Source: Rhodocyclales bacterium (GTDB lineage Bacteria > Pseudomonadota > Gammaproteobacteria > Burkholderiales > Rhodocyclaceae). Taken from it: a stretch of 45,319 nt of DNA. This document shows, one piece after another, positions 1 through 45,319 of this stretch. The notes beneath the pieces were generated by a model that did no database searches, had not been told where the DNA came from, and worked only from the letters and a program-made list of their open reading frames with translations. Location: contig JACRLX010000054.1 in the NCBI GenBank assembly GCA_016235165.1, forward strand, positions 1 to 45,319. Reading direction: 5' to 3'. The position numbers were made by a program, and so were the translations under genes. Each line of letters begins with the position of its first letter. Within the stretch, counting starts at the first letter, position 1.

Positions 1-221
1 CATCGGGGGTTGGGGGTGGTCCGTCCAGAATTCGCCAGATTGATCAAAATTCGATCAGCTCGCCTTGGCGGCACCCAACTCTATCCGTTACCCATATCTC
101 CCGGCCACTCCTTCACGGGCCTGTGAAATATCCGGGCTAGGGTCATGGCGACGCCATTGATCTCGGGAGGGTAGGTTTCGGTGACGATCGCGACGTGAAG
201 GGCCGGTCTCATCCCGCTCAC

Positions 222-608
222 TCAGGCCAGCACCAGGGCCCAACTGACCAGCACGTTGAGCAGTGCGACCAGCACGGCGGCGCTGCCGATGTCCTTGGCC
301 CGCTTCGACAGCCGGTGACGGTCGAGCGAGATGCGATCGATGGCGGCCTCGATGGCCGAATTGAGCAGTTCCACGATCAGCACCAGCAGGATGCTGCCGA
401 TCATGATGGCTTTGCCCATGCCGGAGGCCGGCAGCAGCAGGGCGGTCGGAATCAGCAGCGCCGCCAGCCAGGATTCCTGGCGAAACGCATCCTCGTTGCG
501 GTAGGCCGCCTGCAAGCCGGCGAGCGAGTAGTGGAGGGCGTTCCAGACGCGGCGCAAGCCGGTCTCGCCCTTGAACGGGCTTTCCTCGGCCAGGGGCTCA
601 TTGCTCAT
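222..608 (-). CDS. dgkA: Diacylglycerol kinase DgkA
   Basis: A 128-residue integral-membrane diacylglycerol kinase that phosphorylates diacylglycerol to phosphatidic acid with ATP, returning it to phospholipid synthesis. The family signatures are visible: YRNEDAFRQESW near residues 36-47, and ELLNSAIEAAIDRIS followed by KDIGSAAV in the second half. Three hydrophobic segments and the length match E. coli DgkA. The ATG overlaps the stop of the glycosyltransferase gene as ATGA, so it is the last gene of the lipid operon. In that setting it could recycle diacylglycerol released or left over by lipid remodelling; that role is inference, the enzyme identity is not. Confidence 0.95.
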   Translation of the reverse strand: MSNEPLAEESPFKGETGLRRVWNALHYSLAGLQAAYRNEDAFRQESWLAALLIPTALLLPASGMGKAIMIGSILLVLIVELLNSAIEAAIDRISLDRHRLSKRAKDIGSAAVLVALLNVLVSWALVLA

Positions 609-1897
609 CGTGTCGCCACCATCGGCTCGATGTCGAGACGCGGCGCCGGAGCGCGCAGCAGCGAGCGGTAGAGCGCGGCGAGGCGGGTGGCCTGGGCGTC
701 GGCGTCCCAGCCGCGGGCAAAGGCGATGGCTTCGCGGGACATGGCCTCCAGCCGTTGCGGATTGTCGAGCAACTGGTTCAGTTGCCGTGCGAACTCGGCG
801 GGTGTGTCCGCCGCCGGCAGCGCGCCGCGTGCCGGCGCGATGATCTCCGCCGCGCCCAGCGCCGGTATCGCCAGCACCGGCAGGCCGATCGCCATGGCTT
901 CCAGCAGGACCAGGCCCTGAGTTTCGGTTTGCGAGGCAAAGGTAAACACGTCCGCCGCTGCGTAACAATCGCGCAGGCCGCCATCGCGCGCCAGGTAGCC
1001 GACAAAGCGCACGTGGTCCCCGATGCGCAGGGCCTGCGCGCGGCGACGCAGGCTGGGCAGGGCCGGTCCTTCGCCGGCAACCACCAGCATCAGGTGAGGT
1101 TGCTTGCGGCGCGCCGCGGCGATGGCGTCGAGCAGGAAGTCGATGTTCTTTTCGAAGGCGGCACGGCCGACGAACAGGGCGATCAGGCGGGTCGGCGCGA
1201 TGCCCCACTGCTGGCGGAAACGGGCGCCGTTGCCGCGTATGAACTGGCTGTCCGGCAAGCCGGTGGGAATCACGTGCAGGGCGCGCCTGACGCCATAGTT
1301 GTGCAGCGTCTCGGCCATGGGGGACGAGGGCACCACCACGGCATCGAGCGCATTGCACTGGTGGCGTGCCAGGCTGCGTGCCGCCAGGCGCAGTGCCGCG
1401 CGCGGCAGGAAGCGGATGTAGTGGAACAGGTATTCCTCGAAGTGCGTGTGGTAAGTGGCGACGCAAGGGATGCGGCGGCGACGGGCAAAGCGCAGCCCGG
1501 CGTAATGCGCGGCGAAAGGGGTCTGGATGTGCACCAGGTCAAAGTCGGCGCTGGCGAGACGGCGATCCAGGGCGCCCAGTTCGCGCCAGTGCATCAATCG
1601 GTCTTCCGGATCGAAAGGAACGCCGCGCGAGGGCAGGCGCACCACCTCGGCGCAACTTGCCGCCGCTGTGTCCAGCGCGTGGTTGGCGCCCGGATATTCC
1701 GGCGCCACCAGGGTGATGCGGACGCCGAGGCGCGCCAATGCGCCACTGAAGGTTTCGATCGAGGTCGATACCCCGTTGACGCGGGGATGGCAGACATCGC
1801 TCACCATCAATACCCGCAGCCGTCCGCTGGGTATGGCACCGGACGCAAAGGCGGGCGGTTTGCCCGCGGCGTGTGTATCCGCGACAGACAGGTTCAT
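605..1897 (-). CDS. GT4-family glycosyltransferase, probable lipid glycosyltransferase
   Basis: A 430-residue GT4 (GT-B fold) glycosyltransferase. The N-terminus reads RVLMVSDVCHPRVNGVSTSI, the acceptor-domain start seen in SqdX, MgtA and PimB-type enzymes that glycosylate diacylglycerol or phosphatidylinositol at the inner membrane. The C-terminal donor domain has FVGRAAFEKNIDFLLDAI, a GEGPALPSL stretch and the E-x7-E motif in SQTETQGLVLLEAMA. The start is set by an ATGA overlap with the upstream olsB-like gene, and its stop overlaps dgkA in the same way. Acceptor and sugar cannot be read from sequence. A diacylglycerol acceptor is suggested by the neighbours; an exopolysaccharide role is the alternative. 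Confidence 0.85.
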   Translation of the reverse strand: MNLSVADTHAAGKPPAFASGAIPSGRLRVLMVSDVCHPRVNGVSTSIETFSGALARLGVRITLVAPEYPGANHALDTAAASCAEVVRLPSRGVPFDPEDRLMHWRELGALDRRLASADFDLVHIQTPFAAHYAGLRFARRRRIPCVATYHTHFEEYLFHYIRFLPRAALRLAARSLARHQCNALDAVVVPSSPMAETLHNYGVRRALHVIPTGLPDSQFIRGNGARFRQQWGIAPTRLIALFVGRAAFEKNIDFLLDAIAAARRKQPHLMLVVAGEGPALPSLRRRAQALRIGDHVRFVGYLARDGGLRDCYAAADVFTFASQTETQGLVLLEAMAIGLPVLAIPALGAAEIIAPARGALPAADTPAEFARQLNQLLDNPQRLEAMSREAIAFARGWDADAQATRLAALYRSLLRAPAPRLDIEPMVATR

Positions 1898-2682
1898 GCC
1901 GCGCTGGCGTCCGTGCCTTTCAGGAAGTGGCGCATGTAGCGCTTGTTCATGCGCGACATCGGCAGCAGCAGCAGCAGGTCGGCGGTATTGAAGTCCGGGT
2001 CCCAGGCCGGTTCGCCGCAGATCCAGGCGCCGACGCGCAGATAACCCTTGATCAGCGGCGGCACCATGGCCGGCTGGCTGTTGGCCAGGCGCTCGAAAGG
2101 CAGCCTGTGCTGGGGAAATACGTGGTATTCGGCGGGCGCCATGTGCTCCGGGCCGAGCTGGAAGAACAGGTTGGCGGCATTGTGGCCGCCATCGCCCATG
2201 CCGATCGAGGCGCAGCCGATCAGGCTGTCGTAGTTGTTGCTGAGCATGTAGTCGGCCAGGCCCGCCCACAGCAGCGTGATCACGGCGCCGCTGCGGTGGT
2301 CCGGATGGATGCAGGAGCGGCCGACTTCCACCATGCGCGGGCGCAGGTGCTGTAGCCGGTTGATGTGGAATTCGTTTTCGGAGTAGTAGTTGCCGACGCG
2401 GCGGGCGGCGGCCGGCGACAGGATGCGATAGGTGCCGACGATGCGTCCGGATTCGTTGTCGCGCACAATCAGGTGGTCGCAGAAGCGGTCGTAGTGATCG
2501 ATGTCGTGCCCGGCCAGGCGCGTCCGGACGTGGGCGCCGAGTTCCTCGACGAAGACCTTGTAGCGCAGGCGCTGGGCTTCGCGGACTTCTTCCTCACAGC
2601 GGGCGAGGGATACGCGGTAACTGTTTCGCGGCGCCAGCGCCGGGGCCAGTGCTTCGATGGTGTTCCGCTGGTTTGTCTGCAT
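1894..2682 (-). CDS. olsB: OlsB-like N-acyltransferase (GNAT fold, ornithine lipid synthesis)
   Basis: A 262-residue GNAT-fold protein of the OlsB/hemolysin-like acyltransferase family. OlsB transfers a 3-hydroxyacyl group from ACP to the alpha-amino group of ornithine to give lyso-ornithine lipid. Visible family marks are AQRLRYKVFVEELGA, DHYDRFCDHLIVRD, GTYRILSP, EVGRSCIHPDHR and the C-terminal PPLIKGYLRVGAWICGEPA. The gene lies 47 bp downstream of the PlsC/OlsA-like gene and overlaps the glycosyltransferase gene by 4 bp. Adjacent OlsB and OlsA homologues are the known two-enzyme route to ornithine lipids, which contain no phosphorus. Substrate is inferred from family and pairing. Confidence 0.85.
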   Translation of the reverse strand: MQTNQRNTIEALAPALAPRNSYRVSLARCEEEVREAQRLRYKVFVEELGAHVRTRLAGHDIDHYDRFCDHLIVRDNESGRIVGTYRILSPAAARRVGNYYSENEFHINRLQHLRPRMVEVGRSCIHPDHRSGAVITLLWAGLADYMLSNNYDSLIGCASIGMGDGGHNAANLFFQLGPEHMAPAEYHVFPQHRLPFERLANSQPAMVPPLIKGYLRVGAWICGEPAWDPDFNTADLLLLLPMSRMNKRYMRHFLKGTDASAA

Positions 2683-2729
2683 GGCGTTCCTTTCTCTCTC
2701 GGGTTCGCCTGCATTGTTGCGGCCGGGCG

Positions 2730-3608
2730 TTACGGGCTGATTGCCGCCGTATTACGAAGAGGTTGCAGGGACGGTGGGGCCGCCGGCCGCCGCCGCAGGA
2801 CGCTGGCTACCGCCTGGTGGGCGGAGTGGGCGACGTGGCGACGGTCGGCGTAAGGCGGGGTGAAACTCGCCGCCAGCCTCAGGCGAACCCGCAGCCCCGG
2901 CCTGCCGAGGATCCGGCGCAGGCAGTCGAGCAGGCTCAGCTCGTCGATGTAGGCCACCGTCGGCGAGGGATGGCCTTGATCGTCGACATAGTCGATGGCG
3001 AGCGCATGGATCGGTACCCCGGCGTCGATGGCAGCCTGAAACAAGGCGCTGTGAAAGGGCAGTACCCGGTCCCCGGCACTGGTCGTGCCTTCGGGGAAAA
3101 TCGACAATCGGTGTCCGGCGACCAGCATCGCGCCGATTTCCTGCTGCGTCCGCTGTGCCGATCTGCGCTTGCCGCGTTCTATGAATACCGTGCCGTTGCG
3201 CCGCGCCAGCCAGCCGATCAGGGGCCAGGAGGCGACATCGTCCTTGGCCACGAAGCCCGACGGCAAGGTGGCGTTGATGGCGAAAATGTCGACGAAAGAA
3301 ACGTGGTTGGCCACCAGCAGGCCGCTTCCGATTCGATCGAGATCGCCTTGCGCCGTCTCCAGCCTGATTCCGAGTAAGGCGAGCAGTTGCCGCGACCAGC
3401 AGCGTTTCAGCCTGTCGCGTGCGGCGGAACCTGCCAATGGAAAACAGATCACCACCTGCGTGGCGCCCCATAACAGGTGCAGGCCAATCAGGGTCAGGCG
3501 GAAATACACCGGCAGGGCAAGCAGGCTGCGCATCGGCGGGAAGTTTGGCGGGAGACTGTTACCGGCCGATGAATGTCCGGACTCCGCGATCGGCCGTATT
3601 TGAGCCAT
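2730..3608 (-). CDS. 1-acyl-glycerol-3-phosphate acyltransferase family protein (PlsC/OlsA-like)
   Basis: A membrane-associated O-acyltransferase of up to 292 residues. It has the HX4D catalytic motif in NHVSFVD, the IERGKR segment, and FPEGTTS for phosphate or substrate binding. PlsC makes phosphatidic acid; the paralogue OlsA acylates lyso-ornithine lipid. Being directly upstream of the OlsB-like gene favours OlsA, but sequence alone does not separate the two. The listed start is the longest one. An internal ATG at 3533 ([13 protein letters not shown]) begins the conserved hydrophobic N-terminus and would leave about 150 bp of shared promoter before pstS. Neither start has a strong ribosome-binding site. 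First gene of the lipid operon. Confidence 0.87.
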
Positions 3609-3611
3609 GTG

Positions 3612-3645
3612 GTTTCATGGGGCTGTAACAATTGCCACCTAGACT
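3612..3645 (+). promoter_or_regulatory. Pho-box-like PhoB site with -10 ahead of pstS
   Basis: Positions 3612-3629 read GTTTCAT-GGGG-CTGTAAC, two direct half-sites 11 bp apart. They match the CTGTCAT-N4-CTGTCAY Pho-box pattern at 11 of 14 informative positions. A TAGACT -10-like hexamer lies at 3640-3645, ten bases beyond, the spacing expected when PhoB replaces a -35 element. The site sits upstream of pstS and next to the divergent lipid operon, so it might serve both. It is a manual match, not scored against a matrix. Confidence 0.5.
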
Positions 3646-3682
3646 GCCGGCTGAACATATTGCAACGCACAAAGGAGTCCCG

Positions 3683-4669
3683 ATGAAATCCCTGCAAATC
3701 ACTGCCGCCGTCGCCGGCATTTTCCTTTCCACCTCCGCCTTTTCGCAGGCCCTGGTCAAGATCGACGGTTCCTCGACCGTGTATCCGATTACCGAAGCCG
3801 TTGCAGAAGAATTCCAGAAAACGAAGAAGAACGCGGTCAAGGTAACCGTGGGCATTTCCGGCACGGGCGGCGGCTTCAAGAAGTTCTGCCGCGGCGAGAC
3901 CGACATCTCCGACGCCTCGCGCCCGATCCTGAAAAAGGAAATGGACGACTGCGCCAAGGCGGGCATCAAGTATGTCGAACTGCCGGTGGCCTTCGACGCG
4001 TTGACCGTGGTGGTGCACCCGAAGAACAGCTTCATCAGCCAACTCACCGTCGCTGAGCTGAAGAAGATGTGGGAACCGGCGGCCCAGGGCAAGATCACCA
4101 AGTGGAACCAGGTCAATCCGGCCTGGCCCGATGCGCCACTCAAGCTCTTCGGCGCCGGCGCAGATTCAGGCACTTTCGATTACTTCACCGAAGCCATCAA
4201 TGGCAAGTCGAAGTCCAGCCGCGGCGACTTCACTGCTTCCGAAGACGACAACGTGCTGGTGCAGGGCGTTTCGCGCGACAACAACGCGCTGGGCTTCTTC
4301 GGCTTTGCCTACTACGAGGAAAACAAGGGCAAGCTGAAGGCCGTGCCCATCGTCAATCCGAAAGGCAAGGCGGTGACGCCCTCGATCGAGGCCGTGATGG
4401 CAGGCGAATACGAGCCGCTGGCGCGTCCGATCTTCATCTACGTCAATGCCAGGTCGATCGACAAGCCGGAGGTCAGGGAGTTCGTCGAGTTCTACCTGAA
4501 GCAGGGCGGCAAGCTGGCCAAGGAGGTCAAGTATGTGCCGCTGGCCGATGCCGACTACAAGCATGCGATGGAGAATTTCAGCAAGAAGAAGACCGGCACC
4601 GCCTTCGGTGGCGAAGCCGAGGTTGGGGTCAAGGTTTCCGATCTGCTGAAGCGCAATCCGAAGGAATAA
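3683..4669 (+). CDS. pstS: Phosphate ABC transporter substrate-binding protein PstS
   Basis: A 328-residue periplasmic phosphate-binding protein of the PstS/SphX type. Residues 1-23 form a Sec signal peptide ending in SAFSQA. Phosphate-pocket loops are seen as [27 protein letters not shown] and [12 protein letters not shown]. The ATG at 3683 is preceded by AAGGAG at good spacing; an earlier in-frame start at 3632 would put 17 residues in front of the signal peptide and is rejected. It captures phosphate for PstCAB. A strong hairpin follows the gene, which may let pstS transcript outnumber the membrane-subunit transcripts. Confidence 0.95.
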
Positions 4670-4681
4670 ACTTCTCCCGCC

Positions 4682-4715
4682 TGGGGCAGCTGCCGGTTTG
4701 CCGGCGACTGCCCCA
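4682..4715 (+). terminator. Long hairpin between pstS and pstC (attenuator or mRNA stabiliser)
   Basis: TGGGGCAG at 4682-4689 pairs with CTGCCCCA at 4708-4715, and GCCGG (4692-4696) pairs with CCGGC (4701-4705) around a TTTG loop, with one mismatch and one wobble between the two blocks. No U-run follows, so partial termination or 3'-end protection of pstS mRNA is more likely than full termination. pstC begins 60 bp later. Confidence 0.55.
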
Positions 4716-4774
4716 CGCTGCAAGCCTGCCCAAGCCGCTGCAATCGATTGAATCAACCGTTTCCGGAACTCCGC

Positions 4775-5728
4775 ATGAGTGCAAGCGCATCTGCGCCATC
4801 CGTCTCCTTGCCGATCGGCAAGGGCATCAGCGACCGCCTGCGCAAGAAGGCATCGCGTCACGTCAAGGAACGCATCATCGAGTTCCTGTTGTTTTGTGCC
4901 GCCGCGTTTTCGGTGTTCGTCACCGTCGCCATCGTCTGGGTGCTGGTCAAGGAGTCCTGGGTTTTTTTCGAAACTGTTCCGCTGTCGGATTTTCTGTTCG
5001 ACACGCAATGGACGCCGCTGTTCGACGATGCCCATTACGGCATCATGGTGCTGCTGTCGGGAACCATCACCAGTTCGGCCGTGGCCTTGGTGGTAGCGAT
5101 TCCGCTGGGCACCGTCATTGCCCTGTATCTTTCCGAATTCGCCGGCTTCAAGCTGCGCGAAATCGCCAAGCCCTTCCTCGAACTGCTCGGCGGCGTTCCG
5201 ACCATCGTTTATGGCTATTTCGCCCTGACCTTCCTGACGCCCATCCTGCAGAAGATCTATCCGGACCTGCCGGGCTTCAACCTGCTTTCGGCCGGTCTGG
5301 TAATGGGTGTCATGATCATTCCCTATGTCGCTTCCCTGTCCGAAGACGCCATGCGCGCGGTGCCGATGTCGCTGCGCGAGGGCTCCTACGCCATGGGCGC
5401 GACGCGCCTGCAGACTGCCTTGTGGGTGGTGACCCCGGCGGCCACGTCCGGCATCGCCTCGGCTTATATCCTCGGCATCTCGCGCGCCGTGGGCGAGACC
5501 ATGATCCTCGCCGTGGCGGCAGGTATGCAGCCCAAGCTGACTTTCAACCCGACCGAGCCGGGCGCGACCATCACCTCTTACATCGTGCAGGTGGCGCTGG
5601 GCGACCTGCCGCATGGTTCGATCGGCTACCAGACGATTTTCGCCGCCGGCCTTACGCTGTTGCTGATGACCCTGGCCTTCAACCTGCTCGGCTACTGGCT
5701 GCGCAAGCGCTTCCGCGAGGTGTATTGA
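4775..5728 (+). CDS. pstC: Phosphate ABC transporter permease PstC
   Basis: A 317-residue inner-membrane permease, one half of the phosphate channel. The cytoplasmic N-terminal tail (about 30 residues) is followed by six hydrophobic segments. The binding-protein-dependent permease loop appears as DAMRAVPMSLREGSYAMGAT and the later ISRAVGETMILAVAAG. The ATG at 4775 (MSASASAPS) is chosen over an in-frame TTG at 4748, because ATG is preferred and CCGGAAC lies just upstream; the difference is nine residues. The stop is one base before pstA, so the two subunits are probably coupled in translation. Confidence 0.93.
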   Translation: MSASASAPSVSLPIGKGISDRLRKKASRHVKERIIEFLLFCAAAFSVFVTVAIVWVLVKESWVFFETVPLSDFLFDTQWTPLFDDAHYGIMVLLSGTITSSAVALVVAIPLGTVIALYLSEFAGFKLREIAKPFLELLGGVPTIVYGYFALTFLTPILQKIYPDLPGFNLLSAGLVMGVMIIPYVASLSEDAMRAVPMSLREGSYAMGATRLQTALWVVTPAATSGIASAYILGISRAVGETMILAVAAGMQPKLTFNPTEPGATITSYIVQVALGDLPHGSIGYQTIFAAGLTLLLMTLAFNLLGYWLRKRFREVY

Positions 5729-5729
5729 G

Positions 5730-6656
5730 ATGCTCCAGAGCGCCGACCTCGACGCCATCCGCGCCATCATCGCCCGTGCCAAGCGCTGGGACATGTTCTT
5801 TGCCCTGCTCGGCATCCTGTCGCTGATGGTGGGTGTGCTGACCTTCACCGCGCTGTTCGTCGATATGGCGATCCAGGGCGTGCCGCGCCTCGATTTCGAG
5901 TTCTTTACCAGCTTTCCGTCGCGTCGCGCCGCCAACGCTGGCATCCTGTCGGCCTGGGTCGGTACGGTACTGGTGATGCTGGTGACGGCACTGGCGGCCG
6001 TTCCGCTTGGCGTGGCTGCCGGCGTCTACCTCGAAGAGTACGCGCCGAAGAACTGGATCACCGACATCATCGAAATCAACATCAGCAACCTGGCCGGCAT
6101 TCCCTCGATTGTCTATGGCCTGCTGGCGCTGGGACTGTTCGTGTATTACTTCGGCTTCGGCCAGAGCATCCTCTCCGCCGGACTGACCCTGGCACTGCTG
6201 ATCCTGCCGGTGATCATCGTCGCCACGCGCGAGGCGATCCGCGCCATTCCGCAGTCGATACACGAGGGCTCTTATGCCTGCGGCGCCACCACCTGGCAGA
6301 CGGTCAGCGACCACATCCTGCCGTATTCCAGCGCCGGCATTCTCACCGGCGTCATCATCGGCATGGCGCGCGCCATCGGCGAGACGGCACCCATCATCAC
6401 CATCGGCGCGCTGACCTTCATTGCCTTCCTGCCTCCGGCTCCGTTTGCGGGCGATCCACCGGCCGGTTTGTTCGAGTGGATCTTCGCGCCCTTCACGGTA
6501 ATGCCGATCCAGATGTTCAACTGGACCTCGCGTCCGGAAGCCGCCTTTACCGTCAATGCGGCGGCGGCGGGTTTCGTGCTGGTCTTCATGACCCTGGCCA
6601 TGAACGGCCTGGCAATTTACGTGCGCTATCGTCTGCGCAAAAACATCAAGTGGTGA
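5730..6656 (+). CDS. pstA: Phosphate ABC transporter permease PstA
   Basis: A 308-residue inner-membrane permease that pairs with PstC. It shows six hydrophobic segments, the conserved [16 protein letters not shown] stretch, and the ABC-contact loop [20 protein letters not shown] followed by [17 protein letters not shown]. The start is one base after the pstC stop. It ends six bases before the pstB ATG, giving the standard pstSCAB order in one transcript. No residues look unusual for the family, and the length is normal. Confidence 0.94.
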
Positions 6657-6661
6657 ACCCC

Positions 6662-7465
6662 ATGCAGATACCAAGCGGGCTCGAAGCCGGCGTCGAAGGC
6701 GACTTGCTGAAGGCGGAAGTACGCGATCTCGATTTCTACTATGGCGGCTTTCACGCCCTCAAGCACGTCACGATGCCGGTTCATGACCGCAAGGTGACGG
6801 CGCTGATCGGTCCTTCGGGTTGCGGTAAATCAACGCTGCTGCGCTGTTTCAATCGCATGCACGACCTGTATCCGGGCAACAGATATGCGGGCGGCGGCAT
6901 CGTGCTGCACCCGGACAACACCAACCTGCTGGCGCAGGAAGTCGATCCGATCGAAGTCCGCATGCGCATCAGCATGGTGTTCCAGAAGCCGAATCCCTTC
7001 CCCAAGTCGATCTACGAAAACGTGGCCTACAGCCTGCGCGTGCGTGGCATGCGCAACAAGAACGAGCTCGACGATCGCGTCGAGGCCGCGCTCAAGGGCG
7101 CCGCCTTGTGGAACGAGGTCAGCAACCGCCTCAACGAGCTGGGTGCCAACCTGTCCGGCGGTCAGCAGCAGCGGCTTTGCATCGCCCGTGCCCTGGCCTC
7201 CGACCCGGAGATCATCCTGTTCGACGAGCCGACCTCGGCGCTCGACCCGATCGCCACCGCGAGCATCGAGGAACTGGTGACCGAACTCAAGGAAAACGTC
7301 ACCATCCTGATCGTGACCCACAACATGCAGCAGGCGGCGCGAATCTCGGATTTCACCGCCTACATGTACCTGGGCGAAATGGTCGAGTTCGGCATTACCG
7401 ACCAGATCTTCATCAAGCCGACCAAGAAGGCGACCGAGGACTACATCACGGGTAGATTCGGCTGA
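6662..7465 (+). CDS. pstB: Phosphate ABC transporter ATP-binding protein PstB
   Basis: A 267-residue cytoplasmic ATPase that powers phosphate import. The Walker A motif GPSGCGKST is at residues 50-58, the ABC signature LSGGQQQR is mid-protein, and the Walker B region is [14 protein letters not shown]. The C-terminus has the PstB-typical [28 protein letters not shown]. The start ATG at 6662 follows the pstA stop by five bases. Unlike many pst operons, no phoU gene follows, and phoB/phoR are not in the window, so signalling from the transporter must use genes elsewhere. Confidence 0.96.
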
Positions 7466-7610
7466 AGCTGAGCCTGATGTAGCGTCTATATTGCCGGCGT
7501 CCTGTCTGGCCGGCGGGGCCATTGTCAAGCAGTAAATCGCCGTCCCGCCAGCGCCGACTTTTACCCAAGTGCGAAAGCCTACCCGGTGCCGCACACATGC
7601 AGCCGGCGGC

Positions 7611-7644
7611 GTCTCACTATGTCGTTGCAAGTCTCATATTGAGA
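7611..7644 (+). promoter_or_regulatory. Paired palindromic sites, candidate upstream activator binding sites
   Basis: TCTCA-TAT-TGAGA at 7632-7644 is a perfect inverted repeat. A degenerate copy (TCTCA-CTA-TGTCG) begins exactly 20 bases earlier at 7612, so both lie on the same face of the helix. They sit about 110-130 bp upstream of the predicted sigma-54 promoter, the usual distance for an enhancer bound by an activator such as the AcoR-like protein encoded at 11913-13805. The link to that protein is inferred. Confidence 0.4.
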
Positions 7645-7732
7645 TGCCGGGCGGCATGAACGACTCCGTCGCACTTCTGCAAGCCGTTGATTAGCAATGG
7701 CTGAGCCGACGCCCTGGCGCCGACCTCGAAGC

Positions 7733-7748
7733 GGGAACGCTTGTTGCA
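7733..7748 (+). promoter_or_regulatory. Sigma-54-type (-24/-12) promoter candidate
   Basis: The sequence GGGAACGCTTGTTGCA has GG and GC elements 12 bases apart, a perfect TTGCA -12 box and a degenerate -24 box (GGGAAC against TGGCAC). A start near 7759 would give a roughly 240-base leader to the Tat-signal subunit gene. Support comes from the sigma-54 activator gene at the end of the same gene cluster. The weak -24 element keeps confidence moderate. Confidence 0.4.
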
Positions 7749-7791
7749 GCTAGACGGCGAGCATTTCCAAAAACAATATTGAGGAGATTTC

Positions 7792-8001
7792 ATGGCAAAC
7801 GCCAGCAGAGCAGGCCTGCGCTCGTCCGCCCACCGCCGATTCCTATCCGTCGCCCAGTCGGCGATTCGAAGGCGTATCCCGTTCCGGCGGCTCGGGCGAG
7901 CGGCGCAAACGTCAGCGGACGCATCGCTACACGGCATTCCCGTGCCCACTCACAAGCGCAACACCCGATCCACAAACACCACACGGAGGAGTATCAGATG
8001 A
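7792..8001 (+). CDS. Small Arg-rich reading frame in the operon leader (uncertain)
   Basis: A 69-codon frame starting MANASRAGLR, with GAGGAG five bases before its ATG, which is a better ribosome-binding site than most genes here. Its TGA overlaps the ATG of the next gene as ATGA, so it could couple translation of the dehydrogenase small subunit. The product is rich in Arg, Ser and Thr, has no recognisable domain, and the composition is what a non-coding GC-rich frame would give. It may be a leader peptide, a remnant of a former gene start, or chance. Confidence 0.25.
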   Translation: MANASRAGLRSSAHRRFLSVAQSAIRRRIPFRRLGRAAQTSADASLHGIPVPTHKRNTRSTNTTRRSIR

Positions 8002-8591
8002 GTACGTTGAGGCCCGAAGCATTTCGGTCATTGGAGTACGTGGAGAATCTCGGCAGGCGGGATTTCCTGCGCATATCGGCGGCGGCGGCTAGCCTGTTCG
8101 CCTGCGGCAGCCTGCTGCAACCAGTGGCCGCGCTGGCCGCGCTGCCCTCAGGCATCAAGCACATGAGCGAAGACGAGTACGCGGTGCTGCGCAAGCTCAT
8201 GGAAGTCATGCTGCCGACGCAGGGCACCGCGCTGCTGCCGATCGACAAGATCCCGGTACTGCAAACGCTCGACGGCGCACTGCTGGCCACCATGGAGCCG
8301 CACATACTGAAGGGGCTCAAGGGCGGCATCGCCTATTTCAACGACGGCCCCCTGGGCGCGTACGGCAAGCGTTTCGTCGACCTCGCGGAAGCCGACGCGA
8401 TGCGCTTTTGCGATAGCTGGGCCGACTCCGCGGTAGTCCCCCAGCGTGCCTTGGCGATGGGCCTGAAGAAGCTGGTCGGGCTGGCCTACTGGGCCAATCC
8501 GCCGACCTGGGCACCGCTGGGCTATGACGGTCCGGTAAGCAAGCGCTGGGGGCTCCAGTCCTACGGCAACGCACCCCTTCCCAAGCACTGA
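7998..8591 (+). CDS. Tat-signal small subunit of a GMC dehydrogenase (gluconate 2-dehydrogenase subunit 3-like)
   Basis: A 197-residue protein with a twin-arginine signal: GRRDFLRIS at residues 19-27, then an Ala/Leu-rich stretch to about residue 50. C36 in LFAC could act as a lipobox. The mature part resembles the small gamma-type subunits of FAD alcohol and sugar dehydrogenases, which carry the cofactor-loaded GMC subunit through the Tat system as a hitch-hiker. GGAGGAG precedes the ATG. It lies 17 bp upstream of the GMC gene, which has no signal of its own, fitting that role. No cytochrome c subunit is next to it, so the electron acceptor is unknown. Confidence 0.75.
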   Translation: MSTLRPEAFRSLEYVENLGRRDFLRISAAAASLFACGSLLQPVAALAALPSGIKHMSEDEYAVLRKLMEVMLPTQGTALLPIDKIPVLQTLDGALLATMEPHILKGLKGGIAYFNDGPLGAYGKRFVDLAEADAMRFCDSWADSAVVPQRALAMGLKKLVGLAYWANPPTWAPLGYDGPVSKRWGLQSYGNAPLPKH

Positions 8592-8608
8592 TTCCGCGGA
8601 GAGAAACC

Positions 8609-10171
8609 ATGAGCAAGAAAATTGCGGTGAAAGCGGCGGCGCACGGCCTCAAGCTGGTCCAGGCCAGCGACGTCAAGGACAGCAGCATCCAGCTCAAGGC
8701 CGACGTGGTGATCGTCGGCTCCGGCGCCGGCGGCGCCATTGCCGCCTACGAACTGGCATCGAAGGGCAAGAAGGTCGTGGTGCTCGAAGCCGGGCCCTAC
8801 GTGCCCTCGGAAAAGTTCACGGAAATGATGGCCATTGCCATGGGCACCCTCTACCAGGACCATGGCGGGCAAGCCAATGCCAACGGCGACATCACCGTCC
8901 TGCAGGGCGCATGCGTCGGCGGTTCCACGGTGGTGAACGCGGCGCTGTGCTTCCGCACGCCGGACTACTACCTGAAGCTTTGGGGCAAGGAATTCGGGCT
9001 CACCAACCTGACATCCAAAGTCATGAAGCCCTATTTCGAGAAAATCGAGAAGAACCTCCAGATTCGTCCCAACAAGAAGCAGGAAACCAGCGTCGGCGCG
9101 GAATTGATCAACAAGGGCCTGAAGAAACTTGGGCTGCCGCCCGGCATCGCCAAGCGCAATGTCAAGGACTGTGGGCTCTCCGGTTTCTGCTTCGCCGGTT
9201 GCGTGTCGGATCGCAAGCAGTCGATGCTGGTGACCTACCTGCCCTGGGCGGTCGAGAAGGGCGCGACGATCTATGCCGATACCCGCGTGGTCAAGGTCCT
9301 CGCCGACCAGGGCAAGGCCAGCGGTGTGCTCGCCGAAGTGGTCGATCCGGCCAGCGGCCAGAAGAAGGCCGAGCTGCGCGTCGATGCGCCGATCGTGGTG
9401 CTCGCCGCCGGGCCGGTGCAGACGCCGGTGCTGCTGATGAAGAGCGGGCTGGGCAATTCCAGCGGCCAGGTGGGGAAGAATTTCGCCTGCCATCCGACCA
9501 TGTCGCTCACCGCCGAATTCGACAATGCCGTGGACGATTTCCATGGCGCCACGCATTCGCTGTACATGGACAAATACACCCTCCCCGAAGAAGGCGGCTA
9601 CCTCCTGCTCAACGCCGTGCAGGACCCGGTGGAAGCCAGTTTCCAGGTCGAGCCCGGCAGCGGCAAGCCCTACATGGCCTACATGAGCCGCTATCGCAAC
9701 ACGATCCGGCTGATCACCCTGATCCACGACAAGAACGTCGGCGAGGTGACGTGGAAGGACGGCGTCAAGCAGATCAACTATTCGGTCGACGACGAGGACT
9801 TCAAGGCCATGAAGCAGGGGCTCAAGACCAATGCCCGGGTGCTGTTCGCCGCCGGCGCCCGGCGTGTCTACCTGCCGACATCGCAGCGCCTGGTGATCGA
9901 GGACGCGAGCCGGATCGATGCCGTGATCGACGGCCTCAAAAACGAACCGGCGCGCTACCGCTACACCTCCTTCCACCCCCAGGGTACCTGCCGCATGGGG
10001 GCAGATCCCAGGCGCAGCGTGGTCAATCCGCAGGGCGAGGCGCACGACGTGAAGAACCTCTACATCGCCGACGCCAGCCTGCTGCCGACCTCGATCGGCT
10101 ACAACCCCTCGGAAACCGTGTATGCGCTGGCCAATTACATCAGCGACCGGATCATTGCCGCACATCCCTGA
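8609..10171 (+). CDS. GMC-family FAD-dependent alcohol dehydrogenase, large subunit
   Basis: A 520-residue GMC oxidoreductase. The FAD-binding motif VGSGAGG is at residues 36-42 with VVVLEAG following. The substrate-side GMC motif is seen as GACVGGSTVVNAALCFRTP. The C-terminal active site has HPQGTCRMG near residue 456 and the NPSETVYALAN segment near 500. A Cys cluster, C188-x5-C194-x3-C198, sits where related dehydrogenases carry CxxCGxCxxGC, so one of four cysteines is missing. Together with the Tat small subunit and the XylC-like enzyme it probably oxidises a primary, perhaps benzylic or terpene-like, alcohol in the periplasm or at the membrane. Substrate is unknown. Confidence 0.85.
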   Translation: MSKKIAVKAAAHGLKLVQASDVKDSSIQLKADVVIVGSGAGGAIAAYELASKGKKVVVLEAGPYVPSEKFTEMMAIAMGTLYQDHGGQANANGDITVLQGACVGGSTVVNAALCFRTPDYYLKLWGKEFGLTNLTSKVMKPYFEKIEKNLQIRPNKKQETSVGAELINKGLKKLGLPPGIAKRNVKDCGLSGFCFAGCVSDRKQSMLVTYLPWAVEKGATIYADTRVVKVLADQGKASGVLAEVVDPASGQKKAELRVDAPIVVLAAGPVQTPVLLMKSGLGNSSGQVGKNFACHPTMSLTAEFDNAVDDFHGATHSLYMDKYTLPEEGGYLLLNAVQDPVEASFQVEPGSGKPYMAYMSRYRNTIRLITLIHDKNVGEVTWKDGVKQINYSVDDEDFKAMKQGLKTNARVLFAAGARRVYLPTSQRLVIEDASRIDAVIDGLKNEPARYRYTSFHPQGTCRMGADPRRSVVNPQGEAHDVKNLYIADASLLPTSIGYNPSETVYALANYISDRIIAAHP

Positions 10172-10194
10172 AACGACAAACGGAGACAACAGAC

Positions 10195-11655
10195 ATGAAC
10201 GCACCTGCGACTTCCCGCTGGGAAGGAAGGATTTTTCTGGGCGACTGGGTGGCCGCACGCGGCAGCAGCCTTCCCGTCGTCGAGCCGGCCACCGGCGCCA
10301 CGCTGGGCATGCTCGGCATCGCCAATGGCGAGGACGTGGATGAGTCCGTGCGCATCGCCGCCGAAGCCCAGCCCGGCTGGGCTGCCACCGCGTTCGACCG
10401 GCGCGCGGAAATCCTGCGCGAGGTCGCGCGCCTGCTGAAGGAGCGGGCCGCCGAACTCAACGACTGGAACATCCGCGAATGTGGGTCGATTCCGCCCAAG
10501 GCGGAATGGGAGTTGCAGGCCAGCTACGAGCAGGCCCACATGGCGGCGGCCATGCCGATGCAGGCGATCGGGCAGGTGTTTCCGTCGTCGATGCCGGGGC
10601 GCAGCAACTATTGGCAACGCATTCCGATCGGCGTCGTCGGCGTCATCGCGCCATGGAATTTCCCCCTCCTGCTCGGACTGCGCTCGGTGCTGCCGGCGCT
10701 GGCGCTGGGCAATGCCGTGATCCTCAAGCCGGACGCGCAGAGCGCGGTCTGCGGCGGCCTCTTGCTGGCCGAACTGTTCGCCGACGCCGGCCTGCCGCAG
10801 GGCGTGCTGCACGTTCTGCCCGGCGGCGGCGCCACCGGCGACGCACTGGTCAAGCACCCCGGCGTCGGCATGATCTCGTTTACCGGGTCCACGGCGGTGG
10901 GCCGCCAGATCGGCGAGACCTGCGGCCGCATGCTGAAGAAGGTGGCCCTGGAGCTGGGCGGCAACAATGCCATGGTGATCCTCGACGATGCCGACCTCGA
11001 CAGCGCGAGTTCCTGCGCCGCCTGGGGCGCCTTCCTGCACCAGGGCCAGATCTGCATGCAGGCCGGACGCCACCTGGTGCAGCGCAAGGTCGCCGGACGC
11101 TACATCGAGTTGCTGGCGGAGCGCGCCGCGCGCCTGGTGGTCGGCAATCCGGCGGCCGGCCCGGTGCATCTCGGGCCGCTGATCAATGATCGCCAGGCCG
11201 AAAAAGTCGAAGCCATCGTGCAGCGCTCCGTGGCAATGGGCGCCAAGGCCGTGGTCGGCGGCAATCGCCAGGGGCGCTTCTATCCGGCGACGGTGCTCTC
11301 CGGCGTGACGCCGGACATGCCGGCCTTCACCGACGAGATCTTCGGCCCGGTCGCGCCCGTCACCGTCTTCGACAGCGACGAGGAGGCCATCGCGCTGGTC
11401 AACAGTTCGCCGTATGGTCTGGCCGCCGCTGTGCACGGCGCCTCGGCGGCGCGCGCCCTGGCGCTGGCGTCGCGGCTCAAGTCGGGCATGGTGCACGTCA
11501 ATGACCAGACCGTGAACAACGAATTCCAGGTGCCCTTCGGCGGCATGGGCGCCTCCGGCAACGGCGGCCGCTTCGGCGGGCCGGCGAGCTTCGAGGAATT
11601 CACCCAGAGCCAGTGGATCAGCGTCATGGAGCGGGGCATACAGTACCCGTTCTGA
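10195..11655 (+). CDS. Aldehyde dehydrogenase, benzaldehyde dehydrogenase (XylC-like)
   Basis: A 486-residue NAD(P)-dependent aldehyde dehydrogenase. Segments such as ANGEDVD, DWNIRECGSI, PGRSNYWQRIPIGVVGVIAP, FLHQGQICMQAGRHLV and the end GGRFGGPASFEEFTQSQWIS closely resemble the benzaldehyde dehydrogenase XylC of the TOL pathway. The catalytic Glu is near residue 253 (ALELGG) and the catalytic Cys near 287 (QICM). The gene starts 23 bp after the GMC gene with GGAGAC upstream. It would convert the aldehyde made by the GMC enzyme to a carboxylic acid in the cytoplasm. Aromatic specificity is inferred from resemblance to XylC recalled from memory. Confidence 0.88.
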   Translation: MNAPATSRWEGRIFLGDWVAARGSSLPVVEPATGATLGMLGIANGEDVDESVRIAAEAQPGWAATAFDRRAEILREVARLLKERAAELNDWNIRECGSIPPKAEWELQASYEQAHMAAAMPMQAIGQVFPSSMPGRSNYWQRIPIGVVGVIAPWNFPLLLGLRSVLPALALGNAVILKPDAQSAVCGGLLLAELFADAGLPQGVLHVLPGGGATGDALVKHPGVGMISFTGSTAVGRQIGETCGRMLKKVALELGGNNAMVILDDADLDSASSCAAWGAFLHQGQICMQAGRHLVQRKVAGRYIELLAERAARLVVGNPAAGPVHLGPLINDRQAEKVEAIVQRSVAMGAKAVVGGNRQGRFYPATVLSGVTPDMPAFTDEIFGPVAPVTVFDSDEEAIALVNSSPYGLAAAVHGASAARALALASRLKSGMVHVNDQTVNNEFQVPFGGMGASGNGGRFGGPASFEEFTQSQWISVMERGIQYPF

Positions 11656-11672
11656 CGTTCATGGCCTGGGCC

Positions 11673-11702
11673 CACGGGCCGTCCTGCAGCGGGCGGCCCG
11701 TG
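11673..11702 (+). terminator. Hairpin after the aldehyde dehydrogenase gene
   Basis: CACGGGCCG at 11673-11681 and CGGCCCGTG at 11694-11702 form a perfect 9-bp stem with a 12-base loop, 18 bases after the stop. There is no U-run, so it may be a weak or Rho-assisted terminator that separates the dehydrogenase genes from the regulator gene. Confidence 0.45.
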
Positions 11703-11817
11703 TCGTTACAATGGAAAACAGTCTGCGCGTGACGGACGCCGTAACGCTCATGGCGCCGAGCGCCACCTGCCGCAGATGAAACGCGCGAAAGGCGAATTGA
11801 AGGCCCCCCACCCCCAT

Positions 11818-11835
11818 CCCCGCCCCAGGGCGGGG
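11818..11835. repeat. GC-rich palindrome upstream of the acoR-like gene
   Basis: CCCCGCCC and GGGCGGGG form an 8-bp perfect inverted repeat separated by CA, within a C-rich stretch (11802-11826) and followed by GCTCGCTTCGCTCG. It resembles dispersed REP-like elements of GC-rich genomes. It lies 78 bp before the regulator start. No promoter could be picked with confidence in the 257-bp gap. Confidence 0.35.
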
Positions 11836-11912
11836 TTACCATACGGCTCGCTTCGCTCGACTGTCACCAGTCGCTCCGAACGAGTTGTTTCACGTTAAGG
11901 AGGAGACAAGCC

Positions 11913-13805
<1,893 letters not shown>

Positions 13806-13884
13806 CGCGCTGAGATCCTCCATCCGCCGACTGCCGTATCGCGAGCGCAGCGAGGGCTAAGGCGCGAATCGCCGGTCGAAGTCG

Positions 13885-14004
13885 CTACTCTGAAGGCAGC
13901 CTCGGATGACAGTTGGCGCAGGCGAACGCTTTGCGTATCTGGGATTCCGCCTTATGTCCCGCAGGGGCGGTATCCATTCGGATACCTGCAGGTAACGGTA
14001 CTCA
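13885..14004 (-). other. In-frame heme-c motif tail beyond the mauG-like stop codon
   Basis: After the TGA (14004-14002) ending the diheme protein gene, the same frame continues open for 38 codons to a TAG. It contains an ATG at 13977 and reads through AFACANCHPRLPSE, a canonical CxxCH heme-c site. A perfect 7-bp hairpin (GGTATCC/GGATACC) begins 15 bases after the TGA. The tail may be a C-terminal domain cut off by a stop mutation, a readthrough or recoding product, or a 30-residue peptide started at 13977. The sequence does not decide between these. Confidence 0.4.
13969..13986 (-). repeat. Perfect hairpin just downstream of the mauG-like stop
   Basis: GGTATCCATTCGGATACC forms a 7-bp stem with a 4-base loop, 15 bases beyond the TGA on the minus strand. 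There is no U-run, so it is a poor intrinsic terminator. Its place after an in-frame TGA is reminiscent of, but not proof of, a bacterial SECIS-like element. It may equally be a simple 3'-end hairpin. Confidence 0.45.
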
Positions 14005-15216
14005 GCGCAGGGGCACGTCGCACGCCGCAACCGCGGGTGGCACGACCGGTGCCAACAGCGCTTCGCGCGCTGAAAGCGATTCCAGAAACGCAATGAGGTC
14101 TGTGCTCTCGGCCTCGCTTAGCCTGAGCGGCTTGAGGATGCGTTCGCCGTCGCTATGCAGGCGGTCTTCGTCGATTTCCGAATAATGGCGCACGACATCG
14201 CGCAGCGTGGCCAGGCTGCCGTTATGCATGTATGGAGCGGTGTATTTGAGATTGCGCAGGCTGGGCACCTTGAACTCGCCGAAATTGCGATGCTCGGGCT
14301 TCAGGTGGCGGGTTGCCGTGGCATTATCCCCGGTCGCATCGTCATTGTGGCGGCCAAGCAGATTGTAGGGGTTGGCCAGCAAGCGCTTGATGCCGCCCTG
14401 GCGCCCCGGGTCGACGCCTTCCGGCTTGACGAAGAAGGGCACGCCGATGTCGCCGAATTCGCCATTGCTGAACAAGGGGCCGGCATGGCAGGTGGCGCAC
14501 TGTCCGCGGCCGAGGAACAGGCGCAGTCCGCGCCGCAGTGCCGGGGCATGGCTGGCGACGGCATCGTCGTCGCCGCGCAGGAGCGCCTCGCGCAGCGCAT
14601 CGAAGTGCGTGGAGGGCGAGACCAGGGTTTCCTGCCAGGCCGCGATTGCCTTGGCCACGTTCACCAGGAGTTCTTCGTCGCGGGCGTCGGGCGCCTTGCC
14701 GAAGGCTTGCCGGTAATGACAGTCCAGCTCCGTCTGGCTGCGTAACAAGCGGACGGTACGCCGCGCATCGCCGCCCATTTCGGCCGGATCGAGGATGGGC
14801 CGCAGGCTGGCCGACCACAGGTTGTCGTGGCCGCCATCCCAGCCGAACCAGCGGTGCTGGCCGACATTGAATAGCCCCGGAGTATTGCGCTTGCCTGGCC
14901 GCAGGCCGCGTGCGGTGGCAAGCCCGTCCTGAAAGCCCCGCCCCGGCTGGTGGCAGGTGGCACAGGCGATCCGTCGATTGGCGGCAAGGCGCGGCTCGAA
15001 AAACAGGTGATATCCCAGACGGATGGCGGCCGGATTGCCGGAGACGCGATTGCCGGTATCCGTCTTCGCCGGCATGGGCCAGGGCCCATGGCTGGCGATG
15101 CGTGCGATTTCGTCCGCCGAAAACTCCGCTTCCCCGGCTTGCGCCGACGGCACCGATGTCAGCACGAGGATGCAGACCAGTGGCCGGATCAGGAACTTAT
15201 CGAATTTGAACGTCAT
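14002..15216 (-). CDS. Diheme cytochrome c peroxidase/MauG-family protein
   Basis: A 404-residue exported diheme protein. Residues 1-27 are a Sec signal ending in AQA. Heme sites are CATCH at 85-89 and 240-244. Family features include KRNTPGLFNVG, WDGGHDNLWSASLRPI, and APYMHNGS near 327-333, where a Met or His can ligate the second heme. The conserved fold ends near residue 382 (DLIAFLESLS); a 22-residue tail follows. Members either reduce hydrogen peroxide or, like MauG and MbnH, oxidise a partner protein. The start overlaps the YtkA-like gene by 20 bp. The third CxxCH after the stop is described separately. Confidence 0.9.
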   Translation of the reverse strand: MTFKFDKFLIRPLVCILVLTSVPSAQAGEAEFSADEIARIASHGPWPMPAKTDTGNRVSGNPAAIRLGYHLFFEPRLAANRRIACATCHQPGRGFQDGLATARGLRPGKRNTPGLFNVGQHRWFGWDGGHDNLWSASLRPILDPAEMGGDARRTVRLLRSQTELDCHYRQAFGKAPDARDEELLVNVAKAIAAWQETLVSPSTHFDALREALLRGDDDAVASHAPALRRGLRLFLGRGQCATCHAGPLFSNGEFGDIGVPFFVKPEGVDPGRQGGIKRLLANPYNLLGRHNDDATGDNATATRHLKPEHRNFGEFKVPSLRNLKYTAPYMHNGSLATLRDVVRHYSEIDEDRLHSDGERILKPLRLSEAESTDLIAFLESLSAREALLAPVVPPAVAACDVPLR

Positions 15217-15652
15217 TCGTCAGCCGCAACACGTCCTCGCCGCTTCGTACCTCGAATTCGATTCGCCAGCGCCCGCTCATGTGGAACATCAGGCCCTCGA
15301 CGCGAAAACGGCCATCGCCCAGGGCGCCGATGCGGGGCTGGTAATTCATGCCGTGCCTGTGCTCGGGCATGGTGGCATCGACTTTTTTGAGGACGGCCTT
15401 CGACGCCGAACTTCCTTCGCATAGCTGAACCGTCAGCGCGAAGTGTCCTGCCATGGGGATAGCGGTCGGGGCGACCGGGGTGTTGCCCTGGAGTACGGGG
15501 CGCCAGGCGAGTTGCAGGGGGCCGCTGGTCAGCAATTTGCCGTCGGCTTCGTTGGGCGGGCAGGCGGCCAGTGCGCTTGCGCTGCTCGCGCCAAGCAAAA
15601 GCAGCGGCATCAGGCCGCGCCAAACGCCGTGTCGCCAGCGCCGACTTTTCAT
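15197..15652 (-). CDS. YtkA-like (FixH-like) periplasmic protein
   Basis: A 151-residue protein with a Sec signal (residues 1-29, MPLLLLGASSASALA) and an immunoglobulin-like YtkA-type domain, seen as DATMPEHRHGMNYQPRI and GRFRVEGLMFHMSGRWRIEF. The HRHGM stretch and nearby Met residues could bind a metal. Such proteins often neighbour diheme peroxidases and copper or cytochrome assembly genes. It starts by ATGA overlap with the amidohydrolase gene and overlaps the diheme gene. It may be a partner or a protein substrate of the diheme enzyme; that is inference, and its function is not known. Confidence 0.7.
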   Translation of the reverse strand: MKSRRWRHGVWRGLMPLLLLGASSASALAACPPNEADGKLLTSGPLQLAWRPVLQGNTPVAPTAIPMAGHFALTVQLCEGSSASKAVLKKVDATMPEHRHGMNYQPRIGALGDGRFRVEGLMFHMSGRWRIEFEVRSGEDVLRLTNDVQIR

Positions 15653-16518
15653 TGCTTAGCCGTCATCATCGAGGCGAACAGGGTTTCGCCATTGCGCCAG
15701 CCGATCTTTTCGGCTACATCGCGTGGCAAGTCGGCCAGCCAGCCACGCGACCAGTCGGCATGTTCGACGATGTAGTGCCAGCGCTCGGGGGTGAAGGTGT
15801 CGGTGCCGACCAGGAAGCGGTCGGGAAATTCGAGGAAGGCCTCGCGCCAGGCCGGGTCGGTTTTGCCGCCCGAGGCATGGTCATTGCGGAAGGCGAGATC
15901 GGCATGCAGGCGCGGATATTTCCTCAGCATGGCGCGCACCGCTTCCGGACGGTCGAAACCGGAGTGCGCCCAGAGGATGCGTGCCTCCGGGTCCTGCTTC
16001 ATCACGCGCTCGATGGCGTCGCTGTCGCCATGCAGATGCAGCCAGAGCTTGTACTGTCTGGCAAGTTGCGTCATGCGTCGCATCACCGGCAGGTCGGCGT
16101 CGGCCCCGTAAACGTGAAACTCGCCTATCGCGGCATAGCGGTATTTCTTCAGCCGTTCCTCGACATGACCGATCACGCTTTCATCGCGCACCCAGGTCGA
16201 GATCTCGCCACGCTTGCGATAGGGGCGCAGCGCAGGCACCACGAGATCGGGGGCTTCGGCACGGAGCTTTTGCGTGCCGTCGTCGCTGGAGCTGGAGACC
16301 ATGGCGCGCTTCAGTCCGGCCTTGCGCAGGATGGCGATTGCCGCCTTGGGCGGCGTGCTGTCCCAGGCATCGTGGCTGTAATGGATATGTGCGTCGAAGA
16401 TCGGCAGCTTCGGCTCGGCGGCGTTCGCGGCAAGGAGCACCAGCGCAAACAGCAGGCCCGGAATCAGCGCGCGACGTTTGCCCGGCGTTCGCGGTGGGGA
16501 TGCAGGATCTGGTTTCAT
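15649..16518 (-). CDS. Exported amidohydrolase-family protein (Amidohydro_2-like)
   Basis: A 289-residue TIM-barrel metal hydrolase. A basic N-terminus followed by the hydrophobic stretch ALIPGLLFALVLLAANA (about residues 17-33) indicates export or a membrane anchor. Metal-site motifs are FDAHIHYSH, LHLHGDSDA, ILWAHSGFD and LVGTDTF. The family contains hydrolases and decarboxylases of cyclic or aromatic substrates. The ATG at 16518 is chosen because the signal begins there; a longer in-frame form would add 27 uncharacteristic residues. It is the first gene of the operon with the YtkA-like and diheme proteins. Substrate is unknown. Confidence 0.75.
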   Translation of the reverse strand: MKPDPASPPRTPGKRRALIPGLLFALVLLAANAAEPKLPIFDAHIHYSHDAWDSTPPKAAIAILRKAGLKRAMVSSSSDDGTQKLRAEAPDLVVPALRPYRKRGEISTWVRDESVIGHVEERLKKYRYAAIGEFHVYGADADLPVMRRMTQLARQYKLWLHLHGDSDAIERVMKQDPEARILWAHSGFDRPEAVRAMLRKYPRLHADLAFRNDHASGGKTDPAWREAFLEFPDRFLVGTDTFTPERWHYIVEHADWSRGWLADLPRDVAEKIGWRNGETLFASMMTAKQ

Positions 16519-16595
16519 GCGTCTCTCCCGGCGATTGAGAGGTGGTTCGAACTTCAAGGTCCCGCCGCCAGTATGTCGGCGCGGAGGCGCCCTCG

Positions 16596-17255
16596 TCAAT
16601 CAGCGCCCGGGGCGCCCGGCACAGGGCGGCGACAGGCCAGGGTGGCGATGTCCTGCGCCAGGGGCCAGGCGACCCGCAGCATGACGTCGAGCAGTTCGCG
16701 GGCAATCATTTCGCGCAGCGGTACCAGCGCCTTGGGCAGGCGTACGGAACGGCTCAACGAACGGACTTCCTCGGCGTACAAGCGGAACAGTTCGTACTGC
16801 AGGCGGGCAAAGTCTTCCCGCGAATACGTGGAGCCCAGGGTCTGGCGCAGGCGAACGGCCTCTCCGCCGGCGCCAAGGATTTTTTGCGCGGCCTCGTGCA
16901 TGAGGCGTATGCGACGGGTACGAAACGGAATGATTTCGTCGTAGCGGACGATGATTTCGACGGGGAATCGGCCGACCTGGTCGAGGAAGCGGCGGTCGAT
17001 ATCCCTGGTCGCCTGCAACAGCTCGGACAGGCGTTGTTCCCGGTCGATGCCGGCGCGCGCCGGGTTGCCGGCATCGAGTATTACTGCCGTGTCCTTCTCG
17101 ACTTCCTTGCCGACGTTGAGCACCAGCACCGGCTCCAGATGGGGCAGGGCAAGGCGCATCGGCAAGGCCGCGCGCAGTGCGTCAAGGGTGCGCCGGCTAT
17201 ACAGCCGCTGTACCCGGCCGTCGAGCCGGGCGAGTCTGCGCGCCGCCGCAATCAC
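16596..17255 (-). CDS. Hypothetical protein downstream of the frd-operon methyltransferase
   Basis: A 219-residue, largely helical and Arg-rich protein from a GTG start, 17 bp after the methyltransferase gene, with only a weak ribosome-binding site. I do not recognise a family. It has no signal peptide or clear membrane segment. Conserved-looking stretches are DIDRRFLDQVGRFPVEIIVRYD, here shortened to its DIDRRFLDQVGRF core, and YDEIIPFRTRRIRLMHEAAQ. Codon use agrees with neighbouring genes, so it is probably real. Its place at the end of the frd transcript suggests a link to quinone or respiratory metabolism, but no function can be assigned. Confidence 0.6.
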   Translation of the reverse strand: MIAAARRLARLDGRVQRLYSRRTLDALRAALPMRLALPHLEPVLVLNVGKEVEKDTAVILDAGNPARAGIDREQRLSELLQATRDIDRRFLDQVGRFPVEIIVRYDEIIPFRTRRIRLMHEAAQKILGAGGEAVRLRQTLGSTYSREDFARLQYELFRLYAEEVRSLSRSVRLPKALVPLREMIARELLDVMLRVAWPLAQDIATLACRRPVPGAPGAD

Positions 17256-17272
17256 CGTGGTTGGCGGGGCGC

Positions 17273-18028
17273 TCAGGCCGCCTTGGTGGCGCGGTGGAAT
17301 CCGATCATGCCGTGGAACACGGTGTCGACGCGAACGTCGACAAAACCAAGCTCGCGCAGCAGGATGGACAAGTCCTCGGCCGTGTAGAACAACTCCAGCG
17401 CATCCATGAAGTATTGCTTGGCCTGGACCGCCGCCGGGCCGCTGCCGACGATCAGCCCGGTGATGCCGAGGCAGCTTTTCAAATACCCGTAGTAGAGCCT
17501 CTTCACGATCGGATTGCGCGGGCGCAGCATGTCCGAGTGGTAGAAGCAGCCACCAGGTTTCAGCACACGGCGGATTTCGCTGAACACCTCTCGCACCCTC
17601 AGGTGGCGCGAGGCGAATTGCAGCGTGACGACGTCGAAGTGATTGTCGGGGAAGGGCAGCACATGCACGTCGCCGATCGTGCTCTTGATCTGGAAGCCGA
17701 GTTCCGCGGCGCGCTGCTGCCCGACGGTTTGCATGGCGGCGCTGCGGTCCATGGCATGCACGTCGAGCGTGGGTTCGCGCTTGAGCAGGGCGATGCCTAT
17801 GGCGTTGGTGCCGGCGCAGACGTCAAGCACCGTCTGCCGCGGCGCCAGCTCGACGAGCTGCATGAATCGGCGCAGGAAGCTGCCGAACTGGCCGAGTGCG
17901 GCGATATTGTTGGCGCGGTCGTAATAAGGCGCGACGTCGGCGAAAACGTCATTCAATTCCTTGCTCCAGACGTCGCCAAGGCGCGCTTCGCGGACGGCTT
18001 CGCGCGAGGCCGGTGGGGGTGGTGCCAT
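17273..18028 (-). CDS. UbiE/MenG-like SAM-dependent methyltransferase
   Basis: A 251-residue class I methyltransferase. It has the UbiE-like opening ADVAPYYDRANNIAALGQFG, the SAM site VLDVCAGTNAIGIALL, and the family segments LPFPDNHFDVVTLQFASRHL and VLKPGGCFYHSDMLRP. UbiE itself has a GGTG-type loop; the CAGTNAIG loop and the later KSCLGITGLIVGSG stretch mark a divergent paralogue. It lies 32 bp after frdD in the fumarate reductase operon, so a role in making or modifying the low-potential quinone used by fumarate reductase is attractive. The actual substrate is unknown; it is not obviously RquA. Confidence 0.75.
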   Translation of the reverse strand: MAPPPPASREAVREARLGDVWSKELNDVFADVAPYYDRANNIAALGQFGSFLRRFMQLVELAPRQTVLDVCAGTNAIGIALLKREPTLDVHAMDRSAAMQTVGQQRAAELGFQIKSTIGDVHVLPFPDNHFDVVTLQFASRHLRVREVFSEIRRVLKPGGCFYHSDMLRPRNPIVKRLYYGYLKSCLGITGLIVGSGPAAVQAKQYFMDALELFYTAEDLSILLRELGFVDVRVDTVFHGMIGFHRATKAA

Positions 18029-18060
18029 GTTTTCCCTGTAACTTGTTGTTTATGTGCGGG

Positions 18061-18402
18061 CTAGATCCGGAACAGGAACATCGCCGTCGCCGCGCTGCCG
18101 ACGATCGCCGCGACATACAGCATCGTGGCAATCAGCGTGTCCGCGCGCAGGCCGAAATCGTAGCAGGTACAGCGCAGCCGGTGGGCCGAACTCCACAACG
18201 ACAGCGCAATCACGCCGAACAGGATCAGCTTGCCTGTTCCATGCGCGGCAAAGCCGTGCAGCGATTCATAGCTCAACCCGGGCGGCACCTGGCCGAGCGC
18301 GGCAAGGAGGCCGAGAACGACGATTACCGGCATGCAGAACGCAATCACGGTGCCGCCGGCGGCAAAGGGGAACCAGACAACCGGCTTGTGGGATTTGGCC
18401 AT
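18061..18402 (-). CDS. frdD: Fumarate reductase membrane anchor subunit FrdD
   Basis: A 113-residue membrane anchor of quinol:fumarate reductase. Three hydrophobic segments are visible, with the FrdD-like KPVVWFPFAAGGTVIAFCMP at the start and a histidine in LRCTCYDFGLR between helices 2 and 3. With FrdC it anchors FrdAB and forms the quinol sites. The ATG at 18402 lies two bases after the frdC stop. Length is close to E. coli FrdD (119 residues). Confidence 0.88.
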   Translation of the reverse strand: MAKSHKPVVWFPFAAGGTVIAFCMPVIVVLGLLAALGQVPPGLSYESLHGFAAHGTGKLILFGVIALSLWSSAHRLRCTCYDFGLRADTLIATMLYVAAIVGSAATAMFLFRI

Positions 18403-18404
18403 GG

Positions 18405-18797
18405 TCAGATCACCCCCGCGACAAACAGCACTACCAGCGACAGCACGGCCCAGACCAGGTAATGCGCGCCCGAGATGTAGGCGCCGGGAACGAAGTCTTC
18501 CCCGATCTGGAGCGGCATCGCTTTTTGCGTGGCGTTGAACCAGGTACCGGCGTGATAAAAGGCCGCTGCCATGGCGGCCAGGTGGAAGACGAGCGAGGCC
18601 GGGCTGCGCAGCGCCACAAGAAACTCCTGCCAGGCGACCGGGCCGGCCGACAGGCGCTGCATGGCGATTACCAGCAGCACACAGTAGGCGCCGACGAACA
18701 GGCTGGTGACTTCCCGCGCCATGTAGCGCAGGTAGCGCGGGTGCCGCAGGAACCATCTGGTTGGCGGAAGCTCGCGGATCAGCGGGCGGCGGCTCAT
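18405..18797 (-). CDS. frdC: Fumarate reductase membrane anchor subunit FrdC
   Basis: A 130-residue membrane anchor with three hydrophobic segments, matching E. coli FrdC in length. The start MSRRPLIRELPPTRWFLRHP followed by YLRYMAREVTSLFVGAYCV is the family pattern, and HAGTWFNATQKAMPLQIGE lies between helices 2 and 3. The start overlaps the end of frdB by four bases (ATGA), supporting translational coupling. Having separate C and D subunits places this enzyme with the E. coli-type Frd rather than with the SdhC/SdhD family. Confidence 0.9.
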   Translation of the reverse strand: MSRRPLIRELPPTRWFLRHPRYLRYMAREVTSLFVGAYCVLLVIAMQRLSAGPVAWQEFLVALRSPASLVFHLAAMAAAFYHAGTWFNATQKAMPLQIGEDFVPGAYISGAHYLVWAVLSLVVLFVAGVI

Positions 18798-19537
18798 GGT
18801 TTACCTCCGGGCAACAGATGCTCGACGATCCAGTCGATCGAGCCGACGATCTTCAATTGCTGCAGGGCGCTGGCCGGGTCGACCTGGGCCGGGCAGACTT
18901 CGGAACACGCACCGACAAAGGTGCACTCCCAGACACCTTCCCTGGTTGCCACCACTTCCATGCGTTCCCTGCGGCCCTCGTCGCGCGAATCGAGGTTGTA
19001 GCGATGGGCCAGGGTCAGCGCCGCCGGCCCGACGAAATGGGGCGTCAATCCGTATTCCGGACAGGCGGCATAGCAGAGCATGCAGTTGATGCACATCGAG
19101 TACTGGCGGAACTTCATCAACTGGGCCGGCGTCTGCTTGTATTCGCCTGCCTCGATCGGCTTCTTCTGTTTGGTGATCACGTAGGGCTTGACCCGCTTGA
19201 GCTTTTCCATGAAGTCGTCGGGTGCGGTGACCAGGTCGCGTTCCACCGGGAAGTGGGTCAGCGGTTCGACGCGGATCACGCCTTCGTAGTCGCGCAGGAA
19301 ACTGTGGCAGGACAGCTTCGGTTCGCCATTGATCATCATCCCGCAACTGCCGCAGACCGCCATGTGGCAGGACCAGCGGTAGTTCAGCGTCGGGTCGATG
19401 CTCTCCTTGACCTTGTTCAGTGCGTCGAGCACCACCCATTCCTCCTGGCACATGACCTCGTAACGCTGGAAATGGGCCTCGGTGTCGGTGTCCGGGTTGT
19501 AGCGCAGGACTTCGAGCTGGACCAGGCGCTCTTTCAT
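18794..19537 (-). CDS. frdB: Fumarate reductase iron-sulfur subunit FrdB
   Basis: A 247-residue iron-sulfur protein passing electrons from quinol to FrdA. The 2Fe-2S ligands are in CHMAVCGSCGMM with a later LSC; the 4Fe-4S site is CINCMLCYAACPEYG; the 3Fe-4S site is CTFVGACSEVCPAQ. The start MKERLVQLEVLRYNPDTD aligns with the E. coli FrdB start. A longer in-frame start at 19651 overlaps the frdA stop as ATGA and would add 38 residues encoded by a palindrome-rich segment. I prefer the conserved start, but the coupled long form cannot be excluded. Confidence 0.92.
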   Translation of the reverse strand: MKERLVQLEVLRYNPDTDTEAHFQRYEVMCQEEWVVLDALNKVKESIDPTLNYRWSCHMAVCGSCGMMINGEPKLSCHSFLRDYEGVIRVEPLTHFPVERDLVTAPDDFMEKLKRVKPYVITKQKKPIEAGEYKQTPAQLMKFRQYSMCINCMLCYAACPEYGLTPHFVGPAALTLAHRYNLDSRDEGRRERMEVVATREGVWECTFVGACSEVCPAQVDPASALQQLKIVGSIDWIVEHLLPGGKP

Positions 19538-19583
19538 TGTCTTCCCGCTGGGCCGCCCCGAGGGGAGACCGTCATGATATGGA

Positions 19584-19630
19584 GCAGGCATCGCCTGCGA
19601 ACCACCGTCACCCCCTTCCTGGGAAGGGGG
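19584..19630. repeat. Two perfect palindromes in the frdA-frdB junction
   Basis: GCAGGC-ATC-GCCTGC (19584-19598) and CCCCCTTCC-TG-GGAAGGGGG (19611-19630) are consecutive perfect hairpins within the 110 bases between the frdA stop and the conserved frdB start. They look like a REP-type dispersed element inserted in the operon. On the mRNA they would form stable stems that could shift the frdA to frdB expression ratio. A full-genome repeat search is needed to name the element. Confidence 0.6.
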
Positions 19631-19647
19631 CGGGGGGAAGGGCGCGT

Positions 19648-21405
19648 TCATCTCTTGTCTCCCGAATAGTCGCGCACGCCCGGCGGCGAGCGGGTGATCA
19701 CCACGTCCAGGTAATCGACCCGTGGCAGCTCGGCATCCTGGCGATAGACCATGGTGTGGCGCAGGAAGTTTGTGTCGTCGCGCTCAACGTAATCCAGGCG
19801 CTGGTGCGCCCCGCGCGATTCGCGCCGTGCCAGCGCGCCGACCGTCACCGCTTCGGCGCAGTCGAGCATGGAGCCGAGTTCGAGGATCTGGAACAGGTCG
19901 GTGTTGAATACGCGGCTCTTGTCGGTGAGCTTCACCCGGGTGTAGCGCTCGCGCAGTTCGTGGATCTTGTTCACGCCTTCCTGCAAGCCGGCTTCGGTGC
20001 GATAGATACCCACGTTTTTTTCCATCGTGTCCATCATTTCGCGGCGTAAACCGGACATCGATTCGTTGCCATCGTCGCGGCGATGGAGTGCTTCGACGCG
20101 CTGGCGCGTGGCATCGGCGGCGGCTTCCAGTGGCGATGTGTTCGTCGGCGACAGATCGTGAATGTATTCGATGGCTGAAAGGGCGGCGCGGCGGCCGAAG
20201 ACCAGCAGCTCGACCAGCGAATTGGAGCCCAGCCGGTTGGCGCCGTTGAGGCTGACGCAGGCGCACTCACCGGCGGCGAAAAGACCAGGCAGGGGCGTCG
20301 CGGCGGCGGTGTTGGTCGAAATGCCGCCCATCATGTAGTGAACCACCGGGCGGATCGGTACCGGGTCCTTGATGATGTCGACGCCGAGGTAACTTTCGGC
20401 CAGTTCGTGCACCAGCGGCAGGCGCTCGCGGATCTTCTTCGCGCCGAGGTGGCGCATGTCGAGCAGCACGCACTCGCCCCATGGCGTGCTGACGGTGTTG
20501 CCCTTCTGCAATTCATGCCAGTAGGCCTGGCTCAGGCGGTCGCGCGGACCGAGTTCCATGGTCTTCAACTGCGGCTGGCCGACCGGGGTTTCCGGGCCCA
20601 TGCCGTAATCCTGCAGGTAACGGCGGCCATGCTTGTTGGTGAGGATGCCGCCCTCTCCGCGGCAGGCTTCGGTGAGCAGGCTGCCGGTATTGGGCAGGCC
20701 GGTCGGATGGTACTGGACGAACTCCATGTCCTTCAGCGGTGCGCCGGCGCGGTAGGCCATGGCCATGCCGTCGCCGGTCTTGATGGCGCCGTTGGTGGAG
20801 AAGGGGAACATCCTTCCGGCGCCACCCCCGGCGATGATCACCGCCTTGGCGTGGAACTGGCGCAACTCGCCGCTGCGCATTTCCATGGCGGTGAGGCCAC
20901 GGCAGCGCCCGTCGTGCATCAGCAGGTCGAGCCCGAAATATTCGTCGAAGCGCGTGATCGAAGGGAATTGCAGCGAGGTCTGGAACAGGGTGTGCAGGAT
21001 GTGGAAGCCGGATTTGTCGGCGGCGAACCAGGTGCGCTGCTTTTTCATGCCGCCGAAGGGGCGTACGGCGACCGAGCCGTCTGCCTCCCGGTTCCAAGGG
21101 CAGCCCCAGTGTTCGAGTTGCAGCAGTTCCCTGGGGGCTTCGTGAATGAAATACTCGACGCAATCCTGGTCCGAAAGCCAGTCGCCACCGCCGACGGTGT
21201 CGTGGAAGTGGAAATCGAAGCTGTCATCGGGCTTGATCACGCCGGCAGCCCCACCCTCGGCGGCACAGGTGTGGCTGCGCATGGGATAGACCTTGGAGAT
21301 CAGCGCAACGCGTAGTTTCGGGGCGGTTTCGGCAAGGGCGATAGCGGCGCGCAATCCCGCGCCTCCTGCGCCCACGATCACGACATCGGTGCTTACGGTT
21401 TCCAT
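19648..21405 (-). CDS. frdA: Fumarate reductase flavoprotein subunit FrdA
   Basis: A 585-residue flavoprotein that reduces fumarate to succinate, or the reverse, on the cytoplasmic face. FAD-binding GAGGAGLRAA is at residues 12-21; H45 in RSHTCAAEGG is the expected covalent FAD attachment site. HYMMGGIST and GANRLGSNSL are further active-site and FAD-binding signatures. The ATG at 21405 (METVSTDVVIVGAG) is chosen because the fold starts there; a longer in-frame start would run into the promoter. The FrdABCD subunit pattern and an FNR-like site suggest anaerobic fumarate respiration, although the enzyme can be reversible. Confidence 0.94.
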   Translation of the reverse strand: METVSTDVVIVGAGGAGLRAAIALAETAPKLRVALISKVYPMRSHTCAAEGGAAGVIKPDDSFDFHFHDTVGGGDWLSDQDCVEYFIHEAPRELLQLEHWGCPWNREADGSVAVRPFGGMKKQRTWFAADKSGFHILHTLFQTSLQFPSITRFDEYFGLDLLMHDGRCRGLTAMEMRSGELRQFHAKAVIIAGGGAGRMFPFSTNGAIKTGDGMAMAYRAGAPLKDMEFVQYHPTGLPNTGSLLTEACRGEGGILTNKHGRRYLQDYGMGPETPVGQPQLKTMELGPRDRLSQAYWHELQKGNTVSTPWGECVLLDMRHLGAKKIRERLPLVHELAESYLGVDIIKDPVPIRPVVHYMMGGISTNTAAATPLPGLFAAGECACVSLNGANRLGSNSLVELLVFGRRAALSAIEYIHDLSPTNTSPLEAAADATRQRVEALHRRDDGNESMSGLRREMMDTMEKNVGIYRTEAGLQEGVNKIHELRERYTRVKLTDKSRVFNTDLFQILELGSMLDCAEAVTVGALARRESRGAHQRLDYVERDDTNFLRHTMVYRQDAELPRVDYLDVVITRSPPGVRDYSGDKR

Positions 21406-21444
21406 GGAACGATCCCGAGTTGTAGCAATCGCTAATATTCGCGG

Positions 21445-21485
21445 AGTATCGGCTCTTTCCCCATGGGGCTGTTGATCTGCGTCAA
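21445..21485 (-). promoter_or_regulatory. FNR/ANR-type site and class II promoter of frdA
   Basis: TTGAT-CTGC-GTCAA at 21472-21485 matches the FNR/ANR consensus TTGAT-N4-ATCAA at nine of ten positions. On the minus strand a GATACT -10-like hexamer lies at 21450-21445. A start near 21438 would put the site centre close to -41, the class II activator position. frdA begins about 33 bases further on. This is strong sequence evidence for anaerobic induction of frdABCD. Confidence 0.7.
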
Positions 21486-21565
21486 TCCGGACCATGGATG
21501 CCTTGGTACGCCCCTCGGGTCATGCCCATCCGCCACGTGGTGTGGCGTTCAGTTAGTGCAGTGGC

Positions 21566-21571
21566 TATAAT
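21566..21571 (+). promoter_or_regulatory. TATAAT -10 element of tpiA
   Basis: A perfect TATAAT lies 31 bases before the tpiA ATG and points away from the frdA promoter. No good -35 hexamer is seen at 16-18 bp. The two divergent promoters share the 197-bp region between frdA and tpiA. Confidence 0.45.
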
Positions 21572-21602
21572 TGCGGGCTTTCGATCGACCCTGACGGATA
21601 TC

Positions 21603-22346
21603 ATGCGTACCAAACTTGTCGCCGGTAACTGGAAAATGCACGGCAGCCTGGCAGGTAACCTGGGCCTGTTGCAGGCAGTGCGCGATGGCGCCAGGGGGCA
21701 GGCAGAAATCGCCGTCTGCGTGCCCTATCCCTATCTGGCCCAGGCACGGGCCGTCCTCGATGGCAGCAAGGTGGCCTGGGGCGGGCAAGATGTTTCCGAG
21801 CATGCGCAAGGTGCCTACACCGGCGAAGTCAGCGGCTCCATGCTTGCCGATTTCGGCTGCCGGTATGTGCTGGTGGGGCATTCGGAACGACGCTCGTTCT
21901 ACGGCGATACCGATGCCGTGGTTGCGGCCAAGTTTGCCGCCGCGCTCAAGGTCGGGCTGACCCCGGTGCTGTGCGTCGGCGAGACCCTGGCGGAACGCGA
22001 GGCAGGCATCACCGGCGCCGTTGTGACACGACAGCTTGACGCGGTCTTGGCGAACTCCGGAGTCGCCGCCTTCTCGCGTGCCGTGGTGGCCTACGAGCCG
22101 GTCTGGGCGATCGGCACCGGGCGCACGGCTTCTCCGGCGCAGGCACAGGAAGTTCATGCACTGATCCGGGCGCGCTTTGTTTCCGACAGTGCCGAGATTG
22201 CGGCCGGACTGCAAATTCTTTATGGCGGCAGCGTCAAACCCGGCAACGCCAGGGAACTTTTCGGTCAGGCCGATATCGATGGCGGACTGATCGGCGGCGC
22301 CTCGCTGGTGGCCGAGGATTTCCTCGCCATACACGTCGCGGCCTGA
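21603..22346 (+). CDS. tpiA: Triosephosphate isomerase
   Basis: A 247-residue glycolytic TIM-barrel enzyme interconverting dihydroxyacetone phosphate and glyceraldehyde 3-phosphate. Signatures are GNWKMHG with the catalytic Lys at residue 11, the HSERR electrophile region, AYEPVWAIGTG with the catalytic Glu, and the phosphate loop GGSVKPGN. The ATG at 21603 is set by the conserved MRTKLVAGNWKM start; an upstream in-frame start would cover the promoter. It is followed 22 bp later by secG, the usual order in this class. Confidence 0.97.
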   Translation: MRTKLVAGNWKMHGSLAGNLGLLQAVRDGARGQAEIAVCVPYPYLAQARAVLDGSKVAWGGQDVSEHAQGAYTGEVSGSMLADFGCRYVLVGHSERRSFYGDTDAVVAAKFAAALKVGLTPVLCVGETLAEREAGITGAVVTRQLDAVLANSGVAAFSRAVVAYEPVWAIGTGRTASPAQAQEVHALIRARFVSDSAEIAAGLQILYGGSVKPGNARELFGQADIDGGLIGGASLVAEDFLAIHVAA

Positions 22347-22368
22347 GCATTTACTCCAAGAGGACTTC

Positions 22369-22710
22369 ATGGAAATCCTGCATAGCGTCATTCTGATCAT
22401 GCATATTCTTGCCGGTGTCGGCGTCGTCGGCCTGGTGCTGCTCCAGCATGGCAAGGGTGCGGACATGGGGGCGGCGTTTGGCAGTGGCGCGTCGGGCAGC
22501 CTGTTTGGCGCCACGGGTTCGGCGAACTTCCTGTCCCGCGCGACGGCTGTCCTTGCGGCAGTATTTTTCGTGACCAGTCTTGGTCTGTCTTACGTATCGA
22601 GTTCGCGTCCCACCCGCGCGACCAGCGTAATGGATTCGGTTCCCGCGCCCAAGCTTGCTCCGGATGTACCCGCTGCTCCGGATTCGAAGGCAAAGGAAAT
22701 TCCGAAATAA
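22369..22710 (+). CDS. secG: Preprotein translocase subunit SecG
   Basis: A 113-residue inner-membrane protein that assists SecYE translocation. Two hydrophobic segments (about residues 3-23 and 55-73) flank the conserved QHGKGADMGAAFGSGASGSL loop. The Pro/Ala-rich C-terminal tail is variable in the family. AAGAGGA precedes the ATG. The tpiA-secG-tRNA-Leu order is shared with many proteobacteria, including secG-leuU in E. coli. Confidence 0.95.
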   Translation: MEILHSVILIMHILAGVGVVGLVLLQHGKGADMGAAFGSGASGSLFGATGSANFLSRATAVLAAVFFVTSLGLSYVSSSRPTRATSVMDSVPAPKLAPDVPAAPDSKAKEIPK

Positions 22711-22774
22711 GCTTCAGGCTTCAAAGGCCATAGATTTTTTTGCTGCGGCGCATGAATCAATCGATGCCATCAGA

Positions 22775-22780
22775 TATAAT
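22775..22780 (+). promoter_or_regulatory. tRNA promoter with TATAAT and GC-rich discriminator
   Basis: A consensus TATAAT at 22775-22780 is followed by GCGCGCC, a GC-rich discriminator typical of stable-RNA promoters under stringent control. The -35 region is weak (ATGAAT at 22752). The tRNA begins 28 bases downstream. Confidence 0.6.
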
Positions 22781-22807
22781 GCGCGCCGCTCGTGCAGTAG
22801 AGAAAAA

Positions 22808-22892
22808 GCCGACGTGGTGAAATTGGTAGACACGCTATCTTGAGGGGGTAGTGGCGAAAGCTGTGCGAGTTCGAGTCTCGCCGTCGGCACCA
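22808..22892 (+). tRNA. tRNA-Leu (anticodon GAG)
   Basis: An 85-nt class II tRNA with acceptor stem GCCGACG/CGTCGGC, encoded CCA end and discriminator A. The D-arm is GTGGTGAAATTGGTAGACAC. The anticodon stem CTATC/GGTAG encloses the loop TTGAGGG, giving anticodon GAG for CUC and CUU codons. A long variable arm and a GTTCGAGTC T-loop complete a tRNA-Leu. Eight T residues follow directly (22894-22901). Confidence 0.97.
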
Positions 22893-22893
22893 G

Positions 22894-22901
22894 TTTTTTT
22901 T
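22894..22901 (+). terminator. T-run after tRNA-Leu
   Basis: Eight consecutive T residues two bases after the tRNA CCA end. The tRNA acceptor/T-arm region can serve as the upstream stem, so this may terminate the tRNA transcript before the nuo operon, which begins 103 bp later. Confidence 0.45.
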
Positions 22902-23003
22902 GAGCAGGACAGCAGTACCAAAGCAGTCTGGCATCGGTTTTCTTGCAGCGCATTGCGGGTGGCCGGTAACAACAACGAGTGAACATGTAGCCGCGCCACA
23001 AAA

Positions 23004-23378
23004 ATGCTGGATAACTACTTCCCCGTCCTCGTTTTCATTCTGGTAGGCCTTGGCTTCGGATGTGTGCCGATTTTGCTCGGCTGGCTGATCGCCCCCAATC
23101 GTCCCGACAGCGAAAAACTCTCCGCCTTCGAATGCGGTTTTGTTCCTTTCGAGGATGCGCGCATGAAGTTCGATGTGCGCTACTACCTGATTGCCATTCT
23201 TTTCATCCTCTTCGATCTGGAAATCGCATTCCTGTTCCCGTGGGCCGCGATCTTCAAGGAAATCGTTGCCACTGACGCGGTCAAGATGTTCGGCTTCGTC
23301 GAAATGTTTGTCTTCATCGGCATCCTCGTCGTCGGCTACGTCTATGCGTGGGCCAAGGGCGCGCTGGACTGGGAATAA
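23004..23378 (+). CDS. nuoA: NADH-quinone oxidoreductase subunit A
   Basis: A 124-residue membrane subunit of complex I near the quinone entrance. Three hydrophobic segments are visible. The conserved loop is [20 protein letters not shown], followed by [20 protein letters not shown]. The ATG is the only start that keeps the first helix intact; the ribosome-binding site is weak. First gene of the complete nuo operon, which runs on the plus strand for 14.5 kb with very short gaps or overlaps. No clear promoter was picked in the 100 bp before it. Confidence 0.96.
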
Positions 23379-23382
23379 GCGC

Positions 23383-23859
23383 ATGAGCATCGAAGGCGTT
23401 CTGCAGGAAGGATTCGTCACCACCTCGCTGGACAAGATCATCAACTGGACGCGCACGGGTTCGATGTGGCCGATGACCTTCGGTCTGGCGTGCTGCGCCA
23501 TCGAAATGATCCATGCCGGTTGTTCGCGTTACGACCTCGATCGTTTTGGCATCGTGTTCCGTCCCAGTCCGCGTCAGTCCGACGTGATGATCGTCGCCGG
23601 CACACTGACCAACAAGATGGCCCCGGCCCTGCGCAAGGTTTATGACCAGATGGCCGAGCCGCGCTGGGTGCTATCCATGGGCTCTTGCGCCAACGGCGGC
23701 GGCTACTACCACTATTCCTATTCCGTGGTGCGTGGTTGCGATCGCATCGTTCCGGTCGACGTCTATGTTCCGGGTTGCCCCCCGACGGCCGAGGCCTTGC
23801 TGTATGGCCTGATCCAGTTGCAGGGCAAGATCCGTCGCACCTCCACCATCGCACGTTGA
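23383..23859 (+). CDS. nuoB: NADH-quinone oxidoreductase subunit B
   Basis: A 158-residue subunit of the peripheral arm that holds cluster N2, the last iron-sulfur cluster before quinone. The ligands are C37 and C38 (GLACCAIEM), C102 (MGSCANGG) and C132 (VPGCPP), all present. [20 protein letters not shown] is the expected start. It begins four bases after the nuoA stop. Length and motifs are standard. Confidence 0.97.
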
Positions 23860-23869
23860 ATCAACTGAC

Positions 23870-24469
23870 ATGAGCGCCAAACTGGAACGTCTTTGCCGGC
23901 AACTCAAGGAAAGCTTCGGCGATCGCATTGGCGAGCCGACTATCAATCACGGCGAGGTTACCGTCGTCGTTCCGGCGGCCGGCTATCTTGAAGTGATGCG
24001 CCAGTTGCGCGATGACCCGGCATTCCGCTTCGAACAACTGATGGATCTTTCCGGGATCGACTATTCCGACTTCACGGCTTACCAGGGGTTGCGCTACGCC
24101 GCGGTAAGCCAGCTGCTGTCACTGACCCACAATTGGCGGTTGCAGGTCAAGGCGTTTGCGGCCGACGACGAGTTTCCGGTGCTTGAGTCGGTGGTCGATA
24201 TCTGGAACGTCGCCAACTGGTACGAGCGCGAGGCCTTCGATCTCTACGGCATCCATTTCGAGGGCCATCCGGACCTGCGCCGCATCCTGACCGACTACGG
24301 TTTCGTCGGTCATCCCTTCCGCAAGGACTTCCCGATCTCCGGCTATGTCGAAATGCGCTACGACCCGGAACAGCAGCGTGTGATCTACCAGCCCGTGACC
24401 ATCGAGCCGCGCGAAGTGACGCCGCGCATCGTGCGCGAGGAAAATTACGGAAAGGGCGGTCGTGGCTGA
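23870..24469 (+). CDS. nuoC: NADH-quinone oxidoreductase subunit C
   Basis: A 199-residue 30-kDa-type subunit of the peripheral arm. The family signature is [20 protein letters not shown], followed by GHPFRKDFP. It is a stand-alone NuoC, not fused to NuoD as in E. coli, which is the usual state in betaproteobacteria. Its end overlaps the nuoD start by eight bases. Confidence 0.96.
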
Positions 24470-25715
24470 CGTCAGGAATTACACCCTCAACTTCGGTCCG
24501 CAGCATCCGGCGGCCCATGGCGTGCTGCGCCTGGTGCTGGAACTCGATGGCGAAGTCATCGTTCGCGCCGACCCGCACATCGGCCTGCTCCATCGCGGCA
24601 CCGAGAAGCTGGCGGAAACCCGCACCTGGCTGCAGACCCTGCCTTATCTGGATCGCCTCGACTACACCTCGATGCTGCCCAGCGAGCATGCCTACTGCCT
24701 GGCCGTCGAGCGACTGCTTGGCGTCGAGGTGCCGATCCGTGCCCAGTACATCCGCGTCATGTACGACGAGATCGCTCGCATCAAGAACCACCTGCTGAAC
24801 ATCGGCACCCACGCCCTCGACATCGGCGCCATGACCATGGTGCTCTACACCTTCCGTGAGCGCGAGGACCTGTTCGACGTCTTCGAGGCAACCTGCGGCA
24901 TCCGCATGCACCAGGCCTATTACCGGCCGGGCGGCGTGTATCGCGACCTGCCCGACCAGATGCCGAAGTACCAGGAAAACCGCTTCAAGAACGCGCAGAC
25001 GGTCAAGGAACTCAACGAGGCGCGCAACGGTACCTTGCTCGACTTCCTCGAAGACTTCACCAATCGCTTCCCGGTTTACCTCGACGAATACCACACGCTC
25101 CTGACCGACAACCGGATCTGGAAGCAGCGCACCGTCGGCATCGGCGTGGTCAGCCCGGAGCGCGCCCTGCAGCTTGGTTTCAGCGGCGCCATGCTGCGCG
25201 GCTCGGGCATCGAATGGGACCTGCGCAAGAAGCAGCCCTACGAGGTCTATGACCGCCTCGACTTCGACATTCCGGTCGGCGTCAATGGCGACACCTACGA
25301 CCGCTATCTGGTGCGCATGGAAGAGATGGCGCAGTCGAACCGCATCATCAAGCAGTGCATCGATTGGCTGCGCAAGAATCCCGGTCCGGTGATCAGCGAC
25401 GACCACAAGGTGGCGCCGCCCCGTCGCGAGAAGATGAAGGGCAGCATGGAAGAACTGATTCACCACTTCAAGCTGTTTTCCGAGGGCATGTATGTGCCGC
25501 CGGGCGAAGTCTATGCCGCGATCGAGCACCCCAAGGGCGAGATGGCGGTCTGGGCCGTGTCCGACGGGGCCAACAAGCCCTACCGCATCAAGTTGCACAC
25601 AGCAGGAATTCCGCATCTGGCGGCGACCGACGAAATGTGCCGTGGGCACATGCTGGCCGATGCCACCGCCGTGATCGGCACCATCGATTTGGTTCTTGGC
25701 GACGTAGACAGATAG
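24462..25715 (+). CDS. nuoD: NADH-quinone oxidoreductase subunit D
   Basis: A 417-residue 49-kDa-type subunit that forms the quinone-binding pocket with NuoB. It shows [31 protein letters not shown] and the C-terminal LGDVDR. The start is GTG at 24462, inside the end of nuoC, so translation is probably coupled. The length is standard, and the conserved quinone-pocket His region (GPQHPAAHG) is intact. Confidence 0.96.
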
Positions 25716-25723
25716 ACCGCCGA

Positions 25724-26215
25724 ATGGATAACGACAACGCACAATTGAGTCCCGAAGCGCTGCGCAGGATAGACCGCGAAGTGGCGAAGTATCCCGCCGA
25801 CCAGAAGCAATCGGCGGTGATGGCGGCGCTGGTGATTGCCCAGGACGAAAAGGGCTGGCTGCCCAAGGAAACCATCGCCGCGGTGGCCGAGTATCTTGGC
25901 ATGGCGCCGATGGCGGCCTACGAAGTGGCGAGCTTCTACAACATGTACGACCTGCATCCGGTGGGCAAGTACAAGATCACGGTCTGCACCAATTTACCCT
26001 GTGCGTTGTCGGGCGGCGTGCATGCGGCCGAGTATGTCAAGACCAAGCTTGGCATCGACTTCAACGAGACCACGGCTGACGGCAAGTTCACCCTCAAGGA
26101 GGGCGAGTGCATGGGTGCCTGCGGCGATGCGCCGGTGATGCTGGTGAACAACAAGCGCATGTGCAGCTTCATGCTCCCCGAACAGATCGACAATCTGCTG
26201 GCGGAGTGCAAATAA
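25724..26215 (+). CDS. nuoE: NADH-quinone oxidoreductase subunit E
   Basis: A 163-residue thioredoxin-like subunit of the NADH module, binding a 2Fe-2S cluster (N1a). The ligands are visible as CTNLPC and ECMGAC, a C-x4-C and C-x3-C pair. The start [13 protein letters not shown] is the first ATG after nuoD and keeps the usual length. It ends one base before the nuoF ATG. Confidence 0.96.
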
Positions 26216-26216
26216 G

Positions 26217-27548
26217 ATGGCCCTGATCGACACCATCAATCCGCTGCTGACCACCGGCTGGACCAAGGGCGATGCTGGCTGGGGCATCAAGGACTACGAG
26301 GCGCGCGGCGGCTACAAGCAACTGCGTCGCGTGCTCGAAAGCAGGATGACGCAGGACGATCTGATCGCCGAGGTCAAGACGTCGGTGCTGCGCGGTCGCG
26401 GCGGCGCCGGTTTCCCGACCGGCCTCAAGTGGAGCTTCATGCCCAAGGCGGCGCCGCTCAAGTACGTCGTCTGCAACACCGACGAGGGCGAGCCGGGAAC
26501 CTTCAAGGACCGCGACCTGATGCGCTTCGATCCGCATGCCGTGATCGAAGGCATGATCATCGCCGGCTACGCGGTGGGCGCCAAGGCGGGTTACAACTAC
26601 ATTCACGGCGAGATCTTCGAGGTTTACCAGCGTTTCGAGGAAGCCCTCGATCAGGCGCGTGCCGCCGGCTACCTCGGCAACAACATTCTGGGTTCCGAAT
26701 TCAGCTTCGACCTGTTCGCGCATCACGGCTGGGGTGCCTACATCTGCGGCGAGGAAACCGGCCTGCTCGAATCGATCGAGGGCAAGAAGGGGCAGCCGCG
26801 CTACAAGCCGCCCTTCCCGGCGAATTTCGGCCTTTACGGCAAGCCGACCACGATCAACAACACCGAAACCTTTGCCGCGATTCCCTTCATCCTCGGCATG
26901 GGCGGCGAGGCCTACCTGAATCTGGGCAAGCCGAACAACGGTGGTACCAAGCTGTTTTCGGTCTCCGGTCACGTCAATCGTCCGGGCAACTTCGAAGTGC
27001 CGATGGGCACCCCGTTTTCAAAGCTGCTGGAAATGGCCGGTGGCATGCGCGGCGGGCGCAAGCTCAAGGCCGTGATTCCCGGTGGTTCGTCCGCTCCGGT
27101 GTTGCCGGCCGACGTCATCATGGACTGCACCATGGATTACGATTCGATCGCCAAGGCCGGCTCCATGCTCGGCTCCGGCGCGGTCATCGTCATGGACGAA
27201 ACGGTCTGCATGGTCAAGGCGCTGGAGCGCCTCTCCTACTTCTATTACGAAGAGTCCTGCGGCCAATGTACGCCCTGCCGCGAGGGCAGCGGCTGGCTCT
27301 ACCGCGTCGTGCATCGCATCGAGCACGGCGAAGGGCGTCCCGAAGACCTCGATCTGCTGAATCGCGTGACCGACAACATGATGGGCAAGACCATTTGCGC
27401 GCTTGCCGATGCCGCGGCTTTCCCGGTGCGCAGCTTCATCAAGCATTTCAAGAGCGAGTTCGAGTACCACATCGAGAACAAGAAGTGTCTGGTCGATCCG
27501 GAAACCCAACGGATGGGCAGCGGCTTTTTCAAGGCAGGGGCGGCGTAA
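26217..27548 (+). CDS. nuoF: NADH-quinone oxidoreductase subunit F
   Basis: A 443-residue flavoprotein that oxidises NADH. The nucleotide and FMN sites are [28 protein letters not shown] and [15 protein letters not shown]. The 4Fe-4S ligands of N3 are in [12 protein letters not shown] with a later Cys in KTICALAD. The stop TAA shares its last A with the nuoG ATG. All motifs are intact and length is standard. Confidence 0.97.
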
Positions 27549-29881
27549 TGGTCGAGATCGAGATCGACGGCAAGACCCTACAGGTCGAGGATGGCAGTAC
27601 CGTCATCGAGGCGGCCCACAAGCTGGGCACCTATATTCCGCATTTCTGCTACCACAAGAAATTGTCCATCGCGGCCAACTGCCGCATGTGTCTGGTGCAG
27701 GTGGAAAAGGCGCCGAAGCCGATGCCGGCCTGCGCCACCATCGTCACCAATGGCATGAAGGTATTCACCCATTCCGAGCTGGCGGTCAAGGCGCAGAAGG
27801 CGGTGATGGAGTTCCTGCTGATCAACCACCCGCTGGACTGCCCGATCTGCGACCAGGGTGGCGAGTGCCAGTTGCAGGATCTCGCCGTCGGCTATGGCGA
27901 TTCGGCTTCGAAATACGAGGAAGAAAAGCGCGTCGTGCCGGACAAGGACCTCGGTCCGCTGGTGTCGACCGACATGACCCGCTGCATCAACTGCACGCGC
28001 TGTATTCGCTTCACCGCCGAGATTGCCGGCTTCATGGAACTCGGCCAGTCCTACCGCGGCGAGCGCGCCGAAGTCATGCCCTTCATTGGCAAGACCGTCG
28101 ACACCGAACTCTCCGGCAACATCATCGATCTTTGTCCGGTCGGTGCGCTGACCTCGAAGCCTTTCCGCTTCTCGGCCCGCACCTGGGAACTCTCGCGGCG
28201 CAAGTCCGTGAGCCCGCACGACGCGCTGGGCAGCAACCTGATCGTGCAGACCAAGCATGACAAGGTGATGCGCGTGCTGCCGCTGGAGAACGAAGCGGTC
28301 AACGAGTGCTGGATTTCCGACAAGGAACGCTTCTCCTATCAGGGCCTGAACTCGGCGGATCGGCTGACCAAGCCGATGGTGAAGCAGGGCGGGGAGTGGA
28401 AGGAAGTCGACTGGAATGTCGCGCTCGACTATGCCGCCCATGCCTTGCGTGATGTTGCCAGGAATCACGGTGGTGCCGCGATTGGCGGTCTGCTGAGCCC
28501 GCATGCGACGCTGGAAGAAATGTTCCTCGCGCAAAAGCTGCTGCGCAGTCTGGGCAGCGAAAACATCGATCTCCGTCTGCGTCACAGCGATTTTTCCGCC
28601 GACGGCAAGCGCGCCGGCATACCGTCGCTGGGCATGAAGATCGCCGATATCAGCGCGCTTGACCGTGTTCTGGTGGTGGGGTCCTTCCTGCGCAAGGACC
28701 ATCCGCTGATAGCGCAACGTCTGCGCCAGTCGGCCAAGAAGGCTGCGCAGGTCAGCATCTTGCACAGCGCAAACGACGAATTGCTGATCAATCTCACCGC
28801 GCGTGCGATTGCCCCACCCTCGCACTTGCCCGCATTGCTGGCCCAGGTGGCGAAGGCGGTGTGTGCCGCCAAGGGCGCCGCCGTGCCGTCGGACATCGCA
28901 AGCCTAAGCATAACGGCGGATGCACAGGCCATTGCGGACAGCCTCGTTTCCGGCAGCAATTCCGCCGTGTTGCTCGGCAACTTCGCCCAGCAGCATCCGC
29001 AGGCCGCCATGTTGCATGCGCTGGGCCGCCTGATCGCCACCACCTTGGGCGGCAGGCTGGGTTTCCTCGGCGAAGCCGCCAACAGCGTTGGCGGTTATGT
29101 GGCCAGGGCCGTGCCAGGCAACGGCGGCCTCAATGCCGCTGCCATGCTCAAGGATCCGCGTCAGGCTTATGTGGTGCTGGGTGCCGAAGCCGACCTTGAT
29201 ACCGCTGATGGCGCCCAGGCGCTTGCCGCATTGGCGAAGGCGGCGGTTACCGTGGTGCTGACTCCGTTCAGGACGCCGGCCATGCTGGATTACGCCGCCG
29301 TGCTGCTGCCCACGGCACCCTTTACCGAGACCTCCGGGACTTTCGTTAATACCGAAGGCCGTGTGCAAAGCTTCTATGCCGCCGCCAAGCCGCTGGGCGA
29401 AGCGCGTCCGGGCTGGAAGGTCCTGCGCGTGCTGGGCAACTTGCTGGAGCAGGCCGGCTTCGACCAAGACAGTTCCGAAGATGTGCGCAACGAGGCCCTG
29501 GGTGGCAAGCGCGAATTCGTCGCCGGAATGAGCAACGGGATAGAAGCTGTCGCGCTCTCGTTTGCCGACGGGGCTGACAAGCTTGAACGTGTCGCCGATG
29601 TGCCTATCTATTTTGCCGATCCGCTGGTTCGCCGGTCGCCGGCCTTGCAGCAGGCGGCGGATTCCGCGGTGCCGGCGGCGCGCATGAATGCCGCCACCCT
29701 GGCGAAATCGGGGCTGGCCGCTGGCGATGCCGTGAAAGTCGGCGCTGGCGGTACGGTGATCACGCTGCGCGCCGGCCTCGACAACGGATTGCCCGACAAC
29801 GTGGTGCGCGTCGCGGCGGCCCATGCCGATACCATCGGCCTTGGCGCGATGTTCGCCACCCTGACTGTGGAGAAGGCGTGA
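27548..29881 (+). CDS. nuoG: NADH-quinone oxidoreductase subunit G
   Basis: A 777-residue iron-sulfur subunit. The N-terminal 2Fe-2S site has [20 protein letters not shown]; the His-Cys3 cluster is [18 protein letters not shown]; a further 4Fe-4S site is [10 protein letters not shown] with LCPVGAL. The C-terminal 500 residues are the degenerate molybdopterin-oxidoreductase domain that no longer binds the cofactor in complex I. Start overlaps the nuoF stop by one base. Ala-rich C-terminus is typical for the class. Confidence 0.96.
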
Positions 29882-30954
29882 TGGAAGCGATGGTCGTCTC
29901 CTTCCTGCAAGGCGCGCTCGGCACGGCCTGGCCGACGGTCAAGCCGGTCTGGCCCCTGGTCTGGACCCTGGCGCAGATCGTCCTGATCATGGCGCCCTTG
30001 CTGCTGTCGGTCGCCTACCTGACCTTCTGGGAACGCAAGGTCATCGGCTGGATGCAGGTGCGCATCGGTCCCAACCGGGTCGGTCCCTGGGGCTTGCTGC
30101 AACCGATCGCCGACGGCCTCAAGCTGTTCCTCAAGGAAGTGCTGTTCCCGTCCGCGGCGGACAAGAAATTGTTCGTCGTCGGTCCTATCATGGCGATTGC
30201 GCCGGCGCTCGCGGCATGGGCGGTGATTCCGTTTTCTCCCGGCTGGGTGCTGGCGAATATCGATGCCGGCGTGCTTTACCTGTTGGCGGTAAGTTCGGTC
30301 GGCGTGTATGGCATTATCATTGCCGGCTGGGCCTCGAACTCGAAATATCCGATGTTCGGCGCCATGCGCGCTTCGGCCCAGATGATCTCTTACGAAGTTT
30401 CGATGGGTCTGGGACTGATCTGCGTGCTGATGGTGTCCAACAGCCTGAACCTGAGCGAGATCGTCATGGCGCAGAGCAAGGGGCGCTTTGCGAGTTACGG
30501 CCTCGATTTCATGTCCTGGAACTGGCTGCCGCTGCTGCCGATGTTCGGTGTCTACCTGATCTCGGGCGTGGCGGAAACCAACCGTGCGCCCTTCGACGTG
30601 GTCGAAGGCGAGTCGGAAATCGTCGCCGGCCACATGGTCGAATACTCGGGCATGGCATTCGCGATGTTCTTCCTCGCCGAATACGCCAACATGATCCTGA
30701 TCTCGGCGATGACCTCGATCTTCTTCCTTGGCGGCTGGCTTTCGCCCGTCGCCTTCATTCCCGACGGCTTCCACTGGATGGCGGCCAAGATGTCGGCGAT
30801 CCTGTTCTTCTTCCTCTGGATACGCGCCACCTTCCCGCGCTACCGCTATGACCAGTTGATGCGCCTGGGCTGGAAGGTCTTCGTGCCGCTGACGCTGGTC
30901 TGGATCCTCGTTGTCGGCGTCTGGATGATGTCGCCGCTGTCGATCTGGAAGTAA
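29881..30954 (+). CDS. nuoH: NADH-quinone oxidoreductase subunit H
   Basis: A 357-residue membrane subunit linking the quinone chamber to the proton channels. Signatures are [32 protein letters not shown] and [20 protein letters not shown] with its conserved acidic residues. The ATG at 29881 overlaps the nuoG TGA; a GTG one codon earlier is possible but less likely. About eight hydrophobic helices are visible. Confidence 0.97.
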
Positions 30955-30971
30955 GGCGAGGAGAGACAATC

Positions 30972-31457
30972 ATGGGTGCAAAAGACTTTATCGGCAGCCT
31001 GTTCCTCAAGGAACTTTTCAAGGGCATGGCAGTGACCGGGCGCTACATGTTCGCGCGCAAGATCACCGTCCAGTATCCCGAAGAGAAGACGCCGCAAAGC
31101 AATCGTTTCCGTGGCCTGCATGCGCTGCGCCGCTATCCCAACGGCGAAGAACGCTGCATTGCCTGCAAGCTTTGCGAGGCGGTTTGTCCGGCGATGGCGA
31201 TCACCATCGAGTCCGCCGAACGCGCCGACGGCAGTCGTCGCACCACGCGCTACGACATCGATCTGACCAAGTGCATCTTCTGCGGTTTCTGCGAGGAAGC
31301 CTGTCCGGTCGACGCCATCGTGCAAACCCGCATTTTCGAGTACCACGGCGAGGCGCGCGGTGACCTGTATTACACCAAGCAGATGCTGCTGGCCGTGGGC
31401 GACAAAAACGAAGCCCAGATTGCCGCCGATCGTGCTCAGGATGCACCTTACCGCTGA
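30972..31457 (+). CDS. nuoI: NADH-quinone oxidoreductase subunit I
   Basis: A 161-residue ferredoxin-like subunit carrying clusters N6a and N6b. Both sites are complete: [16 protein letters not shown] and [16 protein letters not shown]. It passes electrons from NuoG to NuoB. AGGAGAG lies just before the ATG, which follows nuoH by 17 bases. Length and cysteine spacing are standard. Confidence 0.97.
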
Positions 31458-31464
31458 ACCGGCC

Positions 31465-32097
31465 ATGGAATTCAAGACCCTACTCTTTTATCTCTTCTCG
31501 ACCATCACGGTCCTGGCCGCCTTGCGCGTGATCACCGCGCGCAACCCGGTACACGCGGTGCTGTTCCTGGTTCTCGCCTTCTTCAATGTCGCCGGCTTGT
31601 GGATGCTGTTGCAGGCCGAATTCCTCTCGCTGGCGTTGGTCATGGTCTATGTCGGCGCCGTGATGGTGCTGTTCCTGTTCGTGGTGATGATGCTCGACAT
31701 CAATATCGAGCGGGTGCGTGCGGGTTTCTGGAGCAACCTGCCGCTGGGTATCCTGGTGGGCGGACTGCTTGCCGCCGAAATGGCCGTGGTGCTGTCGGGC
31801 CGCTACTTTGGCCTCGCCAACCTGCCGCCGCAGAATCTGCCGGCCAACTACAGCAACACCAAGGAACTGGCGCGGGTGTTGTTCACCGACTATGCCTATC
31901 CCTTCGAAATCGCCTCGGTGATCCTGCTGGTGGCCATCATCGTCGCCGTCATGCTGACCCTGCGCAAGCGCAAGGACAACAAGGCGATGCATTCTTCGGA
32001 CCAGATCGCGGTCAAGGCCAGGGATCGCATGCGCCTCGTCAAGATGGCTCCGGAAGTCGAGTTGCCGGCATCCGCCAAGGAAGGAGACAAGGCATGA
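31465..32097 (+). CDS. nuoJ: NADH-quinone oxidoreductase subunit J
   Basis: A 210-residue membrane subunit with five hydrophobic helices, including the conserved [20 protein letters not shown] that contains the pi-bulge helix. The ATG at 31465 ([11 protein letters not shown]) starts the first helix; an in-frame ATG at 31441 would overlap nuoI and add eight residues. The charged C-terminal tail is variable. Its stop overlaps the nuoK ATG as ATGA. Confidence 0.95.
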
Positions 32098-32399
32098 TCC
32101 CGCTCTCGCACTACCTGATCCTGGCGGCGATCCTGTTCGTCATCAGCGTGATCGGCATCTTCCTCAACCGGAAGAACCTGATCGTCCTGCTGATGGCCAT
32201 CGAGTTGATGCTGCTCGCGGTCAACCTCAATTTCGTTGCCTTCTCGCATTACCTCAACGACCTTTCCGGCCAGCTCTTCGTCTTTTTTATCCTGGTCGTG
32301 GCCGCCGCCGAATCCGGCATCGGCCTGGCGATCCTGGTGGTGCTGTTCCGCAACCTGTCATCGATCGATGTCGAAGACCTCGACAGCCTGAAGGGCTAA
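32094..32399 (+). CDS. nuoK: NADH-quinone oxidoreductase subunit K
   Basis: A 101-residue membrane subunit with three helices. The proton-path glutamates are visible: E37 in [10 protein letters not shown] and a second in [11 protein letters not shown]. Length equals the family norm. Starts by ATGA overlap with nuoJ and is followed 13 bp later by nuoL. Confidence 0.97.
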
Positions 32400-32412
32400 G
32401 GGGCACAAGGGC

Positions 32413-34452
32413 ATGAAGACCATTTATCTACTCGTTCCCCTGGCGCCGCTGGCCGGTGCCATCCTGGCCGGGCTGTTCGCGAATCTGCTCGGCCGTGTCG
32501 GCTCACACACCATCACCTCGATCGGCGTCGCGATTTCCTTCATCCTGTCCGTGATCATTTTCCAGGACGTGCAGGCTGGCCATACCTTCAACGGCACGGT
32601 GTATCAGTGGATGGAATCGGGCGGCCTCAAGCTTGAGGTCGGCTTCCTGATCGACCAGCTCACGGTCCTGATGATGCTCGTTGTGACCTTTGTTTCCCTG
32701 ATGGTGCATATCTACACCATCGGCTACATGGCCCACGACGAGGACAACTGGCCCGAGGGCAGCAAGGCCGGCACCAACAGCTACCAGCGCTTCTTCAGCT
32801 ACATCTCGTTATTCACCTTCTCGATGCTGATGCTCGTCATGAGCAACAACTTCGTGCAACTGTTTTTCGGCTGGGAGGCAGTCGGCCTGGTTTCCTACCT
32901 GCTGATCGGTTTCTGGTCGGTGCGCGAAACGGCGATCTACGCCAACCTCAAGGCCTTCCTGGTCAATCGCGTCGGCGACTTCGGCTTCCTGCTGGGTCTG
33001 GGCCTGATCGCCGCCTATGCCGGCAGCCTCGACTACGTCACCGTCTTCGGCAAGGCCAAGGAACTGGCGACGATGACCGAGGCCGTGACCGGCTGGCCGC
33101 TGATCACCGCCATCTGCATCTGCCTGTTCATCGGCGCCATGGGCAAGTCGGCGCAGTTTCCGCTGCATGTCTGGCTGCCGGATTCGATGGAAGGCCCGAC
33201 CCCGATCTCGGCGCTGATCCATGCCGCGACCATGGTCACCGCCGGCGTCTTCATGGTCTCGCGCATGTCGCCGCTGTTCGAGCTTTCCGATACCGCCCTG
33301 TCCTTCGTCATCGTCATCGGTGCCATCACCACGCTGTTCATGGCCTTGATCGCCATCGTGCAAACCGACGTCAAGCGCGTGGTGGCCTACTCGACCCTGT
33401 CCCAGCTCGGTTACATGACCATGGCCCTGGGTGCCTCGGCCTACTCGGTGGCGATCTTCCACCTGATGACCCACGCCTTCTTCAAGGCCGTGCTCTTCCT
33501 CGGTGCAGGTTCGGTGATCATCGCCATGCACCACGAACAGGACATGCGCAAGATGGGCGGCCTGCGCAAGTACATGCCGATCACCTATTTCACCATGCTG
33601 ATCGGCGCCATTGCCAACGCCGGCCTGCCGCCCTTTGCCGGATTCTTTTCCAAGGATTCGATCATCGAGGCTGTGCATCTGGCCAATGTGCCGGGCGCCC
33701 ACTTTGCCTACTACTGCGCCCTGGCGGCGGTGTTCGTCGGCGGCCTGTATTCCTTCCGCCTGATCTTCTTTACCTTCCACGGCGAAGAGCGCTTCCGCCA
33801 CGCCGCCGACCATCATGGCGATCATGGCGACGGGCACGACGCCCACCACGATGCCCATGACGACCACGGTCATCACGGACCGGTCGAGCCGCAGGAGTCG
33901 CCCAAGGTGGTCACCGTACCGCTGATCCTGCTCTCGATTCCGGCCATTGCCTCGGGCTGGCTGATCGGCACCGTGCTTTACGGCAACTGGTTTGGCGGTT
34001 CCATCTCTATAGCCGAGACCCACAAGGCCCTGGCGACCATGGCGCACGAGTTCCACGGCATCTTCGGCATGATGGCCCATGGCGTCACCACGCTGCCCTT
34101 CTGGCTGGCCATCTCCGGTGCGGCGACGGCCTGGTATTTGTACATCGCGCGGCCCGACCTGCCGGCCGTGATCAAGCAGAAGCTTGCCTTCCCGGCCATG
34201 ATTCTGGAAGAAAAGTACGGCTTCGACCGTTTCAACGACTGGTTCTTCGCCGGCGGTGCGCGCGGCGTCGGGCGTGGCCTGTGGAAGGCTGGCGATCAGG
34301 TGCTGATCGACGGCGTCATGGTCAACGGCTCGGCCGGCGCGGTGGGTTGGTTCGCCGGGCTTACCGGAATGATCCAGTCAGGCCGCATCTATCGTTACGC
34401 CTTGGCCATGCTGTTCGGCGTGGTTGCCTTCCTGTCGCTTTGGAGGGCCTGA
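32413..34452 (+). CDS. nuoL: NADH-quinone oxidoreductase subunit L
   Basis: A 679-residue antiporter-like membrane subunit at the far end of complex I. Conserved parts include FFGWEAVGLVSYLLIGFW, SAQFPLHVWLPDSMEGPTPI and HAATMVTAGVFMVSR. A loop at about residues 457-493 is strikingly rich in His and Asp (HHGDHGDGHDAHHDAHDDHG), longer than in E. coli NuoL. The long lateral helix is expected at the C-terminal end. nuoM starts 36 bp later. Confidence 0.96.
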   Translation: MKTIYLLVPLAPLAGAILAGLFANLLGRVGSHTITSIGVAISFILSVIIFQDVQAGHTFNGTVYQWMESGGLKLEVGFLIDQLTVLMMLVVTFVSLMVHIYTIGYMAHDEDNWPEGSKAGTNSYQRFFSYISLFTFSMLMLVMSNNFVQLFFGWEAVGLVSYLLIGFWSVRETAIYANLKAFLVNRVGDFGFLLGLGLIAAYAGSLDYVTVFGKAKELATMTEAVTGWPLITAICICLFIGAMGKSAQFPLHVWLPDSMEGPTPISALIHAATMVTAGVFMVSRMSPLFELSDTALSFVIVIGAITTLFMALIAIVQTDVKRVVAYSTLSQLGYMTMALGASAYSVAIFHLMTHAFFKAVLFLGAGSVIIAMHHEQDMRKMGGLRKYMPITYFTMLIGAIANAGLPPFAGFFSKDSIIEAVHLANVPGAHFAYYCALAAVFVGGLYSFRLIFFTFHGEERFRHAADHHGDHGDGHDAHHDAHDDHGHHGPVEPQESPKVVTVPLILLSIPAIASGWLIGTVLYGNWFGGSISIAETHKALATMAHEFHGIFGMMAHGVTTLPFWLAISGAATAWYLYIARPDLPAVIKQKLAFPAMILEEKYGFDRFNDWFFAGGARGVGRGLWKAGDQVLIDGVMVNGSAGAVGWFAGLTGMIQSGRIYRYALAMLFGVVAFLSLWRA

Positions 34453-34488
34453 CGCGCACCCGCCGCGGCCCGATGGAATGATAAACAG

Positions 34489-35964
34489 ATGAACCAGCAA
34501 CTCCTGAGTCTCGCAATCTGGGTTCCCATACTGGGGGCATTGCCGGTGTTCTGGGCCGGGTCCGATCGCCGTTGCCTGGTTCGCTGGCTGGCATTGGCGG
34601 TGGCCGTCGCCGGCTTCCTGGTGACGATTCCGCTTTACACCGGATTCGATCCCAAGATCGCCGGCATGCAGTTCGTCGAGCAGTCGCCCTGGATTCCCCG
34701 TTTCAACGTGCAGTACTTCCTCGGGGCGGACGGTATATCCATGCCTTTTATCCTGCTCAACGCCTTCATCACCGTGATGGTGGTGCTGGCCGGCTGGGAC
34801 GTCATCGAGGAAAAGCAGGCCCAGTACATGGGCGCCTTCCTTGTCATGTCGGGCCTCATGAACGGCATCTTCAGCGCCCTGGATGGCGTCCTGTTCTACG
34901 TCTTCTTCGAGGCCTCGCTGATCCCGATGTACATCATCATTGGTGTCTGGGGCGGTCCCAACCGGGTCTATGCCGCGATCAAGTTCTTCCTCTATACCCT
35001 GCTCGGCTCGCTGTTGATGCTGGTTGCGCTGCTCTGGCTTTTCCTCGAATCGCGCGGCAGCTTCAACATCCTCGATTGGCACCAGTTGCAGATCGGCATG
35101 AAGCCGCAGATCCTGATTTTCGTTGCTTTCCTGGTGTCCTTCGCGGTCAAGGTGCCGATGTGGCCGGTGCATACCTGGTTGCCCGATGCCCACGTCGAGG
35201 CGCCCACCGGCGGTTCCGTGGTGCTGGCGGCGATCGCCCTGAAGCTCGGTGCCTACGGCTTCGTCCGGTTCTCTCTGCCTATCGTGCCCGACGCCGCGCA
35301 TTACATGGCGAACTTCATGATCACCCTGTCGCTGATCGCGGTGGTCTACATCGGCTTCGTCGCCCTGGTGCAGACCGACATGAAGAAACTGATCGCCTAC
35401 TCGTCGATTTCGCACATGGGCTTTGTCACGCTGGGTTTCTTCATCTTCAACCAGCTCGGCATCGAGGGCGCCCTGGTGCAGATGATCTCCCACGGTTTCG
35501 TCTCCGGCGCCATGTTCCTCTGCGTCGGGGTCATGTACGACCGCGTGCATTCGCGCCAGATCGCCGATTACGGCGGCGTGGTGCACACCATGCCGAAATT
35601 CGCCGCGCTGTTCATCTTCTTCGCCATGGCCAACTCCGGCCTACCGGCCACCTCCGGCTTCGTCGGCGAGTTCATGGTCATCCTCGGCGCCATCAAGGCC
35701 AATTTCTGGCTTGGCTTCCTTGCCGCCACGACGCTGATCCTGGGCGCCGCCTACACGCTGTGGATGATCAAGCGTGTGGTCTATGGGCCGGTCGGCAATC
35801 ATCACGTGGCCGAAATGCAGGACATCAGCGGCCGCGAGTTCCTGTTCCTGGCCCTGCTGGCGCTCTGCGTGCTGGGCATGGGCCTCTATCCCTTCCCCTT
35901 CACCGAAGTGATGCATGCCTCGGTGGATAACCTGCTCAGGCACGTTGCCGTGAGCAAGCTTTGA
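34489..35964 (+). CDS. nuoM: NADH-quinone oxidoreductase subunit M
   Basis: A 491-residue antiporter-like proton channel subunit with about 14 hydrophobic helices. Signatures are [18 protein letters not shown] with the conserved Glu, and [20 protein letters not shown] with the key Lys, followed by [10 protein letters not shown]-type sequence ([16 protein letters not shown]). Length is standard. nuoN follows after 37 bp. Confidence 0.97.
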
Positions 35965-36001
35965 CCCCAAGGCACACGACGAGAAAGACACGAGAGAAGC
36001 G

Positions 36002-37483
36002 ATGCTGAATAATTTCGTGATGCCCGATCTGTACCCGGCGGCACCGGAGATCTTCCTCCTGCTGATGTCCTTCCTGGTATTGTTCGTCGACCTGTTCTTC
36101 GGCGCAACCCACCGCTGGATGGCGGCGATGTTGACCGCCGTTTCGCTGCTGGGCGCGGCCCTGATCACGCTGGTCACCTCGGATGCGCAACCGGTGCTGA
36201 CCTTCAGCGGCATGTTCATCGACGACATGCTGGCCGATTTCCTCAAGCTGATGACCTATTTCGCGGTCCTGATGATGCTGGTCTACAGTCGCCAGTACCT
36301 CGTCGATCGCGGTCTGGACAAGGGTGAGTTCTACCTGCTGGTGATCTACGCCACGATGGGCATGATGATCATGATCTCGGCGGCCAACTTCATCACCATG
36401 TACCTCGGCCTTGAACTGATGTCGCTGTCGCTTTACGGTCTGGTCGCCATCGATCGCGATTCCACGCGCGGCACTGAAGCGGCAATGAAGTATTTCGTGC
36501 TTGGCGCCCTGGCGTCCGGCCTCCTGCTCTATGGCATGTCCATGGTGTATGGTGCGACCGGCAGCCTTGAGCTGGGTGGCGTGGCGCAGGCCCTGTATCA
36601 GGGACATACCGAAAAGACAGTGCTGGTATTCGGCCTGGTATTCATCGTTGCCGGCATCGCCTTCAAGCTGGGCCTGGTGCCTTTCCACATGTGGATACCG
36701 GATGTCTATCATGGCGCCCCCACCGCCGTCACCATGTTCATCGGCTCCGCGCCCAAGCTGGCGGCCTTCGCCATGGCACTGCGCCTGCTGGTGTATGGGC
36801 TGCTCGGACTCGCCGCCGACTGGCAAAAGATGTTGCTGGTCATGGCCGTCCTGTCGATCGGCCTGGGCAACCTGGCCGCCATCGCCCAGACCAATATCAA
36901 GCGCATGCTGGCTTACTCCGCCATTTCCCACATGGGTTACATGGTGCTGGGCCTGATGTCGGGCATGGTCGCCGGCAAAATCGATCCCTTTACCGCCACC
37001 AATGCCTACAGCTCGGCGATGTATTACACGGTGGCCTATGTCCTGATGTCGCTGGGCGCCTTCGGCGCAATCCTGCTGCTTTCGCGCGCGGGCTACGAAG
37101 CCGAGAACCTGGAGGACTTCAAGGGCCTCAACAAGCGCAGTCCCTGGTTCGCTGCAATGATGCTGATCATGATGTTCTCGATGGCCGGGATTCCCTTCTT
37201 CATCGGTTTCTTTGCCAAGTTCGCCGTGCTGCTCGCCGCGATCAAGGCCGGCTACGTCACGGTGGCGGTGATCGCGGTCATGTTCTCGCTGATTGGCGCC
37301 TTCTACTATCTGCGCGTGGTCAAGCTGATGTACTTCGACGCCCCCGTGGATTCCGCGCCGATCACCGCCGGCCTGGATGTCCGCGTCCTGTTTTCCCTTA
37401 ACGGCATCGCCGTTGCCGGACTGGGCCTGTTCCCCAACGAAGTGATGATGCTCTGCACGACCGCGCTGCTGCGCTCGGTCTGA
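36002..37483 (+). CDS. nuoN: NADH-quinone oxidoreductase subunit N
   Basis: A 493-residue antiporter-like proton channel subunit, last of the nuo operon. It shows [17 protein letters not shown] with the conserved Glu, [20 protein letters not shown], and [19 protein letters not shown]. About 14 hydrophobic helices. A perfect 7-bp hairpin follows 10 bp after the stop. All 14 nuo subunits are thus present and intact. Confidence 0.97.
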
Positions 37484-37493
37484 TCGTTCGGTC

Positions 37494-37513
37494 CGCTGCC
37501 GACATTGGCAGCG
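37494..37513 (+). terminator. Hairpin after nuoN
   Basis: CGCTGCC (37494-37500) and GGCAGCG (37507-37513) form a perfect 7-bp stem with a 6-base loop. No U-run follows, so termination may be partial or Rho-dependent; the nudix gene starts 70 bp later. Confidence 0.5.
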
Positions 37514-37582
37514 AAGCGTGGTTCCGGCTGCGCTAAGATAGGGGGACACCGGCTTCCGGTTGACTTCCCCCGCCAGGCATCG

Positions 37583-38146
37583 ATGGATGATTCCCAACTG
37601 ATCGAACACACCCTCGGCAGCGAGCAGGTCTACGACGGCCTGCTGCTCAAGGTGCGCCGTGACCAGGTGGCGCTGCACGATGGGCATCAGACCGTGCGCG
37701 AATGGATCGCCCATCCCGGCGCGGTCGTCATCGTCGCCGTGCTCGAAAACGGCAATCTGCTCTTCGAACGCCAGTTTCGCTATCCCCTGCGGCGCATCTT
37801 CACCGAGCTCCCCGCCGGCAAGATCGACCCGGGCGAGCATCCGCTGGATACCGCGAAAAGGGAGCTGCGCGAGGAAACCGGCCACACGGCGAAATTTTGG
37901 CGTCATCTGGCCACCATGCACCCCTGCATCGGTTATGCCGACGAACGCATCGAAATATTCTGGGCGCAGGGCCTGATCTACGTCGGCCATCAGCGCGACC
38001 ATGGCGAACATCTCGATGTCATTGAAATGAGCGTGGCCGACGCGCTGCTTGCCGTGCAGGATGGCGAGATTACCGACGGCAAAACCATTTCGGCCCTGAT
38101 GTGGGCCGACAAGATCACCTCCGGTGCCTGGCGCCTGCCCGACTGA
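37583..38146 (+). CDS. NUDIX hydrolase, ADP-ribose pyrophosphatase-like
   Basis: A 187-residue hydrolase with a complete Nudix box, GKIDPGEHPLDTAKRELREE followed by TG, fitting GX5EX7REUXEEXGU. The fold resembles ADP-ribose pyrophosphatases (NudF-like), which cleave ADP-ribose to AMP and ribose 5-phosphate; the exact substrate is uncertain. The ATG at 37583 (MDDSQLIEHTL) is chosen as the natural domain start. A nudix gene behind nuoN is a common betaproteobacterial neighbour and may help clear NAD breakdown products. Confidence 0.88.
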   Translation: MDDSQLIEHTLGSEQVYDGLLLKVRRDQVALHDGHQTVREWIAHPGAVVIVAVLENGNLLFERQFRYPLRRIFTELPAGKIDPGEHPLDTAKRELREETGHTAKFWRHLATMHPCIGYADERIEIFWAQGLIYVGHQRDHGEHLDVIEMSVADALLAVQDGEITDGKTISALMWADKITSGAWRLPD

Positions 38147-38148
38147 TC

Positions 38149-39375
38149 ATGACGCCGGAACCCGTTGCCTCGCGCGATCTCGACCTGGATCCCTCCGGTG
38201 GGCACACACTGGAAGCGCTGCACGTCCTCTCCGAGATTTCGAGCAACCTGGCCGACGAGGATGATCTCGACGAGCTGTTGGGCCGATTTCTTGGCACCAT
38301 GATCCGCCTGGCCAAGGCCGATGCCGGGGTGGTGCGCGTCTTGACCAGCGACGGCCAGCACCTGCGCATGGTTGCCTCGCGCGGCCTGCCGGCGCAGGTG
38401 GTCAAGTTCGAGCGCCTGGTGTCGCGCGACTGCGGCCAGTGCGGCGTCGCCATCGGCCAGAACAAGCCCTGCTTTGAAATCGACCTCGCTGGTTGCGCCG
38501 AGCGCACCCACAGCGACTGGTTCGGTACCGGCTGTCAGGCCATGGTGGTGGTGCCGCTGCAAAACGCCGGGCGTCTGTTGGGCACCTACAACCTCTACCT
38601 GCCGCAGGCTTTCGAATTGCCCGAAGAGGTTGCGCTGCTGTTCCGCTCGATCGGTGAGCATCTTGGCCTGGCCCTGGAAAACGCCCGCCTCAAGCGCGAA
38701 AACCTGCGCATCGTACTGACCAGCGAGCGGCAGATGATGGCGGCCGAGATCCACGACTCGCTGGCGCAGACCCTGGCCTACATGAAGATGCGCATGGCCA
38801 TGCTCAACGACGCCATTGCCGACCAGTCGCTGGAGAAAATCGCCAAGTATGCGGGCGACGTCAGCCAGGCGCTGGACGACGCCTACGGCCACCTGCGCGA
38901 GCTGCTGGTGCAGTTCCGCAGCCGCATGGACCCGATGGGGCTGCATCATTCCCTGCAAGGTTTGGCGGTGGGCTTCCGCGAGCGCACCGGCATCATCCTG
39001 CACTACGAGAACCGGCTCACCGACCTGCGCCTGGAGCCGGAAAAGGAAAGCCAGGTGTTCCACATCCTGCAGGAGGCGCTGGCCAATGTCGCGCGCCATT
39101 CCGGGGCCACCGAAGCGCACATGACCCTGGAGGCCGCCGGCGATTATTACCTTGCCACGGTTGAAGATAACGGCAAGGGTGGGCAGGGTTTCTTCGCCAT
39201 CGCCAACCGTGTCGGCGGCTTCGAGGAACATCCCGGCTTGCGCGACCACTTCGGCCTTACCATCATGCGCGAGCGGGCGCAGAAGATCGGCGGCCGGCTG
39301 GAAGTGGTCAATCTGCCGCAGGGGGGCTTTCGCGTGCGCCTTTCCTTTTCGCCAGGGGGAGGGCTGACCGGATGA
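38149..39375 (+). CDS. GAF-domain sensor histidine kinase (NarX-like C-terminus)
   Basis: A 408-residue cytoplasmic kinase without membrane segments. A GAF domain covers about residues 35-185. It contains a cysteine set: C95, C98, C108, C116 and C129, with C95-G-Q-C98 as a close pair, which could bind an iron-sulfur cluster or zinc or act as a redox switch. The HisKA_3 domain has H202 in AAEIHDSLAQTL, and the HATPase has HILQEALANVARHSGA and VEDNGKGG. The gene begins two bases after the nudix stop and overlaps its response regulator by four bases. Signal unknown; oxygen or redox sensing is plausible. Confidence 0.88.
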   Translation: MTPEPVASRDLDLDPSGGHTLEALHVLSEISSNLADEDDLDELLGRFLGTMIRLAKADAGVVRVLTSDGQHLRMVASRGLPAQVVKFERLVSRDCGQCGVAIGQNKPCFEIDLAGCAERTHSDWFGTGCQAMVVVPLQNAGRLLGTYNLYLPQAFELPEEVALLFRSIGEHLGLALENARLKRENLRIVLTSERQMMAAEIHDSLAQTLAYMKMRMAMLNDAIADQSLEKIAKYAGDVSQALDDAYGHLRELLVQFRSRMDPMGLHHSLQGLAVGFRERTGIILHYENRLTDLRLEPEKESQVFHILQEALANVARHSGATEAHMTLEAAGDYYLATVEDNGKGGQGFFAIANRVGGFEEHPGLRDHFGLTIMRERAQKIGGRLEVVNLPQGGFRVRLSFSPGGGLTG

Positions 39376-40049
39376 ACCAGTGTGCCGACGCGCCGATCCG
39401 CGTCATGCTGGTCGACGACCACACGCTGTTTCGCAAGGGCCTCGCCGAGTTGCTGGAGCAGCGCGGCACGATCAAGGTCGCGGCGATTGCCGGCAATGGT
39501 GACGACGCGCTTCGCATCCTGCCCGAGGCGAAACCCGACGTGATCATCAGCGATCTCAACATGCCGCCGCACGGCGGGCTGGCCCTGCTGCGGCAACTGG
39601 TGGCCGGCGGCTGGCACGGCCCGGTGCTGGTGCTGACGGTGAGCGATGCCGAGGAAGATCTTGCCGCCGCGATGCAGGCCGGTGCCAAGGGCTACCTGCT
39701 GAAGGACATGGAGCCGGAAGACGTGGTCGATGCCGTGCAGCGCGCGGTGCGCGGCGAGACCGTGGTGGCCCCGGCGATGACGCTGAAGCTGGTCAATCTC
39801 CTACAGGGCGGCAATCCGGCCGCGAGCAAGGCCGACACCCTCAAGCTGCTTACCGCGCGCGAACGCGAAATCCTTCAGCACCTCTCGCAGGGCTTGTCGA
39901 ACAAGGCCATCGCCCGCGTGCTCGACATCAGCCATGACACCGTCAAGCTGCACGTCAAGCACATCCTGGCCAAGCTCAACCTCAGCTCGCGCGTCGAGGC
40001 AGCCGTGTTCGCCGTCGAGCAAAAGGCGGTGGGGCAGGGGCGGCGCTGA
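39372..40049 (+). CDS. NarL/FixJ-family response regulator
   Basis: A 225-residue DNA-binding response regulator. The receiver domain has the acidic pair in VMLVDDHTLF, the phospho-acceptor D61 in IISDLNMP, and the Lys in GYLLKDMEPED. A LuxR-type helix-turn-helix follows: LTAREREILQHLSQGLSNKAIARVL, here cut to its LTAREREILQHLSQGLSNK core. The ATG overlaps the kinase stop as ATGA, so they form a cognate pair. Target genes are unknown. Confidence 0.93.
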   Translation: MNQCADAPIRVMLVDDHTLFRKGLAELLEQRGTIKVAAIAGNGDDALRILPEAKPDVIISDLNMPPHGGLALLRQLVAGGWHGPVLVLTVSDAEEDLAAAMQAGAKGYLLKDMEPEDVVDAVQRAVRGETVVAPAMTLKLVNLLQGGNPAASKADTLKLLTAREREILQHLSQGLSNKAIARVLDISHDTVKLHVKHILAKLNLSSRVEAAVFAVEQKAVGQGRR

Positions 40050-40060
40050 GCCCCTCGCCG

Positions 40061-40513
40061 TCAGGCCTTGCCGACGCTGACCACCAGCGAGGCGGCGATC
40101 TTGCGCCAGCGCAGCGGTATCACGTAGGCCTTGACGTCCTTCGGCATGGTGATGTGCTGCCCGCTGCCGCGCACCACGACCGGTACCGAGATCAGGAATT
40201 CGCTGCCGAATTCGCGCCGCGCGTTGCCGGCGATGGTGTTGGCGATCTCGCCGGTGATGTCGGCGAGGTTGCCGTCGGAGAGGTCCGTTTCGCCGGCACG
40301 CAGCAGGATCTCCCGGAGCATCAGCGCCGGGGCGCTGAAGTAGACGCAGCCGCGCTGGTTGCCGGAGATGCCGATGACTCCGGTGAAGTCGTGGATCGGC
40401 AGATCGCCCGGCTCACCGAGGAAAGGCGTGCCGACTTCGGCCGGGTTGCCGGTGATCTTGTCGAAGTAGTTCTGGACGATGCCGACGAAGGCCTTGAGCT
40501 GGGTTTCATCCAT
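40061..40513 (-). CDS. CheX-like chemotaxis phosphatase
   Basis: A 150-residue protein of the CheX/CheC phosphatase family, which speeds dephosphorylation of CheY. The family active-site helix is DITGEIANTIAGNARREFG with the conserved E and N. The ATG at 40513 (MDETQLKAFVG) overlaps the end of the CheY-like gene by eight bases. It is convergent with the response regulator gene, 11 bases away. It probably resets the neighbouring CheY-like protein. Confidence 0.82.
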   Translation of the reverse strand: MDETQLKAFVGIVQNYFDKITGNPAEVGTPFLGEPGDLPIHDFTGVIGISGNQRGCVYFSAPALMLREILLRAGETDLSDGNLADITGEIANTIAGNARREFGSEFLISVPVVVRGSGQHITMPKDVKAYVIPLRWRKIAASLVVSVGKA

Positions 40514-40880
40514 GGTTCGAGTCCTCCAGCAGTTCGCCGATGGCATCGGAAAGCTCGGCCTCGGTGAAGGGCTTGTCCAGGAAGCCCTGGGCGCCTTCCT
40601 TCAGCGCCTGGATCGCCGTCGCCTTGTCCGACAGGGCCGAGACGACCAGGATGCGCACCCTGGGGTCCAGCGCGCGGATCTTGCGGATGCATTCGATTCC
40701 ATCCATTTCCGGCATGGTGAGGTCCATCGTCACCACCTCGGGCCGCGCTGACTTGAACAACTCCAGCGCCTCGCGGCCGTTGGCGGCCAGCCCGACGATG
40801 TGCAGGCCGTGCTGGCCCAGCGCACGTGCGATCTTGCTGCGCACGATGTTCGAATCGTCGGCAATCATCAGTTTTTTCAT
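40506..40880 (-). CDS. CheY-like single-domain response regulator
   Basis: A 124-residue receiver domain without output domain. The acidic pocket is IADDSN (residues 6-11), the phospho-acceptor is D53 in VVTMDLTMPEMDG, and the Lys is in GFLDKPFTEAE. The ATG at 40880 is at the conserved MKKLMIADD start. It sits 19 bp after the kinase gene and overlaps the CheX gene, so all three are one operon. It probably acts by protein-protein contact, for example with a motor, pilus or cyclase. Confidence 0.92.
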   Translation of the reverse strand: MKKLMIADDSNIVRSKIARALGQHGLHIVGLAANGREALELFKSARPEVVTMDLTMPEMDGIECIRKIRALDPRVRILVVSALSDKATAIQALKEGAQGFLDKPFTEAELSDAIGELLEDSNHG

Positions 40881-40899
40881 GGAACTGGCTCCCTGCGGG

Positions 40900-42999
40900 T
40901 CAGGCGGCAAGCAACTGCTCTGGCTGCGCCGGCAGGCTGACACGGAAATGGCAATACTCGCCCGGCGTGCTGCCAATGCGCACGGTGCCGCCGAGCGTGG
41001 TGATCATGTCCTTCACCACGTCCAGCCCGGCACCGCGGCCGGCATCCTCGTCCGCCGTCTCCCTGGTCGAGATGCCGGGCTCGAAGATCAGCGCGACGAT
41101 GCGGCGCTGATCCAGAGTGGCGGCTTCCTCCGCCGTCAGTTTTCCGGCGCGCACGGCCGCGTCGCGCAGCTTGGCAATCGACAGGCCCTGGCCGTCGTCG
41201 CGGAAACTGAGGTCCGCGCCGCCGTCATCGCGTTGCGATACGTAAACCGCGATGCGCCCGGCCTCCGGTTTGCCGCGCTGGCGGCGCTCGGCTGGTGACT
41301 CGATGCCGTGTACCACTGAATTGCGCAGGAACTGGGTGACGATGCCATTGACGCTGTCCTGCAGGACAGGTGCCAGCCTTTCCAGGTCGATCCCGCTGTA
41401 GATGAGTTCGACCTTGCGCTGCTGGCGCTCGGCGATCTGCATGGCGAAGGATTGCCATAGACCGACCACGCGCGGCGGTGTCTCGGCGGTCTCGACCCTG
41501 GGTCGCGGCGGTTCCACTGTGACCACACCGCGCACCTGGCCGATGCGGTTGACCGCGCTGCCCACGGTTTCCAGCTGTTCGAACAGGGCCTTGAGCTGCA
41601 CCGTTACGGGCAGGAAGTCTTCGCCGGAGACGTTGGACCGGCCGCGCAGCCCGCTCAGCACTTCCTCCAGCTCATGGAAGGGTTCGGCGAGGATGGAAAG
41701 GCCCAGCGCGCCGGCATCTCCCTTGAGGCGATGGGTGATGCGGTAGATGGCATTGATTTTCTGCTCGGTCTTGCCGCCGGACTGGTCCATGAGCTGGCCG
41801 TTGATGTGGTGCAGGCCCTCGTTCGCCGCCTGCAGAAAGCGATGCATGTCGGAAGGATCGACCTGCAGGATCTCGACCAGCATGCCCATCTGGCCGCGCG
41901 CGCGTTCCTCGGTGGCCTTGAGTTCCTGCTCCAGCTTGACGCGGCGGGTGATGTCGTTGGCCGTCACCAGCAGGTGCGTGATGCGGCTTTCGTCGCGCAC
42001 GCGGTTGAAGCCGAACTGCAGGTAGCGCGTGCTGGTTTCGCCGGCGCCGTGGGCCTGGTGGATTTCTACGTGGCTCAGCGGGTTCAGGCTGCCGACCAGC
42101 TTTTCCTTGATCTCGGGCTTGAACAGCAGCTCGATGTATTCCCGGGTGGTATCCAGCGTCTTCTGCGTGACCATGGGCCTGAGGATGCCGAGGAAATCCT
42201 GCTCGGCGAGTTGCTCGGTGCCGATGATGCCGCCCAGGGCCCTGGAATGCTGCGACCCGATGGCGAACCTGTCGTCGAGCAGGAACAGGCCCTCCTGGGT
42301 CGTGCGCAGGATGTTGTCGGTCTCGCGCTTGGCCCTTTCCACCAGCCGATCGCTTTCCCGCAGGTGGCGCAGGAAGTGGAACAGGATGATCAGGAAGTTG
42401 ACCGTCGCCAGCGTGATGCCGCCGACCTGGACCAGGCGCAGCGTAGTCGCCTTGTCCGATGAGAGTTGTTCGCTGCGCGTCGTCAGGTCGTTCATCAGCT
42501 TGAGCAGGCCGAGGTTGACGTTTTCCGCCTGACGCGCCAGTGTCGCGGCAGCCTCGGGCGTGGCTGTGCCCTTGTCGCCCAGGGCGCGCACCTGAGTGCT
42601 GAAGGGCGTCCATAGCGCCCTGGCTTCGCCGAGTATGGCCTGTGCCTTGGCGTCGTCGATGCGATCGATGCGGATCTCGCTGCCGGCGCCGCTCAGCGTG
42701 GCACCACCGGCGATGAAGGCGTTCAGCGTGCTGTCGAAGGTCGAATGCGCTGCCTGCAGTTCCTCGGCTTCCTTCTCGAACGGGACACTCTGGACCGCGC
42801 GTGCCTCGACCTGGAGCGCCGTCTTGGCCATGCGCTGCGACAGCATCCGCTGCCGGCCGGCCAGGTTGATGTTGACGGCATCCTTGTCAATCTCGCTGGA
42901 GATGACGAAGTTCAGGACCAGCACGCCAAGATCCAGCACCAGAAACAGGGCGATCGAAATGACGATCGTCCGATATTTGCCGAGATCGAAACCAAGCAT
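40900..42999 (-). CDS. CheA-like hybrid histidine kinase with PilJ-type sensor, PAS and HPt domains
   Basis: A 699-residue membrane kinase. Helix 1 is at about 12-32, then a PilJ/NarX-type periplasmic region with NLAGRQRMLSQRMAK, helix 2 near 205-225, a PAS domain at about 245-365, and an HPt-like site ITHRLKGDAGALG with its His near 420. The C-terminal ATPase has FLRNSVVHGIE, FRDDGQGL and DAGRGAGLDVV as in CheA. There is no CheW-like P5 domain. The ATG at 42999 has CAGGTG upstream; longer in-frame starts lack a ribosome-binding site. First gene of the three-gene operon. Confidence 0.85.
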   Translation of the reverse strand: MLGFDLGKYRTIVISIALFLVLDLGVLVLNFVISSEIDKDAVNINLAGRQRMLSQRMAKTALQVEARAVQSVPFEKEAEELQAAHSTFDSTLNAFIAGGATLSGAGSEIRIDRIDDAKAQAILGEARALWTPFSTQVRALGDKGTATPEAAATLARQAENVNLGLLKLMNDLTTRSEQLSSDKATTLRLVQVGGITLATVNFLIILFHFLRHLRESDRLVERAKRETDNILRTTQEGLFLLDDRFAIGSQHSRALGGIIGTEQLAEQDFLGILRPMVTQKTLDTTREYIELLFKPEIKEKLVGSLNPLSHVEIHQAHGAGETSTRYLQFGFNRVRDESRITHLLVTANDITRRVKLEQELKATEERARGQMGMLVEILQVDPSDMHRFLQAANEGLHHINGQLMDQSGGKTEQKINAIYRITHRLKGDAGALGLSILAEPFHELEEVLSGLRGRSNVSGEDFLPVTVQLKALFEQLETVGSAVNRIGQVRGVVTVEPPRPRVETAETPPRVVGLWQSFAMQIAERQQRKVELIYSGIDLERLAPVLQDSVNGIVTQFLRNSVVHGIESPAERRQRGKPEAGRIAVYVSQRDDGGADLSFRDDGQGLSIAKLRDAAVRAGKLTAEEAATLDQRRIVALIFEPGISTRETADEDAGRGAGLDVVKDMITTLGGTVRIGSTPGEYCHFRVSLPAQPEQLLAA

Positions 43000-43108
43000 G
43001 ATTGCACCTGTGCCCATGGGTTGGCGGCGGACGTCCTGCGAGATACCTGCGCCGATGGCCGGCCAGTCTCCGCGAATGGGCTGCGCCTGCCTTGATGGCA
43101 ATCAAGAA

Positions 43109-43137
43109 GGCCGTGGCGGGCAAGGGAATCCACGGCC
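43109..43137. repeat. Hairpin upstream of the CheA-like gene
   Basis: GGCCGTGG (43109-43116) and CCACGGCC (43130-43137) form a perfect 8-bp inverted repeat with a 13-base loop, in the gap between the dsbA-like gene and the kinase gene. It could be the second part of a terminator for the former or a regulatory site for the latter. Confidence 0.4.
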
Positions 43138-43152
43138 GGGCGTGAATTCAGT

Positions 43153-43197
43153 CTCGCCGGCTGCTGGAAATGCTGCGTATTTTCGTCCGCCGGCGAG
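43153..43197 (-). terminator. Hairpin after the DsbA-like gene
   Basis: CTCGCCGGC (43153-43161) and GCCGGCGAG (43189-43197) are perfectly complementary over 9 bp with a 27-base loop, 16 bases beyond the end of the DsbA-like gene. It is a probable 3' end of the quinone oxidoreductase operon. No U-run. Confidence 0.45.
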
Positions 43198-43212
43198 CCG
43201 GGGAGTCGTGGT

Positions 43213-43860
43213 TCAAGCGCCGGCCTGGCGCATCACCCCGAGCAGTGCCTCCGGCGCCTGCGCCCCCGAGGCCGCCAGCTTCTGGTTGAAGACGAAAAAG
43301 GGCACGCCGTTGATGCCCATGCGGCGCGACTGCTCGGCATCCTCCTTCACGGCGTCGGCATCCTCGTCGCTGTCGAGGTAGGCCTTCACCGCCGCCGCGT
43401 CGTAGCCGCAGCCGCCGGCGATCTCGGCAAGGATGGCGCGGTCGCCGACATGGCGGCCTTCGAGGAACTGCGCGGCGAACAGCGCTTCGACCAATGCGGC
43501 CGCCTGGGTGGCGTCAATCTTCTGCGCGTAGTGGATCAGCCGGTGCGCGGCCAGCGTGTTGGCACGCAGCTCGATCTTCTCGAAGGCGAAGTCGATGCCG
43601 GCGGGCTTGCCCGCCTCGCGTACGCGCTGCCAGATCTCGGCCAGGCCCTGCGGGCCGCCGAACTTCTTTTCCAGGAAGGGGCGGTAGGGCTCGCCGCCCT
43701 CGGGCGTGTCCGGGTTGAGGAAGAAGGGGTGCCAGCTCACCGTGACCTCGCTGTCCGAATGCTCCGCGCGCCACAGTGCGATCGCCTTGTCGAGGTGGCG
43801 CTTGCCGATGAAGCACCAGGGGCAGACCACGTCGGAAACCACGTCGATCGTCAAAGTCAT
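43213..43860 (-). CDS. FrnE/DsbA-family thiol oxidoreductase
   Basis: A 215-residue thioredoxin-fold protein of the FrnE/DsbA-like group. The active site is VCPWCFIGKRHL near residues 12-23. There is no signal peptide, so it is cytoplasmic, unlike true DsbA. MGINGVPFFVFNQKLAASGAQ is the cis-Pro region. It starts nine bases after the antitoxin-like gene and is the last gene of the operon. Members act as disulfide isomerases or GST-kappa-like enzymes; the specific role is unknown. Confidence 0.88.
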   Translation of the reverse strand: MTLTIDVVSDVVCPWCFIGKRHLDKAIALWRAEHSDSEVTVSWHPFFLNPDTPEGGEPYRPFLEKKFGGPQGLAEIWQRVREAGKPAGIDFAFEKIELRANTLAAHRLIHYAQKIDATQAAALVEALFAAQFLEGRHVGDRAILAEIAGGCGYDAAAVKAYLDSDEDADAVKEDAEQSRRMGINGVPFFVFNQKLAASGAQAPEALLGVMRQAGA

Positions 43861-43869
43861 GATTTTTCC

Positions 43870-44100
43870 TCAGGATATTTCATGAAGCACGCTGGCCGAA
43901 GGCGGGCCGCTCAGTCGTCCCCTGCCGCGCAGCCGCAACCATGGCGCATCAGTTTTTTCAGTCTTAGATGGATTTTCGAGGCGCGCTACCAAGACTCCAT
44001 TGCGCGTCAAGCCAACCGATGCACCTTCCTTCTCAACCAGGCGAAGGTAGTCGGCGCAACGTGCCCTGAATTCGGAAACACTTACGATAACAGTGCTCAT
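43870..44100 (-). CDS. Phd/YefM-like antitoxin (orphan)
   Basis: A 76-residue protein starting MSTVIVSVSEFRARCADYLR, the Phd/YefM pattern in which an N-terminal strand-helix unit binds DNA. VEKEGASVGLTRNGVLVARL is the second conserved part. The C-terminal tail (RGRGRLSGPPSASVLHEIS) would contact a toxin. No toxin gene lies next to it; the ATG overlaps the stop of the quinone oxidoreductase gene, and a DsbA-like gene follows. It may be an antitoxin left after toxin loss or a recruited transcriptional regulator. Confidence 0.75.
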   Translation of the reverse strand: MSTVIVSVSEFRARCADYLRLVEKEGASVGLTRNGVLVARLENPSKTEKTDAPWLRLRGRGRLSGPPSASVLHEIS

Positions 44101-45083
44101 GCCTTGCCCACCTCCAGAACAATCTTCCCGATATGCTTGCTCGATTCCATCAGCCGGTGCGCCTCGGTCGCCTGCGCCAGCGGAAAGCGCGCGTGGAGGT
44201 GCGGCAGCAGTTCGCCGCGCTCGAGCTCCGGCCAGATGTTGGCGGCCAGCGCATCGCGGATCGCCGTCTTCTCGGCCAGGCTGCGCGGGCGCATGGTCGA
44301 GCCAGTGATGGTCAGGCGCTTCACCATCACCGGCAGCAGGTCGGCCTCTCCCTTGCTGCCTTCGAGGAAGGCCACATACACCAGCCGGCCGTCGCGGCGC
44401 AGGCTGGCAAGGTTGCGTTGCAGGTAGGGCGCGCCGACCATGTCCAGCACCACATCCACGCCGCTGCCGCCGGTGATGTGCTTCAGTTCCTCGGCAAAGT
44501 CCTGCGTGCGGTAGTTGACGGCATGCGCTGCGCCGGCTTCGCGGCAGAATGCGGCCTTCTCTTCGCTGCCGACGGTGACGAAGCACTCCGCTCCCAGATG
44601 TTTGGCGAGCTGGATGGCGACGAGGCCGATGCCGCTGGAGCCGCCATGCACCAGCAGGCGCTCGCTCTTTTTCAAACGGCCGAGGTCGACGAGGTTGGCC
44701 CAGACGGTGAACCAGGTTTCGGGCAGCGCTGCCGCCGTGGCGTAGTCCATGCCATTGGGGATGGGCAGCGCATGGCTGGCGGCCGCCACGCAGTACTCGG
44801 CATAGCCGCCGCCGGGTGTGAGCGCCGTCACGTCAGCGCCGACTTTCCATTCCGTGACACCCTCGCCGACGGCCTTGACCCGGCCGGCGACTTCGAGGCC
44901 GAGGATGGGCGAGGCGTCCGGCGGGGGCGGATACCTGCCCGAGCGTTGCAGGCAGTCCGGGCGATTGACGCCGGCACAGACGACTTCGATCAGGATCTGA
45001 CCGGGGGCGGGTTGCGGGATGGCGCTCTCTGCGACGGCCATGCACTCCGGGCCGCCGCCCTTGCCGTGTTCGATGTATTTCAT
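44097..45083 (-). CDS. NAD(P)H-quinone oxidoreductase, zinc-free MDR family (PIG3-like)
   Basis: A 328-residue medium-chain reductase without the zinc-binding cysteines. The N-terminal part has VCAGVNRPDCLQRSGRYPPP, a PIG3 signature, then LGLEVAGRV. The nucleotide fold has LLVHGGSSGIGLVAIQLAKHL, here given as HGGSSGIGLVAIQLA. It probably reduces quinones by NADPH in the cytoplasm. It is first in a three-gene transcript with the antitoxin-like and DsbA-like genes. The ATG is preceded by GGAGACCC. Next upstream is an IS200-type element. Confidence 0.9.
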   Translation of the reverse strand: MKYIEHGKGGGPECMAVAESAIPQPAPGQILIEVVCAGVNRPDCLQRSGRYPPPPDASPILGLEVAGRVKAVGEGVTEWKVGADVTALTPGGGYAEYCVAAASHALPIPNGMDYATAAALPETWFTVWANLVDLGRLKKSERLLVHGGSSGIGLVAIQLAKHLGAECFVTVGSEEKAAFCREAGAAHAVNYRTQDFAEELKHITGGSGVDVVLDMVGAPYLQRNLASLRRDGRLVYVAFLEGSKGEADLLPVMVKRLTITGSTMRPRSLAEKTAIRDALAANIWPELERGELLPHLHARFPLAQATEAHRLMESSKHIGKIVLEVGKA

Positions 45084-45128
45084 TGCGGGTCTCCGTTGTG
45101 GCTCGGGAAGTCTAGCCTACAAGGGGAG

Positions 45129-45152
45129 GCCCCCCGGCTCTGCCGGGGAGGC
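45129..45152 (+). mobile_element. Left-end hairpin of an IS200/IS605-type element
   Basis: CCCCGGC-TCT-GCCGGGG (45132-45148) with outer GCC/GGC pairs and one bulged A forms an imperfect hairpin about 85 bases before the transposase start. Subterminal bulged hairpins are what Y1 transposases bind. The exact cleavage site cannot be read here; the element continues out of the window. Confidence 0.6.
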
Positions 45153-45234
45153 AGTAGAAGTTTGACGAATAGGGGAGCCCATCGGAGGACACTTCCAAAC
45201 GTGAGCCGCCAAGCACACGAGAGGGAGAGTCACG

Positions 45235-45319
45235 ATGGACAAGTACGAAAGCCTAAATCACACCGCATGGGAGTGCAAATACCACGTCGTCTTCATACCG
45301 AAGTGTCGGCGACGAACGC
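45235..45319 (+). CDS. tnpA: IS200/IS605-family transposase TnpA (5' part, cut by window end)
   Basis: The 28 codons present read MDKYESLNHTAWECKYHVVF, then IPKCRRRT, the typical start of IS200-type Y1 transposases, which move single-stranded DNA. GAGGGAGAG precedes the ATG. The HUH and catalytic Tyr motifs lie beyond the window, so it is unknown whether the gene is intact. No trace of an accessory TnpB gene is visible. Confidence 0.85.
   Translation, partial: MDKYESLNHTAWECKYHVVFIPKCRRRT

What the first reader, a model, noticed from the sequence alone, without database searches (positions are those of the whole stretch)
222..7465. Divergent phosphate-uptake and phosphorus-free-lipid genes: a possible phosphate-starvation island
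The lipid operon (OlsA/PlsC-like, OlsB-like, GT4 glycosyltransferase, dgkA) is back to back with pstSCAB. OlsB plus OlsA is the known ornithine-lipid route, and SqdX/Agt-type GT4 enzymes make glycolipids; both lipid classes replace phospholipids under phosphate stress in other bacteria. DgkA would recycle diacylglycerol. I infer that phosphate uptake and membrane remodelling are co-regulated here. No PlcP-type phospholipase is in the window, so that step must be elsewhere or absent.
Basis: partly seen in the sequence, partly recalled or inferred. Interest (0 to 1): 0.7.

Follow-up and report, generated by a model that had tools for sequence, protein, structure and literature searches.

The report
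Shared phosphate-uptake and membrane-lipid locus
In a group of freshwater bacteria, genes for taking up phosphate sit back to back with genes predicted to replace the phosphorus-containing lipids of the membrane, with likely sites for the phosphate-starvation switch between them, and the two halves often stay together even where the uptake genes have been exchanged for an unrelated set.

Summary
In detail: an olsA-olsB-GT4-dgkA operon (3533-222, minus) lies divergent to pstSCAB (3683-7465, plus). The genome is Sulfuritalea-like (Rhodocyclaceae). The contig ends in an insertion sequence that splits a second GT4 gene (gt4b); contig C24 carries the rest of gt4b, then plcP. In relatives the operon is olsA-olsB-gt4a-dgkA-gt4b-plcP. 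PHO-box-like repeats face pstS in 37 of 37 paired intergenic regions and the lipid operon in 19 of 37 (shuffles expect 0.03 and 0.05 loci); the window's lipid-facing copy has one mismatch. PhoB and PhoR are present. In the genus, 27 of 31 genomes show the pair. The pst partner is of two non-orthologous types, not found together (23 and 7 of 31 genomes). Among 24 direct pairs on the lipid-gene tree the type changes at least 6 times, and in 4 of 6 type-2 genus loci the type-1 promoter core is kept. So this looks like a Pho-controlled uptake-plus-remodelling locus whose pst half has been swapped in place. Its parts are known; I found this joint arrangement and the swapping in none of the papers searched. 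Induction and lipid products are inferred.

The parts
1..140 (.). End of a multi-copy insertion sequence; terminal repeat at 124-140. It interrupts gt4b and probably causes the contig end
   Evidence: The same stretch at 98-100% in 7 other places of the genome, all at or near contig ends; terminal repeat also at C24:123-139 and 8231-8247; a related internal element on C9 encodes a PF13701 transposase
137..212 (-). First 25 codons of gt4b, the second GT4 glycosyltransferase; the rest is on contig C24 (7119 to about 8234, minus)
   Evidence: tblastn with L100 gt4b: 61% over 28 aa at 212-129 and 71% over residues 17-396 on C24; CTAG at both junctions
222..608 (-). dgkA, diacylglycerol kinase
   Evidence: PF01219 115 bits; start overlaps gt4a stop
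605..1897 (-). gt4a, GT4 glycosyltransferase, putative DAG glycosyltransferase
   Evidence: PF00534, PF13439; best NCBIfam alpha-monoglucosyl-DAG synthase 124 bits, cut-off 400; EX7E motif
1894..2682 (-). olsB-like ornithine N-acyltransferase
   Evidence: PF13444; OlsB models 183 and 178 bits, below cut-off
2730..3533 (-). olsA-like lyso-ornithine-lipid O-acyltransferase (a longer start at 3608 is possible)
   Evidence: PF01553; OlsA models 137 and 134 bits, below cut-off; HX4D and PEGT motifs
3558..3573 (-). PHO-box-like repeat facing the lipid operon, one mismatch from the pattern
   Evidence: Aligned with exact copies in relatives; 24 of 24 genus loci with olsA first have one at 1 mismatch or less, 18 exact; position
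3613..3629 (+). PHO-box-like repeat facing pstS
   Evidence: the form TTYAYNNNNCTGTAAC occurs once in the whole 4.47 Mb genome, here (the reversed control pattern also once)
3640..3645 (+). -10-like element TAGACT, 10 bases after the PHO box
   Evidence: TAGACT or TAAACT at the same spacing in the 21 type-1 genus loci
3683..4669 (+). pstS, type 1 phosphate-binding protein
   Evidence: TIGR02136 312 bits, over cut-off
4748..5728 (+). pstC (start uncertain)
   Evidence: TIGR02138 258 bits, over cut-off
5730..6656 (+). pstA
   Evidence: TIGR00974 270.5 bits, over cut-off
6668..7465 (+). pstB (start uncertain)
   Evidence: TIGR00972 367 bits, over cut-off

Best explanation
This is a PhoB-controlled phosphate-starvation locus. 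At low phosphate, PhoR-PhoB acts at a short control region between the two operons and turns on high-affinity phosphate uptake (pstSCAB) on one side and membrane remodelling on the other. OlsB and OlsA make ornithine lipid. PlcP cuts phospholipids to diacylglycerol, the two GT4 enzymes (gt4a, gt4b) turn diacylglycerol into glycolipids, and DgkA returns surplus diacylglycerol to phosphatidic acid. Shown by sequence: the genes, the operon overlaps, the PHO-box-like sites, PhoBR, the conservation, and the change of pst type beside the same lipid genes. Inferred: induction, enzyme products, and that pairing is kept by selection for joint control. In the window's own genome gt4b is split by an insertion sequence, so its product is probably lost and plcP expression may be reduced.
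For: Operon overlaps. Operon through plcP in relatives. plcP and the rest of gt4b on contig C24, terminal repeat and CTAG at both junctions. A true LpxH elsewhere in the genome at 261 bits against 48 for the cassette enzyme on the same model. PHO-box pattern toward pstS in 37 of 37 pairs, expected 0.03; toward lipid genes in 19 of 37, expected 0.05. Ten of the 37 loci were added after the pattern was fixed and give 10 of 10 and 9 of 10 (less). Cassette runs with no pstS in the fetched stretch carry a sense box in 17 of 48, against 28 of 701 other genes, Fisher p 9e-11. PhoB 350 bits, over cut-off, PhoR beside it. Genus pairing 27 of 31. Pst type changes at least 6 times among 24 direct pairs, 3 of them within the genus.
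Against: No expression or lipid data. OlsA, OlsB and both GT4s score below curated NCBIfam cut-offs. 31 of 48 cassette runs without pst lack the exact sense box. 18 of 37 pairs lack an exact lipid-facing box, the window among them. The pair is absent in 3 of 31 genus genomes and not seen in 49 of 59 genera sampled. The pstS-facing promoter persists where lipid genes are absent (G294, G339), so it serves pst in its own right. Single-locus PWM tests were often not significant (shuffle p up to 0.3).
Confidence: 0.8

Rival explanations
1. Chance or inherited gene order: the operons are neighbours by descent only, with no joint control.
For: A direct pair was seen in only 10 of 59 genera sampled; related genomes share order by descent; 3 of 31 genus genomes do without it.
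Against: Pst type changes at least 6 times among 24 direct pairs while the pair stays; the two PstS types were not found together in any of 31 genus genomes at E 1e-40; PHO-box-like sites face pst in 37 of 37 and lipid genes in 19 of 37; in a second family, f43, 3 of 4 genomes have plcP-gt4a-gt4b beside type 1 or type 2 pst, though in other orientations.
Confidence: 0.08
2. The lipid operon is constitutive or answers another stress (pH, envelope), and only pst is Pho-controlled.
For: The lipid-facing box is exact in only 19 of 37 loci and imperfect in the window; Burkholderia sensu stricto make ornithine lipids constitutively (abstract start of PMC7814305 in the listing).
Against: All 24 genus loci with olsA first have a lipid-facing box at 1 mismatch or less; cassette runs away from pst carry boxes about 9 times as often as other genes.
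Confidence: 0.12
3. The cassette is a surface-polysaccharide or lipid A pathway: GT4 enzymes on envelope sugars, and the metallophosphatase an LpxH.
For: GT4 enzymes are hard to tell apart by sequence; the metallophosphatase's best named hits are LpxH models and a solved UDP-2,3-diacylglucosamine hydrolase.
Against: The genome has its own LpxH, 27% identical to the cassette enzyme over 138 columns; the cassette enzyme is far below the LpxH cut-offs; its neighbours are dgkA and olsAB; the best GT4 models, though below cut-off, are lipid glycosyltransferases.
Confidence: 0.07

Closest known systems
PlcP-Agt lipid-renovation pathway of Pseudomonas aeruginosa (PMC8528852, passages read)
   Same: PlcP plus two GT4-type enzymes making glycolipids, PHO boxes in the promoters
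   Different: There plcP-agt1 (PA3219-PA3218) and agt2 (PA0842) are at separate places; the passages read mention no pst beside them and olsB does not occur in the main text. Here one operon holds these functions plus dgkA and ols genes and is divergent to pst
plcP gene contexts in marine bacteria (PMC4796936, section 13 read in full)
   Same: plcP beside glycosyltransferases, PHO boxes predicted
   Different: The section describes six arrangements and names neither pst nor ornithine-lipid genes nor dgkA beside plcP; pst and diacylglycerol kinase do not occur in the main text
Flexible phosphate islands of marine HIMB59 (PMC10734472, passages read)
   Same: pst, PhoR-PhoB, a glycosyltransferase, a diacylglycerol kinase, polyphosphate genes and an LpxH-named hydrolase in exchangeable islands
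   Different: No ols genes in the passages read; the authors read LpxH as lipid A biosynthesis and the GT and kinase as without direct P function, and neither remodel nor plcP occurs in the main text. My reading that their LpxH is a PlcP is untested
Methylosinus trichosporium plcP-agt (PMC9239053, passages read)
   Same: plcP-agt needed for a glycolipid, and an ornithine lipid overproduced at low phosphate
   Different: olsA and olsB carry different, non-consecutive locus tags and are not said to lie by plcP; no pst linkage described in the passages read

Membership tests
PstSCAB phosphate transporter | All four subunits over curated cut-offs, in order | tested here: met
OlsB ornithine N-acyltransferase | Score over the NCBIfam equivalog cut-off | tested here: not met
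   183 of 320 and 178 of 350 bits; both still lead every other model by more than 120 bits. By their names the models seem built round Brucella and Rhodobacter proteins (inference)
OlsB ornithine N-acyltransferase | Makes lyso-ornithine lipid | not testable with these tools
   Needs an assay
OlsA lyso-ornithine-lipid O-acyltransferase | Score over the NCBIfam cut-off | tested here: not met
   137 and 134 of 300 bits, best models; PlsC-type TIGR00530 93 of 103
PlcP phospholipase C | Calcineurin-like metallophosphatase distinct from LpxH, next to a GT4 gene | tested here: met
   PF00149; DxH, GDxxD, GNHD, GHxH motifs; separate LpxH in the genome; next to gt4b on C24
PlcP phospholipase C | Similarity to a characterised PlcP | not tested
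   No characterised PlcP sequence was at hand; the name is recalled from the motif and supported by context
Agt DAG glycosyltransferase | Score over a curated lipid-glycosyltransferase cut-off | tested here: not met
   gt4a 124 of 400; gt4b 157 (C24 part) and 143 (L100) of 480 bits for the best models
Pho regulon | PHO box (consensus CTGTCATNNNNCTGTCAT, PMC8528852 passage) upstream | tested here: met
   Looser pattern of that layout: toward pst exact; toward the lipid operon one mismatch in the window
Pho regulon | PhoB-dependent induction | not testable with these tools
   Needs RNA or binding data
LpxH | Score over TIGR01854 / PRK05340 cut-off | tested here: not met
   49.7 of 190 and 48.3 of 134 bits
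IS with PF13701 (IS1380-type) transposase | Transposase with that domain inside the element | tested here: inconclusive
   Found in a related element on C9, not in the copy at this contig end, whose middle is not assembled; family name recalled

The most novel reading that the evidence does not exclude
The fixed thing at this locus is the control region together with the lipid operon, while the phosphate transporter is a replaceable part: non-orthologous pst operons have been exchanged in place several times under one conserved Pho control region, by selection to keep uptake and membrane remodelling under joint control.
Probability: 0.45. Interest if true: 0.68.

Novelty: new variant of a known kind. 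Interest (0 to 1): 0.55.

Why it matters
In the papers read, lipid-remodelling genes are separate Pho targets. Here phosphate capture and predicted routes to both phosphorus-free lipid classes lie in one divergent unit, so their control can be tested at one short region. Repeated exchange of the transporter beside the same lipid genes, in part under a kept promoter, is a natural experiment on what holds gene neighbours together. It also suggests that GT, dgkA and LpxH-named genes in other phosphate islands (HIMB59) may be remodelling genes.

Tried and rejected
Chance neighbours, LpxH identity and a polysaccharide role were considered and set low (see rivals). A wrong-frame gt4a query gave misleading hits; one search repeats it in the right frame and gt4 hits are not used. 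A PWM from PHO boxes recalled from E. coli gave shuffle p values from 0.0 to 0.3 per locus, not significant in many single loci; the later pattern test pools loci. That pattern was set after seeing the PWM hits, though it has the published PHO-box layout; the ten later loci are the fair test. A first count of 7 pst-type changes (27 of 44 rows typed) included three rows whose pst is not directly divergent; without them it is 6 on 24 rows, 3 in the genus. The background of 701 genes comes from loci L039-L118 and left unmasked the pst and lipid genes of L099-L118, which can only raise it. Promoter core: kept in 4 of 6 type-2 genus loci, not in G151 or G305. Rfam found nothing in 1-12000. Order outside the family: 3 of 20 stretches read have pst, all in f43; two of the 20 were only about 4 kb. 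Structure prediction was not run: it would not tell GT4 acceptors apart.
Full report
OBSERVATION. The window is the whole 45,319-base contig C50 of a 4.47 Mb genome in 57 contigs. Corrected spans are dgkA 222-608, gt4a 605-1897, olsA 2730-3533 or 3608. The gt4a start overlaps the olsB stop and the dgkA start overlaps the gt4a stop. Of 20 named records that encode a relative of OlsB (59-91% identity), 5 are called Sulfuritalea and most of the others Rhodocyclales, Rhodocyclaceae or a named genus of theirs, or beta proteobacterium, so the organism is Sulfuritalea-like.

THE MISSING PLCP. In relatives the operon runs on past dgkA: a second GT4 (gt4b), then a calcineurin-like phosphatase with DxHLG, GDxxD, GNHD and GHxH motifs, often followed by a CHAD+CYTH gene. 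In the window's genome, window 212-137 encodes the first 25 residues of gt4b. There it runs into a repeat that forms window 1-140 and recurs at seven other places in the genome, all at or near contig ends. Contig C24 (8,372 bases) ends in a different sequence that begins with the same terminal repeat, inverted, taken as the element's other end; beside it lie gt4b residues 17-396 (71% identity) and then plcP at C24:6295-7110 (83%). CTAG stands at both junctions. So gt4b is split by an insertion sequence and the contig broke there. That C24 follows C50 is inferred from gene order and the split gene; no read crosses it. The phosphatase is not the LpxH of this genome: that one, on C45, scores 261 bits on PRK05340 (cut-off 134), the cassette enzyme 48.

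CONSERVATION. OlsB is matched in 162 of 199 family genomes and PlcP in 249 of 395 at E 1e-30. I mapped loci from 103 genomes of 59 genera, chosen because they had an OlsB, PlcP or PstS hit, mostly one per genus plus the window's genus. A lipid gene stands directly divergent to pstS in 37 genomes of 10 genera. In the genus, of 31 genomes, 27 have the pair (21 type 1, 6 type 2; some operons cut by contig ends), three do not (G294, G328, G339) and one, G394, cannot be judged because the contig ends. G181, the closest relative by OlsB, keeps only olsA-olsB there and has no PlcP hit. In many other genera olsB-olsA and plcP-gt4 cassettes lie away from pst. In the order, PlcP is matched in 125 of 250 genomes; of 20 stretches read from outside the family, three, all from family f43, have plcP-gt4a-gt4b next to pst, once type 1 and twice type 2, in other orientations.

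SWAPPED PARTNER. The neighbouring pst is of two kinds. Type 1 is the window's (TIGR02136 PstS). Type 2 has a PstS whose mature part begins near AAEITGAGATFPAP, with PstC and PstA about 30% alike to type 1. In the genus, at E 1e-40, type 1 PstS is in 23 of 31 genomes, type 2 in 7 of 31, both in none, neither in one (several are incomplete drafts). On a tree of 44 concatenated cassettes (quick IQ-TREE, SH-aLRT only) the type changes at least 6 times among the 24 direct pairs, 3 of these among 16 genus rows; G001 (type 1) and G317 (type 2) are close sisters with support 100. Type 2 operons of the genus fall into separate groups among other genera, with moderate support at the deeper forks (94, 80) and one row only 43% filled. 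A 33-base core holding the PHO box and -10 of type 1 pstS (27-33 of 33 in the 21 type-1 genus loci, 27 in the window) is kept at 30-32 of 33 upstream of type 2 pstS in G225, G270, G317 and G399, where shuffles reach at most 22; in G151 and G305 it is not kept (20-21). It is also kept, at 30-31, in G339 and G294, which lack the lipid genes there. The simplest reading is replacement of pst in place under a kept promoter. Recombination that also carried the promoter is not excluded. Many genomes are probably MAGs, so single cases could be binning errors, though the types sit on the same contigs as the cassettes.

CONTROL REGION. The pattern KTMAY-N5-TGTMAY faces pstS in 37 of 37 regions (dinucleotide shuffles expect 0.03 loci) and the lipid operon in 19 of 37 (expected 0.05); with up to one mismatch, lipid-facing in 30 of 37 (expected 1.0); in genus loci with olsA first, 24 of 24, 18 exact. 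The window has TTTCATGGGGCTGTAAC at 3613-3629 toward pstS and a one-mismatch copy at 3558-3573 toward olsA. The form TTYAYNNNNCTGTAAC occurs once in the whole genome, here (its reversed control also once). Regions from related genomes are not independent. Cassette runs without a pstS in the fetched stretch have a sense box in 17 of 48 against 28 of 701 other genes. PhoB scores 350 bits over its 296 cut-off on C52, followed by a PhoR-domain kinase.

HOW IT WORKS. Shown: gene content, coupling, sites, regulator, conservation. Inferred: PhoB activates both sides; ornithine lipid from OlsB and OlsA; PlcP frees diacylglycerol; gt4a and gt4b make glycolipids; DgkA recycles diacylglycerol. These roles follow the pathways described for P. 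aeruginosa (PMC8528852, passages), Methylosinus (PMC9239053, passages), marine bacteria (PMC4796936, section 13) and Desulfovibrio alaskensis, where phosphate limitation replaced most phospholipid by glycolipid and ornithine lipid and both agt and pst mutants had fitness defects (PMC5193443, passages). The window's strain probably lacks working gt4b.

LITERATURE. Nine searches (listings read, some cut to the first 10-15 papers) showed no paper on this locus; two searches returned none at all. Nearest is PMC10734472 (passages): marine HIMB59 islands with pst, PhoRB, GT, DGK and an LpxH-named gene, not read there as lipid remodelling. Only open-licence papers are held, so absence in print is not proven.

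VERDICT. Known parts, a joint arrangement new to the papers I saw, and an unusual evolutionary pattern; interest 0.55.

Noticed in passing
window 8031-13805: Between pstB and the gene at 14002-15216 lie a Gluconate_2-dh3/GMC dehydrogenase pair and what look like an aldehyde dehydrogenase and a sigma-54 activator; in relatives (L043, L040) a gene with a similar sequence to 14002-15216 follows pstB directly, so this looks like an insert in the window's lineage (by eye).
   Followed up: partly
L145 (C24) about 5926-6260: Only the last part of the CHAD+CYTH gene (residues about 394-505) is matched after plcP, in two frames, so the gene looks truncated in the window's genome, while several genus relatives carry a long copy.
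   Followed up: no
window 1-140 and contigs C57, C48, C39, C24, C12, C53, C5: The same IS end sits at or near eight contig ends, the window's included, so this element explains part of the assembly breaks.
   Followed up: partly
L043 (G181): The closest relative by OlsB has no gt4a, dgkA, gt4b or plcP beside olsA-olsB and no PlcP hit in its genome; with the window's split gt4b this hints that the glycolipid half is decaying in this sub-lineage.
   Followed up: partly
L207 (G339) and L208 (G294): pstS type 1 keeps its Pho promoter core although the lipid operon is absent; in G339 a CHAD gene stands near where the operon would be.
   Followed up: partly
loci such as L045 and L068: In many other genera olsB comes first and olsA second on one strand, away from pst; in the pst-linked form olsA, where present, comes first.
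   Followed up: no
   Followed up: no
window about 17000-37500: Succinate dehydrogenase-like and complex I (nuo)-like gene runs, with tpiA- and secG-like genes between; read from translations only, not scanned.
   Followed up: no
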